Below, piece by piece: positions 1 to 64,000 of a DNA stretch of 64,000 nt; within the stretch, counting starts at the first letter, position 1; each line of letters begins with the position of its first letter. Below the pieces are notes generated by a model. That model was not told the origin of the DNA, did no database searches, and saw only the letters and a program-made list of their open reading frames with translations. The stretch lies in the NCBI GenBank assembly GCA_944322785.1, contig CALUPW010000002.1, forward strand, positions 124,001 to 188,000, written 5' to 3'. This DNA is from Candidatus Gastranaerophilales bacterium. Lineage in GTDB: Bacteria > Cyanobacteriota > Vampirovibrionia > Gastranaerophilales > Gastranaerophilaceae. The position numbers and the translations under genes are program-made.

Positions 1-135
1 ATATATCGTTGCACTGTTCAATAAAAATAATCTTCTTAAATCATTTACCCACGGCTCATCTGCCGCATAAGCAGCGGATGTGACGGAAATTGTTATAAAA
101 AGAGTAAGTAAAAATATTTTAAATCTGCTAAGCAT
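1..135 (-). CDS. Secreted protein, N-terminal fragment (runs off the window)
   Basis: The first 45 codons of a leftward gene are visible. They give a clear signal peptide: MLSRFK, a hydrophobic stretch (IFLLTLFITISVTSA) and an AYAAD-type cleavage site. The mature start is D-E-P-W-V-N-D-L-R-R-L. A GGAGAGAGGT ribosome site lies directly upstream of the ATG at 135. The rest is outside the window, so no function can be given. An exported or periplasmic protein is inferred. Confidence 0.6.
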   Translation of the reverse strand, partial: MLSRFKIFLLTLFITISVTSAAYAADEPWVNDLRRLFLLNSATIY

Positions 136-335
136 ACCTCTCTCCCCGAAATTTGCAAACTTTTTATAACAAAATTTTAACAGATTTTATTTCATATTGC
201 AACAACGTTAATCGGTGCTAATATACAATTTCACACAGGACAAACCGAATATTATCTGCTGAACTTGTTTCATGGTGATATATCAAAGTTTTTTAGTGCA
301 ACTTGTATCCAACTCCCTGTTAATCAAATACAGGT

Positions 336-364
336 TTGCCAAATAAATTATTTTAATATATAAT
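336..364 (+). promoter_or_regulatory. Sigma70-type promoter of the ROK kinase gene
   Basis: TTGCCA at 336-341 and TATAAT at 359-364 are separated by 17 bp. The ATG of the next gene is only 9 nt after the -10 box and no Shine-Dalgarno sequence is present, so the transcript is probably leaderless or nearly so. Confidence 0.55.
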
Positions 365-373
365 TTCATTACC

Positions 374-1333
374 ATGAAAAAATATTCGGCAGGAATAGAT
401 TTAGGCGGAACAAAAATTCTGATTGCTTTTATAAACCGTGAAACGGGAGAGGTTGTTGCATCCGTAAAAAAGAAAACGAAAAAAGATAAAGGCCCCCAAA
501 ATATTATCCGCAAAATGACCGAAGGTATTGAAGAACTTTTTGCACAAACCTCCATCTCAAAAGAAGAAATCTCGTCAATTGGTATAGGTGCTGCAGGACA
601 GGTTGACAGAGAAAACGGAATTTTAATAGGTGCGCCAAATCTTGACTGCTATGATTTTCATATAAAAGAACTTATTTCAAGCCGTTTTGATATTCCGGTC
701 TATCTGGGCAACGACGTTGAAATTGCAGCAATCGGCGAGATGAAGTTTGGTGCGGCAAAAGGCTGTGATGATTTTGTCTGCGTTTTTGTGGGAACCGGTG
801 TCGGTTCTGCAATTGTTAAAAACGGTTCCGTGATTTTAGGCGCAACAGGCACCGCAGGTGAAATCGGGCACATTATAGTTGATTTAAACGGACGACCATG
901 TGCATGCGGCGCACATGGATGCCTTGAAGCTTATGCATCACGTTCGGCTATCGAAAGACGGATTGAAGGTGCTCTTAAAAAAGGCCGCCATTCAGTTATC
1001 CTTGATTATCTTGAAAGCGGCAAATCAATTACCTCAAGTATGATTCAAAAATCAATCGAAAAAGGAGATGAACTCGTAACGGCCTGTGTTGATGAAGCAA
1101 GTGACTATTTGTCGGGCGGAATTGCAAGCATTATAAATTTTGTCAATCCGAAACTCGTCGTGCTGGGCGGCGGGCTTATTGAGGCTGTTGATTATTTTTA
1201 CAAAAATACAATTAAAAAAGCAAAAGCAAAATCGCTTCCGGTGCCTGCAAGCAAAATTGAATTTAAAAAAGCTGCACTCGGAGATTTTTCCGGTGTAATC
1301 GGAGCTGCATTTTTACAGGACAGAAAGTTGTAA
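374..1333 (+). CDS. ROK family sugar kinase (glucokinase-like)
   Basis: Cytoplasmic ATP-dependent sugar kinase of the ROK family, 319 residues, the usual length. The phosphate-binding DLGGTK is at residues 9-14. The catalytic Asp is in GNDVEIAA (D114). The ROK zinc site is complete: H166 in GEIGH, then C176, C178 and C183 in the CxCGxxGCxE motif. A second glycine-rich loop (VFVGTGVGSA) and a C-terminal VLGGGL motif fit the fold. Glucose is the likely substrate, but ROK members also use N-acetylmannosamine, fructose or allose, so specificity is open. The glycosyltransferase gene follows 3 bp after the stop, which suggests one transcript. There is no ribosome binding site (see promoter entry). 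Confidence 0.9.
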   Translation: MKKYSAGIDLGGTKILIAFINRETGEVVASVKKKTKKDKGPQNIIRKMTEGIEELFAQTSISKEEISSIGIGAAGQVDRENGILIGAPNLDCYDFHIKELISSRFDIPVYLGNDVEIAAIGEMKFGAAKGCDDFVCVFVGTGVGSAIVKNGSVILGATGTAGEIGHIIVDLNGRPCACGAHGCLEAYASRSAIERRIEGALKKGRHSVILDYLESGKSITSSMIQKSIEKGDELVTACVDEASDYLSGGIASIINFVNPKLVVLGGGLIEAVDYFYKNTIKKAKAKSLPVPASKIEFKKAALGDFSGVIGAAFLQDRKL

Positions 1334-1336
1334 ATT

Positions 1337-2395
1337 ATGAAAAAAGTTTTGATAGTTAGATTATCTTCAATGGGCGATATAATCTTTCACATTCCGCTTG
1401 CAAATATTTTTAAAAAGAACGGATATCAGGTTGGCTGGATTGTATCAGAAAAAGGATATGAACTTTTAAAAGACAACCCGTGTGTTGATAATGTTTATTT
1501 TGCGCCGGCAAAAAAATGGAAAAAGCGGGGCTGGTTAAATCCGAAAAATTTTTTCGAATTTATTTCTCTTTTAAGACAAATCCGCAAAGAAAAATATGAT
1601 ATTGCTATTGATTGTCAAAGAATGTTTAAAAGCATGTACTGGATGATATTGTCCGGTGCAAAGCGGAGAATTATTTCCGAAGATACAAGAGAATTTGCGC
1701 AATTAGGCGCAAATGAAATTATTCCGCAAAGTTTAAACAGCAGGTCGCAGCATGTTGTATTATCAAGTTTTGAATTTGCAAAGTATTTAGGCTTGAATAC
1801 GGATGAAATAAAATTTACACTTCCGGAAACTCCGGATGACGTTAAAAAATATATTGAAGGGCTTTTAAAAAATGCAGACAAAACCAGACCGCTTGTTATA
1901 ATTGCGCCTGCAACAACAAGAGATGTAAAACACTGGGACAGAGATAACTGGAAGGTTGTAGTAAAAGAACTTGAAAAATATTGTACACTTATTTTTACAG
2001 GCACCGAAAATGACAGAGAATTACTTAAATATATAGGTGCGGACAACAATATAAACCTTTGCGGCAAAACAAATCTGGAAAGTTTAAGAGAATTGTTTTC
2101 AAGAGTCGACCTTGTAATTTCACCCGACAGCGGAAGCGCTCATCTGGCATGGGCAAGCGCAAAACCTGCTGTGATCGCAATATTTACCTGTACCCCTCCA
2201 AAAAAGTACGGACCTTTCGGAAATGATGAAAAATATTTTGCCATAAACGGCGGTTTACCCTGTCAGCCCTGCTGGCATACAAAAACCTGTCCTAATGAAG
2301 GTGATAAAAATAAACTCTGTACAAAATATCCAAAGCCTGATGAAATACTAAATATTGTAAAAAAAATCCTCAAAATCAACACAGCAAGCCAATAA
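1337..2395 (+). CDS. Glycosyltransferase family 9 (heptosyltransferase-like)
   Basis: 352 residues with the two-domain GT-B layout of ADP-heptose:LPS heptosyltransferases. The N-terminal motif KKVLIVRLSSMGDIIFHIPL is the WaaC/RfaF-type start. The C-terminal donor-binding motif SPDSGSAHLAWA is followed by an FTCTPPKKYGPFG loop. It should add a heptose or similar sugar to the LPS inner core at the cytoplasmic face of the inner membrane; the exact sugar and acceptor cannot be read. A late cysteine cluster (LPCQPCWHTKTCP) is common in this family. It lies 3 bp behind the ROK kinase gene, so co-transcription is likely. Confidence 0.85.
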   Translation: MKKVLIVRLSSMGDIIFHIPLANIFKKNGYQVGWIVSEKGYELLKDNPCVDNVYFAPAKKWKKRGWLNPKNFFEFISLLRQIRKEKYDIAIDCQRMFKSMYWMILSGAKRRIISEDTREFAQLGANEIIPQSLNSRSQHVVLSSFEFAKYLGLNTDEIKFTLPETPDDVKKYIEGLLKNADKTRPLVIIAPATTRDVKHWDRDNWKVVVKELEKYCTLIFTGTENDRELLKYIGADNNINLCGKTNLESLRELFSRVDLVISPDSGSAHLAWASAKPAVIAIFTCTPPKKYGPFGNDEKYFAINGGLPCQPCWHTKTCPNEGDKNKLCTKYPKPDEILNIVKKILKINTASQ

Positions 2396-2453
2396 TATTA
2401 TATAATGCTAATGTAATGGCTATATATGGTTTCAGGATTAAAACAGGGGCATA

Positions 2454-4358
2454 ATGAGTTTTTTTGATAAATTAAAAGAATATAAAAGAACTTTAGCGGA
2501 AATTGAAAACAGTGTTTACGGAAACAAACAGGATTATCTGGAGATTTACGAGCGCAATCTTGAACTGGAAAAAGAGATTGCCGCAAGAACTCAAGAATTA
2601 AATATTGCAAACAAAAGGATGCTTACACTTCAACACATATGGGAGATGATGAATTCATCCCGCCCGCTCGAAAGCGTTCTTGAAACGATAGTAAACAGTC
2701 TTCAGGGAGAACTCGGCTACCTTCACAGCACTATTTTAAGAAAACAGACAGATGAAAGAGGTGATTTTATGTCTGTTATCGCAGAAGCCGACAATTCCGT
2801 AATCAAACGTGTAAATTCAATTATTGAAATTCCGATGCAGATGAGGCGTCTTAATTATTTTAAAGACGGATTTTATGCAGAAGCTCTTAATGAAAAGAAA
2901 ATAGTTACCGTAAAAAATATAGCGGAAGCCTTAAGGGGAATTATACCTGATTTGCCGGACGAACTTTTTAAAAAAGTTATGAGCGGGATGAGAAGTAAAC
3001 TTTTGATTGTAATTCCGCTTTATACACGTAACAAACCTTTCGGATTATTCTGTGTTTTTTCCTCCCGTGATGAACTTGCGGACAGCGAAACGGATTTTTT
3101 AACGATTTTTGCTCAGCAAATTGAGATGGCAATAACGATTGCTGATTTGTTTCAGGCAGTGAGAGAGCAGGCAATTACAGACGGACTTACGGGGCTTTAT
3201 AACAGAAGATATTTTGAGGAATATATTTCAAAAGAAGTTACCCGCTCCCTCCGCCAGAACCAGCCTTTCAGTGTTATCGGAATAGATTTGGACTTTCTTA
3301 AAAAAATTAATGACAAATACGGGCATGCATACGGTGATATGGCAATAAAAACCGTTGCTGATGTTTTAAAAACCAATGCCCGTTCAATTGATGTTGCGGC
3401 AAGAATGGGAGGGGAAGAATTTAACATATTGCTTCCCGGAATAGATTCAAAAGGCGCCTCAACTGCAGCCGAACGTATCCGAAAAGCAATTGAGGAAAAA
3501 GAACTTGATACAATCGGCCATATTACGGCAAGTATAGGTGTTGCAACATTTCTTGAGCATTCAGACAATCTTGAAGATTTGCTGGAACTGACCGATCAGG
3601 CGATGTATCAGTCAAAACGTACGGGCAGAAATCGTGTAACTGTTGCCAAACCGGTTTCGGAAACAAGCTGGCAGGAGGTTGCGGTTAATACATTCCTTGA
3701 TATTTTATCCAGACATAACGTTCCTGTTGAAACAAATCTTCTTGATGATTTGACCGGAAAATTGACTACAATCAAAGAACAGGCGGAAATGCCCAAAGAA
3801 ATTCTTTATTCTGTTGCGGATATGCTGATAAAATCTTACAATCCCTTGCATGAAGCAGGAGTTGTAAAGTCAAAAGTGCTTCTTGCTTCATCTCTTGCAA
3901 AGCGTTTCGACCTGCCCAAAGAAGAAATTGACAGATTGAAAATAGCAATTCTGCTTTATGATATCGGAAATCTTATGCTGCCGAAAGAACTTCTTCAAAA
4001 GGCGTCGCCTTTGACAGAGGATGAAAGAAAACATATTCAGGAACACCCGATTATTGCAGCCCGTGATATTTTAAAACCGATTTCCTATATTCAGGATATT
4101 ATTCCTATAGTTGAACATCACCACGAAAACTGGGACGGAAGCGGATATCCCGGCAAAATTTCAAAAGATGAAATTCCTTTGACTTCTCAAATTATTTTGA
4201 TAGTCGATGCATATTTTGCTCTGACAGAACACCGTCCATATAGAGCAAAACTATCACCGGTTGAGGCACTTATTGAAATTAAAAAAGATACCGGCAAAAA
4301 ATGGAGTGAGGCGCTTGTTCAGGAATTCGTCACTCTTATCGGCCATGATTTGACCTGA
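2454..4358 (+). CDS. GAF-GGDEF-HD-GYP signalling protein with altered HD motif
   Basis: 634 residues, soluble, with no membrane segment. Residues 1-60 look like a coiled coil, about 65-235 a GAF-type sensor and about 240-400 a GGDEF diguanylate cyclase domain. The active site is GGEEF (319-323), and an RxxD inhibitory site (R310-D313) sits five residues before it, so this half looks active. The C-terminal domain keeps HHHENWDGSGYPG (from H555) and a later VDAYFALTEHRPYR of HD-GYP phosphodiesterases. The HD dyad reads Y502-D503 and the usual LHDIGK is LYDIGN, so a metal ligand is lost. It is therefore probably a c-di-GMP synthase with a degenerate, perhaps regulatory, HD-GYP half. The start is supported by an AGGGG site. 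Confidence 0.85.
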   Translation: MSFFDKLKEYKRTLAEIENSVYGNKQDYLEIYERNLELEKEIAARTQELNIANKRMLTLQHIWEMMNSSRPLESVLETIVNSLQGELGYLHSTILRKQTDERGDFMSVIAEADNSVIKRVNSIIEIPMQMRRLNYFKDGFYAEALNEKKIVTVKNIAEALRGIIPDLPDELFKKVMSGMRSKLLIVIPLYTRNKPFGLFCVFSSRDELADSETDFLTIFAQQIEMAITIADLFQAVREQAITDGLTGLYNRRYFEEYISKEVTRSLRQNQPFSVIGIDLDFLKKINDKYGHAYGDMAIKTVADVLKTNARSIDVAARMGGEEFNILLPGIDSKGASTAAERIRKAIEEKELDTIGHITASIGVATFLEHSDNLEDLLELTDQAMYQSKRTGRNRVTVAKPVSETSWQEVAVNTFLDILSRHNVPVETNLLDDLTGKLTTIKEQAEMPKEILYSVADMLIKSYNPLHEAGVVKSKVLLASSLAKRFDLPKEEIDRLKIAILLYDIGNLMLPKELLQKASPLTEDERKHIQEHPIIAARDILKPISYIQDIIPIVEHHHENWDGSGYPGKISKDEIPLTSQIILIVDAYFALTEHRPYRAKLSPVEALIEIKKDTGKKWSEALVQEFVTLIGHDLT

Positions 4359-4383
4359 GCAGGAAAATTTTGCAATTATCATT

Positions 4384-5289
4384 ATGAAAGAAAAAGAATT
4401 TATAAATATAATAAAATCCTCTCTTAAATCAAATTATATAGGAGATGACTGTGCCTATCTTAAAGATACGGGTATTGTAATTTCGCAGGACAATCTTGTT
4501 GAGAATGTTCATTTTTCGCTTGATTTTACAACGCCGTATAAGCTCGGATGGAAATCCGCAATGGTCAATATATCCGATATTTGTGCAAGCGGTGCTGAAC
4601 CTATTTGTTTTACAGTCGGGCTTTCGCTTCCGTCATATACGGATGAGGATTTTGTTAAAGAATTTTATCATGGCTTAAAAGATGCGGCAAAAGATATTGA
4701 AATCGTTGGAGGCGATATTACAGGCGCCGACAAAATCTTCATCTCAATCGCCGCAATAGGAAAAACCGCAGGGCGGAAAATTTCCTCCAGAAAAAACGCA
4801 AAAATCGGACAAAAAATTATTGTTTCAGGTGAACACGGCTCAAGCGGGGCAGGTTTAAGACTTTTGCAAAACGGGAAAAATTATCCCGAAAAATTTATTA
4901 CAGCTCATCTTATGCCGGAGGCGCAAATCGAATTTTCAAGATACATTGCGGAAAATATCAAAGAAGATTATGCAATGATGGATACTTCCGACGGTCTGGC
5001 GGATGCCTTATCGCAGATTGCCTGTTCAAGCGGGGTAAATCTTGAAATAGATTTTGACAAAGTTCCGTACGACGTGGATTTAAAGATGTTTGCGGATTTT
5101 GAAGACTTAATCCTTTACGGCGGGGAAGATTACCAGCTGGTTGCCTGTGTGCCGGAGGATATTGCAGGAAAGTTCACCGTTATCGGTACTGTAAAACAAG
5201 GTTCAGGGATTACAATAATAAAAAACAGTCAAAAATTTAATTTTTCTATCCATCAGATAGAAAAAAAACTTTTTAACCATTTTAAATAA
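4384..5289 (+). CDS. thiL: Thiamine-monophosphate kinase
   Basis: 301 residues of the ThiL/PurM-like fold. It phosphorylates thiamine monophosphate to the active cofactor thiamine diphosphate, the last step of thiamine synthesis. Seen in the sequence: the N-terminal GDDCAY metal and substrate loop, DNLVENVHF, AMVNISDICASGAEP (Mg-ATP site), VGGDITGAD, and near the C-terminus MDTSDGLADAL and LYGGEDYQLV. All are ThiL signatures. No other thi gene is nearby. It starts 26 bp after the GGDEF gene and may belong to the same transcript. Confidence 0.92.
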   Translation: MKEKEFINIIKSSLKSNYIGDDCAYLKDTGIVISQDNLVENVHFSLDFTTPYKLGWKSAMVNISDICASGAEPICFTVGLSLPSYTDEDFVKEFYHGLKDAAKDIEIVGGDITGADKIFISIAAIGKTAGRKISSRKNAKIGQKIIVSGEHGSSGAGLRLLQNGKNYPEKFITAHLMPEAQIEFSRYIAENIKEDYAMMDTSDGLADALSQIACSSGVNLEIDFDKVPYDVDLKMFADFEDLILYGGEDYQLVACVPEDIAGKFTVIGTVKQGSGITIIKNSQKFNFSIHQIEKKLFNHFK

Positions 5290-5487
5290 TCGTTTTTGAT
5301 TTTTTTTACCTCCTTTAAAATGCGGAATTACTTTTAAATATTCGCTAATCAGGGACTTAATTCATTGTAAATTTTTATTAATATTGTAGCAAAATAATTT
5401 ATTTAGATGAGTTAATATAACATTAAATCAGTTATACTCTGGTAAACACGTAGAAAAAACACAGATAAAGTGTGTCGAGGGTAGATT

Positions 5488-5841
5488 ATGGTCGATAACA
5501 GGTCAGCAGGATTTTTCGGGATTGGCGGCTCTTTTAATTTTAAGAGCGGCGACATTTCGGGTACCGCAGCAAGAACTCAGGATGACAAGATGGGTCAGGG
5601 CGGTGAATACTTTGCACAGCAAAGAGGCGAGGAAGAAGAAGAACAAAACGAATCCGAAAAATATATGGACAGAAGTGCAGTTCTTCGTGCGACTTTAAAT
5701 TCTCTTGCAATGATGAATGTCGCAAATGTTATCAACGCTAAGAAAAAACAGTTGATTTTAGACGAAAAAAATAAAGATAACCGTCAAAATAAACAAAAAA
5801 AAGATGAACTCGAGGAAGAAAAAGAGAAATCTGAGGAGTAA
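5488..5841 (+). CDS. Hypothetical charged protein, 117 aa
   Basis: Not recognised. It has a short glycine-rich start (FFGIGGSFNF), an acidic run of glutamates near residue 50, an Ala/Met/Asn-rich central helix (LNSLAMMNVANVINAKK) and a Lys/Glu-rich tail that is probably coiled or disordered. There is no signal peptide or membrane segment. The ATG follows a GAGGGT sequence. It stands alone, 200 bp behind thiL and convergent with the next gene. Confidence 0.6.
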   Translation: MVDNRSAGFFGIGGSFNFKSGDISGTAARTQDDKMGQGGEYFAQQRGEEEEEQNESEKYMDRSAVLRATLNSLAMMNVANVINAKKKQLILDEKNKDNRQNKQKKDELEEEKEKSEE

Positions 5842-5872
5842 TTATTTACTCAATTAGTTAAGGCATTTTAGA

Positions 5873-6379
5873 TTAGTCGAAGACACTTTTTATTTCTTCG
5901 TGTTTTTCGCCTTTTTTAGAATTCTGCATCAGCAATTCACCGTGATAAAAAGGATTGGAGCCGTTTTTATCTTTGCTTGTGCTGTTGCTTATAATACTGT
6001 TAAATAAAGGTGCCGGCTGAGTTTTAGGCTGACCGTTAATTTCATTTACGGAAATGGTCATTTTGCCTTCAACGTTTTTTGCAACATTTTGAGCGGCCTG
6101 AGAATTTAAAAATTGAATTGCTTTTTGAGCAGTTTCGCTCAATTGGATTTGTAACCCGCTGTTGTTGAGTGCAATTTGTTTTGCAACCTGCGTGTCAATA
6201 TTGCCTTTGTATAAATCAACACCGAGTTCTGTTGCTCTTAAAACACTGCCGAAAGAGCTGTTTACATTGTACTGGCTGTTCTTCGCTTCCGCTCTTTTTA
6301 AGATTTCAGCTGAAACCTGTTTAAGGACGGAAGTGTCGATACCTAATTTGTAGTTTTGATTGTAAACATTAAGAGCCAT
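5873..6379 (-). CDS. Hypothetical protein, 168 aa
   Basis: Not recognised. The protein is polar and probably helical in residues 15-110, rich in Ala, Gln and Asn, with a disordered Ser/Asn/Lys tail. It lacks a signal peptide, a membrane segment and cysteines. It begins MALNVYNQNYKLGIDT, after a GGGAT sequence. It converges with the gene at 5488 and diverges from the glycine-rich gene at 6554. The intergenic region is 174 bp, enough for two promoters. Confidence 0.6.
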   Translation of the reverse strand: MALNVYNQNYKLGIDTSVLKQVSAEILKRAEAKNSQYNVNSSFGSVLRATELGVDLYKGNIDTQVAKQIALNNSGLQIQLSETAQKAIQFLNSQAAQNVAKNVEGKMTISVNEINGQPKTQPAPLFNSIISNSTSKDKNGSNPFYHGELLMQNSKKGEKHEEIKSVFD

Positions 6380-6553
6380 TTTTACGTATCCCTTTATAAC
6401 ATTTCCTTACTCTTTTATTCGGCTGATTCCCCTTAAAACTTTAACGTCTTATCAATGTAAGTTTACAAAAGTTTACAAAAAGGAAAAAACATGGCAATTT
6501 TCAGGGAATAATATTTTTAATATATATAGGATATATAATTTGAGAGATAGACT

Positions 6554-7027
6554 ATGAGCTTAGCCAGAACGAATTTCATCTTAAGTAACGTAAATGCATT
6601 ATTAGGCAGTACTGTCGGGGCAATGAACGACAGCAATAACGGTGTGGATCCCGGAACTACCATAATGAATTTCGGATTGAACGTTATGAACGGAGCTGCA
6701 AGAAATGCTGTTGCTTATGATATTCGGAAAATGACAGGGAGCAGTATTGGTTTTTTGATTAACGGAATGGCAGGTTACGGTAATCAGGAAGCTAATATAA
6801 AAGGTTCAACCGCATTGATGGGTGCATCTTTGATGACATCAATGATGGGACCGTTCGGATGGAATGGCGGCTGGTTTGGCGGAGGGTGCTTCGGACCCAG
6901 TATATTCGGCGGCGGATGTTTTGGTCCTCCTGTTGCGCCAATGCCTCCTATGATGGGATTTCCGACATCTCATACCGAGATTAACATTACGACAAACGGC
7001 AGAGGCTTCAGACACTGGCATTTTTAA
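6554..7027 (+). CDS. Hypothetical Gly/Met-rich protein, 157 aa
   Basis: Not recognised. The first 100 residues are Ala, Gly, Asn and Met-rich. The C-terminal third holds an imperfect tandem motif GGGCFGP-x(2-4)-FGGGCFGPP and a Pro/Met run. There is no classical signal peptide. A GAGAGATAG sequence precedes the ATG. Its stop codon overlaps the stop of the convergent solute-binding protein gene inside a shared TTAA. It could be a surface or structural protein; nothing stronger can be said. Confidence 0.55.
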   Translation: MSLARTNFILSNVNALLGSTVGAMNDSNNGVDPGTTIMNFGLNVMNGAARNAVAYDIRKMTGSSIGFLINGMAGYGNQEANIKGSTALMGASLMTSMMGPFGWNGGWFGGGCFGPSIFGGGCFGPPVAPMPPMMGFPTSHTEINITTNGRGFRHWHF

Positions 7028-8250
7028 TCAATAAGTGATTTCCAGTCCTGTGAAACTTTGTTAAGGACTGTTTGTGTGTCTGATTTATCCAGCAGAATTT
7101 CCTGAACGGATGCGTTTATAAGGTTGTTTATATCTTTTTGATTTCTGCCGGATTTCAAAACAGGTTCGACTTTATCAAGTTGTTTTGCGCTGATAACACG
7201 TGCTTTTGCCATAAGGTTTGTGTCATCGTAAATGGTATAAAAATCATTATTTAGAGCTTTTTTGTTTGTTGCGATAATATTTGTAAGTTTTGCAAGTTCA
7301 AGCTGGTTTTCTTCATTTGTCAAAAATAGGGCAAATTTAAGGGCTTCTTTTTTATGTTTTGCTTTTTGGGGGATTACAAAGTTCATTAAGGAAAAATCAT
7401 TCTGCCCGAGAGCGCCGGTAAGCTGCGGCGCTACATCGGTTACTGCATATATGGATGGGGCATTTTCTTTAATCATGTTTAAAAAGTTTGCTCCGGCCTG
7501 AAAGAGCGCAATATTTCCGGACATGTATTTTTCAAGTGCTTCACGATGCGTTTGGGTGATGCTTTCTTTCGGGATAAGATTCTTTTGATAAAGAGTTTTA
7601 AACATGTCAAAAACTTCTGCGGATTTTTTTGAATTTATATTTTCATGCGAATTTATCCCGTATTTGTTTAAAATTCTAAGCATTGTATCGTTTTCGGTTA
7701 TGTTGGGAAGAAAAATGTAGGAATTGGTTTTAACTTTAACTATTTCTGCAGAATTTTTCAATTCTTCATAAGTTTTCGGAACATTTATTCCGGCTTTTTT
7801 AAATATGTCTTTATTATAAATTGTGACGGCGGACGTTGCATACCAGGGAATTGCATAGAGTTTGCCTTTGTATTTTAAAGACTCGACAATTCCGTCATTA
7901 AAATCCGTTAATGATTCCGGCGGAATTTCGTAAAGGGTTCCTTTCTGCGCCAGAGTAGCCGAAAAATCAGGGTTTAAGTTGATTAAATCCGGCGGATTGT
8001 CACTTAAAACAGATGCAAGCGTTCTTTTTTCACCTTCGGAAAACGGAACGTCTATCCATTTGATTTTAATTTCCGGATTTTCTTTTTCAAAATCTCGGAT
8101 AACGCCGTTCATATAATCGGAAAAATCACTCATTTGAAGCGTCCAGAATATTACTTCGTTTTCATTATTCCCATGATTTTTCAAACTGCTTAACGGAGCG
8201 GTCAATATTAACAAAAATACAATTATAAAAATAAGCAAAAATTTTCTCAT
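7024..8250 (-). CDS. ABC transporter solute-binding protein, family 1 (sugar type)
   Basis: About 408 residues. The N-terminus (MRKFLLIFIIVFLLILTAP) is a signal or anchor segment without a lipobox cysteine. It is followed by the family 1 layout: EVIFWTLQ, an IRDFEKENPEIKIKWIDVPF strand-helix-strand, DNPPDLINLNPDF, YAIPWYATSAVTIYNKDIFKKAGI and PKTYEEL. Such proteins bind oligosaccharides or polyols in the periplasm. No permease or ATPase gene is adjacent, so the partner must lie elsewhere. An upstream ATG at 8265 adds five residues, but only the ATG at 8250 has a ribosome site (AAAGGG, 7 nt away), so 8250 is preferred. It is divergent from rarA. Confidence 0.85.
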   Translation of the reverse strand: MRKFLLIFIIVFLLILTAPLSSLKNHGNNENEVIFWTLQMSDFSDYMNGVIRDFEKENPEIKIKWIDVPFSEGEKRTLASVLSDNPPDLINLNPDFSATLAQKGTLYEIPPESLTDFNDGIVESLKYKGKLYAIPWYATSAVTIYNKDIFKKAGINVPKTYEELKNSAEIVKVKTNSYIFLPNITENDTMLRILNKYGINSHENINSKKSAEVFDMFKTLYQKNLIPKESITQTHREALEKYMSGNIALFQAGANFLNMIKENAPSIYAVTDVAPQLTGALGQNDFSLMNFVIPQKAKHKKEALKFALFLTNEENQLELAKLTNIIATNKKALNNDFYTIYDDTNLMAKARVISAKQLDKVEPVLKSGRNQKDINNLINASVQEILLDKSDTQTVLNKVSQDWKSLID

Positions 8251-8285
8251 TAGGCGCCCTTTCATTTTGATGATACAATTATACT

Positions 8286-9515
8286 ATGAATAATCTCTTT
8301 ACGGAACTTGAAAATCAGAATAAGCAAATCCCGCTTGCGGAAATATTGCGCCCGAAAACACTGGATGAATTTTTAGGGCAGAGTAATGTGGTATCACCAA
8401 ACAGTCCTATTTTAAATCTCTTAAAGACAAATCGTCTGTTTTCAATAATTTTGTGGGGTACGCCCGGATGCGGCAAAACTACTCTTGCAAGACTTATTGC
8501 AGCGAAAACAAGTGCAAATTTTATTGAAATTTCTGCCGTAACTTCAGGTGTCAAAGATATCAAAGACGCTGTTGAAAGTGCAAAAAATGCTTTGCGAAGC
8601 GGTACAAAAACTATTTTATTTATTGATGAAATTCACAGATATTCAAAAACACAGCAGGACGCACTGTTGCCGCATCTTGAAAACGGAACACTGTTTTTGA
8701 TAGGTTCAACAACCGAAAATCCTTCATTTCAGGTTGTTCCCGCACTTTTGTCAAGATTGCAGGTCATAAGACTCAATTCAATTGATGATGAGAGTATGAA
8801 AACAATTATTAAAAAGGGGTTTGCTTATCTTGCCAAACATTATACGGCAATGGACTGCGAAAGCGGGGTTCTGGATTTTATTGTAAACCTTGCCCGAGGG
8901 GATGCAAGATATGCACTTAATGTTGTGGAAAATGCCTATTTTGCAAGTGATTTAAAGGATAATCGCCGCAATTTGACGGTTGCGATTATTGAGGAAATTT
9001 GTCAGAAACGCAATACAAGATATTCTCAGCAGGAACATTATGATTGTGCATCGGCTTTTCAGAAGAGTTTGCGAGGGTCAGATGCGGATGCGGCAATTTA
9101 TTATCTGGCAAAAATGATTGCAGCAGGTGAAGATCCCAGATTTATTGCAAGGCGTCTTATTGTTTGTGCTGCAGAAGATGTCGGACTGGCTGATCCAAAT
9201 GCGATGAATGTTGCAGTTAATGCATACAAAGCAGTTGAACTTTTAGGGCTGCCCGAAGGGCGCATTCCTCTTGCACTTGCTGTTATTTACGTTGCAAAAG
9301 CTCCGAAAAATAACAAAGCGATTTGTGCAATTGATGCTGCGTTATCCGATATTGACAGCGGAAAAGATTTTCCGCCGCCAATGCATTTGCGTGATGCACA
9401 TTACAAAGATGCTAAAAAATACGGTTTTGGTATCGGTTATATTTATAGTCATGATGCCCCTGATGTATATCAGCAGTTTTTGCCGGACGAGTTAAAGGAT
9501 AGGAAGTATATTTAA
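8286..9515 (+). CDS. rarA: Replication-associated recombination protein A (AAA+ ATPase)
   Basis: 409 residues, matching RarA/MgsA/WRNIP1 in length and order. It opens with LAEILRPKTLDEFLGQ. Walker A is GTPGCGKT (58-65), Walker B is LFIDEIHR, and sensor 1 is in IGSTTENPSF. The C-terminal half has the family tetramerisation region with GSDADAAIYYLAKMI and GEDPRFIARRLI. It acts at stalled or blocked replication forks. A TACAAT box with an upstream TG (extended -10) ends 6 nt before the ATG, and there is no Shine-Dalgarno sequence. A strong terminator follows the stop. Confidence 0.93.
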   Translation: MNNLFTELENQNKQIPLAEILRPKTLDEFLGQSNVVSPNSPILNLLKTNRLFSIILWGTPGCGKTTLARLIAAKTSANFIEISAVTSGVKDIKDAVESAKNALRSGTKTILFIDEIHRYSKTQQDALLPHLENGTLFLIGSTTENPSFQVVPALLSRLQVIRLNSIDDESMKTIIKKGFAYLAKHYTAMDCESGVLDFIVNLARGDARYALNVVENAYFASDLKDNRRNLTVAIIEEICQKRNTRYSQQEHYDCASAFQKSLRGSDADAAIYYLAKMIAAGEDPRFIARRLIVCAAEDVGLADPNAMNVAVNAYKAVELLGLPEGRIPLALAVIYVAKAPKNNKAICAIDAALSDIDSGKDFPPPMHLRDAHYKDAKKYGFGIGYIYSHDAPDVYQQFLPDELKDRKYI

Positions 9516-9518
9516 AAT

Positions 9519-9546
9519 AAAAGGCGGATTTTTTATCCGCCTTTTA
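9519..9546. terminator. Bidirectional intrinsic terminator
   Basis: Stem AAAAGGCGGAT / ATCCGCCTTTT with a 5-nt T loop. It lies between the convergent rarA and LysM genes and has T runs on both strands. Confidence 0.85.
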
Positions 9547-9567
9547 TGTAACTTAAATTTATATTTT

Positions 9568-10119
9568 TTAATTCATCGGTATTGTAAGCTTTTGTCCGAT
9601 TGAAAGCTTGTTCGGATTGGACATGTTGTTAGCAGCCATAACAGCTTTTGCTTTTTCCGGACTGTAACCTCCGTAAAATCTGATAAGAATGCTTTCTAAA
9701 GTATCACCGTTTTGAACAGTGTAAACTTCCGGTGTCGTTGTTTGAACAGCAGCTGTTTCTGTTGTTGCCGGAATAAGATTGATTTTTTCGGTTTGAACTT
9801 TTGCCCGTCCCGGATTGAAAATTTGATTTTCATCCTTTGTTGAAATATGACCGGTTGATATGTTAACCAGCCCGATAAGTATCAACATGGAAACCGCACC
9901 CGCAATAAATCCTGTTGCAAGATAAACACTCGGAGACTTTTCAGCTTTCTGGCTGATTTTAAAATTTTGCCAGAGAACGTCTAATTCTTTTTCTTTGTTG
10001 GGTCTTACATAAACGTTCGGTGTGTTATCGTAACTATCCTGTCTGTATTTTGAAAGCGCCTCTAAAACAGCCATCTTCTCCTTAGATAAATTTGATCTTC
10101 TGATAGTTGAACTCTTCAT
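9568..10119 (-). CDS. Membrane-anchored LysM protein
   Basis: 183 residues. A basic cytoplasmic N-terminus (residues 1-65) is followed by one membrane segment (VYLATGFIAGAVSMLILIGLV, about 66-86), a Thr-rich linker, and one C-terminal LysM domain from VYTVQNGDTLESILIRFYGG to LSIGQKLTIP. LysM binds peptidoglycan glycan chains, so the protein probably spans the inner membrane with LysM in the periplasm. There is no catalytic domain. It may be a wall anchor or a division or stress accessory protein. Confidence 0.8.
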   Translation of the reverse strand: MKSSTIRRSNLSKEKMAVLEALSKYRQDSYDNTPNVYVRPNKEKELDVLWQNFKISQKAEKSPSVYLATGFIAGAVSMLILIGLVNISTGHISTKDENQIFNPGRAKVQTEKINLIPATTETAAVQTTTPEVYTVQNGDTLESILIRFYGGYSPEKAKAVMAANNMSNPNKLSIGQKLTIPMN

Positions 10120-10227
10120 TTCTACCTCACTACCCTAATTTAATAAATTGTTCTTGCCAGTATCCTATCATGAGTTTTATTATTAATCAAGTTAAATGTT
10201 AAGTTTGTTTATATTTTTGACATGATG

Positions 10228-10256
10228 TTGCAGAAGCACCTGCAATACGTTATAAT
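10228..10256 (+). promoter_or_regulatory. Promoter of ruvC
   Basis: TTGCAG at 10228-10233 and TATAAT at 10251-10256 with a 17-bp spacer. The ruvC ATG starts 9 nt later without a Shine-Dalgarno sequence. Confidence 0.5.
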
Positions 10257-10265
10257 TATTAATAT

Positions 10266-10754
10266 ATGAAAATTCTTGGGATAGACCCCGGTATGGCAAT
10301 TGTCGGGTATAGTTTAATAGATTTTGAGGATGAAAAAATCAGGCTTGTTACCTCCGGTTCAATACAGACGGCGAAAGGTGAACGGGAATCCGCAAGACTG
10401 CTGGAAATATTTAATGATATAACAACAATCCTTGACAGATACAGGCCGGATGTTTGTGCAATTGAAAAATTGTTTTTCTTTCGAAACCGCACAACTGTTA
10501 TGCCTGTTGCACATGCCAGAGGGGTTATCTTAACTGTGCTGGAACAATTTGGCGTTCCGATTTTTGAATACACTCCGATGGAGGTAAAACAGGTTTTGAC
10601 GGGTTACGGTAGAGCGGATAAAAAAGAGGTTGAACATATGGTTAAACTTGCGCTTGATTGCGAAACCCTGCCAAAACTTGACGATACGGTTGACAGTATC
10701 GCAATTGCGATATGTCATACACGTTCTTGTCTAAAAGAGGCTGTAATGGTATAA
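10266..10754 (+). CDS. ruvC: Crossover junction endodeoxyribonuclease RuvC
   Basis: 162 residues. It is a dimeric Holliday-junction resolvase with an RNase H fold. The acidic catalytic residues are visible: D7 in GIDPG, the Glu in CAIEKLFF, and the paired Asp in DDTVDSIAIAICH near residue 140. The AHARGVI and YTPMEVKQVLTGYGRADKKEV segments are typical of RuvC. ruvA and ruvB are not adjacent. It heads a probable operon with the three genes that follow. Confidence 0.95.
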   Translation: MKILGIDPGMAIVGYSLIDFEDEKIRLVTSGSIQTAKGERESARLLEIFNDITTILDRYRPDVCAIEKLFFFRNRTTVMPVAHARGVILTVLEQFGVPIFEYTPMEVKQVLTGYGRADKKEVEHMVKLALDCETLPKLDDTVDSIAIAICHTRSCLKEAVMV

Positions 10755-10792
10755 TAAAGTATAATATGTGAATGGGAATATGAGGATAGATT

Positions 10793-12346
10793 ATGTATAG
10801 AAGAAAAATCATGGTAATTTCGGCGGTATTTTTTATCGGGCTTCTTGGGGTTATGATCTGGAGTTCATATGTTGTTTCGGATCACAATAGCAACAACAAT
10901 CAGGTCGGCAGCAATACTGTTACTACATCAGGGTCTGATATTATGGACGGAGACTTTGGCAAAGAACATTTGCAGGAGTTTGCGAATGAAAACGCAGACA
11001 GTCAACAGAATCAGTCTTCTGATGAAACTAAACTACAGCGTCCTAAAGCGGGCGGACCGGAAGATTTTGTTCAATTGAGGCTTGATGAAAAGAATTTTGT
11101 GCCTGTCATTCCGGAACGAAAAAAGCCTAAAAAAAGTGTGGGCCGCAATTATCTTGCTGAAATGACCGATATAAATAAATTGATTTTATGGAATGAAGAA
11201 ACATTTCCTCTGCGGGTATTTCTGGTAGACGAAGCAAATATGCCGGCAGGTTTTGCCGACAGTATTAAATCGGGTATTAACAACTGGCAGAGCCGTTCAC
11301 GCAACTTTTTCTCTTTCACTTATGTAACTTCAAAAGATCAGGCTGATATAACTGTGGAATTGACTGAATCTCCGGCAGGCAGCTGTGATATAGATGAAGG
11401 AACCGCATACGGATTTAATCTTATAGGAAGCGTGTTAAGAAGTGCATATATAAAAATTCCAAAAACAGGTTGTGACAATAAGCCGTTGGATTCAGGACGT
11501 GTTTACATACTTGCCCAGCATAATGCAGGGCATGTTCTGGGGCTGCAAAATCATAGCAATATACCAACTGACGGTATGTATGAAGAATTGACTTATGAAA
11601 ATGTTAATATCTCAACTTCAGATATTAACACATTAAAATATTTGTATAATTTCTTCCCTGCAATAACAAATAAAATTTTAACAAAAATGCAATCCAAAAA
11701 TAAACATCGTTTTGCGGAAATAAAAAATATGTCTCAAGATGAAATTGATGAATACATGTATGATGTAATACCTGATCCGAGCGATTCTATGAGTGAAAGT
11801 GAAACTATGATAGCAGAAGCCCTGGACTATTATCATCAGGAAGATTACGAAAGTGCTATTTCATCATTCAAACAAGCCTTGAATATTACATCAAAAACTT
11901 CCGATAAGGCATATATATACAGAGCTCTTGCTATATTATCACTGCCGGATGATGCTTCTACTGCAGTTTCGTATGCAGAATCCGCATTTAATATGACACG
12001 TGAGCCTACTAATGAATATCTTATCGCATATGCAAACTATGTTGCGGGAACTCCGGATTCTGCTATCCCGCATCTGGAAAGATTGATGACTAAATATCCT
12101 CAAGTTCGTACGGCATATGTGCTTGCGGCAAAAATTTATGATGCAAAAAAGGACGGTGCAAAACTTCAGGAAATTTCAAAGAAGGCGCATGATGCCTTTC
12201 CACACGACCCGCCTGTAATTTTTATTCCGCTTCCGGCATCAGAAAATCCTGCAAACAAGCAAAATCTTAACAATAATCAGCCGCAGGATGAATCGGAGGA
12301 GGCTGTTGATGAGGCAGAAGATACTGAGGATATGGAAGAAGAATAA
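10793..12346 (+). CDS. Membrane-anchored matrixin-like / TPR protein with lost metalloprotease motif
   Basis: 517 residues. An N-terminal membrane anchor (residues about 5-25) is followed by a disordered Gln/Asn/Ser-rich region and a domain at about 115-290 that resembles matrixin-type zinc proteases (FPLRVFLVDE, IKSGINNWQS, DADIT-like DQADITVEL, then the zinc helix). The zinc motif reads HNAGHVLGLQNH (H243-H254). The catalytic Glu is Asn and the third His is shifted by one residue, so proteolysis is unlikely. Residues about 340-480 form TPR-like helical repeats (ALDYYHQEDYESAISSFKQA), and the tail is acidic. An SD-type GAGGAT precedes the ATG. It is probably a periplasmic scaffold protein. 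Confidence 0.65.
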   Translation: MYRRKIMVISAVFFIGLLGVMIWSSYVVSDHNSNNNQVGSNTVTTSGSDIMDGDFGKEHLQEFANENADSQQNQSSDETKLQRPKAGGPEDFVQLRLDEKNFVPVIPERKKPKKSVGRNYLAEMTDINKLILWNEETFPLRVFLVDEANMPAGFADSIKSGINNWQSRSRNFFSFTYVTSKDQADITVELTESPAGSCDIDEGTAYGFNLIGSVLRSAYIKIPKTGCDNKPLDSGRVYILAQHNAGHVLGLQNHSNIPTDGMYEELTYENVNISTSDINTLKYLYNFFPAITNKILTKMQSKNKHRFAEIKNMSQDEIDEYMYDVIPDPSDSMSESETMIAEALDYYHQEDYESAISSFKQALNITSKTSDKAYIYRALAILSLPDDASTAVSYAESAFNMTREPTNEYLIAYANYVAGTPDSAIPHLERLMTKYPQVRTAYVLAAKIYDAKKDGAKLQEISKKAHDAFPHDPPVIFIPLPASENPANKQNLNNNQPQDESEEAVDEAEDTEDMEEE

Positions 12347-12372
12347 TAATAAAAATACTAAAGAGAGCTTTA

Positions 12373-12864
12373 ATGTACAAATCAATCGTAAAGATAATTT
12401 TGTTATTAAGTATATTTTTGGGAATAGTCAGCGGTTTGCTGACTATTGTCCCTTATCTGGGAGAAATCGTATTCTGGCTGTTGATAACAATAGCGGCACC
12501 TGTGGTGATTATGTTTTTAACAAGGGTAAATTTGCTTGAAATTACGTCCGTAAGGCAAAGCGCAGTGATTGGTGCATTAATCGGCTTTATTTCTTTTTTG
12601 TCTTTTTCGGCGGTATATATCCCGATAGTTGTTATACTTGATAAATTTTTCAACTATTCTTCAAACCCCGGGGTATCAATGTTTTTGATAAATGCAACAG
12701 TTATTTTGATAATTATGCTTGCTGTATTTATGGGTGTATTGTCTGCAACCGTAAATTCATTCAGCGGGTTTGTAACATATTATCTTGTTGAATTTAATAA
12801 ATCTTTAAAAAGTAAACAAAATGAAAATGAGTATGGACAGTTTAATATAAGAAAGCAGAGATAA
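12373..12864 (+). CDS. Hypothetical four-helix membrane protein, 163 aa
   Basis: Not recognised. Four hydrophobic segments are visible at about 5-30, 32-50, 65-90 and 110-140, with a short basic and polar C-terminus. It sits between the matrixin-like gene and mtnA, with a 26-bp gap upstream, and its stop codon abuts the mtnA ATG directly. The three genes are very probably co-transcribed. Confidence 0.65.
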   Translation: MYKSIVKIILLLSIFLGIVSGLLTIVPYLGEIVFWLLITIAAPVVIMFLTRVNLLEITSVRQSAVIGALIGFISFLSFSAVYIPIVVILDKFFNYSSNPGVSMFLINATVILIIMLAVFMGVLSATVNSFSGFVTYYLVEFNKSLKSKQNENEYGQFNIRKQR

Positions 12865-13923
12865 ATGACAGAATTTCATTCAAAAATAAAAACAATAGAA
12901 TGGGTTGATAATTATTCTAAAATGGTTGATCAAACACTTTTGCCCTACGAATTTAAATATATAAAAATAACAGGCGGGCAGCAGATGTTTGATGCGATAA
13001 AAACAATGATTGTAAGAGGAGCACCGGCGATTGGGGTTGCGGGTGCACACGGGGTTGTTTTATATGCTCAGGAACTTGCTATAAAAGATCTTTCACGTGA
13101 TGAATTTGTAAAATATCTTCTTGAAAAGGCTGATTATATGGCAAGTTCCCGTCCTACAGCAGTCAATTTGATGTGGGCTGTAGAAAAGCAGAAGGAAATT
13201 ATCAAAAATTCCAAATCCGATATAAAAGGAATTATTGAAGAACTAAAAGAAAACTGTAAAAAATTAGAAGATGAAGACATTGAAATAAATAAAAAAATCG
13301 GGGATTACGGAGCGGAAATTGTACCAAAAGGGGCAACGATTCTCACTCATTGTAATGCGGGAGGACTTGCGACAGTCGGTTACGGAACGGCTCTCGGGGT
13401 TGTGAGGAGTGCTTTTGCAAAAGATAATACAATTCAGGTTTTTGCCGATGAAACACGACCCCGCCAGCAGGGTGCAAGAATTACAACATTTGAACTTACA
13501 ATGGACGGGGTTCCGACAACACTTATAACCGACGGCATGTGTTCATATTTTATGAAAAAAGGCATGATTGATATGGTTTGTGTCGGCGCAGACAGGATTG
13601 CGGCAAACGGAGATGCTGCAAATAAAATCGGAACCTATACTCTTGCAATTGCCGCAAAATATCATAACATCCCTTTTTATGTGGCGGCACCGCTTTCAAC
13701 GATTGATACATCGATTCATTCGGGTGATGAAATCGTAATTGAGGAGCGTTCAAGAGAAGAAGTAACACATATAAACGGAAAAATTATCTGTGCGCTGGAG
13801 GTTAATGTAATCAATCCGGGGTTTGATGTAACACCGCATGAATTGATTACGGGAATTATAACCGAAGCCGGAATATTGCGTCCGGATTACAAAAAATCAA
13901 TTGCGGAAGCTTTTAATAAGTAA
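12865..13923 (+). CDS. mtnA: S-methyl-5-thioribose-1-phosphate isomerase
   Basis: 352 residues, the family length. It converts methylthioribose-1-phosphate to methylthioribulose-1-phosphate in methionine salvage. Family motifs: VRGAPAIGVAGAHG, SSRPTAVNLMWAV, THCNAGGLATVGYGTALGV (catalytic Cys), FADETRPRQQGAR, and GADRIAANGDAANKIGTY (catalytic Asp). No other salvage gene is in the window. The start codon follows the preceding stop with no gap. Confidence 0.95.
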   Translation: MTEFHSKIKTIEWVDNYSKMVDQTLLPYEFKYIKITGGQQMFDAIKTMIVRGAPAIGVAGAHGVVLYAQELAIKDLSRDEFVKYLLEKADYMASSRPTAVNLMWAVEKQKEIIKNSKSDIKGIIEELKENCKKLEDEDIEINKKIGDYGAEIVPKGATILTHCNAGGLATVGYGTALGVVRSAFAKDNTIQVFADETRPRQQGARITTFELTMDGVPTTLITDGMCSYFMKKGMIDMVCVGADRIAANGDAANKIGTYTLAIAAKYHNIPFYVAAPLSTIDTSIHSGDEIVIEERSREEVTHINGKIICALEVNVINPGFDVTPHELITGIITEAGILRPDYKKSIAEAFNK

Positions 13924-13937
13924 CGGAATTATTTTTC

Positions 13938-13966
13938 GCAAGGCGCCGCCTGCGGCGGCGCCTTGC
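13938..13966. repeat. GGCGCC palindrome 1
   Basis: Perfect palindrome with 13-bp arms (GCAAGGCGCCGCC / GGCGGCGCCTTGC) around a TGC loop. It lies between the convergent mtnA and AbrB-like genes. The core is the reverse complement of the copies at 16541, 35382 and 53474. Confidence 0.8.
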
Positions 13967-13987
13967 TTAATCAACTTTATATCCGTT

Positions 13988-14143
13988 TTATTTTTCTTCT
14001 TTATATTTCCGGATTTTCAACTCGTTATTTTCGACAATAAGCTCAACTTCATCCAGAACCGGATTAACCTTCAAAAGTTCCAGAATTGCCTTGGGAATAA
14101 TTAATCCCCAGCTCGTGCCTTGCTGCCGTAACTTTTTATGCAT
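13988..14143 (-). CDS. AbrB/MazE-like (SpoVT-AbrB) DNA-binding protein, 51 aa
   Basis: A small leftward gene. The protein begins MHKKLRQQGTSWGLIIPKAI and continues through ELLKVNPVLDEVELIVENN to LKIRKYKEEK. The swapped-hairpin AbrB pattern is clear: R-x-x-G-x-S-W-G-x-x-I-P-K, a short helix, then DEVELIVENNELKIRK. Proteins like this are antitoxins of MazEF/VapBC-type pairs or stand-alone repressors. No toxin gene follows. The ATG has a GAGG site 5-6 nt upstream. It is divergent from the 66-residue gene at 14243, and a three-half-site repeat between them is a likely operator. Confidence 0.75.
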   Translation of the reverse strand: MHKKLRQQGTSWGLIIPKAILELLKVNPVLDEVELIVENNELKIRKYKEEK

Positions 14144-14177
14144 ATTTACCTCAATGCATATATTTTATCTAATATTC

Positions 14178-14207
14178 TTGACATATTATGCTTATTATGC
14201 TTATAAT
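14178..14207 (+). promoter_or_regulatory. Promoter with TTATGCTTAT operator repeats
   Basis: TTGACA (14178-14183) and TATAAT (14202-14207) with an 18-bp spacer. The half-site TTATGCTTAT occurs at 14186-14195 and 14195-14204 and inverted (ATAAGCATAA) at 14210-14219. The last two form an inverted repeat over the -10 box, with 10-bp arms at 14194-14203 and 14211-14220. This is a strong candidate binding site for the adjacent AbrB-like protein. Confidence 0.65.
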
Positions 14208-14242
14208 TAATAAGCATAATATAAGCACCAACAGGAGGATTT

Positions 14243-14443
14243 ATGCCACGTAACGGAAAAATCAAACAGTTATCTGACATGAGCAGTGAAGAACAGTTAA
14301 TTGTTCAGGATATCAGAAACGCAGCAGAAATTCTTTTTCGTTTGACAGAAGAATTTTCAAACGAGCCGAATGAAATCGACCAGATTACTCTTATGTCAAA
14401 ATATATCCTCGATCGTGCCAACAGCCTCTGTGCAACTTTTTAA
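14243..14443 (+). CDS. Hypothetical helical protein, 66 aa
   Basis: Not recognised. A small, acidic, all-helical, cytoplasmic-looking protein (MPRNGKIKQL, SDMSSEEQLIVQDIRNAA, ILFRLTEEFSN). A consensus AGGAGG site at 14233-14238 and the promoter at 14178 support translation. It is divergent from the AbrB-like gene. It does not resemble MazF, PIN or other known toxins. Its stop codon overlaps that of the convergent GNAT-like gene in a TTAA. Confidence 0.65.
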   Translation: MPRNGKIKQLSDMSSEEQLIVQDIRNAAEILFRLTEEFSNEPNEIDQITLMSKYILDRANSLCATF

Positions 14444-15087
14444 CAGTTTTTTGATAATTCCTCAAACACTCTTTTAAACTCCTCAAATGAAATTTTGTAT
14501 TTCATATTTCCTTCAATATCCAAATCACTGATTTTTTCGGCATTGAAACGTCCGAACAGGCGCCTTGCAGGAAAATTTGCAATATTAACAAGCCATGTTA
14601 TCTCTTTTATGTTGTTTTCAGCAGCTTTTTGACAAATTCTTCCGGTCATGCTTTTTAAAGCGGAAATTCCGAACTTCGTTCGTTTAAATTCATCAGCCAG
14701 CGTCATAAATTCAATATGTCCGGTTGATTTTTTACGATTGATTTTAAATGAATATCCCCCTGCCATTTTTTTATTATTAAAAATCGCTTCTGTATAGCAA
14801 TCGGGTTTGTTAAGCTTGTACCAGAACGGAAGAGATGCTATTTTTGCCGCTGTCCAATCCAACAATGCGGTAAAAATGTTATAATGCGGCAAATTATTGT
14901 TGTATGACTCAAAAAATAGTCCGGCAAGCTCTGAAATCTCTTTTTTATTTTTGAGCGGCCTTATCAAAACTCCCGAAAATGTAATATCGTCTTTTTTATT
15001 AGAAATATTTGTCCGGCAGCTTTTTTGAGGGGTAAAATTTGTATTGTAAATATTTCGGGTAGTAAAATCAGGGTTAATTGCAATCAT
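14440..15087 (-). CDS. GNAT-like acetyltransferase domain protein
   Basis: 215 residues. The first 40 are a disordered leader ending in DDITFSG, a pattern shared by other proteins of this window. Residues about 45-185 look like a GNAT fold: ELAGLFFESY (helix 1), EAIFNNKKMAGGYSFKI (strands 2-3), GHIEFMTLADEFKRTKFGISALKSM (strand 4, loop and acetyl-CoA helix), and ITWLVNIANFPARRLFGRFNAEKIS. The acetyl-CoA loop is not a clean RxxGxG, so the fold is inferred and the substrate unknown. No signal peptide is seen. Confidence 0.55.
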   Translation of the reverse strand: MIAINPDFTTRNIYNTNFTPQKSCRTNISNKKDDITFSGVLIRPLKNKKEISELAGLFFESYNNNLPHYNIFTALLDWTAAKIASLPFWYKLNKPDCYTEAIFNNKKMAGGYSFKINRKKSTGHIEFMTLADEFKRTKFGISALKSMTGRICQKAAENNIKEITWLVNIANFPARRLFGRFNAEKISDLDIEGNMKYKISFEEFKRVFEELSKNC

Positions 15088-15147
15088 TTTTTCTCCGTTC
15101 GGTGCAAACGCCGCAATATCCCGAACACATGAAAAAAATATTTTTTG

Positions 15148-16476
15148 CTAAATTAATTCACCCTGCAAATACCATGTTTTAGTGCCGGAAATTTTTACGT
15201 CCAAAAATTCGCCTGTTCTGTCTTTATCGCAAGGAATATGCACGATTTTGTTGTTGCGGGTTCTTCCTGTAATTATATTTTTTCCCTTGTGGTTTTCAAA
15301 ATTTTCAATCAAAACTTCCATTGTCCGTCCGACATATTTTCTGTTTGATTTTAAACAGTTTTCCCTCACCTTTTCATTTAGTCTTGCAAGCCGTTCTGTT
15401 TTTGTATCTTCCTCAATAAATTTATCAACCCATTTTGCGGCAACAGTTTTTTCCCGTGGTGAATAAGCTGCCGTATTTGAATAATCAAGTTCAAATTCAT
15501 CAATTGCAGTCAAAGTTTCTCTAAACTGCTCCTCTGTTTCTCCCGGAAATCCTGCAATAAAGTCGCTCGTAATCGTTACATCAGCAACTTTATTCCGTAC
15601 TTTTTCAACGATTTTTTTGTAAGTTTCACGGTCATATCGCCTGTTCATTTTTTTCAAAACTTCGCTTGAGCCTGACTGCATGGGTATGTGAAAATATTCG
15701 CACACTTTATCAAGTTCAACCACTGTTTCAATAAGTTCATCCGTAATATCCGTCGGATATGATGTCACAAAACGAATGCGAAACTTGCCTTCCAGTGCGT
15801 TTAAATCCCGTAAAAGCTGTGCAAGACGGTAATTTTTATCTTTAAAATCCTTTCCGTAGCTGTCAACATTTTGTCCTAAAAGAGTTATTTCTTTAAATCC
15901 GTTTTTAAGAGCGTCGTTGGCCTCTTTTAGAATAATTTCCGGTGTTCTTGACCGTTCCCGTCCTCTGGTATAAGGAACAATGCAATAGGTGCAGAAGTTG
16001 TTGCATCCTTCTGTTATCGGAATCCATGCATTTACGCTTTTTACTCTTTTTATTTCAAATTGAGAGGCTTTGTCATCTTCCGTTAAATTTGTTTCACTGC
16101 ATTCAAGAACCCGTTCGCCGTGTTCAATTTTTTTTATAATTTCAGGCAGAGAATATATTTTGTGCGTGCCAAGAACAAAATCAACATAAGGTGCACGGCG
16201 GAAAACTTCCTTCATTTTCTGCTGGGCAACGCATCCGCAAAAACCGATTTTTAAATCAGGTTTAACAGTTTTTTTCCATTGTCCCCATACGCCTATTAGA
16301 CTAAATGCTTTATCCTCGCTCAACTGTCTTATTGAACATGTATTAACCATAACCAGATTTGCGTCTTTTGCATTTTGTGTCTGTTCATACCCGAGATGTG
16401 AAAGCATTCCGAACATTCTTTCACTGTCGGATTTGTTCATCTGGCATCCCATTGTTTCTATATAAACTTTTTTCAT
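15148..16476 (-). CDS. miaB: tRNA-2-methylthio-N6-dimethylallyladenosine synthase MiaB
   Basis: 442 residues with the three MiaB parts. An N-terminal UPF0004 domain starts MKKVYIETMGCQMNKSDSE and has its cluster cysteines in GCQMN, NTCSIRQ and GFCGCVAQ. The radical SAM domain has CNNFCTYC and VPYTRGRERSR. A C-terminal TRAM domain spans about 380-442 (GRTMEVLIENFE). It methylthiolates i6A37 in tRNAs reading UNN codons. The N-terminal Cys set and length favour MiaB over MtaB or RimO. Confidence 0.93.
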   Translation of the reverse strand: MKKVYIETMGCQMNKSDSERMFGMLSHLGYEQTQNAKDANLVMVNTCSIRQLSEDKAFSLIGVWGQWKKTVKPDLKIGFCGCVAQQKMKEVFRRAPYVDFVLGTHKIYSLPEIIKKIEHGERVLECSETNLTEDDKASQFEIKRVKSVNAWIPITEGCNNFCTYCIVPYTRGRERSRTPEIILKEANDALKNGFKEITLLGQNVDSYGKDFKDKNYRLAQLLRDLNALEGKFRIRFVTSYPTDITDELIETVVELDKVCEYFHIPMQSGSSEVLKKMNRRYDRETYKKIVEKVRNKVADVTITSDFIAGFPGETEEQFRETLTAIDEFELDYSNTAAYSPREKTVAAKWVDKFIEEDTKTERLARLNEKVRENCLKSNRKYVGRTMEVLIENFENHKGKNIITGRTRNNKIVHIPCDKDRTGEFLDVKISGTKTWYLQGELI

Positions 16477-16540
16477 TTACAACTTCCTTAAAAAAATAAT
16501 TTTCCGGCAGATTAATTATATTATAAACATGTTTGTAAAA

Positions 16541-16573
16541 CCATGCGGCGCCGCCGCAGGCGGCGCCGCATGG
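16541..16573. repeat. GGCGCC palindrome 2
   Basis: 15-bp perfect arms (CCATGCGGCGCCGCC / GGCGGCGCCGCATGG) around a GCA loop. It lies between the divergent miaB and acyl-CoA synthetase genes, so it is not acting as a terminator here. Confidence 0.8.
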
Positions 16574-16605
16574 AAAAGATTAAAACGCACAAATGTAACA
16601 AATAC

Positions 16606-16634
16606 TTGACTTTTAGAGGTAAAAATTATATTCT
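16606..16634 (+). promoter_or_regulatory. Promoter of the acyl-CoA synthetase gene
   Basis: TTGACT at 16606-16611 and TATTCT at 16629-16634 with 17-bp spacing, 42 nt before the ATG. A GAAGGGG site sits in the leader. Confidence 0.45.
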
Positions 16635-16675
16635 GAAGTTAGGTTTTTGAAATTTGAGAAGGGGTTAAGATAATT

Positions 16676-18349
16676 ATGGGAAGTAAGAAAAAGAACATTC
16701 TTTATCTGTTAGATGAAAGAACTAAAAAATACGGTGAAAGAATTGCACTGGGAACTAAAACACCGCTCGGCTGGAAAGAATTTACCTACAAAGGTATCGG
16801 ACTGCTATCCCGAAAACTTGCCTGTTATCTGATAGATAATTTGAATGTTCAAAAAGGGGACAGGCTTGCAATTTTATCCGAATCAAAGCCGGAATACGGG
16901 GCATGTGTTTTTGCATCCGCAATGGCCGGAATGATTACGGTGCCTTTAGATGTAAAGCTTACAAAGTATGAACTCATCAACATTCTGTCGGATTGTGAAC
17001 CTTGTGTAATGCTTGTTTCCCGTGCTCATCTTGAAATGGCTGTTGCCCTTCAAAAAGAACTGCCTTTTCTTAAAAATATAATAGTAATGGATGAACCTGC
17101 GGCCGGTGAAGATTACAAAAGTCTTTATAATCTGCCGGATAATTACGAAGCCAGATGGCGTCCGAGATCTTCCAAATCAACGGCATTTATAATTTACACA
17201 TCAGGAACAACAGGTGCGCCTAAGGGTGTAGAAATTTCGTTTTTGAATATGCTGACCCAGCTTGATGATTTGTGGGACGCTCTTAATGCAATTCTGCCCA
17301 ATCGTATGGTTACTGTTCTTTCTATTCTTCCGATGAACCATCTTTTTGAAATGACTGTAGGTTTCAGTACATTTTTGAATTTCGGGTTCAGTGTGTATTA
17401 TACTCCGAGTTTGAAACCTAAAGATATTCTGGGCATTATGCGTGCTAAAAAAGTTGATTTTATGATTGTTGTTCCGGCATTTTTAAAACTGCTTAAAACA
17501 GGGATTGAAAGTGAGATAAATAACGGCCCTAAAAAAGTTAAAACTTTATTCAATCTGATGTTTAAAATCTCAAAATTTATCCCGTCATACAGAATTAAAA
17601 AATTTATGTTCAAAAAAATTCATGACAAATTCGGCGGGCATTTTATGGGCTGCATATCAGGAGGTGCTCCGCTTGATATTTCGGTCGGAGAATTTTTCGA
17701 AAGAATAGGCATAAAAGTTTATCAGGGTTACGGACTGTCCGAAACGAGTCCTGTTGTTTCCGTAAACACTGACAAGCGCAATGATTTAGCTTCTGTCGGG
17801 CGTCCGCTAAAAAGTTTTGAAGCAAGAATTGATAAAGAAACAGGGGAATTGCAGCTTAGAGGTGATTGCATTATGAAAGGATATCACAATCAGCCCGAAC
17901 TTACTGCCGAAACAATTGATTCTGACGGATGGCTTCACACAGGCGATATTGCAAAGATTACACCTGACGGTCATATTTATATTACAGGCCGCATTAAAAA
18001 TATGATAGTATTATCGGGCGGTAAAAAAGTTTTTCCGGAAGAAGTTGAATCGGTTCTGGAAAAAAGTCCTTATTTTGCGGAAGTCTGTGTCCTCGGAGTT
18101 TCACATACCTTCGGTGCCAAAGACGGAACGGAAGATATTGCGGCAGTCGTAGTCCCGTCTGAGGAAGTCCTTTCAAAGTATGATGATGAAACTGTTGATA
18201 AACTTTGTAAAGATGAAGTCAAACGTCTATCAGAGCGCTTGACACCGTATAAACGTCCGATTAATATTGTAGTAAGCCGTTCTCCGCTGCCGAGGACTAC
18301 AACCCGTAAAGTTAAGCGGAAAGAGGTCAAAGAGCTTGTAAAATCTTAG
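16676..18349 (+). CDS. Long-chain acyl-CoA synthetase (AMP-binding)
   Basis: 557 residues of the ANL adenylating family. The P-loop motif is YTSGTTGAPKG, followed by LPMNHLFEMT, then YQGYGLSETSPVV (A5), DGWLHTGDIA (A7), GRIKNMIVLSGGKKVFPEEVE (A8) and a C-terminal Lys in RTTTRKVKRKE. It should activate fatty acids to acyl-AMP and then acyl-CoA, or acyl-ACP, at the membrane. Length and the GRIKNMIVLSGGKK hinge fit FadD-like enzymes, though chain-length preference is open. Two small secreted-protein genes follow at 8- and 13-bp gaps. Confidence 0.85.
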   Translation: MGSKKKNILYLLDERTKKYGERIALGTKTPLGWKEFTYKGIGLLSRKLACYLIDNLNVQKGDRLAILSESKPEYGACVFASAMAGMITVPLDVKLTKYELINILSDCEPCVMLVSRAHLEMAVALQKELPFLKNIIVMDEPAAGEDYKSLYNLPDNYEARWRPRSSKSTAFIIYTSGTTGAPKGVEISFLNMLTQLDDLWDALNAILPNRMVTVLSILPMNHLFEMTVGFSTFLNFGFSVYYTPSLKPKDILGIMRAKKVDFMIVVPAFLKLLKTGIESEINNGPKKVKTLFNLMFKISKFIPSYRIKKFMFKKIHDKFGGHFMGCISGGAPLDISVGEFFERIGIKVYQGYGLSETSPVVSVNTDKRNDLASVGRPLKSFEARIDKETGELQLRGDCIMKGYHNQPELTAETIDSDGWLHTGDIAKITPDGHIYITGRIKNMIVLSGGKKVFPEEVESVLEKSPYFAEVCVLGVSHTFGAKDGTEDIAAVVVPSEEVLSKYDDETVDKLCKDEVKRLSERLTPYKRPINIVVSRSPLPRTTTRKVKRKEVKELVKS

Positions 18350-18357
18350 GTCTGTAA

Positions 18358-18648
18358 ATGATAAAGAAAATTTTAGCAGTATTTTTATTAATTTTATTTT
18401 TGGGGAATACTCTTCCGGCATTTGCCGAAAGAACAGTCGGGCAGCCCGGAAAAATTTCCGGATTGTCAGTAGGCGCAGCCGCTCTTTCCTTAATAATATG
18501 GCCGGGACTCGGGCAGGTTGTTTTAGACAATCCGTATGAAAAAAACTGTACACATGCGCTTCTTGGATTGACTGTTGTTTTCCGCCTGTGGTCTGCGTAT
18601 GATGCTTTTGTTGACAGACGGGGCGGGGTCTGGCATAACAGGATATAG
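18358..18648 (+). CDS. Hypothetical secreted or membrane protein, 96 aa
   Basis: Not recognised. A signal peptide (MIKKILAVFLLILFLGNTLPAFA) is followed by a hydrophobic stretch (SVGAAALSLIIWPGLGQVVL) and a second weaker one (ALLGLTVVFRLWSAYDAF). The WPGLGQ motif resembles small proteins found near envelope genes. It lies 8 bp behind the acyl-CoA synthetase gene and 13 bp before the next gene. Confidence 0.65.
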   Translation: MIKKILAVFLLILFLGNTLPAFAERTVGQPGKISGLSVGAAALSLIIWPGLGQVVLDNPYEKNCTHALLGLTVVFRLWSAYDAFVDRRGGVWHNRI

Positions 18649-18661
18649 CGGGGATTAAGCA

Positions 18662-19135
18662 ATGTTTAAAAAATCAATATCAATATTATTATTTTCAACA
18701 CTTTTAGCGGTGCCGGTTTTTGCTCAGGATACGGATGCCGTAATATTGGATGAAATGGATACATTACAATTACCGTCCGCACCGCAGACTGTCGAATCAC
18801 CAAAAACGGTATCTGCATCTTCAACTCTTGAGGCTCCTAAGTGGGAGGAATTTTGCGAAAGCGGATATGAGAATGCGCAGAAAAGAGAAAAAAAGAATAT
18901 TTTAAATGTAATCAATGTAGTTGATGCAGAGCAAACAAAGAGCAATTACTGGGCTGAAAGACGGCTGAATTTCGAAAAAGCGGTTGAGCACTGTAACACG
19001 TTGACAGAAGATGAGAAAGCTTTTTGTTATGAGGGTGTTCGTAATGCGGAAAAAGAAAGAAATGAAATGTATGAAATGCAGAGAAAACATATAAATTACA
19101 AAAATCAGGGAATAATTATAGACAAACCAAATTAA
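18662..19135 (+). CDS. Hypothetical periplasmic protein, 157 aa
   Basis: Not recognised. The signal peptide is MFKKSISILLFSTLLAVPVFA with cleavage before QDTDA. The mature part has a Ser/Pro-rich linker and a charged helical domain with three Cys (FCESGYE, EHCNTL, FCYEGV). These could form disulfides in the periplasm. It is the last gene of the acyl-CoA synthetase transcript and is followed by a palindrome. Confidence 0.65.
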   Translation: MFKKSISILLFSTLLAVPVFAQDTDAVILDEMDTLQLPSAPQTVESPKTVSASSTLEAPKWEEFCESGYENAQKREKKNILNVINVVDAEQTKSNYWAERRLNFEKAVEHCNTLTEDEKAFCYEGVRNAEKERNEMYEMQRKHINYKNQGIIIDKPN

Positions 19136-19175
19136 TGAATATGTCATGCAATATTTTTATAATAAGTTGAAAAAA

Positions 19176-19202
19176 TGCGCCGCAGGCTTAGCCTGCGGCG
19201 CA
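19176..19202. repeat. GCGCC-type palindrome 3 (variant)
   Basis: 12-bp arms TGCGCCGCAGGC / GCCTGCGGCGCA around TTA, placed between convergent genes. It may serve as a bidirectional terminator, although the flanking T tract is weak. Confidence 0.7.
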
Positions 19203-19221
19203 TAAAAATATTTAATGTTAA

Positions 19222-19761
19222 TTATGAAAAATATCTTTTCAAAAGTCCGTCAAAACCTTTGCCATGACGGGCTTCATCTTTAGCCATTTCATGAACCGTG
19301 TCATGAATTGCATCATAGCCGAGTTCTTTTGCACGTTTTGCAATTGCAAGTTTGCCTTCGCATGCGCCGTGTTCTGCTTCTGCACGGAGTTCAAGGTTTT
19401 TCTTAGTTGAATTTGTAACAACTTCACCCAGCAGCTCTGCAAATTTTGCAGCGTGTTCAGCTTCTTCATACGCATATCTTTTATAAGCTTCCGCAACTTC
19501 CGGATATCCTTCTCTTTCCGCTACTCTTGCCATTGCAAGATACATGCCGACTTCTGTGCATTCACCGTTAAAGTGTGCTCTTAATCCTTCCATTACTTCT
19601 TTATCTTCAACAACACCGTCGCCTACGTTGTGTTCACAAGCATAAACTTTTGCACCGCCGCCGATTTCTTTAAATGTTGTTGCGCCGCAAAGAGGACATC
19701 TTTCCGGAGCTTTATCAGCTTCAGTTGACCAGCCGCATACTGTACATACAAATTTTGCCAT
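19222..19761 (-). CDS. Rubrerythrin with N-terminal rubredoxin domain
   Basis: 179 residues. The rubredoxin centre comes first (C6xxC9 and C22xxC25), then a ferritin-like diiron domain with [28 protein letters not shown] and [15 protein letters not shown]. This is the reverse order of classical rubrerythrin. It should reduce hydrogen peroxide in the cytoplasm of an anaerobe. An upstream GTG at 19770 is in frame, but an AGGTGG site 5 nt from the ATG at 19761 decides the start. Confidence 0.88.
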
Positions 19762-19862
19762 TTTTACCACCTTTCTTAATTTCTCGTGAAATTATCTATC
19801 TCTTTTACAAAATTACTATACAACATAAAATAAAATTTGTAAAGTAGGAATTATTATCAGTT

Positions 19863-20288
19863 TTATCTAAAATGCTTATTATATTTTCTTATTTCCTTTT
19901 CCAAAATTTCCGAAAATGATATAATCGGCTCCATTTTGTATCCGCAGTCATCTGCTAATGCACCTCCCATTGAAAAAAGTTCTTCTTGAGGATATCTTCT
20001 GCAGATTCCCGGACGGGTTTTGTGAATTTTGCATTTGTGTGTTACAGGATCAAGATTTGTGCATTCAAAAATCAGTCCGGTATCATCTTTCCCTATTACT
20101 TTTAAATAGGTATAAAATCGGTGTAAAAGCTGCAGCTTTTTAAATTCTTTTTCGTCTTGAATAACATGTTTAAAATGTTTTACATAGATTTGCGTACAGC
20201 ATTTTCCGCAGGCGTTGCATTTTCCTGTTCGGTAATATTTTCTTCTTAATACTTTTGCCAAAAACCATTTTTTCAATTTAAGAAACAT
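19863..20288 (-). CDS. YkgJ-type cysteine cluster protein
   Basis: 141 residues. The cysteine pattern CNACGKCCTQIY, then FECTNLDPVTHKCKIHKTRPGICRRYP, then DDCGYKM matches the family annotated as putative zinc- or iron-chelating domain (YkgJ). The N-terminus is basic (MFLKLKKWFLAKVLRRKYYR) and may touch the membrane. The function of the family is poorly known. It is a single-gene unit beside rubrerythrin on the same strand. Confidence 0.75.
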   Translation of the reverse strand: MFLKLKKWFLAKVLRRKYYRTGKCNACGKCCTQIYVKHFKHVIQDEKEFKKLQLLHRFYTYLKVIGKDDTGLIFECTNLDPVTHKCKIHKTRPGICRRYPQEELFSMGGALADDCGYKMEPIISFSEILEKEIRKYNKHFR

Positions 20289-20384
20289 AATTATATGATA
20301 GCAGAGTTAAGAATTTTTTAAATTATAAAGTTTTGTAAATTTTTTGCCCCGCTGCTGGCAAATAATTTTATTGAGGAGAATTAA

Positions 20385-20474
20385 ATGAATGTACCCCTGA
20401 ATAAAAACATACTATAACATAACCAAAATAACCAACCTTGACCTCTGATAACCAAAATAGGAGGTCTTTTTTTT
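20385..20474 (+). other. Possible 10-codon leader ORF with intrinsic terminator
   Basis: A 10-codon ORF (MNVPLNKNIL) starts at 20385 behind a good AGGAGA site. It is followed by a 12-bp direct repeat ATAACCAAAATA (20419-20430 and 20448-20459) and a GACCTC/GAGGTC stem with eight T at 20440-20474. The layout resembles an attenuator or a small RNA, about 80 bp before the secreted protein gene at 20558. Translation is unproven. Confidence 0.35.
20440..20474 (+). terminator. Intrinsic terminator upstream of the 106-aa gene
   Basis: GACCTC at 20440-20445 pairs with GAGGTC at 20461-20466 (one more G-T pair possible), followed by TTTTTTTT. Confidence 0.6.
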
Positions 20475-20557
20475 GAGAAATACCTCTTTCAGACAATGAA
20501 AAAGTATGAATAACCGTTTAAGATATAGTTGGCTGGATATATGAAAGGCTGGTAAAT

Positions 20558-20878
20558 ATGAAAAAGTTAATGGTGATAATGGCTATCTTAGGACTTGCGG
20601 CGCCGGCAATTGCGGTTTGTCCCGTAAACGGAAATTCCTGTGCATATTCAATAAACCAACCACCTCTAAAAGATAAATATCTTCCGGATAATATCGAACA
20701 AATTCAAAAGCCTGACGCATTTAGACCGACATATGTTGTTCCTTATAGAGATGCCCTGATAAATACTGAAACCGGCGGTGCCGCACAAACGCCGGAAACA
20801 AATGAATACAATTCCAATTGTCAGTTTGGAGTTTGTATGCCCGGAAGGGAGCCGGGTCCTGTTGAAGTTATAGAATAG
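20558..20878 (+). CDS. Hypothetical small secreted protein, 106 aa
   Basis: Not recognised. The signal peptide MKKLMVIMAILGLAAPAIA has cleavage before VCPVNG. The mature chain has four Cys in two short motifs (CPVNGNSC and CQFGVC), an otherwise polar Pro/Asn-rich body, and no membrane helix. The Cys pairs suggest disulfides in the periplasm or outside. It is monocistronic, between the leader terminator and palindrome 4. Confidence 0.65.
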   Translation: MKKLMVIMAILGLAAPAIAVCPVNGNSCAYSINQPPLKDKYLPDNIEQIQKPDAFRPTYVVPYRDALINTETGGAAQTPETNEYNSNCQFGVCMPGREPGPVEVIE

Positions 20879-20889
20879 TCATTTGGAGG

Positions 20890-20919
20890 GAGGCGCCGGC
20901 TTAACAAAGCCGGCGCCTC
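20890..20919. repeat. GGCGCC palindrome 4 (variant)
   Basis: 13-bp arms GAGGCGCCGGCTT / AAGCCGGCGCCTC around an AACA loop, 11 bp after the preceding stop. It may double as a terminator. Confidence 0.75.
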
Positions 20920-21074
20920 ATTGTAAATCAATATTATCCGCAAACTAAATTTTCTTTGCCGAAAATTTTTTGAATTATTAATTTTTTGTTTATTTTTTTA
21001 AGATTTCAAAAAAAGGGTGTTATAACAAAAATAAGATAAATAATAAATTTGTTTAGTAAAGGAGATAATAAATT

Positions 21075-22916
21075 ATGGCAAAAACAATTGGTATTGACTT
21101 AGGTACAACAAACTCCGTTGTAGCGGTCATGGAAGGCGGTAAGCCGACAGTTATTGCAAACGCCGAAGGTTCACGTACAACACCTTCAATCGTAGGTTTT
21201 TCAAAAACAGGGGAAAAACTCGTAGGACAGCTTGCAAAACGTCAGGCTATTTTAAACCCTGATAAAACAATCGCTTCAATCAAAAGACATATGGGCGAAG
21301 ATTATAAAGTAAACATTGACGGAAAAGATTACACTCCGCAGGAAATTTCAGCTATGATTTTGAGAAAACTGGCTGATGATGCCTCCAACTACCTTGGAGA
21401 AAAAGTTACATCTGCCGTAATCACTGTTCCGGCTTACTTTAACGATGCACAAAGACAGGCAACAAAAGATGCCGGCAGAATCGCAGGTTTGGATGTTCTT
21501 CGTATCGTTAACGAACCGACGGCAGCCGCTCTTGCATACGGGCTTGAAAAAGAAAAGAGCGAAAAAGTTCTTGTATTCGACTTAGGCGGCGGTACATTTG
21601 ATGTTTCAATCCTTGAAATCGGCGACGGTGTTCATGAAGTTCTTTCAACCTCAGGTGATACACACTTAGGCGGCGATGACTTTGACCAGAAAGTTATGGA
21701 TTGGATTTGTGATGAATTCAAAAAACAAGAAGGTATAGATTTAAGAGGCGACAAGCAGGCTATGCAGCGTGTTAAAGAAGCCGCTGAAAAAGCAAAATGC
21801 GAATTGTCATCTGTTATGGAAACTAATATCAACCTTCCGTTTATTACAGCTGATGCAAACGGCCCTAAACACCTTGATTTGAATTTGACAAGAGCAAAAT
21901 TTGAAGATTTGTGCCGTGACCTTTTGAACAGATGTAAAACTCCGGTTGAAAATGCTTTGAAAGATGCAGGTGTTACAAAATCAGATATCAATGAAGTTGT
22001 CCTTGTCGGCGGTTCAACCCGTATTCCGGCAGTTCAACAGCTGGTAAAAGAATACACAGGCAAAGAACCGAACCAATCAGTTAACCCTGATGAAGTTGTT
22101 GCGGTTGGTGCAGCAATTCAGGCCGGTGTTCTTGCAGGTGAAGTTAAAGATATCGTTCTTTTGGATGTAACTCCTTTGACACTCGGCATTGAAACATTAG
22201 GAGGGGTTATGACTCCTCTTGTTCCGAGAAACACAACAATTCCGGTTTCAAAATCACAGGTATTCTCAACTGCCGAAAATAACCAGACAGCTGTAGATAT
22301 TCATGTTCTTCAAGGTGAAAGACCGATGGCTAAAGATAACAAATCTTTAGGTATGTTCAGACTCGACGGAATCCCGCCGGCAATGAGAGGTTTGCCGCAA
22401 ATTGAAGTTACATTTGATATCGACGCAAACGGTATTGTAAATGTTTCTGCTAAAGATAAAGCCACCAACAAAGAACAAAAAATAACAATTACAAATTCAT
22501 CTAACCTTTCAGAAGCTGATATTGACAAGATGGTTAAAGAAGCTGAAGCTAATGCAGCCGAAGATAAGAAGAAAAAAGAAGAAGCAGAAGTTAAAAACAA
22601 TGCCTCAAGCTTTATAGATTCTGCAGACAAAATTGTAAAAGATTTTGAAGGCAAAATTGATGCGGCTGACAAGTCTAAACTTGAAGAACAAAAAACTGCA
22701 TTAAAGAAAGCATTGGATGAAAACAAACCTGTTGACGAACTTAAAAAACTGTCTGAGGAATTGCAGCAAACAATGTTTTCAATTTCGCAAAAGGCTTATG
22801 AAGCAGTTCAAAAAGAAGAACAATCAACAGCTTCAAGCGACAGCGCATCATCTTCATCATCTTCAAACGACAACAAAGACGACGATGTAATAGATGCAGA
22901 ATATACAAAAGAATAA
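21075..22916 (+). CDS. dnaK: Chaperone DnaK (Hsp70)
   Basis: 613 residues. The nucleotide-binding domain has [47 protein letters not shown] and [13 protein letters not shown]. The substrate domain follows from about residue 385 ([13 protein letters not shown]), then a helical lid and a Ser/Asp-rich tail ending [12 protein letters not shown], where acidic residues replace the usual EEVD-like end. The cytoplasmic ATP-dependent chaperone works with DnaJ and GrpE, neither of which is adjacent. An AAAGGAG site precedes the ATG. No CIRCE inverted repeat was found upstream. Confidence 0.98.
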
Positions 22917-22946
22917 TCAATCATAATTCATACTTTTTGTTCATTT

Positions 22947-22972
22947 ACGGCGAAGTCTTATGGCTTCGCCGT
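22947..22972. terminator. Terminator hairpin after dnaK
   Basis: Stem ACGGCGAAG / CTTCGCCGT with an 8-nt loop, 31 bp after the dnaK stop. The T tract is weak. It separates dnaK from the convergent pilin-like gene. Confidence 0.6.
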
Positions 22973-22980
22973 TCTTATAA

Positions 22981-23661
22981 TTAATTCCAAATATCTTCAA
23001 GCATTTGCTTGCTGCTTTTACCTCCTTTTTGAGCAAATAAACATACCCCGTCTGCATCCAGCCAGACTCTTTGTTCATCACTTCTCCATATCATAGGAAA
23101 TATATCATATCCCCATTTGTTAGGTCGTTTGTTTCCGTTTATATCGACGTATATCAATGGACCGTAACCTACACTATTATAATTATACCAGCCGACTATA
23201 GTCCCGTCTTTCAATACCCAGGTTGTAGCATTGTTAAGAATTCTGCTTTCAGAAAATCCGCCACAGTTTCTCAAGATATTTTCTACATCAGCATTCGGGT
23301 TGTTTTCTATGGAAACTGTGTCTATACCCTTATATTTCGGGATACAGCCTTTTGCATAGGCACTGCCATCACAAACAACTGCAGGATTTAGAATCTTTTT
23401 TAAATGTTCTCCCATCAAACGACAATCAGAGGATTTGGTTTGGGCTGTATTTTTATAATAATAACAGTTGTAATAGCTTTCCGTATCTGCATATATGCGT
23501 AGCTGAGCATTTTGTAAGGTGTTATATACTTTTTTGAATTGTTGTTTAAGTATGTATTCGTTTGTTTTGTTAATTAGTGCAGGTAGAGTCATTGCTGCAA
23601 TAATTCCTACAATTCCAAGAGTAATTAAAACTTCTGCAATTGTAAAAGCTATGTGTTTCAT
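22981..23661 (-). CDS. Type IV pilin-like (pseudopilin) protein
   Basis: 226 residues. A class III leader of a few residues (MKHIA) precedes FTIAEVLITLGIVGIIAAMTLP, the prepilin-peptidase site and hydrophobic helix with Glu at +5. The C-terminal domain has four Cys and Gly/Tyr/Asn-rich segments with VYVDING-like LIYVDINGNKRPNKWGYD. Such proteins are secreted through a type II or IV pilus assembly system, but no assembly genes are in the window. The open frame extends to 23730. The ATG at 23661 has an AGGAG site and gives the normal short leader, so it is chosen. Confidence 0.85.
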   Translation of the reverse strand: MKHIAFTIAEVLITLGIVGIIAAMTLPALINKTNEYILKQQFKKVYNTLQNAQLRIYADTESYYNCYYYKNTAQTKSSDCRLMGEHLKKILNPAVVCDGSAYAKGCIPKYKGIDTVSIENNPNADVENILRNCGGFSESRILNNATTWVLKDGTIVGWYNYNSVGYGPLIYVDINGNKRPNKWGYDIFPMIWRSDEQRVWLDADGVCLFAQKGGKSSKQMLEDIWN

Positions 23662-23765
23662 AAAAGCTCCTAACATGTAATATATTATTATTTCTATCAA
23701 TATATTGACGATTACTAATATAATATTCACTTATAATTAACTTGTCAAGATAATATAATTTTTCA

Positions 23766-23993
23766 ATGAATGCTGATATTAAACATAAATTGGGGCGTAA
23801 TATAAAAGTTGAAAGAATAAGAAAATACCTTTCTCAGGAACAGTTTGCAGAAATGATTGATATGAGTGTAAGCTATGTAAGCAAACTTGAACAAGGGTTG
23901 ACCTCTCCGACTGCTATTGTATTATTTAAAATGTCAAAAGTGTTGAATATTCCAATGGAAGAATTCTTTAAAGATATAGAAGCAGAGATTTAA
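23766..23993 (+). CDS. XRE-family helix-turn-helix regulator
   Basis: 75 residues, a single HTH_3 domain: LGRNIKVERIRKYLSQEQFAEMI, then SVSYVSKLEQGLTSPT (recognition helix), then LFKMSKVLNIPMEEFF. Such one-domain proteins act as cytoplasmic repressors. A TATAAT ends 6 nt before the ATG and there is no Shine-Dalgarno site. It is divergent from the pilin-like gene (104 bp), which it could control, although nothing in the sequence proves this. Confidence 0.85.
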   Translation: MNADIKHKLGRNIKVERIRKYLSQEQFAEMIDMSVSYVSKLEQGLTSPTAIVLFKMSKVLNIPMEEFFKDIEAEI

Positions 23994-24102
23994 TTATTAC
24001 GTAATGTAACAAAATAGTGGCATGCCGAAATTCCGCCTCTCATAAATTTTTATATTAAATATATATGAAAATGGTTGCACAATCTGAAGAGAGGAGTCGG
24101 AC

Positions 24103-24291
24103 ATGTCATCAAACATTAGCGCATTAAGGGCACTGGCAGAGCTTAACAAAATTGAAGCGCAAAGAAATGCAGGAAATGAAAATATTCCGGTGCAAAAAAA
24201 GCAAAACGGTTTTTCATTGTTCGGATTTGGATTTAAAAATCAGATAAATCCCGAGGAAATTCCGCCTGAGGAAAAAAATTTTAAAGCATGA
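24103..24291 (+). CDS. Hypothetical protein, 62 aa
   Basis: Not recognised. A short N-terminal amphipathic helix (ISALRALAELNKIEAQRN), a glycine and phenylalanine cluster (FSLFGFGF) and a Pro/Glu tail. A GAGAGGAG site precedes the ATG, which supports translation. It is followed after 77 bp by the LysM-like gene. Confidence 0.5.
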   Translation: MSSNISALRALAELNKIEAQRNAGNENIPVQKKQNGFSLFGFGFKNQINPEEIPPEEKNFKA

Positions 24292-24368
24292 TGTTAAATT
24301 CTTTTCAGATTGTGGCATATAAATAAAAAGTTGATTGAGGATTCAAATAGTAAAAGGAGTAACCCCTT

Positions 24369-24674
24369 ATGTCAGATTTAAAGAAGGATTTAAATGACGG
24401 ACGAGTAATTTTATCCGAACATTATGAGGTTTATGAGCCGAAAAACGGAGAATACTGGTATAGTATTGTTTCCTCCAAATACGGCGCCGATAGTGAAGAG
24501 GCTAAAGAAATTGTAAAAGATTTAAAAGAATTTAACGGGATAAATACATTTTCCCTGATTGTTCAGCCTGATATGATGAAACTTCCCAAAATCATCAAAC
24601 TGGGTGCAAAAGAATTCAAACTGGATTATGACAAACAGGTTGATATAAGAAGCTTTCGTCTGAATGCATCATAA
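24369..24674 (+). CDS. Hypothetical LysM-like protein, 101 aa
   Basis: No signal peptide. Residues about 22-80 resemble a LysM fold: GEYWYSIVSSKYG, then EAKEIVKDLKEFNGI, then LIVQPDMMKLPKIIKLG. This mirrors the pattern G-x-WxSIAxKYG, helix, NGI, and PGxxLxLP of LysM. The similarity is by eye and could be wrong. A cytoplasmic LysM-like protein would be unusual. An AAAGGAG site precedes the start. Confidence 0.55.
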   Translation: MSDLKKDLNDGRVILSEHYEVYEPKNGEYWYSIVSSKYGADSEEAKEIVKDLKEFNGINTFSLIVQPDMMKLPKIIKLGAKEFKLDYDKQVDIRSFRLNAS

Positions 24675-24697
24675 TAAAGTTTCAAAGTGACAGTTCT

Positions 24698-24733
24698 AAC
24701 AAGCGTTTGGTGAATTTCCATCAAACGCTTGTT
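24698..24733. repeat. Inverted repeat before the 207-aa gene
   Basis: 12-bp arms AACAAGCGTTTG / CAAACGCTTGTT with a 12-nt loop. The right arm runs into a TTGACA box (24732-24737). It could be an operator, or the terminator of the preceding gene, but there is no T tract. Confidence 0.5.
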
Positions 24734-24766
24734 GACATTTATTTATAAAACATATATTCTTGAAGC

Positions 24767-25390
24767 ATGGCTAAATATACATTTCGTACACAATCAAAGA
24801 GTTCTTTTTTATATAGTTATGCATTGATGAACTGTGTAATTTTAGGTTATTTTATTTTTGCGACGGTCGCAGTGCTGCATTATGAAAAGAGTTCTTTTGT
24901 TTATATACCGTTTTTCCTTTTAATTTTATATAATATTTATTTGTACAGGCCGACTGTCAAATATTGGGATATGGGCGGTTTTCAGAAGATGGTTTTAGAT
25001 ACTGATGCAAGAACCATACTTTTTGATGACAGAGTAAAATTGAAACTTGATAATGTAGAACGTGTCCGTGTTGAACTGGAGGAACGTCCGACTATGTTCT
25101 GGTTTTTAGCTTTTTGCAGACAGTATAAAGAGCTTGTGAATGCTGAAATCATATTCAAATTGGAAACCAAAACTAATATGACAATCAATATTCAATACAA
25201 AAAACAAATTGAAGCCCTTATTCCTCTAATTCGTCGTATGGGAATACCCTGCCGTGTACAGAATGAGGATTTGCTTTCTGAGGGGGTGCCGACATATGTC
25301 TGGTACTTAATGATTCTTATTTTTGGTGCAGGCGGGTTTATTATACTGGTGGTTTTATTCTTTCAAAAAGCTTTCTCATCATATGTTTAA
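24767..25390 (+). CDS. Hypothetical membrane protein, 207 aa
   Basis: Not recognised. Two adjacent hydrophobic helices (about 15-37 and 43-60) are followed by a central soluble part with a YcxB/PH-like look (DTDARTILFDDRVKLKLDNVERVRVELEERP) and a C-terminal helix (MILIFGAGGFIILVVLFF). The topology suggests an inner-membrane protein with a cytoplasmic middle domain. The PH-like reading is an inference from strand pattern only. A strong terminator follows. Confidence 0.6.
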   Translation: MAKYTFRTQSKSSFLYSYALMNCVILGYFIFATVAVLHYEKSSFVYIPFFLLILYNIYLYRPTVKYWDMGGFQKMVLDTDARTILFDDRVKLKLDNVERVRVELEERPTMFWFLAFCRQYKELVNAEIIFKLETKTNMTINIQYKKQIEALIPLIRRMGIPCRVQNEDLLSEGVPTYVWYLMILIFGAGGFIILVVLFFQKAFSSYV

Positions 25391-25391
25391 T

Positions 25392-25422
25392 AAAAAAGGC
25401 GGTTTTCAAAACCGCCTTTTTT
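25392..25422. terminator. Bidirectional intrinsic terminator
   Basis: AAAAAAGGCGGTTTT / AAAACCGCCTTTTTT around a single C, between the convergent 207-aa gene and gatA. Confidence 0.88.
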
Positions 25423-25424
25423 AT

Positions 25425-26888
25425 TTATATATTTGCAAGCTGTAAATAATAATCGTTTGCTCTTTCAAATTTGTGAGCCGCATTAAAGAGCCGTTTTTCC
25501 TGCAGTTGCGGAGCCAAAATTTGAAGCCCGATCGGCATGCCGTCTTTGTCAAACCCTGCAGGTACACTCATTCCCGGAATTCCTGCAAGGTTAGCTGAAA
25601 TCGTTGCAATATCCGTTAAATACATAGCAAGCGGATCGCTTGATTTTGCGCCCAGTTCAAATGCAGTATTCGGGCAGGTCGGTGATATCAAGATGTCAGC
25701 TTTTTTGAAAGCTTCCACAAAATCCGCAGTAACAAGTGCCCTCATTTGTTGTGCTTTTTTGTAATAAGCATCATAATAACCTGAAGACAGAGCGTAAGTT
25801 CCGAGCATTATACGGCGTTTAACCTCCGATCCGAACCCTTCTGCTCTTGTTTTTGTGTACATTTCCATAAGGTTTTTAGCATCGGGCGTTCTGTAACCGT
25901 ATCTTACGCCGTCAAATCTTGCAAGGTTTGATGAGCATTCGGCTGTTGCAAGAATATAATAAATCCCTATTGAATGTTTCAAATTCGGCAGAGAAATTTC
26001 AACGATTTCGGCGCCCAGTTTTTTGTAATCTTCAATTGCTCTTTGCATTGCCTTTTGAACGTCGTCAGAAAGCCCTTCAGTCATAAGTTCTTTTATAACA
26101 CCGACTTTCATTCCTTTGATGTCTTTGTTTAAATCTTCAGCATAATGTTCCACCGGAAGATTTAATGAGGTGCTGTCTTTCGGGTCATGACCTGAAATTA
26201 CTTCCAGAAGATTTGCAGCATCTTCAACAGTTCTTGCAAACGGTCCTATCTGGTCTAAAGAAGATGCAAATGCAATCAAACCGTATCTTGAAACACGTCC
26301 GTATGTAGGTTTCATTCCGACAATTCCGCAAAATGATGCCGGTAGTCTGATTGAGCCGCCGGTATCGGAGCCTAATGCCAGTGTCGCTTCGCATGAGGAA
26401 ACACTGGCGGCTGAACCGCCTGAGGAACCGCCCGGAACTTTCTTTAAATCCCACGGATTGTGAACTTTTTTAAATGCTGAGTTTTCATTTGATGAACCCA
26501 TTGCAAATTCATCAAGATTAGCTTTTCCGACAATCGGAACAAGGTTCTGTAAAAGTTTTTCCGTAACGGTTGCATTAAAGGGTGAAACAAAATTTTCCAG
26601 AATTTTGCTGGAAGCGGTTGTTTTTGAGCCTTTTAAATTCATGTTATCTTTCAAGGCAAGCGGAACTCCTGCAAGAAGCGGAAGTTCTTCTCCTTTTGCA
26701 ATTTTTTCATCGACTTTTTTAGCAGTTTCAAGAGCTGTTTCTTTAGTCAGTGAATTGAATGCACCTAATTTTTCATCAACTTCTTCTATTCTTTCAAAAG
26801 CCGCATTGACAAGTTCAACGGCTGAAATTTCTTTATTTTTCAAAGCTCTGCTTTGTTCGGCTGCTGATTTTTTTAAAACCTCGTTCAT
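25425..26888 (-). CDS. gatA: Glutamyl-tRNA(Gln)/aspartyl-tRNA(Asn) amidotransferase subunit A
   Basis: 487 residues of the amidase signature family. The catalytic Lys is in GVPLALKDN, and the Ser-cisSer-Lys triad region reads VPGGSSGGSAASV and SDTGGSIRLPASFCG. The rest of the signature (GMKPTYGRVSRYGLIAFASSLDQIGP) is specific for GatA. It releases ammonia from glutamine for the GatCAB transamidation of misacylated tRNAs. gatB and gatC are not adjacent. An AAGGAG site precedes the ATG. Confidence 0.95.
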   Translation of the reverse strand: MNEVLKKSAAEQSRALKNKEISAVELVNAAFERIEEVDEKLGAFNSLTKETALETAKKVDEKIAKGEELPLLAGVPLALKDNMNLKGSKTTASSKILENFVSPFNATVTEKLLQNLVPIVGKANLDEFAMGSSNENSAFKKVHNPWDLKKVPGGSSGGSAASVSSCEATLALGSDTGGSIRLPASFCGIVGMKPTYGRVSRYGLIAFASSLDQIGPFARTVEDAANLLEVISGHDPKDSTSLNLPVEHYAEDLNKDIKGMKVGVIKELMTEGLSDDVQKAMQRAIEDYKKLGAEIVEISLPNLKHSIGIYYILATAECSSNLARFDGVRYGYRTPDAKNLMEMYTKTRAEGFGSEVKRRIMLGTYALSSGYYDAYYKKAQQMRALVTADFVEAFKKADILISPTCPNTAFELGAKSSDPLAMYLTDIATISANLAGIPGMSVPAGFDKDGMPIGLQILAPQLQEKRLFNAAHKFERANDYYLQLANI

Positions 26889-26989
26889 AATTTCTCCTTA
26901 AAGCTAGTATTTTTTAAATTCCGGATAAATTTGTTTCCACAAAAATAATATGACAAAAATAGAGCTTTCGCAAGTTATTCAACAGATTC

Positions 26990-29968
26990 TTATTTTTTCA
27001 TTGCAATGGAAATTTTATTAAGCTGGCAGAATGCACGTAACACGGCTTTTGCCTTTTGGATTGAAAGGTGGACGCAGTTGTTTTTTGTCGTTGTTTTTAC
27101 GATTTCGGAAGCTTTTTCATACATTTTTGCGGCTCCGTTCAGGTAATCCTTTTGTCTTTGAGATTTAATAAGTCCGAGTTCTTGAAAATACTGGCCGTAT
27201 TGAAGATAAAGCCGTGAAAGTAAATCATTAAGTCCGTACTGGCGTGCTGTTATTATTGCATTTTCAAGATTAATTTTTGCGCTTTCAAAATCAGAAAGTC
27301 CTATGCATGCTTTTGCCATGACCATCTGAAGAAGAATTGCAAAGAAGTGGTTATTAATTTTAGGATTTTGTGCAACCTGAAGCGCCTGCGATGCAATATC
27401 ATGCGCCTGCTGCGGACCTTCCGTAATAATTGTTGCGTCCGCAATCAAATACCATGTTAAAAGTGCACCAAGAGCCATTTTTTCTTTTGAAAAATATGCA
27501 ATCTGGTCATTATAGATATCCATGGCCTGATTGGTCTGGTCATTGTGGCGGAATATTACGCCGAGCAAGGATTTAAGGATATTTTTTGTAAAGTTGTCGC
27601 CGTTGTTGTTTGCAAAGGTTACAATCTGGAACAAATCTTCCTGAAGTCCGTTGTAGCGTTCACGGAAAATGTTGTTCAGAATATTTACAAAATTCCATTT
27701 TATAACACATTCGTTGTCAAGAACTTTCGATTGAGAATTTTTGTGAATATCTTCAAGCATTTTTTCGGATTCCTGAAAGTCGCCTTTCATTGTATTGGCA
27801 AGTGCAAGTGCAATTTTTATTTTGCACATAAGATTGTCGTCTTCAATGTGATTTCGTTCGATAATATCAAACAAAATTGTCAAAATCTCAAAGGCTCTGT
27901 TGTTGCCTTGCATAACAAGCGCATTTGCAAGAACCAAATAAGTCTTTACCCATGTTTCAAATACAATATCCATCGGAATTGATGGGTGCGGCTCATTTTT
28001 GCTGAGAAATTCATCAAATGCAGGCATGATTTCGTTGTCAACAAGATTTATAATTTGTCCGCAGTTGCCGATGTTAAGAAGAGCATTAAGTTTTGTGGAT
28101 TTGACAAGTGCTGTTTCAAAATTTTGTTCGGGGCGCATTTTTTCTAAAACTGCATCAACGCATTCAACTTCACCGAAGTAATTTCCTGTTTTGCGGCAGC
28201 AGCTTGCCATATATCCAAGAAGTTCAATTTCTCTCGGGGTGTCGCCTATGCTTCCGGCATTTGAAATCGCATCAGGAAGATAATCCATGGCTTCCTGCGG
28301 GTTAAAGTCAGCAAGAAGTTTACCGAGTCTTTCACAGATATTGTATCTGGTTTTAAGAGTTTCGGTATCATCAAGTTCATTAATCAGGGCAAGACATTGT
28401 TTTTGAGAAATTGCATAAAGGTTTGTGTCACCGACATAAGATGCAAGTCTTGTATTTTTTGTCCAAATATCAAGTGCAAGTTTCGGATGTTTTAGATTTT
28501 GTGCAATTATTCCGAGAATTGCCGTTGAATTCATTGTAAAGCCTGTCAGAGCTTTAAAAATCTGTTTGTTTATATCTTCAAACCTGTCATCCGTTTTGAC
28601 TGCTTTTACAATGGTTTCCCACAGGTACAGACTTTTGAACCGGTAATAAATATCATTTAGCGGTTCTATAAAATTTTTCTGCTGCAAATATGCAATTATG
28701 TTACTGAAATCTTCATCTCTCAATTCAAAAATTTGTTTGATTAAATTCAGATTGATTTTATCACCCAGAACCGCACAACCGATTATTGTAAAATATGCTT
28801 TCATATTTAAGTCTTTTAATATTGAAAGCCGCCGTGTAACAATTTCTGTAAATGTCTGCGGAATAATAAAATTGTTGTTATGTGTTTTGGGACTTTCTTT
28901 AAAAAGTTCCAGAGCCTGTTCCAGAAAAGCGGGGTTGCCGTTACTTTGCATAAAAAGTTTACGCTTTATAGAATCGTCTATTTTTCCGAAATCTTCTTCA
29001 TTTTCTTTTGCATCTGCAAATACAAACATTTGTTTTGCATCCAGCGGCGCAAGGTAAACATCTGTGAAAATTCCGTCGGATTTGTCTTCGGGAATATAGA
29101 AAAATCCTTTGACGGGTTTGTGTTCGTTATAGACAATCAGGATTTTTAAATCTCCGAAAATATAATCTTTTCTTATAAAATTATTTAAAAATTCATATGA
29201 AAATCCGTCGATACATTCAAAATTATTTACAACTATTACAAATTTGCTGTATTGAATTATTTTGTCAAAAATTTTGTTTAAAAGTTCAAAATGTCTTGTT
29301 TTGTTTGTTAGAATTGTTTCAAAAGTTCCGTTTTTTGTCGGATACAGAAAATTCAATAAATCATTAACTTCCGCTGCATCAAGGTACGGAAATTCATTTT
29401 GAAAATATTTTGAGGCGTCTTTTCTGAATTTGTTGTTATTTATACAAAAATTCGGAAGGTTAAAAAGGTTTAAAATAATATCCTGCAAAAGTCCTCCCGG
29501 GGTAAGCTGGCTTATCGGAGTACAGTTTCCGTAAAACCATATGTAATGTTTTTCGTGTAATTCCTGCATAACATGCGAGATTACAAGGGTTTTTCCGGTA
29601 CCTTTTGGCCCGCTTAAGGACATTATTTTTTTTGAATCGGATTCTATACTTTTTACAAGGATATTTTTTGCACTTTGCTGTGCCACAAGATTTTGGGATG
29701 CAAATTCAAACAAATTCGGTTTTTTAGGTTCTTCTTCTTTTTGCGGAAAAGGATATTTGCATTTGCGGCAGTTCAGTGCATTGGGAAAATTCACACTTTT
29801 ACACTGCGGACAAATTTTCAAAATTTCCTGACCGCAGTTTTTACAAACTAAATCAAAAATTGAATTAATCGTGTTGCAATTTTTACAAACTAATCCGGTT
29901 CTGGTTTTACAATACGGGCATTTTAGCGCATCGTCCGGAATCGTTTTTTTGCAAATTGGACATTTCAT
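26990..29968 (-). CDS. Zinc-ribbon STAND-like ATPase with TPR-type repeats
   Basis: 992 residues. The first 75 hold three zinc ribbons, with CxxC pairs at 3/6, 17/20, 28/31, 42/45, 53/56 and 67/70. An ATPase domain follows with Walker A GPKGTGKT (120-127). The Walker B region reads IVVNNFE, with Asn at the expected Asp. A winged-helix-like part lies near residue 380 (RRLSILKDLNMKAYFTI), and a long helical repeat region of TPR type runs from about 480 to 960. This order resembles adenylyl-cyclase/AfsR-like signalling ATPases without a catalytic output domain. It sits 13 bp downstream of a sigma-like gene on the same strand, so regulated transcription is a fair guess. The exact role is unknown. 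Confidence 0.7.
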   Translation of the reverse strand: MKCPICKKTIPDDALKCPYCKTRTGLVCKNCNTINSIFDLVCKNCGQEILKICPQCKSVNFPNALNCRKCKYPFPQKEEEPKKPNLFEFASQNLVAQQSAKNILVKSIESDSKKIMSLSGPKGTGKTLVISHVMQELHEKHYIWFYGNCTPISQLTPGGLLQDIILNLFNLPNFCINNNKFRKDASKYFQNEFPYLDAAEVNDLLNFLYPTKNGTFETILTNKTRHFELLNKIFDKIIQYSKFVIVVNNFECIDGFSYEFLNNFIRKDYIFGDLKILIVYNEHKPVKGFFYIPEDKSDGIFTDVYLAPLDAKQMFVFADAKENEEDFGKIDDSIKRKLFMQSNGNPAFLEQALELFKESPKTHNNNFIIPQTFTEIVTRRLSILKDLNMKAYFTIIGCAVLGDKINLNLIKQIFELRDEDFSNIIAYLQQKNFIEPLNDIYYRFKSLYLWETIVKAVKTDDRFEDINKQIFKALTGFTMNSTAILGIIAQNLKHPKLALDIWTKNTRLASYVGDTNLYAISQKQCLALINELDDTETLKTRYNICERLGKLLADFNPQEAMDYLPDAISNAGSIGDTPREIELLGYMASCCRKTGNYFGEVECVDAVLEKMRPEQNFETALVKSTKLNALLNIGNCGQIINLVDNEIMPAFDEFLSKNEPHPSIPMDIVFETWVKTYLVLANALVMQGNNRAFEILTILFDIIERNHIEDDNLMCKIKIALALANTMKGDFQESEKMLEDIHKNSQSKVLDNECVIKWNFVNILNNIFRERYNGLQEDLFQIVTFANNNGDNFTKNILKSLLGVIFRHNDQTNQAMDIYNDQIAYFSKEKMALGALLTWYLIADATIITEGPQQAHDIASQALQVAQNPKINNHFFAILLQMVMAKACIGLSDFESAKINLENAIITARQYGLNDLLSRLYLQYGQYFQELGLIKSQRQKDYLNGAAKMYEKASEIVKTTTKNNCVHLSIQKAKAVLRAFCQLNKISIAMKK

Positions 29969-29981
29969 ATTAAAATCCTGA

Positions 29982-30560
29982 TTAGTTAAACGCTTGTTTA
30001 ATCTTTTCCATTAATTTGAACAACCGTTTTGAGACTTCGGATTGTGATAAATTCAAATCCTCGGCAATCTCTTTTTGTGTCATACCATTATCATAACGCA
30101 ATTTAAAGATTTGTAAATAGTTTTTGTCAGGATCTTCATTATTTATTTTTTCAAGAGAATTTATTACATGCTGCAAAATCTCTTTTTTTAAGAGGGTATC
30201 CTCCGGTGTATCTTTGATGTCGGCGGGTTCATAAATGATTTTTGCAGTTGCGTAGATGTTGCCGCTTTCCTGTTTTTCTTCATGAATTTGCTCTATCGAA
30301 ATTTCTTTTGTCGGCGTAAAGCCGTCTTTTGTACGGCGCAGTCTGCCTGAATCTTTTAATACATTCAGAATGGAGGTGGTGGCTATCTTTTTCAGATAAG
30401 CTTCCAGCGTCGCATCTGAGGTAATTGTTTTTACTATGTTTAATGAACGTTTGCATGTTTCATTGAAAAAATCATCATACAAATCTTCATTATTTGCAAA
30501 TTTGCGGTCGTTTTTTATAATTCTCTCTATTAAATCTATCTTATCTTGAGTAAATTCCAC
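29982..30560 (-). CDS. Sigma-70 family RNA polymerase sigma factor-like protein
   Basis: 192 residues. The N-terminal part resembles region 2 (LYDDFFNETCKRSLNIVK, LEAYLKKIATTSILNVLKD). The C-terminal part is a clear region 4 helix-turn-helix: FKLRYDNGMTQKEIAEDLNLSQSEVSKRL. The start is GTG at 30560, after AAAGGAT, with a TATAAT box upstream. Region 2.4 is not well conserved, so it may be a divergent ECF-type sigma factor or a related DNA-binding regulator. It lies between the large TonB-C-like gene and the zinc-ribbon ATPase gene in one leftward cluster. Confidence 0.7.
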   Translation of the reverse strand: MEFTQDKIDLIERIIKNDRKFANNEDLYDDFFNETCKRSLNIVKTITSDATLEAYLKKIATTSILNVLKDSGRLRRTKDGFTPTKEISIEQIHEEKQESGNIYATAKIIYEPADIKDTPEDTLLKKEILQHVINSLEKINNEDPDKNYLQIFKLRYDNGMTQKEIAEDLNLSQSEVSKRLFKLMEKIKQAFN

Positions 30561-30599
30561 TATATAATAATCCTTTACACTAACAGTATTATATCATAA

Positions 30600-33578
30600 T
30601 TAAAAATTAATTATAAGTCCCAGCTTGAAATTATCGGTAGGAATCTCTCCTGATGCGGGTTTGACCACATTTAAAGTATCTTTAACAGTTCGTAACACAA
30701 TGTCATTTATCTGGTTTGAACCGCTTGATTTTGTAATTTGTATATCTTCAATACTTCCGTTGTTTTTCAGTTTCATTTCGACTTTCACCTGATTTGAGTA
30801 TGCATATTCGTTTGCAAGAAGCAGGTCGCTTGATAGTGTAAGTCGGATGCTTTTGCCTGCTGTTTGTAAATAGCTTTTTACATTGTCGCTGTATGAAAGA
30901 TAATCGGGAACTTCCCAGGTCAAACTTTTCACTGAAACATAAGGTGTAGGCTTGCCTGCCGGTTTCGGATTTTGTGTTTGCGGAGCCGGTTTTGCTTCAG
31001 CTTGAGGCTTTTTATCAGTTTTTGCAGCTGCAGGTTTATCCGGTTTTGCAGGTTTAGGGGTATCCTGTGCGGGTGATGGCGCAGGTGCAGGTGCAGGTGC
31101 TGCTGCGGGAGCCGGTGCCGTATTATCTTGAATTGGAGCCGGAGCAGGTGCGGGATTTCCGTCGGGTGTATTGGTCATAATGTCTGTATTGTCCGGAGCT
31201 GGCGGCATTTCGGAAGCCGGTCTCGGACGGTTGTCGTTTTCTATAGGATTTTGTGCAAGAACATTCATGTCATTTTTGCTTTTCAGGAACAAGCCTGCTC
31301 CTGCCGCTGCGGCAAGAACTGCAACCAGTGCTGCTGCAACAATAATTGCTTTTTTCCCTTTTTCAGGAGCTGAAACTTTCTGTGGATCTATAAAGTTTCC
31401 GTCTTCATCAGTTTCTTGCGAGTAGGAGTCCTCATTCATTTCGCCTGAATTAAACAGCATTTCCAGTTTATTATCGTTGTTTTCATCTGATGAATTTAGT
31501 GCTTCCGGTTTTGTTTCGTCTTCTTCACTGCTCAGTAAATCATCAATTTCAGATATTAAATCTCCGGTATTTGCATCATCCGCATTTTGAGGTTCTGCAT
31601 TATCCATTACATTAACATCCAAGCCGAGGTCTTTAAGATCATCCAGATTTATGTCATCAGAATTTTCAGCAGAAGTATCCGGAGGTGTAAGGCTTTCTGT
31701 TATCTCAACAGAGTCATTATCCTCTGTATCCGTATCATTTTCTCCGGTAAGGTTTTCAAATGCAAGCATTGCATCAAGTTCTTTGTCTTCTTCACTTAAA
31801 GCTTCCTGTTGTGGTTCATCGGCCGGAACATTCATATTAACCGGGAGTATGTTTTCATTTGAATCAAGATTTACTGTATTTTCCTGATTAATTTCCGGCA
31901 AGTCGGAAGGTAACGCTGCGGGGGCTGATGCATCTTCAATTTCCGCTGAGGTATTTAACATAGAGGAATCTTCCTCTTGTATATGAAGTTCATCTAATGT
32001 CAAATTTTCATCAAAATTTAACTCGGGCGGCATATTTTCATCAAGAACCGCCTCATGTTCACTATTTAAGATATCTTCGTCTGATGTATGTAAATCTTCA
32101 ATTTCAACCGGGGCTGGCTCTATTGAATTCTCCTCAGGTGTTGGAGTTTCATCAAGTGTAAGATTATCGATATCTTCCAGTTCCAATGCGGGTTCTGTTA
32201 AAGAATTTTCACTAATTTCCGCATTCAACGGTTCAATATCGTCAAAACTCAAAGTTTCCTGAACTTCATCAGTTGTTTGTTCCTTATGTTCTTCCTGTAC
32301 AACCGGGGTTATATCTTCAAGATTTACTGTTTCCGGTGCAATTTCTGAAACATCATTTTTTTCAGGTGCAATTTGGTCTAACTCATCCAGATTTACCGTT
32401 TCAGGTGTAATTTCTTCAGTTGTACTGCTAGATACATCCAGTGCGGGTAATTCATCTAAGTTAACAGCGATATTTTCAACTTCAAGTTCATTATTTTCAT
32501 TGTTGTTATCTGAAATTTTTCCCAGAGAATCCAAATCAACCGGCAAGCTGTCTTCCTGTACAAAAGCGTTGTTATCTAGAGGAATTTCAATAGCTGTATT
32601 ATTATTGTCGGATTCAGGTATTTGAATTTCATCAACTGCGGGTGCTTCATTTATAACTTCAAAGGTTTCACCAGTAAGTTCATTTTGATATTCATCAAGA
32701 GTTTTTGCTGCGTTTTCCGGTGTAAAGTCAGGAAGATTTCTTTCAAGATTGTTAAAACCGTTCATGATTTCTGTATCTTTTGGAGTTTCTTCCTGTATTT
32801 GTGCGGATGTGAATTCCTGAAGCGCAGCGGCTGTTGCTGCGGCTGCTTTATCCATGGAAACATCAAATGATGATGATTTAACAATATCAGGTGAATGTTC
32901 CGCTTTATAGGCAAGCAGTTCAAAATTTTCAAATTCAATAAATCTGTCCCTTAAATCAGCGGATTTTACAAGATTTTTTAATAGTTGTTTTTTGTCTTTT
33001 TCTGTTATGTCATGGTCAATCATTGACAAAATCAGCATGTCGGATTCATCAATTTCTGAGTCGGAAAGTTTATTTGAGGTGTTTCCGTTGTAATTTTGTA
33101 TGAATTCTTTAAGGTTTGCAGGCTGAGAAAGCTTTTCTTTTTCAATAAAATAATATTCTTCATTTTGATTATTTTTATTTACTAATTTCGGCTCAAAAAA
33201 TCCAAGAAACTTCATATACTTTTTGTCGTTGGACATTAAAAGAACAATATAAATATCCGGCAGAATATCATATTCAAAGTGGCTTTTGGGAATAAAAATG
33301 TAATTTTCGTTAAAAACAACCCGGACATCAAGATGGATATTTTTCAGCATGATATCTGAGATATCAAGTTCCTCAAGAATTTTTTTGATGTTGTGAATGT
33401 TATAAATGTTTGAAACATCAATATTTTCACTTGCCAGAAATTTTTGTGCCAGTTTTGCGCCCAGTGTATTGTAGTAGGCACGATTTTGTATATCTTCCTT
33501 TGTGAAATTTTTTGCACTTATTCCTGCATCAAGTTGATCGTTTTCATCAATATAAATTAAAGTTTCCTGTCCAGCCAT
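30600..33578 (-). CDS. Large acidic transmembrane protein with TonB-C-like domain
   Basis: 992 residues. Residues 1-260 form a soluble domain. About 270-720 is very acidic and carries a degenerate repeat of the type VNLDEL / VNLEDI / LSFDDI / LELEDI. One membrane helix (KAIIVAAALVAVLAAAAGAGLFL) is followed by a Pro/Ala/Lys-rich spacer and a C-terminal region like TonB C-terminal domains (VEMKLKNNGSIEDIQITKSSGSNQINDIVLRTVKD). The N-terminus is therefore cytoplasmic and the C-terminus periplasmic. The open frame reaches 33656, but the ATG at 33578 follows a GGGAGGA site and is preferred. It heads the cluster with the sigma-like and ATPase genes. Confidence 0.65.
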   Translation of the reverse strand: MAGQETLIYIDENDQLDAGISAKNFTKEDIQNRAYYNTLGAKLAQKFLASENIDVSNIYNIHNIKKILEELDISDIMLKNIHLDVRVVFNENYIFIPKSHFEYDILPDIYIVLLMSNDKKYMKFLGFFEPKLVNKNNQNEEYYFIEKEKLSQPANLKEFIQNYNGNTSNKLSDSEIDESDMLILSMIDHDITEKDKKQLLKNLVKSADLRDRFIEFENFELLAYKAEHSPDIVKSSSFDVSMDKAAAATAAALQEFTSAQIQEETPKDTEIMNGFNNLERNLPDFTPENAAKTLDEYQNELTGETFEVINEAPAVDEIQIPESDNNNTAIEIPLDNNAFVQEDSLPVDLDSLGKISDNNNENNELEVENIAVNLDELPALDVSSSTTEEITPETVNLDELDQIAPEKNDVSEIAPETVNLEDITPVVQEEHKEQTTDEVQETLSFDDIEPLNAEISENSLTEPALELEDIDNLTLDETPTPEENSIEPAPVEIEDLHTSDEDILNSEHEAVLDENMPPELNFDENLTLDELHIQEEDSSMLNTSAEIEDASAPAALPSDLPEINQENTVNLDSNENILPVNMNVPADEPQQEALSEEDKELDAMLAFENLTGENDTDTEDNDSVEITESLTPPDTSAENSDDINLDDLKDLGLDVNVMDNAEPQNADDANTGDLISEIDDLLSSEEDETKPEALNSSDENNDNKLEMLFNSGEMNEDSYSQETDEDGNFIDPQKVSAPEKGKKAIIVAAALVAVLAAAAGAGLFLKSKNDMNVLAQNPIENDNRPRPASEMPPAPDNTDIMTNTPDGNPAPAPAPIQDNTAPAPAAAPAPAPAPSPAQDTPKPAKPDKPAAAKTDKKPQAEAKPAPQTQNPKPAGKPTPYVSVKSLTWEVPDYLSYSDNVKSYLQTAGKSIRLTLSSDLLLANEYAYSNQVKVEMKLKNNGSIEDIQITKSSGSNQINDIVLRTVKDTLNVVKPASGEIPTDNFKLGLIINF

Positions 33579-33752
33579 CTTAATTTCCTCCCTACATATA
33601 ATAAGATGACACGGGAATAAAAAATATTCCAAAAATAATGTAAACTTTTGTAACAAATATTGTAAAAAATATCTGTTTGGGACAAAATAATTTATGTACA
33701 GGTTTTATTTTTAGTGTTAAAAAGTGTGTAATATTTATAAGGAGGTTTTCTC

Positions 33753-34199
33753 ATGATAAGTTCTGTTTCAAGTGTAAGTTTTCGCGGAGAGAAGGATTTA
33801 AATTCTTTAATTAATTCTCCGGGAAATTTTTCACAAACTTCACCGGCCGCATCCGCTCCGTCTGCAGCTTCCAATCCCGTTAAAACTCCGGAAGGCGACA
33901 AAGCTGATTTGTCAACTAAAAAGGACGATGACGAAAAAAACAGCACGGCAGCTTTAGTTGGGGGTATCGTTGGTGCACTGGCTCTTATTTGGATAGGTTT
34001 AGGTGTTGCGGTTAAAAAATCTCCAAACTGGACAAAAATTGAAAATGCACAAGGTTTGTTGGATCATACTAAAAACTTCTTCCGTGCAATCGGTAAATCT
34101 GCTGCAGACACATACGACGCAACTCTCGGAAAATGGTTCAGCGGCAAAGCTAAAGAAGCTGCAAATAATGCCGGAGCTGGAGAAAATAACGCTTCATAA
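33753..34199 (+). CDS. Hypothetical membrane protein with N-terminal SFRG motif, 148 aa
   Basis: Not recognised. It opens MISSVSSVSFRGEKDL, a pattern shared with other proteins of this window. A Ser/Ala/Pro linker, a charged segment, one membrane helix (ALVGGIVGALALIWIGLGVAV, about 68-88) and an Ala/Lys-rich helical tail follow. AAGGAGG precedes the ATG at a good distance. A terminator follows, so it is a single-gene unit, convergent with hemW. Confidence 0.65.
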   Translation: MISSVSSVSFRGEKDLNSLINSPGNFSQTSPAASAPSAASNPVKTPEGDKADLSTKKDDDEKNSTAALVGGIVGALALIWIGLGVAVKKSPNWTKIENAQGLLDHTKNFFRAIGKSAADTYDATLGKWFSGKAKEAANNAGAGENNAS

Positions 34200-34242
34200 G
34201 CCAATAAGCTTTGGACAAAACAGGCTTGTCAAAAACTATAAT

Positions 34243-34272
34243 AAAAATCCGCATTATAATATGCGGATTTTT
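34243..34272. terminator. Bidirectional intrinsic terminator
   Basis: 12-bp arms AAAAATCCGCAT / ATGCGGATTTTT with a 6-nt loop, between the 148-aa gene and the end of hemW. Confidence 0.85.
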
Positions 34273-35355
34273 TTATTCAAGAAATTCTGATAAAATGAGA
34301 TTGCTTACCAGAATACCATTTGTGTTTAAAGCATAGCCTGCAGTTGTTTTTATTAAATGACCGCTAAGTATATATTTCTTTAAAATTTTTGAATATTTTT
34401 TTTCAAAATCTATATCAAATTTTTTGTTTATATTATCAATATTTATGCCTGACATTTTGCGAAATCCGAGAAATATTTCTTCCTCAAGTATTTCCTGATT
34501 TGATAATTCATGCCATGATTCTTTTTCAATAGGGTTTTCAATGTATTTTTTCAAATCTTTTTTATTGGAATATCTTATTTGATTTGTGTAGCCGTGTGCG
34601 GCAGCGCCAAATCCGTAATAATTTTGATTGTTCCAGTAAGTAAGATTGTGGCGTGAATAAAAATCAGGTTTTGCAAAGCTGCTTATTTCATAATGTTCAA
34701 AATCTGAAAGGTTTTTTATTGCCTCAATGTACATATCTGCCTGCAAATCTTCATCTGCGATATTTGCCGGAGGCTTTTTGTAAAAACAGCTGTCCTCCTC
34801 TATTTTTAATCCGTAAAGTGAAATATGCTTAATATTCAATCCTTTTGCCCGGTTTAAATCATTTATAAAACTTTCACTATTTTGTTCGGGCAATCCGTAA
34901 ATAAAATCAAGGCTGATATTTTCCAATCCTTCATCCTGAGCTGTTTTTACAACAAATTCAACATCAGAGGGAAGGTGTCTGCGTCCGATAAGTTTTAAAA
35001 TTTTTTCATCAAAACTTTGACATCCGACGCTCAAACGATTTACACCGGCAGCTTTAATTTCTTTTAAATATTTTTTATCAATTTTTTCAGGATTTAATTC
35101 CATGGTAACTTCTGTTTGTTCTGAAAAATTAAAACATGATAAAATTTCGGAAATTTCTGAAGATTTTAATATGGAAGGGGTGCCGCCTCCTAAATATAAA
35201 GTTTTAAGCTGTTCTTTTTTATAAAAATGTTTTATCTCTTTTTTAAGTGAAATAATGTAGTTTTCAATATATTCAAGCATCGCAAATGATACAAAAGAAC
35301 AGTAAAAACATTTTTGTCTACAAAACGGAATATGAATATAAACACTTTCTGTCAT
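34273..35355 (-). CDS. hemW: Radical SAM heme chaperone HemW-like protein
   Basis: 360 residues. The radical SAM cluster motif is C12xxxC16xxC19 in VYIHIPFCRQKCFYC, followed by LYLGGGTPSIL, MELNPEKIDKKYL, RLSVGCQSFDEKILKLIGR and FIYGLPEQ. HemW-like proteins share this with coproporphyrinogen dehydrogenase but lack its extra N-terminal motif, as here, and act in heme delivery. The start has an extended -10 (TGATATAAT) only 6 nt before the ATG and no ribosome site. Assignment to HemW over other HemN-like enzymes is likely, not certain. Confidence 0.85.
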   Translation of the reverse strand: MTESVYIHIPFCRQKCFYCSFVSFAMLEYIENYIISLKKEIKHFYKKEQLKTLYLGGGTPSILKSSEISEILSCFNFSEQTEVTMELNPEKIDKKYLKEIKAAGVNRLSVGCQSFDEKILKLIGRRHLPSDVEFVVKTAQDEGLENISLDFIYGLPEQNSESFINDLNRAKGLNIKHISLYGLKIEEDSCFYKKPPANIADEDLQADMYIEAIKNLSDFEHYEISSFAKPDFYSRHNLTYWNNQNYYGFGAAAHGYTNQIRYSNKKDLKKYIENPIEKESWHELSNQEILEEEIFLGFRKMSGINIDNINKKFDIDFEKKYSKILKKYILSGHLIKTTAGYALNTNGILVSNLILSEFLE

Positions 35356-35381
35356 AAATTAATTATATCATGGTTAAAAAA

Positions 35382-35402
35382 GGCGCCGCCGCAGGCGGCG
35401 CC
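35382..35402. repeat. GGCGCC palindrome 5
   Basis: GGCGCCGCC / GGCGGCGCC around a GCA loop, between fliR and hemW on the minus strand. The core is identical to the copies at 16541 and 53474. Confidence 0.8.
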
Positions 35403-35408
35403 TCTTTT

Positions 35409-36191
35409 CTAAAATATATTCGCATAAGTTGTAAAATAATCGGATATAACATTTAAAAGCATGGGTAAAATCCATACCATGATAGCAGCACCGAAAACCG
35501 GCTTAAAAAGAAAGCTTAATTGAAAAACGTTTACCTGCGGAGCGGTTTTTGAAATTACACCTAAGATAATATCCTGTCCGAGAGTTGCAAGAAGAACCGG
35601 AGATGCGATTTGCAAACCCATAAAAAGTACGTTAGAACTCATTTTAATCAAATAATCCATATTAACAAGTTCTTTTAGCGGAACTGACGTTGCAAAAAGC
35701 GGAAAAATTTCAAAACTTCTTAATAGCGCCCTAATCAGCCAGTAAACACCTCCTATGTGCATAAAAATTAAAACTCCCAGAAGCGCCATAATCCTTGTCA
35801 AAATAGAAACCTGACTGGAAGTTGTCGGGTCAAGCACCATCGCAGAGGAAAGTCCCATCTGCATGTTTATCATATCAGCCCCTGCGTCAACCGCAAGAAG
35901 AATAAGCTGTGCAAGATATCCTATCATTGCGCCGACCGCAAAGTTTAAAAGAATGGAAAGGACAAACGAATCCTGAGTACCTGCTAATGTTGCCGGACTC
36001 AAAAACGGCGTCATAATAACCGTAAATAAAAGTGCAAGACAAATTTTTATCATTCCCGGGATTTCTCTTTTGTTAAATACCGGAGCGAAGCGGAAAAAGC
36101 CGATTAATCTGGCAAAAACATAAATGCCGGCGGCAAGAGATGCATTCAGATGCGGAAACATTTTCATCAATTCAACATAAATTGTATCCAT
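35409..36191 (-). CDS. fliR: Flagellar/type III export protein FliR
   Basis: 260 residues with six or more membrane helices (FliR/SctT family). Typical parts are VFARLIGFFRFAPVF, GYLAQLILLAVDAGADMINMQMGLSSAMVLDP, and the C-terminal IMVWILPMLLN. It forms the export gate in the inner membrane together with FliP and FliQ. It is the last gene of the leftward fliM/N-fliO-fliP-fliQ-fliR cluster. flhB, the usual next gene, is missing here. Confidence 0.9.
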   Translation of the reverse strand: MDTIYVELMKMFPHLNASLAAGIYVFARLIGFFRFAPVFNKREIPGMIKICLALLFTVIMTPFLSPATLAGTQDSFVLSILLNFAVGAMIGYLAQLILLAVDAGADMINMQMGLSSAMVLDPTTSSQVSILTRIMALLGVLIFMHIGGVYWLIRALLRSFEIFPLFATSVPLKELVNMDYLIKMSSNVLFMGLQIASPVLLATLGQDIILGVISKTAPQVNVFQLSFLFKPVFGAAIMVWILPMLLNVISDYFTTYANIF

Positions 36192-36199
36192 TTAAGAAT

Positions 36200-36691
36200 T
36201 TATCTCCCTAAAATTGTTGTTGTTTCCGTAAAGTCAGGCTGCGGATTTGGCATTCTGTTTGAACGGGAATCTTTCAGTCTTTCCTGATTGTTTATAAAAG
36301 GAATTTGTCCGGGATGGCGCATTATATAATCAATTTCGCCCGTATGGTTAAAACGGTTTTTTAACTCTCCCTGAAACGGAACCGTGTATTTGTAATAGTC
36401 GCCAGACAGAACATAGCTGTCGTTTTTGGAAACTCCGTTAAATGCGAGCGCCATACCTTCGTAAAAAAGGTTTGTAAGCATTCTTATAAAACCGAAACCG
36501 CCTATAATAATTACAAGAAAAACAGCGAGGATTTTCGGTGCTGCGGCTATTGTCTGCTCCTGAACCTGCGTAACTGCCTGCAAAATACCAACAATAAGAC
36601 CTATTCCTGCCGCAACCAGTACACAGGGCATTGATATTGCAAGCATCACGATAAATCCTTTTGATAAATATTCCGCTAAAATTTCTAACAT
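36200..36691 (-). CDS. fliQ: Flagellar/type III export protein FliQ with long C-terminal extension
   Basis: 163 residues against about 90 in most FliQ/SctS proteins. The first 85 are typical, with two membrane helices around FIVMLAISMPCVLVAAGIGLIVG and VTQVQEQTIAAAPKILAVFLVII. The remaining 75 are soluble and polar, with SGDYYKYTVPFQGELKNRF and a Pro/Asn/Arg-rich tail, and match nothing I recognise. The gene is in the expected place between fliP and fliR (8 and 15 bp gaps). Confidence 0.88.
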   Translation of the reverse strand: MLEILAEYLSKGFIVMLAISMPCVLVAAGIGLIVGILQAVTQVQEQTIAAAPKILAVFLVIIIGGFGFIRMLTNLFYEGMALAFNGVSKNDSYVLSGDYYKYTVPFQGELKNRFNHTGEIDYIMRHPGQIPFINNQERLKDSRSNRMPNPQPDFTETTTILGR

Positions 36692-36706
36692 AACGAGTTT
36701 CCCTTA

Positions 36707-37345
36707 TCAGTTATAACTTGTAACAAGCCCCTGAACAATCAAAGCCCAGCCGTCAACCGCAATAAAAATAAGCAGTTTAAACGGCAGTGAAATAATTGTG
36801 GGCGACAGCATGAACATACCAAGAGCCAGAAGAATATTTGCAACAACCAGATCCAGTACTATAAACGGCACAAATATAATAAATCCGATTTCAAAAGCGG
36901 TTTTTAATTCACTGATGATAAACGCCGGTGCAACCTGCCAGATAGTAATTTCCTCAGGAGATTTTGGCGGAGTTTTCTGCGAAAGTTCAACAAAAAATGC
37001 AAGGTCACTTTCTCTTGTCTGTTTCATCATAAATTCTTTTAAAGGTTTGGAACCTTCATTTATAGCTTCAACTATATTGTGGTTTTGATTGTACGGAACA
37101 CTCCCCATTTCATACATTCTTTGAAATGTTGACCCCATTGTAAAAAATGTCAAAATCATTGATAATCCGATAATTACAATCGAAGGCGGAACCTGCTGGG
37201 TTCCCATTGCTGTTTTTAACATAGAAAATACCACAACAAATCTCAAAAAACTCGTCATACAGCAGAATACAAACGGTAAAAGCGAAAATACCGTCATTAC
37301 TATCAGCATTTGAATTATTGGATTTAAATCTTTTATGGCATCCAT
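36707..37345 (-). CDS. fliP: Flagellar/type III export protein FliP
   Basis: 212 residues. The signatures MLIVMTVFSLLPFVFCCMTS, FLRFVVVFSMLKTAMGTQQVPP and APAFIISELKTAFEIGF, and the C-terminal LPFKLLIFIAVDGWALIVQG, are those of FliP/SctR. The cleaved signal peptide usual in flagellar FliP is absent and the length is nearer to injectisome SctR. The neighbouring fliO favours the flagellar branch. It forms the core of the export gate. Confidence 0.92.
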   Translation of the reverse strand: MDAIKDLNPIIQMLIVMTVFSLLPFVFCCMTSFLRFVVVFSMLKTAMGTQQVPPSIVIIGLSMILTFFTMGSTFQRMYEMGSVPYNQNHNIVEAINEGSKPLKEFMMKQTRESDLAFFVELSQKTPPKSPEEITIWQVAPAFIISELKTAFEIGFIIFVPFIVLDLVVANILLALGMFMLSPTIISLPFKLLIFIAVDGWALIVQGLVTSYN

Positions 37346-37349
37346 AAAT

Positions 37350-37841
37350 TTATTCCTTTACCTTTGCAATCATGCTTTTAATCACATTGCCTGATTTTTT
37401 CCCTCTGTTTTTTTGAGGGAAATCTACAATCTGCGGCAAATCATCAATGCCCGTAAAGTTTGTTGTTTCTTTAGAAATTTCCTGCCGCTGTATATTTTTA
37501 GGTTCAGTTTGAATTGTATAATTTGTAATTTTTTGGGGCTGGATTTGCACCTGTTTAAGCTGGGATGCAAATTCGGAAGTTTCGTCCGTATTTTCCGCCA
37601 GTTTTGAAATAAGAGAAGTTTTGTCGGCGTCGCCTGCAACAAGAAATTTTTCTTTTCCCGCTCTAATTACATAAAGCGTTTTTCTTGGACCGAGTGATAA
37701 TGTGTCCTCAACGTTAAGAAATTTTGAATTTTTGGAATACATTCCGCCGTCTGCGAATTTTTTATATACAAAGAGTGCGAAAAATATGAGTCCGCACATT
37801 GCCATTGTATATACAGTAAAATTTAAAATATAACTTCCCAT
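37350..37841 (-). CDS. fliO: Flagellar biosynthesis protein FliO
   Basis: 163 residues. A single N-terminal membrane helix (TVYTMAMCGLIFFALFVYKKF) is followed by the small FliO domain with LNVEDTLSLGPRKTLYVIRAGKEKFLVAGDADKTSLISKL, then a Gln/Thr-rich tail. FliO helps assemble the FliP ring and occurs only in flagellar systems. It is 4 bp upstream of fliP. Confidence 0.85.
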   Translation of the reverse strand: MGSYILNFTVYTMAMCGLIFFALFVYKKFADGGMYSKNSKFLNVEDTLSLGPRKTLYVIRAGKEKFLVAGDADKTSLISKLAENTDETSEFASQLKQVQIQPQKITNYTIQTEPKNIQRQEISKETTNFTGIDDLPQIVDFPQKNRGKKSGNVIKSMIAKVKE

Positions 37842-37864
37842 TCTTTATCCCTTATATTTTTTAA

Positions 37865-39076
37865 TTAAATATCTTCATCTTCCAGTTCAAAATCGCTGTA
37901 ATCAAATTCTTCTTCTTCATTTGCCTGCGGTTCCGGCACCGGCATGGGTTCATCCGGAGAGGCTGCGGGCACAGGTTCGTTGTAATTTTGCTGCGGCATC
38001 GGATTTTGATTTTGCTGCATTGACTGTATATCTTCAACAGCCTGCTGGCCGCCCTGAACAATATCAGAAATTTTTACACCGTATCTGTCGTTGATTATTA
38101 CAAGTTCGCCGTGTCCGATAACTTTGTTTTCAACACGGAGTGTCACTTTGTTATCGTATAAAGCTGCAATATCCACAACGAGTCCCTGTTCTATTCTTTT
38201 TAAATTGCCGAGAGTAATTTTTACGGGATCGAATTCTGCGTACATGTCGACTTCAATACTGTCCCATAAATTTGTATTTTCGGTATTTTCGCTCATTTTA
38301 TCTCCTCCGTCCCCTTCAAGCGGATATTCCAGTCCCATGTTGGGGTTAATTTTAAAGTCTTTTTCATAGTCATTAAGTATAAATTTAAGGTTGTCAAGTC
38401 TGCTGTTTTCAAGAACAACTATATCTTCAGGTTCAAGCCCTTTCATTTCCTTCACGGTAAATCTTGTTGAACCGATTTCAATTTTAGCTTCAATCGGACA
38501 TTCGTAAAAGTCGGAAAATTGAAATTTATCTTCTTTTACAACAACTTTATTTGCCTCAAGACGCACAGACGGAAGGGAAATAATCAGTTTGCCGGAACTG
38601 CCGTCCTCTTTATTTTTTACAATAAAAGTCAGGTGTATCATGTCAAAGTTGGTGCGTTTAATATTTACAACAGGTGTCGGGGTAAGGAATTTAGCCATAA
38701 TACGGAACATATAATCGTTAAACGCAGTTAAAACTTCGCCTTCAAGGTCTGTCATTCTATTGATACTGAAACTTCTATTGGGTCGCCCGAGGGCTTTTTC
38801 AAGAAGCATTCCGACTGTTTTTTCGGATATTCTGAAAAACATGTCATAAAGTTTGTCGATTCTTATTTTTGTTACAAAATAAGATTCTTTTGTCATTAAA
38901 AGATTTATGTTTTTGCTGACTGCAATAAGTTCAAATTGAAATCCTGGCAGGAAAAATCCGTCAAGAGATTTTTGCCCTGCAATGGGAAAAACTTTTTTAA
39001 ACCAGTCATATTCCTCATACAAATTATCGGTGACCGGTATTTTGGTATGTTCCAGTGCCTTTAAAATATTTTCCAT
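37865..39076 (-). CDS. FliM/FliN-like C-ring protein with two SpoA domains
   Basis: 403 residues. Residues 1-190 resemble the FliM middle (CheC-like) domain only loosely. A first SpoA domain lies at about 190-250 (IEAKIEIGSTRFTVKEMKGLEPEDIVVL) and a second at about 285-350 (KITLGNLKRIEQGLVVDIAALYDNKVTLRVE, then HGELVIINDRYGVKISDIV). The tail is Gln/Asn/Pro-rich and then acidic. One protein thus carries FliM- and FliN/SctQ-type parts of the flagellar switch or sorting platform at the cytoplasmic face. It heads the fliO-P-Q-R cluster. Confidence 0.8.
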   Translation of the reverse strand: MENILKALEHTKIPVTDNLYEEYDWFKKVFPIAGQKSLDGFFLPGFQFELIAVSKNINLLMTKESYFVTKIRIDKLYDMFFRISEKTVGMLLEKALGRPNRSFSINRMTDLEGEVLTAFNDYMFRIMAKFLTPTPVVNIKRTNFDMIHLTFIVKNKEDGSSGKLIISLPSVRLEANKVVVKEDKFQFSDFYECPIEAKIEIGSTRFTVKEMKGLEPEDIVVLENSRLDNLKFILNDYEKDFKINPNMGLEYPLEGDGGDKMSENTENTNLWDSIEVDMYAEFDPVKITLGNLKRIEQGLVVDIAALYDNKVTLRVENKVIGHGELVIINDRYGVKISDIVQGGQQAVEDIQSMQQNQNPMPQQNYNEPVPAASPDEPMPVPEPQANEEEEFDYSDFELEDEDI

Positions 39077-39199
39077 TATTTATGGCTGTTCCTTCTAAGA
39101 TGTATAATTTCCCTTAAATACAGTATAATATTTTTTTTCACTACATTTCAACTTTGTAATGTATTTTAATGAAATTAAGAGGAATGGCAATAAATATAT

Positions 39200-40369
39200 T
39201 TATAACGTAGACTTTACAAAATCCGCAATTTCACATGCATCAACAGTTCCTACAACGATTTCAAAATCAAGACCGGCGGATTTTATTTCGGTTTCGAGTT
39301 CTTTTTTCATGTGAGAAAGTAGACCGGGTATTATTATTTTACGGTTTTTGACTTTTTGGGAAAAATTTGTTTTTTGAAGCATTTGAACAACCATTCGGGC
39401 AGTGAACTTTTCGGCAGACCATGCTGTTAAAACACTCATTCCGTCTGCCGGAGTTACAATAAGATATGATGAGCGGTCAAGTTTTTCCAGCTCGTTTGCA
39501 ACTGCAAAAAATGTCAGTGCAAAGTTTGTTGTAAGAAAAATCAGTGAGTTTTCATCGGCATCGTTAAATTCATAAATTTTTGATTCAACTTTTAAGGGTT
39601 TTTGAGGATCCGTAAAAATATTTTCCCGAAGCATAAGAAGTGAGGAAAACATTGCTCCGTCAAAATTTTCAAAAAGGAGCATATTTGCGTATTTGCAAAT
39701 ATAAAATGCTGCTTTTGCGCAAAGGTCATCTGAATTTTGGTATTTTGAAAAATGAACGCATACAGGATTTGAATAATTTTCGTCTTTTTCTTTTATTGCT
39801 TTTTCCCTTATAAATTTAAGTTCGTTTGCTGTTTTTGAAAAATTTTCATCTTTAATAATTTTTATAGGGAGTTTTTCAAATTCATCCCACAAAATTAGGC
39901 GGGTATCGTTTTCTTTGCAGGCTGATATTGTGGTGATTTTTACTTCTTTTGTTAAACTGTCCGAATTTTTTAAAACAATTAAATCGATTTTTTTTGTTTT
40001 ATTCAAAATACAAATTTCAAAATCTTTTACATCTTCAAACTTTTTTTGAAAATCGAGGTCTTCACAGTCCAGTAAAACACAAAGTGCTGTCGGATTTATA
40101 AAAGTTTTTTCATGTCTTGCCAGAACATTTTCGCCGCCGGTTTTTAATCCTTTTATCTCAACTGTTTTTTGAGAAATCTTCCGGGATTTTTCATAAATAT
40201 TTTTTAATTCATCAGGTACATATTTACAATTTTCAATTTTTTCGGTACCTTTTGCAAGTTTTAGCGCAAAAGCCATGCAGGTCGGACAGCCGCATTGTTT
40301 GCAATTGGCATTTTCTGTCTTTTTTGCAGCCGGAAGATATTTGAAAATCTGTAATCCTGAAAGTTCCAT
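39200..40369 (-). CDS. acsC: Corrinoid iron-sulfur protein large subunit (AcsC/CdhE-like)
   Basis: 389 residues. The N-terminal 4Fe-4S motif is CX2CX4CX16C (C23, C26, C31, C48) in NCKQCGCPTCMAFALKLAKG, the spacing of known CFeSP large subunits. The C-terminal cobamide domain keeps FLTTNFALTFFAV, PADGMSVLTAWSAEKFTARMV, RKIIIPGLL and VVGTVDACEIADFV. The central barrel appears shortened. In the Wood-Ljungdahl pathway this protein carries a methyl group on its corrinoid cobalt. No acetyl-CoA synthase, CO dehydrogenase or AcsE methyltransferase is here, so its job may be another methyl transfer. It starts 1 bp after the small-subunit gene. Confidence 0.85.
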   Translation of the reverse strand: MELSGLQIFKYLPAAKKTENANCKQCGCPTCMAFALKLAKGTEKIENCKYVPDELKNIYEKSRKISQKTVEIKGLKTGGENVLARHEKTFINPTALCVLLDCEDLDFQKKFEDVKDFEICILNKTKKIDLIVLKNSDSLTKEVKITTISACKENDTRLILWDEFEKLPIKIIKDENFSKTANELKFIREKAIKEKDENYSNPVCVHFSKYQNSDDLCAKAAFYICKYANMLLFENFDGAMFSSLLMLRENIFTDPQKPLKVESKIYEFNDADENSLIFLTTNFALTFFAVANELEKLDRSSYLIVTPADGMSVLTAWSAEKFTARMVVQMLQKTNFSQKVKNRKIIIPGLLSHMKKELETEIKSAGLDFEIVVGTVDACEIADFVKSTL

Positions 40370-40370
40370 T

Positions 40371-41258
40371 TTACTCCAGTCCTTTCATTGTTTTTAAAGT
40401 TTCGGGATGATTGATTACGATTAAATCTGCGCCTGCGGCACGTACTGCGCTTGCGGCCGTTATTTCAAACATTTTTATTCTTTCATCCAGATTCCCCCAG
40501 CTTTTTGAAAAATCGGTTGACTTTGTTTCTTTTGTTTTAAGCGCCTCCTCACAGGCAAATGAAATTATCGGTGTGTCCAAATATTTGTCTTTTTTACCTT
40601 CAAGTTTAATTTTTTCAATTATGCTGTAACCGTATTCAAATCCGTAACCCAAACCTCCGATATCTGAATCTGTAATAATTCTGTCAAGCGGCTGCCCCAT
40701 ATCATTTGATAAAATCGTAATTTCTTTTGCAAGATTTATGTCAATCGGTGAATGCAAAACAATAAAATGCCTGTCTTTTGTAAACGGAATGATTTCTTTA
40801 TAAGTGTTTTCGTTTGCAGATGCTATTATAGTTTCACGATCAAGATTTTTTATAAGCTGTGGCAGAAGAATTTTGTCAAGTTGGTCATCATTTGTCCCTC
40901 TTATCATAAGAGGTTTTGTGATAATGGGAAGAAGTTCTTTTAAAATTTCAACCGACTTTTTAACATCATTTTCATGTTCAATATTAAATTTCAAACTTAA
41001 AATATCAGGGTCAAATTTTTGCGCGGTTTCAACTAATTTCTTTTGAAATCCGGCGCCTGCGCAAATTATATTCGGGTAAGACGCCGATTTTCCGGCGCAG
41101 GCACCTTCTTTATCCAAAAATTCCCGCATAAAAGGAAATCCGTTTTCAGGATTGAAAATCGGAAGTTCCAGAATGTATTTTGATTTAATCGGAAACCCTT
41201 CAGCTTTCAAGCTTGGAAGGCTTTCCGATTTTTTTATATCAGCAGTTTTCTCTGTCAC
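40371..41258 (-). CDS. acsD: Corrinoid iron-sulfur protein small subunit (AcsD/CdhD-like)
   Basis: 295 residues, a TIM-barrel fold. Family parts are FKHPxTF-like [96 protein letters not shown] and the C-terminal [22 protein letters not shown]. It pairs with the large subunit to hold and shield the corrinoid. Its ATG lies inside the ftsH coding region (20-bp overlap), which suggests translational coupling to ftsH. Confidence 0.87.
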
Positions 41259-43134
41259 GTTTTACTTTTTCCATAAGTTCATTGAATTCTTTTTCATCCA
41301 GAGTTTCCCGCTCCAGAAGATTTTTTGCAATATATTCAAGCATGTCACGGTTTTCCGTCAGAAGTTTTTTGGCTTCTTCATATCTTTCATCAACAATTTT
41401 TTTAACTTCTTTGTCAATTTCTGCTGCAATTTCTTCCGAAAAATCACGTTTCATGCCAAAGTCACGTCCCAAAAAGATATTCTGTTCGTTTTTGCCGTAA
41501 GCCATATTGCCCATTTTTTCGCTCATACCGTAAGCTGTCACCATATTTCGTGCCATTCTTGAAACTTTTTCCAAATCGTTGCTTGCGCCTGTTGTAATTG
41601 AATCTTTGCCGTAAACGATTTCTTCTGCAACACGCCCGCCAAGAGTCATTGTGATTGTGTCAAGAATTTGGGATTTTTTCATTGTGAGGTGGTCTTTTTC
41701 CGGAAGAACCATTGTGATACCGAGCGCCATGCCTCTTGGTATTATTGAAACTTTGTGAAGCGGGTCACAGTTTTTAAGAAGTTTTGCAAGAAGTGCATGA
41801 CCGACTTCATGATATGCGGTATTTTCTTTTTCTTCGTCCGTAATTATGCGGCTTTTCTTTTCCGGACCTGCCATAACCTTGTCTATAGCTTCTTCCAGAT
41901 TGTCCATTGTAATAAGTTTCTGGTCATGGCGTGCGGCAAGAAGTGCAGCTTCATTCAGCAGGTTTTGCAAATCTGCTCCCGAAAATCCCGGTGTTCTTTT
42001 TGCAAGAGTTTTAAGTTCAACGTCTTTGTCCAGAGGTTTGTTTTTTGCATGAACTTCCAAAATCTGTTCACGTCCCAGAATATCCGGTTTGTTAATAACA
42101 ATTTGTCTGTCAAAACGACCAGGACGAAGAAGAGCATTGTCAAGAATATCAGGTCTGTTCGTTGCGGCAATTACAATTATATTTGTGTTTTCATCAAACC
42201 CGTCCATCTCAACTAATAACTGGTTCAATGTTTGTTCCCGTTCATCGTGTCCGCCGCCCATTCCGGCTCCTCTCTGGCGTCCGACAGCATCGATTTCATC
42301 TATAAAAATAATACACGGCTGATGTTTTTTAGCCTGATCAAAAAGGTCACGTACACGGCTTGCACCGACACCGACAAACATTTCAACAAAATCAGAGCCG
42401 CTTATTGAAAAGAACGGAACACCCGCTTCGCCTGCAACTGCTTTTGCCATTAACGTTTTACCGGTTCCGGGAGCACCGATTAAAAGTACGCCTTTTGGAA
42501 TTTTGGCTCCGAGTTTTATGTATTTGTCGCCGTTTTTTAGAAAATCAACGATTTCTTCAAGTTCTTTTTTCTCCTCATCAATTCCTGCAACGTCTTTGAA
42601 AGTTGTTTTTACTTTACTGTCAAGCATTAGTTTGGCTTTGCTTTTTCCGAAGGACATTGCCTGAGAGCCGCCCGCCTGAATACTTTTTGCTGTCACAACA
42701 AGGAGTATTATAAACAATAAAGGAAGAAGCAGTGAGCCTATTATGCTCATAATCTGCGAGGATTCACTAGGCTTTTTAACTGCAATTTCCGCATCGGAAG
42801 CCTCAAGTTTTTTCATCAAATCAGGATCCGCCGGTGTCAAAACTTTGTATTGAACAATAGGAGCCTGTTTTTCTATAGGCATTAGCGCCGTTGGCATAAC
42901 AGCGGTTGTTTCTTTTTTTGTTTCTTTTTGTTTGGGCTGTTCTTTCGGTATTGCAATCAGAAAATCGTCAGCCTTTTCAATTCTGCTGAATTCGTTGTTG
43001 CTCAATTTTTCCAGAAAGTTTGAATACGAAAGTTCGCTTGTTTCAGTAACTGGTCCGCCTATAAATACAGATGCCGTAAAAATTATTACAACAATGGCAA
43101 GTATTATATATCCTGCAGATTGGCTTTTGTTCAT
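41239..43134 (-). CDS. ftsH: ATP-dependent zinc metalloprotease FtsH
   Basis: 631 residues. Two membrane helices (about 8-27 and 128-147) flank a periplasmic loop. The AAA domain has Walker A GAPGTGKT (220-227), Walker [13 protein letters not shown] and the second region of homology [20 protein letters not shown]. The zinc site is HEVGH near residue 445. It degrades misfolded membrane and short-lived cytoplasmic proteins as a hexamer. The acsD and acsC genes follow with overlap, an uncommon arrangement. Confidence 0.97.
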
Positions 43135-43311
43135 TAAATTCTCCCTCTATATTCTACACATTTTCCTGAATTTATTATACAGCAAAAATACCATATAGTA
43201 TAGAGTCATGTATAAAAGGTTAAGGTAAACTTTGTAAAGATATATTTTCACAGGATGATTATTTGTCAATTTATTTGAATGTAAAGTTTTTTTATAATAT
43301 AAAGGTAGTTC

Positions 43312-44136
43312 ATGTCTATTGAAGGTGTAGATAAAACAAATAAACAGGATTTAATTTTTGCATCCGGCACAGCCCTTGGCGGAGGGATTTTGTCGGGTTT
43401 GCTCGGCGGCTCATCCGCAAAACTTTTTTATAACGATTTGCCGTCGGATGTTTTTGTCAATGAAGTCAGGCAAAAAATAATAAACAAAACCGATGATAAA
43501 ACTGTCAGAAAAATGAATGCATTTGAAAAATACAGCCTGAATATTGAAAAAGCAAATTCATTAGACGATCTTGTTTCGGCGGAAATTAATTTTAAATTGG
43601 CATGTTCACCAAAGACAACTTTTAATGAATTAAAGACAAAATATGCAGAAAAACTTGTTAAAAGCCGCAGGTTTTCGGATTTTGTTAATGCTTCTGGAAG
43701 AACTGTGGATATTGCATTAGATGTTTATCAGGATATAAAAGATTCTGAAAATATTTTTGCATTAAAAGATGCACTGGTGCGCCAGAAAGAAATATTCTTT
43801 GAAGGTTATTCGCTTGATGAGATTAAAGAGATGAAAAAAGATGGTCTTGCCCGTATGATGTTAAAACAGGGATTTGATATAGCAACTTTTGACGATTATG
43901 CGCAGCAGGCAATAACGCAGTCTTATAATATACAAAAGGGAAAATTTCATTTTAACCCATCAAAGATTTCAAAAGAAATGTACAATATTGTTGTAGATGC
44001 CGCAAAAAGTTTGAAGCGGAAAACTTTTGCGTTTTATGCTCTCACCGGTGCTCTTATTTCAGGCGGAGGGACTTATTCCATAATAAAGATTACAGATTTT
44101 TTTAAAGAAATAAGAAACTATAAGCATAAAAAATAA
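43312..44136 (+). CDS. Hypothetical protein with glycine-rich start and C-terminal helix, 274 aa
   Basis: Not recognised. A Gly/Leu/Ser-rich hydrophobic segment near the N-terminus (GTALGGGILSGLLGGSSA) and one near the C-terminus (TFAFYALTGALISGGGTY) flank a long charged helical middle. No signal peptide is evident. This membrane-helical-membrane pattern recurs in the 50106 protein. It is transcribed alone, divergent from ftsH. Confidence 0.6.
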   Translation: MSIEGVDKTNKQDLIFASGTALGGGILSGLLGGSSAKLFYNDLPSDVFVNEVRQKIINKTDDKTVRKMNAFEKYSLNIEKANSLDDLVSAEINFKLACSPKTTFNELKTKYAEKLVKSRRFSDFVNASGRTVDIALDVYQDIKDSENIFALKDALVRQKEIFFEGYSLDEIKEMKKDGLARMMLKQGFDIATFDDYAQQAITQSYNIQKGKFHFNPSKISKEMYNIVVDAAKSLKRKTFAFYALTGALISGGGTYSIIKITDFFKEIRNYKHKK

Positions 44137-44263
44137 ACAATATAGAACATACATAATTTCGTTAAAGAGTTCTTTTATGCGGGTTGTTATTGTGGTGTAA
44201 GAGAAAATTTTTTGTTGGTGCCAAAAGTAAGTTATTAATAATGTTAACTTTTGTAAAAACGAA

Positions 44264-44292
44264 TTTCAAATAGGCGCAAATCCGCTTATAAT
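44264..44292 (+). promoter_or_regulatory. Promoter of the annexin-like gene
   Basis: TTTCAA (44264-44269), 17-bp spacer and TATAAT (44287-44292). The predicted start site falls at the beginning of the GGATA repeat. Confidence 0.5.
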
Positions 44293-44296
44293 CTCT

Positions 44297-44322
44297 GATA
44301 GGATAGGATAGGATAGGATAGG
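44297..44322 (+). repeat. Pentanucleotide tandem repeat (GGATA)n
   Basis: GATA followed by four full GGATA units and GG, about five units in all. It lies 4 bp after a TATAAT box and 114 bp before the ATG of the next gene. Such short tandem repeats can change length by slippage. Confidence 0.85.
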
Positions 44323-44436
44323 TGGGGAGCTATGCAATTTTAAATTGTAAAAATACTTTATTTACCTGTAACGAGGATTTAACTATTCACGTGAGGTATA
44401 AAGCATCTTGTGTGCAAAACGAAAGGAGTATTAATT

Positions 44437-45546
44437 ATGTCAATTGATCCGGCAAACAGAGTGAACAGCATGGATGTTAAAATGACAGGAACAGGTTCTT
44501 CACAGAAAAAACAGTCTATTGCAGAAACGGTAATTAATTTTTTAAGCGGAGATAGCGAATCAGAAAAAGATTATCCGGGGCTTGGAATTGAAAAATCCGC
44601 TAAAAATCAGGCTGACATTTATAAAATTGCTGCACGGGAACTTGAAGATTTGGATAGAGCTGTCGAACGTCAGGAACGTAGAATTGAAAAAGCGCAAAAA
44701 AGAATGGAGAAATACGGTTCAGCTCGAGTTTCACAATTCGGGTATCAAAAAATGCAGGAGGAATTAGCCGAATTAAAAGCAGACCGTGATAATCTTGCGA
44801 AAGGCGAAAATGTCGATGAAATTCTTGAAAAATATGCGCCGAAATCTATGGAAAGACTTGAAAAGAAAGAAGAACGTCCGATAAGGAAGGAACTAAACAA
44901 GGTCGAATCAGAAATTAAGAAAAAAACGGCTCAGCTATACCGTACAAGAGATTACGGTGAAGATTCGGAGAGTGCAAAAATAAAAGCTGAATTAAGTGAC
45001 CTGAATAATAGAAAAGCCGAATTGGAATTGCAGTTGAAAGATACAGTAGCTTCTAAAATGTCACAGGCAGAGGCGGAATTTATTGGAGATAAAAATAAAA
45101 CAGAAAATACAAGTCTGCCAAAAAGAGTTTCAACAGCAAATCCGGACGAGGTAAACGAAATTTGTGATGATATGTTTAAGGCAATAGACGGGCTTGGAAC
45201 GGATGATGAGCTTTTTGAAAAAACTTTGTCACGTCTTAACAAGGATAACATAATTGAAGTTATGGAAAAATGGGACGAAACTTACGGCAAAGATTACAAT
45301 GAATCATTTATGGATTCGTTTTTAGATGATGCAGATGGTATCCAGAAAAAAGAGTTCGGAACAAAAATTGTTGATATGCTTGAGCAAAGAGCAAAAGAAA
45401 ACGGACTTGATTTTGCCGGAAAATCTTCATCTTTAAAAATGGAACTAAAACGGGAGCAGTTAACTTTCAAAACAGAAAATCTTGTAGGATATCAGATTTC
45501 TCAAATGTATGGTGAGATTAGAGCTAAAGAGCAAAACGATGTATAA
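44437..45546 (+). CDS. Coiled-coil protein with a single annexin-like repeat
   Basis: 369 residues from the ATG at 44437, which has an AAAGGAG site. An in-frame GTG at 44410 is less likely. Residues about 60-220 are highly charged coiled coil. Residues about 240-300 resemble one annexin repeat: FKAIDGLGTDDELFEKTLSRLN, then IIEVMEKWDETYGKDYNESFMDSF, with G252-x-G-T-D256 as in the calcium loop and YGKD in the helix D position. There is no signal peptide. Annexins bind membranes through calcium; whether one divergent repeat does so is unknown. A terminator follows the stop. Confidence 0.6.
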   Translation: MSIDPANRVNSMDVKMTGTGSSQKKQSIAETVINFLSGDSESEKDYPGLGIEKSAKNQADIYKIAARELEDLDRAVERQERRIEKAQKRMEKYGSARVSQFGYQKMQEELAELKADRDNLAKGENVDEILEKYAPKSMERLEKKEERPIRKELNKVESEIKKKTAQLYRTRDYGEDSESAKIKAELSDLNNRKAELELQLKDTVASKMSQAEAEFIGDKNKTENTSLPKRVSTANPDEVNEICDDMFKAIDGLGTDDELFEKTLSRLNKDNIIEVMEKWDETYGKDYNESFMDSFLDDADGIQKKEFGTKIVDMLEQRAKENGLDFAGKSSSLKMELKREQLTFKTENLVGYQISQMYGEIRAKEQNDV

Positions 45547-45576
45547 AAAAAGCGGGGTAAAAGCCCCGCTTTTTTA
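45545..45576. terminator. Bidirectional intrinsic terminator
   Basis: Stem AGCGGGG / CCCCGCT with A and T runs on both sides, between the annexin-like gene and the exbD operon end. Confidence 0.88.
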
Positions 45577-45579
45577 CTA

Positions 45580-45969
45580 TTACACTTCTGATACCGAAAT
45601 ACTTGTTATTCCTGAATTTCTTGCGCTGTCCATAAGTTTTACGACAGCACCGTGGGTTGCATTGCCGTCCGTTTCTATCATCATTCCGTCAGGAAAATTC
45701 GGAACCTGTTGTTTTATAAAATTTTCAAGTTCATTTACCGGAATTTCCTGACCGTCAACGTAATATTTGTCGTCAGATGATACGTTTACCGTTAAAATTT
45801 TTGTATCCTGTTTAACCTGTTCCTGTGCGACGTTTTCCGGTACCGTCAGGTTAAGCCCCTGTTGATCCAGCAAAGGCGCAATTACCATCATGATAATCAA
45901 CAGAACAAGAAAAATATCTGTTAAAGGTGTTATGTTTATTTCATTAAATTCTCCGCGGTCACGACCCAT
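45580..45969 (-). CDS. exbD: ExbD/TolR-type biopolymer transport protein (second copy)
   Basis: 129 residues. FNEINITPLTDIFLVLLIIMMVIAP is the family N-terminus, with the proton-path Asp in TPLTDIF within the single membrane helix. A periplasmic domain follows with DKYYVDGQEIPVNELENFI and a C-terminal ARNSGITSISVSEV. The open frame reaches 46071, but the ATG at 45969 has an AAGGAG site 6 nt away. It starts 1 bp after the first exbD gene. Confidence 0.88.
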   Translation of the reverse strand: MGRDRGEFNEINITPLTDIFLVLLIIMMVIAPLLDQQGLNLTVPENVAQEQVKQDTKILTVNVSSDDKYYVDGQEIPVNELENFIKQQVPNFPDGMMIETDGNATHGAVVKLMDSARNSGITSISVSEV

Positions 45970-45970
45970 T

Positions 45971-46420
45971 TTATACTCCTTGGTTGTTTTCTTTAAGATC
46001 TTTTTGTTCTTTTTTAGAAAGCGGTTCACCTGCAACGATAAGTTTTTTGTATTCAGCCTCCTGAGCTGCATTCATAACTTTCATTATTTCCGAACTTTTG
46101 ACTTTTTCATCTGCTTTTACCACAACTTCAGGCTTTTCAACAGTACCTTTTATTGCCGTAAGTTCATCCAGTAATTGATTTTCCGTTATCTGTTTCCCGT
46201 TCACAAACATCAAGCCTTCTCGTGTTATGGAAACCGTCGCATTCTTTTGTTCGATTGCAACCCCGCTGTTAATTTCAGGAACTGTTATTGCATTATCCAT
46301 TGACTGAAATGTCGGTGCCACAACCATCATTATGATTAACAGAACAAGAAAAATATCTGTTAACGGTGTTATGTTTATTTCGGTAAATAATTTGCCTTTT
46401 TTATTTGTACTCATCGCCAT
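45971..46420 (-). CDS. exbD: ExbD/TolR-type biopolymer transport protein (first copy)
   Basis: 149 residues. KLFTEINITPLTDIFLVLLIIMMVV is nearly the same as in the downstream paralogue. The periplasmic part has REGLMFVNGKQITENQLLDEL, and the tail is longer and charged. With ExbB it forms the proton-driven motor that energises TonB. Two different ExbD subunits suggest a hetero-oligomer. Confidence 0.88.
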   Translation of the reverse strand: MAMSTNKKGKLFTEINITPLTDIFLVLLIIMMVVAPTFQSMDNAITVPEINSGVAIEQKNATVSITREGLMFVNGKQITENQLLDELTAIKGTVEKPEVVVKADEKVKSSEIMKVMNAAQEAEYKKLIVAGEPLSKKEQKDLKENNQGV

Positions 46421-46445
46421 TGTTGTGCTTTCCCCGTGTTATTTT

Positions 46446-47090
46446 TTATAAAGAAACATTTGAGGCTGTTTTGTTGGATTCATCTTCTGAATCTACAAAG
46501 CTCAGGAATAATAATTTGATTAATTGGAAATCGTCTTCATATCTTTTAACGATTGACTGGAATGAGTTGTAAAATACAACCGCAACAATCGCAACTCCAA
46601 GACCGAAAGCTGTTGCAATCAGGGCTGAACCGATACCCATTGCAACTGCGGCAGACTGATTACCTTGAGTTGCAAGATCCTGAAATGTGTACAAAATCCG
46701 TACAACTGTTCCGAACAAACCTAAAAATGGTGCAACACCGCCGATTGTACCTAGAATTGTAAGGTGGCTTTCAAGTTTTCTTGTGGCAAGAGCAGCTGCA
46801 ATATCAAAAGAACGTGAAAATCCGTTTCGTTGTTCTGAAAAAATTCTGACAGCTTCTTCCGTTACCTCGCCGATTACGCCGCCGCAGTTTTCGGCAACGC
46901 TCTGTGCGCCCTGAAGATTGTTTTTGGCAAGTTCTCTTTGAAGTTTCGGTATAAAAAGAACAACGTCACGTTTGTTCTTTTTATAGAATTGAAATCTGTT
47001 GATAACAACCGCAACAACCAGAATCGAACATACAAGTATCGGCAATAACACCGGCCAATCCAGTTTAATTGAGTGTAATAGTAGTTCCAT
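46446..47090 (-). CDS. exbB: ExbB/TolQ/MotA-family proton channel protein
   Basis: 214 residues. Three membrane segments: LPILVCSILVVAVVINRFQFY, then GTIGGVAPFLGLFGTVVRILYTFQDL, then GSALIATAFGLGVAIVAVVFYNSF. The central LGTIGGVAPFLGLFGTV and GIGSALIATAFGL are the MotA/TolQ/ExbB signature. It sits between tonB-like and exbD genes in a leftward operon. Confidence 0.92.
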   Translation of the reverse strand: MELLLHSIKLDWPVLLPILVCSILVVAVVINRFQFYKKNKRDVVLFIPKLQRELAKNNLQGAQSVAENCGGVIGEVTEEAVRIFSEQRNGFSRSFDIAAALATRKLESHLTILGTIGGVAPFLGLFGTVVRILYTFQDLATQGNQSAAVAMGIGSALIATAFGLGVAIVAVVFYNSFQSIVKRYEDDFQLIKLLFLSFVDSEDESNKTASNVSL

Positions 47091-47153
47091 AGTTTTTTAT
47101 CCTCTCTTTTTTATTATGTCTTTATTTTATTGATTGCTATTTTGTGTTGCTTT

Positions 47154-48422
47154 TTATTGATAACCTGAGGCGCCGAATACGTTGTAGTCAAAGGTGAATT
47201 GTATATCTATGCTTTGACCTTTATAGTCCGGCGGAAGAGGTTTAAACGGTGCTGTTAGTCTTACTGCATTCAACGCCGCATCATCCGCACTTTTTAAACC
47301 TGAAGATTTATAAACGCTGCAGGATAAAAGCCGTCCGTCTTTTGCAATTTTGAATAAAAGAACAACACGTTTGCTTTCGTTTCCTTTTGGCGGATCCCAG
47401 TTCATTTTAATTCTTCTTTGGAGTTCTCTCATATAAGGTCCGAAGTCGGGTTCTCTTATTGTATCAATGCCGGGGCGTCCGTTTGGATTACCGGGGCCGG
47501 GATTGCCGAGTCCGCCTGTTCCGCCGCCTCCGCCTCTGGCGAGTTTTTGTCCTGAGGAACTTCCGCCGCCGGTTGGGGCAAGAGAAGGTGCAGGGGTATA
47601 TTTCCCGCCGCCGCTTCCGCTTGATGCCGGTGAACCTCCCGTGCTGCCGCCTTTGTTAGCTGTACCTGATCCGCTAATCGGCCCGGTTGCATATGTTCCA
47701 GATTTTGTGCCGCCTGATGGTACCGGAACCTGAAATGCAGAACTCGGTTTTGCAACAGGTTTTGGTGTTGTCGGCGGTTTTATTGAAGGTCTTGCTGTAG
47801 GCGGAGCCGGTTTTGCTGCCTGAGGGGCTTTGGGTGCCGGCGGTTCTGGTTTCGGTTCCTGCTTTGGTGCAGGTTTTGGCGCCGCCTGTTGTTGAACGGC
47901 TTTTTGAATTTGTTCGGCTATAGAAGGCTTTTTGGGCTGAGGTTTAGGTGTTGGTTGAGCCTGTTGTTGTGCCGGTTTTTGAGCTTTTGCAGGCTGCTGC
48001 GGAGCCGGTGATGTTTTTTTAGATGCCGACGGTGAAGGTGAAGGCATTGAAACCTTTTTTGTCGGATCGTGGTGCCCGCCGGCTCGTGAGTTTATATCAG
48101 AACGATAAGGAGTGTTCTTGTTAATCGGAGTATCTTCCTTTTCTACAAGGACAAACTCAATATCTTTCATTTTCGGTTTTGGTCTGTCAAAGATGCTGAA
48201 CGATATGCCGAAGAAAAGAAGAATTAAAAAAATCAGATATGCAGCACCGACAGCTGCAGGGTGAAGCAGAAGCGAAAGGGTTATTGCTTTTTTAAGGCTG
48301 TCGCCGTCTTTGTTTTGTGCTACAACCGGAAGCGTATAGCCTTTTGTTTCATGATTTTCTTCTTCAATTGTATTATCTGTGTATTTTCCAAGAATTGACA
48401 TATCCCCTGACAAACCTTTCAT
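47154..48422 (-). CDS. TonB-like energy transducer
   Basis: 422 residues. A cytoplasmic stretch of about 60 is followed by one membrane helix (AAVGAAYLIFLILLFFGISF), a Pro/Lys/Gln-rich periplasmic spacer (about 130-240), a Gly/Ser-rich spacer (about 240-310) and a C-terminal TonB domain (YMRELQRRIKMNWDPP, VVLLFKIAKDGRLLSCSVYKSSG, AALNAVRLTAPFKPLPPDY). The long spacer could cross the periplasm to outer-membrane receptors. An ATG at 48401 is an alternative start; neither has an ideal ribosome site. Confidence 0.85.
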   Translation of the reverse strand: MKGLSGDMSILGKYTDNTIEEENHETKGYTLPVVAQNKDGDSLKKAITLSLLLHPAAVGAAYLIFLILLFFGISFSIFDRPKPKMKDIEFVLVEKEDTPINKNTPYRSDINSRAGGHHDPTKKVSMPSPSPSASKKTSPAPQQPAKAQKPAQQQAQPTPKPQPKKPSIAEQIQKAVQQQAAPKPAPKQEPKPEPPAPKAPQAAKPAPPTARPSIKPPTTPKPVAKPSSAFQVPVPSGGTKSGTYATGPISGSGTANKGGSTGGSPASSGSGGGKYTPAPSLAPTGGGSSSGQKLARGGGGGTGGLGNPGPGNPNGRPGIDTIREPDFGPYMRELQRRIKMNWDPPKGNESKRVVLLFKIAKDGRLLSCSVYKSSGLKSADDAALNAVRLTAPFKPLPPDYKGQSIDIQFTFDYNVFGASGYQ

Positions 48423-48498
48423 TGTCTTTTGAGTTTTTGAATATTTACATTTGCTGTAATTTTATTTTAAATTATAAATAAAATTATCGCCCGAATTA

Positions 48499-49302
48499 CT
48501 AATAATTTGTATTATAGATTGCGGGATTTACGGTAATAGCCTGAGTCAAAACGATTTCTATTCCTGCGTTTGCCGGAATTTCAACCTCATCACCTTTGTC
48601 CCAGATGGATTTAACTAGTCCTCCGCCAGCACCGACGGCAGTTCCAAGAGCTGTACCACGTCCGAGTTCACCGCCTGAGAGTGCGCTCATTACAAGTCCT
48701 GCTGTTGCACCTGCTGCCGAACCTACTGCCAGATCTTTTCCGTAATCTTTGGCAACATCCATTTTTGTTCCGCCGACCAGAACACCTGTATTGTCATCAG
48801 TTTTTATAACGGCAGATATCGGAATTTGAGCGCCGTAAGGCGTTGTAATTTGAGTAAATCTTATCATAAGTTTTCCGTTCATACTGCCCCGTTTGGCTTT
48901 TGAAACTTCAAGAACCTGTCCTGTTATAGAGCTTCCTGCGGGTGCAATAAGGCTTCCGTTGTAATAATAGTCTGAACCTAATGCAACGGATACATTTTGT
49001 CCTAAAGTAAGATTGGCAGAACTTAATGCCATTGTGGTAACTGCCGGAACGGATTGTCCTGCGGGAACAGTTACAACATGTCCTTTTAAAGTTGTGCTGG
49101 TATTGGCCGTTTGCGGCTGGTTATAATACTGGCGCTGGTATTGAGTATTTTGTGAGCCGAATTGCGGCTGCTGGCCTCCGTAATACGGCTGCTGCTGCGG
49201 ATATGCCGGCGTCTGCTGTGTATATGTAAAATTACTTGCCGCAAAAGATACGTTAGCACTCAAAAGAATGGCTGCTAAAACCAAATTAATATTTCTAAAC
49301 AT
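48499..49302 (-). CDS. Secreted protein with TrbI/VirB10-like domain
   Basis: 267 residues. The signal peptide MFRNINLVLAAILLSANVSFA is followed by a Tyr/Gln/Pro-rich stretch (QQPYYGGQQPQFGSQ) and a domain at about 75-190 with LIAPAGSSITGQVLEV, NGKLMIRFTQITTPYGAQIPI. This resembles the barrel of TrbI/VirB10 proteins. A Gly/Ala-rich hydrophobic segment (AVGSAAGATAGLVMSALSGG) and VEIPANAGIEIVLTQAI follow. No type IV secretion genes are near. The place behind the Ton operon suggests an envelope role. Confidence 0.65.
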   Translation of the reverse strand: MFRNINLVLAAILLSANVSFAASNFTYTQQTPAYPQQQPYYGGQQPQFGSQNTQYQRQYYNQPQTANTSTTLKGHVVTVPAGQSVPAVTTMALSSANLTLGQNVSVALGSDYYYNGSLIAPAGSSITGQVLEVSKAKRGSMNGKLMIRFTQITTPYGAQIPISAVIKTDDNTGVLVGGTKMDVAKDYGKDLAVGSAAGATAGLVMSALSGGELGRGTALGTAVGAGGGLVKSIWDKGDEVEIPANAGIEIVLTQAITVNPAIYNTNY

Positions 49303-49367
49303 TGTTCTCCCTTTCTTCTGACTAAGTATGACATTTTATAATATTTTATTTTAGTTTAAATTGATTG

Positions 49368-49964
49368 TCAATTTGTTAATATATGTGTAATTTCCAGAGG
49401 ATCCGTCAAAATAATAATTAAATCAAGACCTGATTGGAGAGTTGTATGTTCACCCATTTTTCTTTTTTCTCCGGGTTTAATCTGTAAGGAGGCAGTTCCT
49501 CTAAGTTTATGCTGATAATGAGGCATACGAATCCATTCTTCAGGTTCTGACATTCCGCCTCCTATAAGGTTGTTGTTGGAGGTATAGATATATCCTTTCA
49601 TTGGAAGTTCATAACCGTCAGGTAAAATCATTTTTGAAATTCTTATAATTAATGATGCGTTTGTGCCGATAACCGGTTCGTTCATTTTTTCAATGTAACC
49701 CTCAAAAATGGTATCTTCCGCAACTATTTTTGTTTCATACATAAAAAGGTCGTTTGTTGCGATAAATTTAAGTTTTTGACCTTCAGTCATGTATTGCGTC
49801 GAGATTTCCTGAGCGTTGATTACGGGAATAAAGGTTCCGGCCTGAAGTTCAACAGGATGGTAATCCCGCATTTCAAGCTGAATATTTTCTAAAGGAGCTG
49901 CAGCAAAAGTTTTCACTCCCCAAAAACTTAAAATTATCAACAATAAACAAGCAACTCTTTTCAT
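49368..49964 (-). CDS. Hypothetical periplasmic protein related to its neighbour, 198 aa
   Basis: Signal peptide MKRVACLLLIILSFWGVKTFA. The mature chain follows the same scheme as the 48499 gene product: LQAGTFIPVINAQEIST, then TKIVAEDTIFEGYIEK, SLIIRISKMILPDGYELPMKGYI and a final SGLDLIIILTDPLEI. The two are therefore probably distant paralogues. The open frame reaches 50006, but the signal peptide start at 49964 is preferred. Likely first gene of the Ton operon. Confidence 0.6.
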   Translation of the reverse strand: MKRVACLLLIILSFWGVKTFAAAPLENIQLEMRDYHPVELQAGTFIPVINAQEISTQYMTEGQKLKFIATNDLFMYETKIVAEDTIFEGYIEKMNEPVIGTNASLIIRISKMILPDGYELPMKGYIYTSNNNLIGGGMSEPEEWIRMPHYQHKLRGTASLQIKPGEKRKMGEHTTLQSGLDLIIILTDPLEITHILTN

Positions 49965-50105
49965 AAGGTTTATTATAACAGTTTTTCGGGTAAAATCAAC
50001 AATCAATTATTACAAATGTAAAAATATTTTTTTATAAAGCAATTTAAGAGAGAAAAAATACTTTATATAAATGTACAGTAGTGTGTATAAAAGGTAAGGT
50101 TAAAA

Positions 50106-50825
50106 GTGTTCAGTCCGGTAGCCTCAACAATATTTGCATATAGAAACGCCGAAAAAACAAAAAACGGTGATGTAGGAAGAAGTGTCGTAACAGTCGGTCA
50201 ATGTGCCGGCGTTGTTCAGGAAATTTCAAAATACGATAATATTTTTGCTGTTTCTGCAAGAAGTGCCTTGAAAGCTTATGAAAATCTTGCAAAAGACAGT
50301 AAAGTCCTAGGATATGCCGGTAAAGCTCTTAAATTTGCTGCAGATAATGTCAACCCTCTAATTTGCGCATCCGGTGCCGTAAAAGTTGCAATGGCTGAAG
50401 ATAAAGTTCATGCGGGAATTACCGAAACAATGGCTCTTGCCGGAATGTTTCTTGGCGAAGGTATTATGAAACAAACTTTTAACGGAATTTTCAACGAACA
50501 AAACGTAAAAAATACTGCTCAAAAAGCGGCTGATAATAATATTTTGAAACCGCTGGCCGAAGCCTTCCAAAATTCAAAATTTGCAGGACGTACCGCAGGA
50601 TTTTTGAAAGGTGTTCTTTTTGTCTGCGGTTCAATAATATCCTATGCGATGGCGGAAAAAGCCGGAAATTTTTATGCGGAAGACATAATGAAAAAATTGG
50701 GTATTGAAAGAAAACAAAAAGTTGATAATTCAAAAAAAGATTTGAATAATATTTTTGCGGAAAATCAGGTTCAAAATTTTTCAAAAGCAACGCCGGACAG
50801 TTCAAAAATCAATCAAAAGACTTAA
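50106..50825 (+). CDS. Hypothetical protein, 239 aa
   Basis: Not recognised. The start is GTG at 50106 behind AAGG. The protein is Ala-rich and helical, with weakly hydrophobic segments (LICASGAVKVAMAEDKVHAGI, TMALAGMFLGEGIM, FLKGVLFVCGSIISYAMAEKAG) and a polar, probably disordered tail. It could associate with membranes. It is divergent from the Ton operon and 33 bp ahead of the SpoIID-like gene. Confidence 0.6.
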   Translation: MFSPVASTIFAYRNAEKTKNGDVGRSVVTVGQCAGVVQEISKYDNIFAVSARSALKAYENLAKDSKVLGYAGKALKFAADNVNPLICASGAVKVAMAEDKVHAGITETMALAGMFLGEGIMKQTFNGIFNEQNVKNTAQKAADNNILKPLAEAFQNSKFAGRTAGFLKGVLFVCGSIISYAMAEKAGNFYAEDIMKKLGIERKQKVDNSKKDLNNIFAENQVQNFSKATPDSSKINQKT

Positions 50826-50858
50826 ACCTTTTTTCACAACATATGTTATAATAGATTT

Positions 50859-51743
50859 ATGAAGAAGAGAATAGTGACAATTTCGGCTGCATTATTTTTT
50901 GTGCTGTCATTTTTTTCAAATCCCTGTTATGCAATAAAAATAGGGATTCAAACCGATGTTGACAGAATAGGCATCGGCGCATCCGTTGAAACCTCTTTGA
51001 TTGATGCAAATACAAACAAAACAGTCACTAAATTCGAGGCAATGAAAGGGTATGAAATTATCCCATACAAAAACACCATGGCAATTGCCTTAAACGGAAA
51101 ATTTTATCAGATATATTCGGATTACGTTGTTTTAAAAGCTCCGGAAGGCGGTTTTGTCAGTGCAAAAGGCAAATGGTACCGTGGAATTCTGATTGTACAA
51201 AACAAAAATAAAAAACTAACCGTAATCAATGATGTTGATTTGGAAGATTATTTAAAGGGAGTTGTGCCCTCTGAGATGCCATCCGGCTGGGAACTGGAGG
51301 CTCTGAAAGCACAGGCGATTGCCGCAAGAAGTTATGCTCTTGCAAATCTCGGCAAACGTGCTTCTATGGGATTTGATTTAAAAGATACCCCTGAAGATCA
51401 GGCATACGGCGGTGCTTCTGCCGAAACAACAAAAACAAATCTTGCTGTTGAAAGTACGTCAGGTCAGGTTTTAACCTATAATATGAAGGTAATTCCGGCA
51501 TACTATTCGGCTTCTGCGGGCGGACAGACTATAAACGCCTCTGCAGCCTGGGGAAATGATCTCCCGTTTATCCGCTCTGTTCCTTCATATGATGACAACG
51601 TGAAAAAAAACGGGCATGGAGTCGGCATGTCGCAGCATGGTGCGAACAATCTGGCAAAAGAAGGCTATAATGCCTATCAAATATTAACTTATTTTTTCCA
51701 GAACGTAAAATTTGCCAAAGTCAGCGAAAATTCTATTAATTAG
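50859..51743 (+). CDS. SpoIID/LytB-domain protein
   Basis: 294 residues. The signal peptide MKKRIVTISAALFFVLSFFS ends near NPCYA. The SpoIID domain covers about 120-285: LEDYLKGVVPSEMPSGWELEALKAQAIAARSYAL, YYSASAGGQT, and a C-terminal GHGVGMSQHGANNLAKEGYNAYQIL. SpoIID proteins are peptidoglycan lytic transglycosylases acting on denuded glycan strands. In a non-sporulating lineage the role is probably wall remodelling. An extended -10 (TGTTATAAT) ends 6 nt before the ATG without a ribosome site. Confidence 0.85.
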   Translation: MKKRIVTISAALFFVLSFFSNPCYAIKIGIQTDVDRIGIGASVETSLIDANTNKTVTKFEAMKGYEIIPYKNTMAIALNGKFYQIYSDYVVLKAPEGGFVSAKGKWYRGILIVQNKNKKLTVINDVDLEDYLKGVVPSEMPSGWELEALKAQAIAARSYALANLGKRASMGFDLKDTPEDQAYGGASAETTKTNLAVESTSGQVLTYNMKVIPAYYSASAGGQTINASAAWGNDLPFIRSVPSYDDNVKKNGHGVGMSQHGANNLAKEGYNAYQILTYFFQNVKFAKVSENSIN

Positions 51744-51836
51744 CTGAAAATCTTTTAAATGTGGCATTTGAGGCATTTGATTCTGCTGAAATTCAATATA
51801 TATTTACGGATATCCGAAGAAATTTTCCCGAACCCC

Positions 51837-51864
51837 TTGTCAAAAACGAATAAAGTGGTATAAT
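51837..51864 (+). promoter_or_regulatory. Promoter of the HU gene
   Basis: TTGTCA (51837-51842) and TATAAT (51859-51864) with a 16-bp spacer, then a leader of about 80 nt. Confidence 0.5.
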
Positions 51865-51951
51865 AACATTGTCGAATACAAAATGCATGCGGAAGAGAGA
51901 ATGGTTTCTGTTAACCCGTAGGCGCAAAGAAAGGTAAGAAGGAGGTTCGTA

Positions 51952-52224
51952 ATGAACAAAGAAGAATTGGTAAAAGAAGTATCAAAAAAAGCAAAAGTTT
52001 CTCAAAAAGCAACAGGTGATGTAATTGCTGCAACTTTAGAAACAATTGAAAAAGCAGTTTCAAAAGGCAAAAAAGTTACACTTGTAGGATTTGGTACTTT
52101 TGAACCGAGAAAAAGAGCTGCAAGAACAGGCAGAAATCCTCAAACAGGTGCTGCATTGAAAATTGCTGCAAAAACAGTTCCAGCATTTACTGCCGGTAAA
52201 AAATTCAAAGACCTAGTTAAGTAA
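51952..52224 (+). CDS. hup: HU-family DNA-binding protein
   Basis: 90 residues, the full HU length: MNKEELVKEVSKKAKVSQKA, a beta-arm with VGFGTFEPRKRAARTGRNPQTGAAL, and KTVPAFTAGKKFKDLV. It binds and bends DNA as a dimer and organises the nucleoid. A strong AAGGAGG site and a terminator just after the stop show a single-gene unit. Confidence 0.97.
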   Translation: MNKEELVKEVSKKAKVSQKATGDVIAATLETIEKAVSKGKKVTLVGFGTFEPRKRAARTGRNPQTGAALKIAAKTVPAFTAGKKFKDLVK

Positions 52225-52246
52225 TCAATTTTAAAACATAATAAGG

Positions 52247-52284
52247 AGCCGGACACAAAATGATTTTAGGTGTCCGGCTTTTTT
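52247..52284 (+). terminator. Intrinsic terminator after the HU gene
   Basis: AGCCGGACAC / GTGTCCGGCT stem, 13-nt loop and a T run. Confidence 0.9.
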
Positions 52285-52286
52285 AA

Positions 52287-52315
52287 TTGAATTTGGATAA
52301 GTTATATGCTATAAT
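52287..52315 (+). promoter_or_regulatory. Promoter of pilin-like gene copy 1
   Basis: TTGAAT (52287-52292), 17-bp spacer and TATAAT (52310-52315), directly after the HU terminator and 41 nt before the ATG at 52357. Confidence 0.55.
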
Positions 52316-52340
52316 GAAAAAGTAAAAATATTGAAATACA

Positions 52341-52627
52341 AAGGAGCTTAAAAAGTATGGAAACCATTGATATTACTGGATTACAAGGGGGGGGGGGCAA
52401 CCCGTAAAACAGGCTCCTGCTGCGGTTTAGACTTATGTCATTCTGAGGATAAGGACAATTCAAGTCCAAAGATTGAAGAATTTTACGAAAAAATGAAACG
52501 TCATTCCGGACTGGCTGCAAAATCCGTTGAGACAGAGTCGAAACGAGATTTTATGCCCCTACCTGGTGATCCGGAATCTATCAATGCAGATAAAGACAGA
52601 CTCCGGCTCGGGGGCCGGAGTGACGAA
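52341..52627 (+). repeat. Duplicated leader, copy 1 (matches 62983-63270)
   Basis: From the AAGGAG site through METID, the G tract and about 230 bp of leader. It is essentially identical to the second copy after the G tract. Before the tract the differences in the METID frame are mostly silent. Confidence 0.9.
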
Positions 52628-53440
52628 GGCAGCAGGACGCCATGCACCACCTTCCGTCACTCTGACGAAAGTCAGAGTCTATCAATGCCGGTTAATTCAA
52701 TCCGGTACTTTTGGCAGCAAAAGTCCCGCAAAGCCGCCTTCACCATGGCAGAAGTTCTGATAACGCTTGGAATAATCGGCATAGTCGCCGCAATGACACT
52801 GCCTTCTTTAATTGGCAAATATCAGAAAAAAGTAACAGTAACCCGCTTAAAACGTACATACACCGTATTATCACAGGCAGTTCAGCGCTCAATCGCCGAC
52901 AACGGCGATCCCTCGGGCTGGGGATTGGAAGGATTTTATGATAGTCAGGCAACCAACGAAAATCTTCAAAAGATAGTCGAGAGTTTTTCAAAAACATATG
53001 TAGTTCCATACCTTGCAAAAGTCAAAAAATCAGAATGGGGTTCTTTTGCAGATTTAGGGTACAAAGAAATAAAAGATTCAACTTATAATGTACAAATTGT
53101 AAAAATTTACGGCCAGATGCTTGTATTAAATGATGGCACTATACTTCAAATGCGGATGTCAACACATAATTTGGGAACGGATGAAGACAGGGATGACAGA
53201 TATACACATATAATAATTTACGCAGATATAAATGGTCTTCAAGGTCCAAATTGGATTGGAAAAGATATATTTATGTTTATGGTGGATAGCCGAACCGGGA
53301 AATTTGATTTTTACGGATATCGAGACTATGATAGTACAAGAGAAAAATTGTATTCCAGCTGTAAGGCAAATGCAATCACCTGCGGCAGACTAATTCTCAT
53401 GGACGGCTGGGAAATCAAAGAGGATTATCCGTGGTGGTAA
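52367..53440 (+). CDS. Pilin-like protein with variable N-terminal leader, copy 1 (frame currently interrupted by G tract)
   Basis: The pilin frame is open from a TTG at 52367, but the conserved ATG with an AAGGAG site is at 52357 in another frame (METIDITGLQ). With 11 G (52387-52397) that frame stops after 16 codons; 10 or 13 G would join it to the pilin. The leader, about 95 residues long, carries REP-like translated modules (GDPESINAD, RHSDESQSL). MPVNSIRYFWQQKSRKAA then precedes FTMAEVLITLGIIGIVAAMTLP, the prepilin cleavage site and helix. The C-terminal domain has two Cys and ends in DYPWW. The internal ATG at 52685 is an alternative start giving a 251-residue prepilin, without a ribosome site. 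Confidence 0.75.
   Translation: MILLDYKGGGATRKTGSCCGLDLCHSEDKDNSSPKIEEFYEKMKRHSGLAAKSVETESKRDFMPLPGDPESINADKDRLRLGGRSDEGSRTPCTTFRHSDESQSLSMPVNSIRYFWQQKSRKAAFTMAEVLITLGIIGIVAAMTLPSLIGKYQKKVTVTRLKRTYTVLSQAVQRSIADNGDPSGWGLEGFYDSQATNENLQKIVESFSKTYVVPYLAKVKKSEWGSFADLGYKEIKDSTYNVQIVKIYGQMLVLNDGTILQMRMSTHNLGTDEDRDDRYTHIIIYADINGLQGPNWIGKDIFMFMVDSRTGKFDFYGYRDYDSTREKLYSSCKANAITCGRLILMDGWEIKEDYPWW
52387..52397 (+). repeat. Poly-G tract (11 G), copy 1
   Basis: Eleven consecutive G, 30 bp into the METID frame. Length changes would switch the frame joined to the pilin domain. In an AT-rich genome such a run is striking. Confidence 0.9.
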
Positions 53441-53473
53441 ATTCCGCTGAAAAGTGTAGGTTTATAGAAATCA

Positions 53474-53494
53474 GGCGCCGCCGCAGGCGGCGCC
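53474..53494. repeat. GGCGCC palindrome 6
   Basis: GGCGCCGCC / GGCGGCGCC around GCA, between the convergent pilin-like and 188-aa genes. Same core as copies 2 and 5. Confidence 0.8.
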
Positions 53495-53520
53495 TCTGTT
53501 AAAACATCCGTTCATGCAAA

Positions 53521-54087
53521 TTAAAGCTGTATGGTTCTGAAAATCGTATAATACCGGTAATTTCCCCAGTAAATTACGAGCGATAAATAATTATGTTCCA
53601 GATCCGTTGATTCCAGATAAGTCTGCGGTGTTGGTTTACGTTTTGCGCTCGGGAAAAATTTTCCGATGGTATCAAGAGCTTTTATATGAAGACTCTGCGT
53701 AATTGTAAGCTTGGGCTGCGGAATGTGGTCTTGATAAAAAGTTACCGGTACCACTTCCCGATTATAAACTGGAATTATGTATTTTATTTTGCCGCTTTCT
53801 TTAAAAAGAATATACCAGTTATCTTTATATTCTCTCGGTGTCAAAACATAATACCCCGGCTCAATTGTAATTGTTTTAAAATAAATAGGGCTTGCAAGTC
53901 TAAACAAGGGATAGGGCGACCATGTAGAGGTTTGTGTGTCATAATATTCACCAGGGTCAATATTATGAACATACCTGTGAGTTGGTACTTCCATATCCCG
54001 ATAAATCTGTTCATAATCAAAATCTGCTGCAAAAACCGCAGAGGAAAATAAAAATATTGTACTTAATAAAATCAAACACGTCTTCAT
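53521..54087 (-). CDS. Hypothetical periplasmic protein, 188 aa
   Basis: Not recognised. The signal peptide MKTCLILLSTIFLFSSAVFA is cleaved before ADFDYEQ. The mature chain is Tyr/Pro-rich and beta-like (FKTITIEPGYYVLTPREYKDNWYILFKESGKIKYIIPVY), with no Cys and no membrane helix. It is a single gene between a palindrome and the divergent agmatinase gene. Confidence 0.6.
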   Translation of the reverse strand: MKTCLILLSTIFLFSSAVFAADFDYEQIYRDMEVPTHRYVHNIDPGEYYDTQTSTWSPYPLFRLASPIYFKTITIEPGYYVLTPREYKDNWYILFKESGKIKYIIPVYNREVVPVTFYQDHIPQPKLTITQSLHIKALDTIGKFFPSAKRKPTPQTYLESTDLEHNYLSLVIYWGNYRYYTIFRTIQL

Positions 54088-54204
54088 ATCCGTATTTTAA
54101 CGTTGTTTATCTGAAAATCAATCATTTGTATAGATTAAACGTAATAAAAATTTTATAATTTATTTTTGTTGTAAAATAATCTTAAGAGCAAAGGAGAATG
54201 TTAA

Positions 54205-57068
<2,864 letters not shown>

Positions 57069-57084
57069 GGAAAAGGATGTGGAT

Positions 57085-57516
57085 ATGAGAAAAAATGCGA
57101 GAATAATACAAATTTCAGGTCTTAGAGGACTGTTATTTGCACTCTTTGTAGTTGTGTGTCTTATAATGGGTTTTGTTACGTTCCCCGGAATTGTTGCAAT
57201 GTGTATCTGGAATATGGCAGCAGCTTCATTTACATCCATTCCTCAGATTAATGTTATTCAGGGAATTCTGTTGTGGGTAATAATAGCGCTTTCAATATAT
57301 ATGTCAGGCGGCGGGAGAAGTTTTGTGGCATTAAAACAACCGGCTCAGTTAAGTGAGTCTGAAGTAAGAGATTTGATGACAAAAATAAGAACTCAGGCTC
57401 AGGCAAGAAAAATTAATGCAATGCTTTTAAAATCAGATGAATTAAAAGATATAGAAAGAGTTGAAAATAAAGAGTTTGACAACTCAAAACATGAAAATGA
57501 TAAGGAGAAGTTATGA
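57085..57516 (+). CDS. Hypothetical two-helix membrane protein, 143 aa
   Basis: Not recognised. Two membrane helices (LLFALFVVVCLIMGFVTFPGI and GILLWVIIALSIYM) are separated by a short loop, followed by a charged helical cytoplasmic tail. The start is the ATG at 57085 with AAAGGA 7 nt upstream; a GTG at 57079 is less likely. The stop overlaps the start of the SIMPL gene by 4 bp, so translation is probably coupled. Confidence 0.7.
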   Translation: MRKNARIIQISGLRGLLFALFVVVCLIMGFVTFPGIVAMCIWNMAAASFTSIPQINVIQGILLWVIIALSIYMSGGGRSFVALKQPAQLSESEVRDLMTKIRTQAQARKINAMLLKSDELKDIERVENKEFDNSKHENDKEKL

Positions 57517-58274
57517 AAAAATTTTTAGTTCTGGCGGCTGCCGCTGCTTTAGTTTCAGGGCTTGCCGTAAATTCGGTTAGTGCAGGTATCACGGTAAACC
57601 AGACAGAAGAACGTGGTTATGTTACAATAAGCGCCTCAAGCAACAAAGAATTAACTCCGGATGTTGCGGAAATCTCAATTTCTGTTGTAACTTCCGATAA
57701 CAAATCAATGCAAAAAGCAACTATGGAAAACAAAGAAATTTCCGACAAAGTTTATTCAGCATTAAAAAGCATGATTACTCCGGAAAACGGTGATTATGTA
57801 AAAACTGCAAATTTTCGGGCAAATCCTGTATATACATATTCTTCCAATAATAAAAGAAACCTTGACAAATACGAAGTTTCAAACACTGTAATCGTTCATA
57901 CAAAATCTATAGATAAAGCCGGCGATATGATTGATAAAGCAATCTCTTTAGGTGCAACCGATGTAAGCAATTTGAGCTTTACGCTTTCAAAATATGAGCA
58001 GGAATGTGATGAACTTTTGGCTGTTGCGACAAAACGTGCACGTACTCAGGCTGACAGTATTGTAAAAGCCGCAGGTTCATCAATTACGGGTGTAAAATCG
58101 CTTAATGGCAGCTGCAGCCCTAATGCATCCTCAAGAGTAACTTACAGAAATATGCTTCTCAGCGCAAAGGCTGAATCGGCTGATTCTGCTTCCGCATACG
58201 GTTCATCAACTCCTATTGAAGTTGGAGCCGTTAAAATTTATGCAAACGTCAACGCAAGCTTTTTTGTAAAATAG
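57513..58274 (+). CDS. SIMPL domain (DUF541) secreted protein
   Basis: 253 residues. The signal peptide MKKFLVLAAAAALVSGLAVNS ends near VSAG. The SIMPL domain spans the rest: YVTISASSNKELTPDVAEISISVVTS, MENKEISDKVYSALKSM, DKYEVSNTVIVHTKSIDKAGDMIDKAISLGATDVSNLSFTLS, and AVATKRARTQADSIVKAAG. Family members are periplasmic and form large oligomers, but their role is poorly known. An AAGGAG site lies inside the preceding gene. Confidence 0.85.
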   Translation: MKKFLVLAAAAALVSGLAVNSVSAGITVNQTEERGYVTISASSNKELTPDVAEISISVVTSDNKSMQKATMENKEISDKVYSALKSMITPENGDYVKTANFRANPVYTYSSNNKRNLDKYEVSNTVIVHTKSIDKAGDMIDKAISLGATDVSNLSFTLSKYEQECDELLAVATKRARTQADSIVKAAGSSITGVKSLNGSCSPNASSRVTYRNMLLSAKAESADSASAYGSSTPIEVGAVKIYANVNASFFVK

Positions 58275-58355
58275 TTAAATTATGTAAAAAATAAATACTT
58301 TTTAGCAAAAAAAAATCTTTACATGATTTTCAATAAAGGGCTAAAAAGGTTAACC

Positions 58356-60047
58356 ATGAATGTATCAAAGATTAGCATTTTAAATGTGAATAATGCGGGG
58401 ACATCACTGTTTTTCGGAGAGGTTCCCGCTTCTCGTGAAAAAAAAAGTCATGCCGAAAAAATTGATGCCTCCTTGTTTTTGAAGGGAGCAGGGATTGTTT
58501 CTGCCGGAATTCTTGCAACTGCGCTTGCCGCACGGGCTGGACTGTTTGGCAGACCTAAAAAACAGGTGGTAACGCTTTTAAACCTTCCGGAACAAATAAG
58601 AAACCGTCTTGCCCCGTATGACAAACCGCCTGTTAATAGGATTTTCCATCCTGTTAATCCGCCTGTTGAAGAGCGACTAAGGGTGAGAGCTGAAAATATA
58701 AAAAAATACAGAGCAAAAATAAAATCAAAAATAGATTATTCTAAATTTGAAAAATATACAACTAAAGAAGAACAGGATACATTTTTTAATAATATAAATT
58801 CAAGTTTAGACGGGATGTCATATACTTTACAATATAAAGAGTTTAAATATTTCTTGGACTTTTTGAAAACACTTGAACCTGAGCAATTGAAAACAAATAT
58901 AAAATTCAATATAGACAATTTCAAACGTGATAACAAATTAAGAGTTGCACGGGATATTATTAAATTTTCAAAACGAAACCCCGAATATCAGCCGGTATTG
59001 AATGATTTTGTTGATGAAGCAAAGGTTTATTTTGTTGATTATTCAAAATACAGAGAGCAAGCTACTAAAGGTATGCAGGCGGCGTTTTTCACAGATGTAG
59101 AAAATAAAATTGCAAATTTACGTGGAGAGGTTCAGATTGATGAATTTGAAAATTATCTTGACTTTATAAAGACATTAAACCCGGATGATATCAAAGACAG
59201 TATACTTTTTACGCTGGGTAAGTATGATTGGGACAATAACGTAAAAATAGCGCAAATGGCTTTAAAATTCGCAGAAGAAAATATGGGATATAAATATACG
59301 ATTTTAAATAATCTTGTTGCTTATGAAGGTAAAGATGATTTTACAAGAGAACTCGCATATTCAAATTTTTGGCGCACTGATTCAATTGCAGATATTTATG
59401 ACAATCATGTAGACAATATAATAAAAATCAGAAAACTTTTAACGGAATCAGGACTCAAGTGCGATAAAAGAACAAGATTGAAAAACCGTCAGGATTGGAT
59501 AGATATAGGATTCCCGACACCGAACAGGTATATGTTATGCTTTCATAACAGTCCGCGACTTTCTGAAATTCGTAAATCTGCATTTGAATACGATATGATG
59601 AACGGAATTACACAAGAAGACGCCGAATATTTAATAAAGAAACTTTCCACAGATACCTCTATTGCAAAAAAATCAATGGAAGAAGTTTTAAAAGAAGTCG
59701 ATACAAATAAAATGACAGCAGAAAGAGCTGAAAGTTTGTTGAAACAGCTTGTTGAAGATAAAAAGTTGCTTGATAAAATGGCTGCCGAAATTAAGTTGCC
59801 GGAGCAAAATGTTGCGGCAGACCTGTTATTTGCAAAAGTTTCAATTGACAATGCTCAGGTGCAGAGAGATATAAGAAGTATATTTGAGGAGTTTGAAAAT
59901 AGCGGAATCCCGCAATCTCAGGTTCAAAAAATGCTGACAGAACTTACAACAGAAAGAACACAAACCGAAACTCAGATAAAATACGGCATGACATTAGAGG
60001 AAATGATTGAAAAAATTAATAATGCGGTTATTTCAACACCTGCATAA
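58356..60047 (+). CDS. Hypothetical long helical protein with N-terminal SLFFGE motif
   Basis: 563 residues from the ATG at 58356, which has an AAGG site 7 nt upstream. An upstream in-frame ATG at 58323 has none. The N-terminus (NVNNAGTSLFFGEVPAS) resembles the leader of other proteins in this window. A hydrophobic Gly/Ala stretch (FLKGAGIVSAGILATALAARAG, about 40-60) is followed by a long charged helical region. The segment at about 115-290 contains two similar blocks (IDYSKFEKYTTKEEQDTFFNNI and VDYSKYREQATKGMQAAFFTDV, each followed by FLDFLKTLEPEQLK or YLDFIKTLNPDDIK), so an internal duplication is visible. The 3' end overlaps the convergent gene by 20 bp. Confidence 0.65.
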   Translation: MNVSKISILNVNNAGTSLFFGEVPASREKKSHAEKIDASLFLKGAGIVSAGILATALAARAGLFGRPKKQVVTLLNLPEQIRNRLAPYDKPPVNRIFHPVNPPVEERLRVRAENIKKYRAKIKSKIDYSKFEKYTTKEEQDTFFNNINSSLDGMSYTLQYKEFKYFLDFLKTLEPEQLKTNIKFNIDNFKRDNKLRVARDIIKFSKRNPEYQPVLNDFVDEAKVYFVDYSKYREQATKGMQAAFFTDVENKIANLRGEVQIDEFENYLDFIKTLNPDDIKDSILFTLGKYDWDNNVKIAQMALKFAEENMGYKYTILNNLVAYEGKDDFTRELAYSNFWRTDSIADIYDNHVDNIIKIRKLLTESGLKCDKRTRLKNRQDWIDIGFPTPNRYMLCFHNSPRLSEIRKSAFEYDMMNGITQEDAEYLIKKLSTDTSIAKKSMEEVLKEVDTNKMTAERAESLLKQLVEDKKLLDKMAAEIKLPEQNVAADLLFAKVSIDNAQVQRDIRSIFEEFENSGIPQSQVQKMLTELTTERTQTETQIKYGMTLEEMIEKINNAVISTPA

Positions 60048-60834
60048 ATGATTTTAAACTTCTGCCCGCACCGTCGCCTTTTGTTGAAATAACTTCAATT
60101 TCGTCTTTATAATTCAAAGAAGTCGAACTTCCTCCGTCAAATGCCATTGCTCTTTCAAATCCGAGCTTTTTGCAATACTCCTGAACTTCATACATATCCA
60201 TCGGATGTGCGTCCGTAATTATCAAAATATGCGCCTCCCCATCTTTTAACCCTACAATTGTTCTTGAAGTTTTTTGCAGTACGGAACCGGATTCTCTAAT
60301 CACCTCTCCGTCTTTTTTAACCACAAAAAATTCTTCCTCAAGCCTTAATTCCGGTACAATCAACGGTCCGCCCTGCGCTGCTGTTTTGATAATGCACCCG
60401 AAGGTTGTCGGACTTTTGTGAGGAACAATTTCGTATCTGTATTTTGGTTTTTCATCATTGCATTCCAGTATTCGAAATTCAGTTCTGTTTAAAATCTTAT
60501 CAAGATTTTTCCTTAAAACAGGGTTTGATAACAGGTTTTCGTTGAAATATGGATCCTCCGATGTTACATAATCATTTGTGATATAGGAGATTGTTTTCTG
60601 GTTGTTCGGATCAAAAAATCCTGCATTTACAGTCAAAATTGCATCTGTTGCATTATGAATTTCTTTGTTTGTAACGAGGCTTTCGCTTGATATAAAACGA
60701 ATATTCTTTTTGACTTTTTCCCCGTGTAAAATTATGTGATAAATCCCGTCATCAAAATTTATTTCAACCGGTTCTTCAGCAAGAGATACATTTCCTAAAA
60801 ACAACAATAAAAATAATAGTATAAATTTTTTCAT
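60028..60834 (-). CDS. Phosphodiester glycosidase (NAGPA/DUF2233) family protein
   Basis: 268 residues from the ATG at 60834, which begins a signal peptide (MKKFILLFLLLFLGNVSLA). The domain shows AILTVNAGFFDPNNQ, TFGCIIKTAAQGGPLIVP, SRTIVGLKDGEAHILIITDA and the signature FERAMAFDGGSSTSLNY. Members cleave sugar phosphodiesters or act on envelope glycans. The open frame runs upstream to 61068 inside the LptF/LptG gene, but those residues lack sense as protein. It lies 3 bp downstream of the permease gene, so it belongs to the same transcript. Confidence 0.8.
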   Translation of the reverse strand: MKKFILLFLLLFLGNVSLAEEPVEINFDDGIYHIILHGEKVKKNIRFISSESLVTNKEIHNATDAILTVNAGFFDPNNQKTISYITNDYVTSEDPYFNENLLSNPVLRKNLDKILNRTEFRILECNDEKPKYRYEIVPHKSPTTFGCIIKTAAQGGPLIVPELRLEEEFFVVKKDGEVIRESGSVLQKTSRTIVGLKDGEAHILIITDAHPMDMYEVQEYCKKLGFERAMAFDGGSSTSLNYKDEIEVISTKGDGAGRSLKSFMQVLK

Positions 60835-60836
60835 AA

Positions 60837-61952
60837 TTATAAATCCTTGGATTTGTAAAATGCAATTATACATGTTAAAAATGCAAGCGGAGGGAATAGT
60901 GCGGTCACAAGCGGCGGAAGAATTCCTTTTTCCGCAAGCAAATCGAAAAACGGAAGAGTAATATAGTAAACAAATATACATCCGATTGCAATAGTAAACC
61001 CGACCAGTCTTTGTTCTCTCGGTTTGCTGAAGCCTAACAATGTCCCCATAATTGCGAGCAGAACGCATACAAACGGGTGGAAAAATCTTTGAAAATATTT
61101 ATTCAGCATAAATCTGTATTCTTCCGACATATTTTCCTCTTTTAAAAGTGAGATATAATTTTTTAAATCATTGTTTGTGATGTCTCTGTCCCGTTTTGTG
61201 CTGTACATCATAAGAGTATATGCATTTTGAGAGGCTTTCCCCTCAAGAATACTCATATTATCAATGTGGAGAATATCTCTGAATATTCCGTCCGAGGTTA
61301 TAACATATTTTGTTATATCATTCAAAATCCATTTGTCTTTAAGACATTTTCCTGTTTTTGCAACGTAAATTTCGGAAAGCTGATGTACATCGTTGTAAAG
61401 TTTTTTGGAAAAATCAAGAACGATTATGTTTTGCATATCGCCTAAAGAAAATTTTGAAATAACAACAGCTTTTTTAGGGTGTCCTGTGTCGTCTTTTTGT
61501 GTGTAAATATATTGTGTGGTCGGACGGCTTCCGTATATTGCCATAAGTTTCTGGCATGAAAGCGGAATAAGCTTGTCATAAGTTACAAAACATAAACCCG
61601 TTACAAGAAAACTTAACACAAGAACCGGTGCAAGTATCCGCCAGAAGGACATACCCACTGCACGAAAGATTGTAAGTTCACTGTCTTTGCTTAATTTGTC
61701 AAATGTAAAAAGGGTTCCAAGAAGCAGTCCGACAGGGAAAGCTTTTCCTAAAATCTTGGGAAGTTCATAGGTCAGAATAAGAATAGCAGTTTTTATTCCG
61801 TATTCACCCGCAAGAGTCTTTTTAATTGTATTTAAAAGCATTTCCGGAGCAATCCACACTACTGTAAACAGCAGAATTGAAACAAACGCCGCAAAAAATA
61901 CCTGTGTAAAAATGTATTTGTCATAAACCGTAATTTTGAAAGGTTTCATCAA
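60837..61952 (-). CDS. LptF/LptG-type LPS export permease
   Basis: 371 residues of the YjgP/YjgQ family. Three N-terminal membrane helices (VFFAAFVSILLFTVVWIAPEML, TAILILTYELPKILGKAFPVGLLLG, ILAPVLVLSFLVTGLCFV) precede a periplasmic beta domain, and three helices follow near the C-terminus (FFHPFVCVLLAIMGTLLGFS and others). The typical SKDSELTIFRAVGMSFWRI loop is present. It works with LptB to extract LPS from the inner membrane. Only one such permease gene is here, so the LptF or LptG label cannot be fixed. It overlaps lptB by 4 bp. Confidence 0.87.
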   Translation of the reverse strand: MMKPFKITVYDKYIFTQVFFAAFVSILLFTVVWIAPEMLLNTIKKTLAGEYGIKTAILILTYELPKILGKAFPVGLLLGTLFTFDKLSKDSELTIFRAVGMSFWRILAPVLVLSFLVTGLCFVTYDKLIPLSCQKLMAIYGSRPTTQYIYTQKDDTGHPKKAVVISKFSLGDMQNIIVLDFSKKLYNDVHQLSEIYVAKTGKCLKDKWILNDITKYVITSDGIFRDILHIDNMSILEGKASQNAYTLMMYSTKRDRDITNNDLKNYISLLKEENMSEEYRFMLNKYFQRFFHPFVCVLLAIMGTLLGFSKPREQRLVGFTIAIGCIFVYYITLPFFDLLAEKGILPPLVTALFPPLAFLTCIIAFYKSKDL

Positions 61953-62674
61953 AGTGCAAAATCCTTTCCTAAATAGAATTCTTTTGCAACAGGGTCAACT
62001 GCAACGTCCGCACTCTTGCCCTGAATTTTAATCTTTCCGTCAAAGATTACATAAGCTCTGTCTGTAATTGAAAGCGTTGCCTTCGGGTTGTGGTCGGTAA
62101 TCAAAACACCCAGTCCTTTGTCTTGAGAAATTTTTCGGATGTTGTCTTTAATTTCTCCTATTGCAATCGGATCGATACCTGCAAAAGGTTCGTCAAGCAG
62201 CATAAAATCAGGACTTGCGGCAAGCGCTCTTGCAATCTCAACACGTCGTCTTTCACCGCCTGAGAGAGATACAGCTGAATAATTGCGTAGTTTTAAAACC
62301 CCGAATTCGGTCAAAAGTTCTTCAAGTTTACGCTTCTTTTCATTTTCTGTAAGTTTATCGTTCATTTCAAGAACCAATTTTATATTGTCTTCGACCGTAA
62401 GCTTTCTAAATATGGATGCTTCCTGCGGAAGATAACCTATACCGGCTTTGGCACGAATGTTCATCGGCCATGTTGTTATGTCCTGTCCGTCAAGAAGAAT
62501 TTGTCCTTTGTTTGGTTTGACAAGCCCTACAAACATATAAAACGTAGTTGTTTTACCTGCGCCGTTCGGTCCGAGAAGACAGACAACTTCGCCTTTGTTC
62601 ATGTTAAACGAAATATTGTTTACAACGCTTCTGTCACCGTATATTTTGACTAAATTTTTAGCTGTAATCTCCAT
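61949..62674 (-). CDS. lptB: LPS export ABC transporter ATP-binding protein LptB
   Basis: 241 residues. Walker A GPNGAGKTT, Q-loop GYLPQEASIFRKLTVEDN (characteristic of LptB), signature SLSGGERRRVEIARALA, Walker B MLLDEPFAGIDP and H-loop TDHNPKATL. It powers LPS transport to the outer membrane from the cytoplasmic side. The next gene is the permease. Together with the glycosyltransferase at 1337 this implies an LPS-bearing outer membrane. Confidence 0.96.
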   Translation of the reverse strand: MEITAKNLVKIYGDRSVVNNISFNMNKGEVVCLLGPNGAGKTTTFYMFVGLVKPNKGQILLDGQDITTWPMNIRAKAGIGYLPQEASIFRKLTVEDNIKLVLEMNDKLTENEKKRKLEELLTEFGVLKLRNYSAVSLSGGERRRVEIARALAASPDFMLLDEPFAGIDPIAIGEIKDNIRKISQDKGLGVLITDHNPKATLSITDRAYVIFDGKIKIQGKSADVAVDPVAKEFYLGKDFAL

Positions 62675-62999
62675 TAAATATTACCCCGTCGACTAATATA
62701 TAAAGTATTTTACTTTAAATACTTCTCTATTGCAATTTTATATTAAGGTTTGAAAAGGATAGTTACAAATAATATCTTTAAGATATGTTAAAGATATAAA
62801 AAATATATGTTACATATTTAAACATTAAGGGCATACCATGATTATAAAACCATTTTCTTTTTCTTTATTTTCTCCTACACACTAACCTTTTACAATGAGA
62901 TAAAGCCGCAGATAAGCGGCTATTATTTTGCCCGTTTGCAAAAAGCGTGAAAATATTTTATAATAAAAATGTAATTAAGATAAAGGAGCTTTGAAAAGT
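62675..62999. other. 325-bp intergenic region between lptB and pilin-like copy 2
   Basis: Contains an inverted repeat AAGTATTT-N6-AAATACTT (62703-62724), which could be an operator for lptB, a terminator-like hairpin AGCCGC / GCGGCT (62904-62921), and the promoter of the pilin-like copy 2. A 15-codon ATG frame at 62839 has no ribosome site and was not called. Confidence 0.5.
62936..62964 (+). promoter_or_regulatory. Promoter of pilin-like gene copy 2
   Basis: TTGCAA (62936-62941), 17-bp spacer and TATAAT (62959-62964), 35 nt before the ATG at 63000. Confidence 0.55.
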
Positions 63000-63270
63000 A
63001 TGGAAACTATTGATATGACTGGATTACAGGGGGGGGGGGGCAACCCGTAAAACAGGCTCCTGCTGCGGTTTAGACTTATGTCATTCTGAGGATAAGGACA
63101 ATTCAAGTCCAAAGATTGAAGAATTTTACGAAAAAATGAAACGTCATTCCGGACTGGCTGCAAAATCCGTTGAGACAGAGTCGAAACGAGATTTTATGCC
63201 CCTACCTGGTGATCCGGAATCTATCAATGCAGATAAAGACAGACTCCGGCTCGGGGGCCGGAGTGACGAA
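62983..63270 (+). repeat. Duplicated leader, copy 2 (matches 52341-52627)
   Basis: Second copy of the AAGGAG-METID-poly-G-leader cassette. The promoter regions upstream differ between the copies, so the homology starts at the ribosome site. Confidence 0.9.
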
Positions 63271-64000
63271 TGCGGTAAAATCACAAATTCTTCTTTCCGT
63301 CACCCTGAACTTGATTCAGGGTCTATTAAGATAGGAAAAGACTCCGGCTCGGAGGCCGGAATGACGGGTACAGAGTCAAACATCATTGGCTCCGCAGGCG
63401 GGAGTGACAAAAACAGCCGGATGCCACACACCCCGTCCCGTCACTCTGACGAAAGTCAGAGTCTGTCAATGCCGGTTAATTCAATCCGGCACTTTTGGCA
63501 GCAAAAGTCCCGCAAAGCCGCCTTCACCATGGCAGAAGTTCTGATAACCCTCGGCATAATCGGAATAGTCGCTGCGATGACACTGCCTTCTTTAATCGGC
63601 AAATACCAGAAAAAAGTAACAGTAACCCGCTTAAAACGAACATACACAGTATTATCACAGGCAGTTCAGCGCTCAATCGCCGACAACGGCGACCCCTCGG
63701 GCTGGGGATTGGAAGGATTTTATAATACAGCTCCTACAGATGAAAATCTTCAAAAGTTTATAGAAACTTTTTCAAAAACATATATAGTTCCATACCTTGC
63801 AAAAATCAATAAAATAGAATTCGGTACATTCAAAGATTTGGGTTACAAAGATATAAAAGGTACGGGTACTTATTTGGAAGCTAAGGGACAATTGCTTATA
63901 TTGAATGACGGCACTGTTCTTCAAATTCGTATGTCAACAACCAACTACGAAACTGAAGAAGACAGAGATGATAAATTTATAGATATTTATATTACCGCAG
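63000..64000 (+). CDS. Pilin-like protein with variable leader, copy 2 (frame interrupted by G tract; 3' end outside window)
   Basis: The ATG at 63000 (METIDMTGLQ) follows AAGGAG. With the present G tract (63029-63040) its frame stops after 16 codons at a TAA, as in copy 1. Beyond the tract the pilin frame is open without a stop to the window end. It passes leader modules FRHPELDSGS, GSEAGMTG and RHSDESQSL, then MPVNSIRHFWQQKSRKAA (ATG 63469) and FTMAEVLITLGIIGIVAAMTLP. The leader is 141 bp (47 codons) longer than in copy 1, and the frame is kept. In this copy the pilin frame before the tract is closed by a TGA (63014-63016), so only the METID frame can feed it. The C-terminal domain diverges from copy 1 after GWGLEGFY. 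Confidence 0.72.
63029..63040 (+). repeat. Poly-G tract (12 G), copy 2
   Basis: Twelve G; the first belongs to a CAG codon where copy 1 has CAA, so both copies are in the same (off) phase. Confidence 0.9.
63298..63463 (+). repeat. REP-like palindromic modules inside the pilin leader
   Basis: CGTCACCCTGAACTTGATTC with its AGGGTC end (63298-63323), TCCGGC-TCGGAG-GCCGGA followed by ATGACG (63343-63366), and CGTCACTCTGACGAAAGTCA ending in GAGTC (63439-63463). All have a CGTCAC/ATGACG edge and a stem. The last also occurs in copy 1 (52655-52679). The first and second do not. Confidence 0.7.

What the first reader, a model, noticed from the sequence alone, without database searches (positions are those of the whole stretch)
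45150..45420. Annexin-like repeat in a bacterial coiled-coil protein
The segment A-I-D-G-L-G-T-D-D-E-L-F, then about 20 residues, then Y-G-K-D matches the annexin repeat in spacing: the GxGTD loop and the G-x-D of helix D fall at the same distance as in annexin A5. Bacterial annexins are rare. The expected acidic calcium ligand after helix D is near D293/S294, so calcium binding is uncertain.
Basis: partly seen in the sequence, partly recalled or inferred. Interest (0 to 1): 0.62.

Follow-up and report, generated by a model that had tools for sequence, protein, structure and literature searches.

The report
Calcium-site annexin repeat in gut bacteria
A gut bacterium related to cyanobacteria carries a protein ending in a genuine annexin-type repeat (the calcium-dependent membrane-binding unit of animal and plant annexins) on a coiled-coil stalk. 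It belongs to a large, apparently undescribed family of annexin-bearing proteins in this bacterial group, many of which look like effectors exported without a signal peptide.

Summary
Window 44437-45546 (+) encodes a 369-aa protein with a disordered N-terminus, a coiled coil (53-216) and, at 235-326, one annexin repeat. A single-sequence Pfam search falls below the cut-off (15.7-18.5 bits; cut-off 25). However, a 21-sequence profile of the domain retrieves PDB annexins (best E 3e-24), and AlphaFold gives five helices matching annexin A2 repeat 1 (Z 10.4, 1.8 A over 78 residues).

A 4-residue insertion after YG moves the acidic ligand to D298. That column is D or E in 41 of 42 aligned repeats, so the type II site looks complete.

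The organism is a Candidatus Gastranaerophilales. In its phylum 124 of 386 genomes carry the domain, 123 of them in one family. Relatives include a four-repeat annexin and 800-2400-aa proteins joining EF-hand, LysM and the annexin-like domain to calpain-like, zeta-toxin-like or lysozyme/amidase parts. None of 61 has an N-terminal signal-like segment. The genome lacks flagellin but keeps a flagellar-type export gate.

The gene also has an unusual promoter with a pentanucleotide repeat just after the -10 box, shared by about 30 sites in the genus.

Best reading: a calcium-dependent membrane-binding, probably Sec-independently exported protein. Function is inferred.

The parts
44437..45546 (+). 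gene for the 369-aa coiled-coil + annexin-repeat protein
   Evidence: ORF with SD AAAGGAG 44422-44428; syntenic orthologs L066 (73% identity), L067 (59%), L068
45139..45414 (+). single annexin-type repeat, residues 235-326 (helices A 236-250, B 257-265, C 272-287, D 291-298, E 301-321)
   Evidence: profile to PDB annexins E 3e-24; hhalign to bacterial annexin repeats 98.9%; AF2 + VIA-align Z 10.4 to annexin A2
45190..45204 (+). GxGTD calcium loop, residues G252-D256
   Evidence: G254/T255 invariant in all 21 single-repeat relatives
45328..45330 (+). D298, equivalent of the acidic type II calcium ligand at the D/E turn
   Evidence: aligns with D of KGDFSG in four-repeat annexins; D 20/21, E 13/13, D 6/6, D 2/2 in the four groups
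44593..45084 (+). long helices / coiled coil, residues 53-216
   Evidence: AF2 model m630192f76352, pLDDT about 90
44437..44592 (+). disordered, hydrophilic N-terminus, residues 1-52, no signal peptide or TM-like segment
   Evidence: pLDDT <50 for most of it; best N-terminal 19-mer hydropathy -0.25
45415..45531 (+). two C-terminal helices after the repeat (residues 327-365)
   Evidence: AF2 model
44252..44292 (+). conserved promoter element TGTAAAnnnnAnTTnnAAA...AAAnnCnnnTATAAT
   Evidence: 30 exact matches in 9 of 14 genus genomes, 0 for the reversed control pattern
44297..44322 (+). (GATAG)5.2 perfect pentanucleotide array 4 bp after the -10 hexamer
   Evidence: same position, other units and copy numbers at the other promoter sites
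44422..44428 (+). Shine-Dalgarno AAAGGAG
   Evidence: sequence
45552..45575 (+). hairpin GCGGGG-TAAAAG-CCCCGC + T-run, probable terminator shared with the convergent exbD-like gene
   Evidence: read from sequence; not listed by the pattern scan

Best explanation
The domain is a true annexin repeat with a complete type II calcium site (carbonyls of the IDGLGTD loop plus D298). It is carried once, at the end of a coiled coil. Shown: sequence and fold membership; retention of the site residues; absence of a Sec-type signal; membership of a lineage-expanded protein family. Inferred: the coiled coil oligomerises the protein, so that several single repeats together do what four fused repeats do in eukaryotic annexins, namely bind acidic membranes when calcium is high. 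Inferred further: the protein leaves the cytoplasm by a Sec-independent route, most likely the flagellin-less flagellar-type (type III) export apparatus this genome keeps, so that high extracellular calcium switches on membrane binding at the cell's own surface or on a neighbouring or host cell. Expression may be tuned by the pentanucleotide repeat at the promoter.
For: Annexin identity. Calcium site: (acidic residue in 41 of 42 repeats; GxGTD loop conserved). Export without Sec: 0 of 61 distinct domain-bearing proteins have an N-terminal hydrophobic segment, yet several carry parts that act outside the cytoplasm or resemble effectors: LysM, amidase + lysozyme (L098), calpain-like (L097), zeta toxin (L091), EF-hands. 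Export apparatus: FliE, FliF, FliH, FlhA, FlhB, FliO, FliP, FliQ, FliR, FliM/N and rod-type proteins present, no flagellin over cut-off. In the listed rows the annexin-positive genomes also hold an FlhA-type protein. Shared promoter with other non-Sec proteins, and with a large EF-hand protein whose gene also bears the annexin-like domain in G198.
Against: No biochemical evidence. A single repeat is not the functional unit of eukaryotic annexins. Export by the type III gate rests on presence and signal absence only: FlhA is near-universal in the family, so its co-occurrence with the domain is not independent evidence, and FlhA also occurs in families without the domain. The gene's neighbours (ftsH, exbD/exbB/tonB-like) are ordinary inner-membrane functions. 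Large relatives often have a degenerate GxGTD loop (GTS, GTG, GVS), so calcium binding is not conserved in the whole superfamily.
Confidence: 0.5

Rival explanations
1. An annexin repeat used inside the cell: the protein stays in the cytoplasm and the repeat docks the coiled coil on the inner leaflet or on a partner protein as an envelope or division scaffold.
For: No secretion signal; neighbours are inner-membrane and envelope genes ftsH, exbD, exbB, tonB-like.
Against: Relatives carry LysM and peptidoglycan-cleaving domains that make no sense in the cytoplasm; promoter shared with effector-like genes; bacterial cytoplasmic Ca2+ is low (general knowledge), so a conserved calcium site would be rarely occupied.
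Confidence: 0.28
2. Annexin fold retained but calcium binding lost: the repeat is now a protein-protein interaction module.
For: Pfam score below cut-off; a 4-residue insertion before helix D; the loop degenerates in the large relatives.
Against: In the single-repeat group G254 and T255 are invariant and the D298 column is D in 20 of 21; such selection on a loop plus a remote acid is best explained by the metal site.
Confidence: 0.17
3. Chance or convergent GxGTD loop in an unrelated helical bundle.
For: Helical bundles often give middling structural Z-scores; single-sequence Pfam score is sub-threshold.
Against: Profile E 3e-24 with nearly all top hits annexins; hhalign covers all five helices; 1.8 A over 78 residues; shuffles never exceed 10.7 bits against 40.1.
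Confidence: 0.03

Closest known systems
Bacterial annexins of Kodavali et al. 2014 (PMC3894181; e.g. Cytophaga hutchinsonii single-domain annexin, Haliangium, Microscilla)
   Same: Annexin repeat with conserved GxGTD; single- and multi-repeat forms; some fused to toxin, protease or lipase domains.
   Different: That survey lists Bacteroidetes/Chlorobi, Gemmatimonadetes, beta/delta-Proteobacteria and Actinobacteria, with about thirty homologues in 17 species; not Cyanobacteria/Melainabacteria. Here a whole family carries it, with a 4-residue C-D insertion, a coiled coil, and EF-hand/LysM/calpain-like partners.
Eukaryotic annexins (A2, A4, A6, plant Gh1)
   Same: Five-helix repeat, type II site GxGTD + acid at the D/E turn.
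   Different: They have four or eight fused repeats in a curved disc; here a single repeat at the end of a coiled coil, about 8-19% structural-alignment identity.
Polymorphic or type III effector proteins (for example the XopAW calcium-binding effector model NF041410; RHS/YD-repeat toxins)
   Same: Large relatives have an N-terminal EF-hand, YD/RHS-like repeats and variable C-terminal enzymatic domains without Sec signals.
   Different: The XopAW hit is far below its cut-off (17.4 of 120 bits); no secretion has been shown; the window protein has no catalytic domain.
Promoter/5'-UTR simple-sequence-repeat phase variation (for example Moraxella catarrhalis uspA2, Haemophilus hmw; from general knowledge)
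   Same: Tandem repeat in the promoter or 5'-UTR upstream of a candidate surface/effector gene.
   Different: Here the period (5) and its place 4-6 bp after the -10 are fixed while the unit sequence and copy number vary; switching has not been tested.

Membership tests
Annexin (PF00191) | repeat of about 70 residues with five helices A-E | tested here: met
   AF2 pLDDT about 90, helices in order; 1.8 A over 78 residues to annexin A2
Annexin (PF00191) | statistically significant sequence profile relationship | tested here: met
   profile A1 to PDB annexins best E 3e-24; hhalign 98.9%
Annexin (PF00191) | Pfam gathering score of 25 bits by the single sequence | tested here: not met
   15.7 bits full length, 18.5 bits domain alone; a four-repeat relative L103 scores 186.9
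Annexin (PF00191) | GxGTD type II loop between helices A and B | tested here: met
   G252-L-G-T-D256; invariant G254/T255
Annexin (PF00191) | acidic ligand at the D/E turn | tested here: met
Annexin (PF00191) | four (or eight) repeats forming the annexin core | tested here: not met
   one repeat only; single-repeat bacterial annexins are described in PMC3894181
Annexin (PF00191) | calcium-dependent phospholipid binding | not testable with these tools
   needs biochemistry
Type III secretion effector | no Sec signal, disordered N-terminus | tested here: met
Type III secretion effector | secretion through a type III apparatus | not testable with these tools
   apparatus genes present without flagellin; no secretion data

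The most novel reading that the evidence does not exclude
Gut Gastranaerophilales keep a flagellin-less flagellar-type type III machine to export a polymorphic set of calcium-responsive (annexin, EF-hand, calpain-like) effectors, part of which is under a dedicated promoter class whose pentanucleotide repeat at the transcription start makes expression phase-variable.
Probability: 0.25. Interest if true: 0.88.

Novelty: new variant of a known kind. Interest (0 to 1): 0.62.

Why it matters
Bacterial annexins were reported as patchy and rare, which fed a debate on the origin of annexins. Here one bacterial family of animal-gut commensals carries the repeat widely, in single-, four-repeat and fused forms with the calcium site kept. 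This gives a dense bacterial data set for annexin evolution and a test of whether a single repeat on a coiled coil can bind membranes. The links to Sec-independent effector-like proteins and to a repeat-bearing promoter class make it a lead into how these mostly uncultured commensals may touch host or neighbour cells.

Tried and rejected
A1 could not be used for the genome-contig scan because it is too diverse; a narrower alignment, A2, worked. Foldseek alone ranked annexins first but with E 0.3 and poor global superposition; the second aligner and the full-length model resolved this. Viral structure library: no meaningful match. A proposed homology between the window's upstream gene (43312-44136) and the L146/L116 family was dropped (27-residue match, E 0.001). 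NCBIfam: only a spurious sub-threshold acetyltransferase hit for the window protein. Calcium-site geometry in the model was not measured because model coordinates are not exposed. Papers on Melainabacteria with annexin or on Gastranaerophilales with type III secretion: no relevant paper found in the held library.

Full report
WHAT IS THERE. The ORF at 44437-45546 (+) codes for 369 residues. The ATG at 44437 is preceded by AAAGGAG at 44422-44428, and the stop is followed by a GC hairpin with a T-run. The alternative GTG start at 44410 is unlikely because the orthologs align at the ATG. Orthologs L066 (73% identity, full length), L067 (59%) and L068 sit in the same place beside exbD; L066 and L067 also share ftsH on the other side. 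Named relatives are almost all Candidatus Gastranaerophilales or Melainabacteria MAGs, so the window is assigned to that order.

IS IT AN ANNEXIN REPEAT. Single-sequence Pfam is sub-threshold: 15.7 bits for the full protein and 18.5 for the domain, with a cut-off of 25. phmmer on PDB nevertheless lists annexins first (E 1.2e-5). A profile built from 21 domains of the same phylum hits PDB annexins with E down to 3e-24, and nearly all the top hits are annexins. Profile-profile comparison with canonical bacterial and phage annexin repeats gives 98.9% probability over 77 columns. AlphaFold gives five helices in A-E order (mean pLDDT 90.3). VIA-align on the full-length model gives annexin A2 repeat 1 as the best match, Z 10.4, 1.8 A over 78 residues; annexins also fill the list for the domain model. 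Z of about 10 alone would not be decisive for a helical bundle, but agreement with the independent sequence profile is. Shuffled sequences reach at most 10.7 bits against 40.1 for the real one.

CALCIUM SITE. Alignment with the four-repeat relatives shows a 4-residue insertion (KDYN region) between YG and helix D, after which ESFMDSFLDDADG aligns without gaps to ESLMDAIKGDFSG. D298 therefore takes the place of the Asp of KGDFSG. This column is D in 20 of 21 single-repeat relatives, E in 13 of 13 repeats of the large proteins, and D in all canonical and phage repeats. D298 lies at the end of helix D in the model. The site is predicted intact; geometry and binding were not tested.

FAMILY CONTEXT. 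A search of 386 genomes of the phylum with the profile finds the domain in 124: 123 in the window's own family and one in another family of the order. The window's genome has a second copy (426 aa). Most relatives are 150-520 aa with one C-terminal or central repeat. Others are 800-2400 aa and join EF-hand, LysM and sometimes RHS-like segments to the annexin-like domain and a variable C-terminal part: calpain-family protease (L097), zeta toxin (L091), FHA (L089, L092), HD (L090), amidase + phage lysozyme (L098). L103 (same family) has four canonical repeats (Pfam 186.9 bits) and L104 (other family) is also multi-repeat. Among 61 distinct domain-bearing proteins none has a signal-peptide-like hydrophobic N-terminus.

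EXPORT ROUTE (INFERENCE). The genome has fliE, fliF, fliH, flhA, flhB, fliO, fliP, fliQ, fliR, a fliM/N-like gene and rod-type genes, but no flagellin above cut-off. The literature notes partial flagellar sets that would not make a flagellum in several Gastranaerophilales (PMC4040986). Proteins with peptidoglycan-cleaving or effector-like parts and no Sec signal need some such route. FlhA is near-universal in the family, so the association is suggestive only.

PROMOTER. Upstream of the gene a conserved element ends in TATAAT (44252-44292) and is followed 4 bp later by (GATAG)5.2 (44297-44322). A pattern that stops at the -10 hexamer, and so holds no information on the repeat, finds 30 sites in 9 of 14 genomes of the genus and none with the reversed control. 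In all 30 the -10 is followed within a few bases by pentanucleotide repeats (two interrupted). Units differ (GATAG, ATATG, GTATG, GATAT, GGTAT and others) and lengths run from 10 to at least 55 bp. In 775 kb of held DNA (which includes loci fetched by searching for GATAG repeats), pentanucleotide arrays start at this place and no 4- or 6-mer arrays do. Downstream genes encode proteins without Sec-like N-termini, apart from one spurious 66-aa call. Orthologous sites differ in copy number between species (for example L138 and L142). This looks like a phase-variation design, but switching is untested.

MECHANISM. Most likely a calcium-dependent membrane-binding module made multivalent by a coiled coil, acting outside the cytoplasm. 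Confidence in annexin membership of the domain is about 0.95; in calcium-dependent membrane binding about 0.6; in export about 0.5; in the type III route about 0.35.

NOVELTY. The kind (bacterial annexin) is known (PMC3894181). The lineage, the coiled-coil single-repeat form with a 4-residue insertion, the fusion family and the promoter class were not found in the papers searched.

Noticed in passing
window 44252-44322; L116, L118, L120, L121, L122, L124, L126, L135-L164: A promoter class: TGTAAAnnnnAnTTnnAAA-N6/7-AAAnnCnnnTATAMT followed 4-5 bp later by pentanucleotide repeats of varying unit and copy number; 30 sites in 9 of 14 genus genomes, upstream of small effector-like genes without Sec signals. 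In L101 the upstream part is a perfect 18-bp palindrome TGTAAATTCGAATTTACA.
   Followed up: partly
window 35409-39076 (-); L087 4702-10815; genome C12, C3: fliR, fliQ, fliP, fliO, fliM/N in the window and fliE, fliF, fliH, flhA elsewhere, with flhB and rod-type genes but no flagellin over cut-off: a flagellin-less flagellar-type export apparatus.
   Followed up: partly
L085 7660-9135; L086 8042-9823: Two further proteins that carry only the cytosolic part of FlhA (FHIPEP positions about 270-654), besides the full-length FlhA.
   Followed up: no
L103 1470-3530; L104 3975-7157: Four-repeat annexin with canonical GDFSG acids in a Gastranaerophilales-family genome, and a multi-repeat annexin in a genome of another family of the order.
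   Followed up: partly
L089-L102: 800-2400-aa proteins with EF-hand, LysM, annexin-like domain and variable C-terminal domains (calpain-like, zeta toxin, FHA, HD, amidase + lysozyme): a polymorphic effector-like family without Sec signals.
   Followed up: partly
L105, L106, L107 (IMG/VR contigs): Viral contigs encoding a glycine-zipper segment followed by an annexin repeat (Pfam 29.8 bits in L106, over cut-off).
   Followed up: no
L101 (4700 bp): Three copies of the repeat promoter, (CATAG)5 each, within 4.7 kb, suggesting a tandem gene array.
   Followed up: no
many loci, e.g. L070 3038, L073 9066, L078 167, L085 14613: Many proteins of these genomes start with a short segment containing N-x-[NS]-F-x-[GA] (for example MKIQNISNSQQNTNFQGNLILKG), a possible common N-terminal signal; seen by eye, not counted.
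   Followed up: no
window 39200-41258 (-): Two CdhD-like (CO dehydrogenase/acetyl-CoA synthase delta subunit) genes next to ftsH in a fermentative gut lineage.
   Followed up: no
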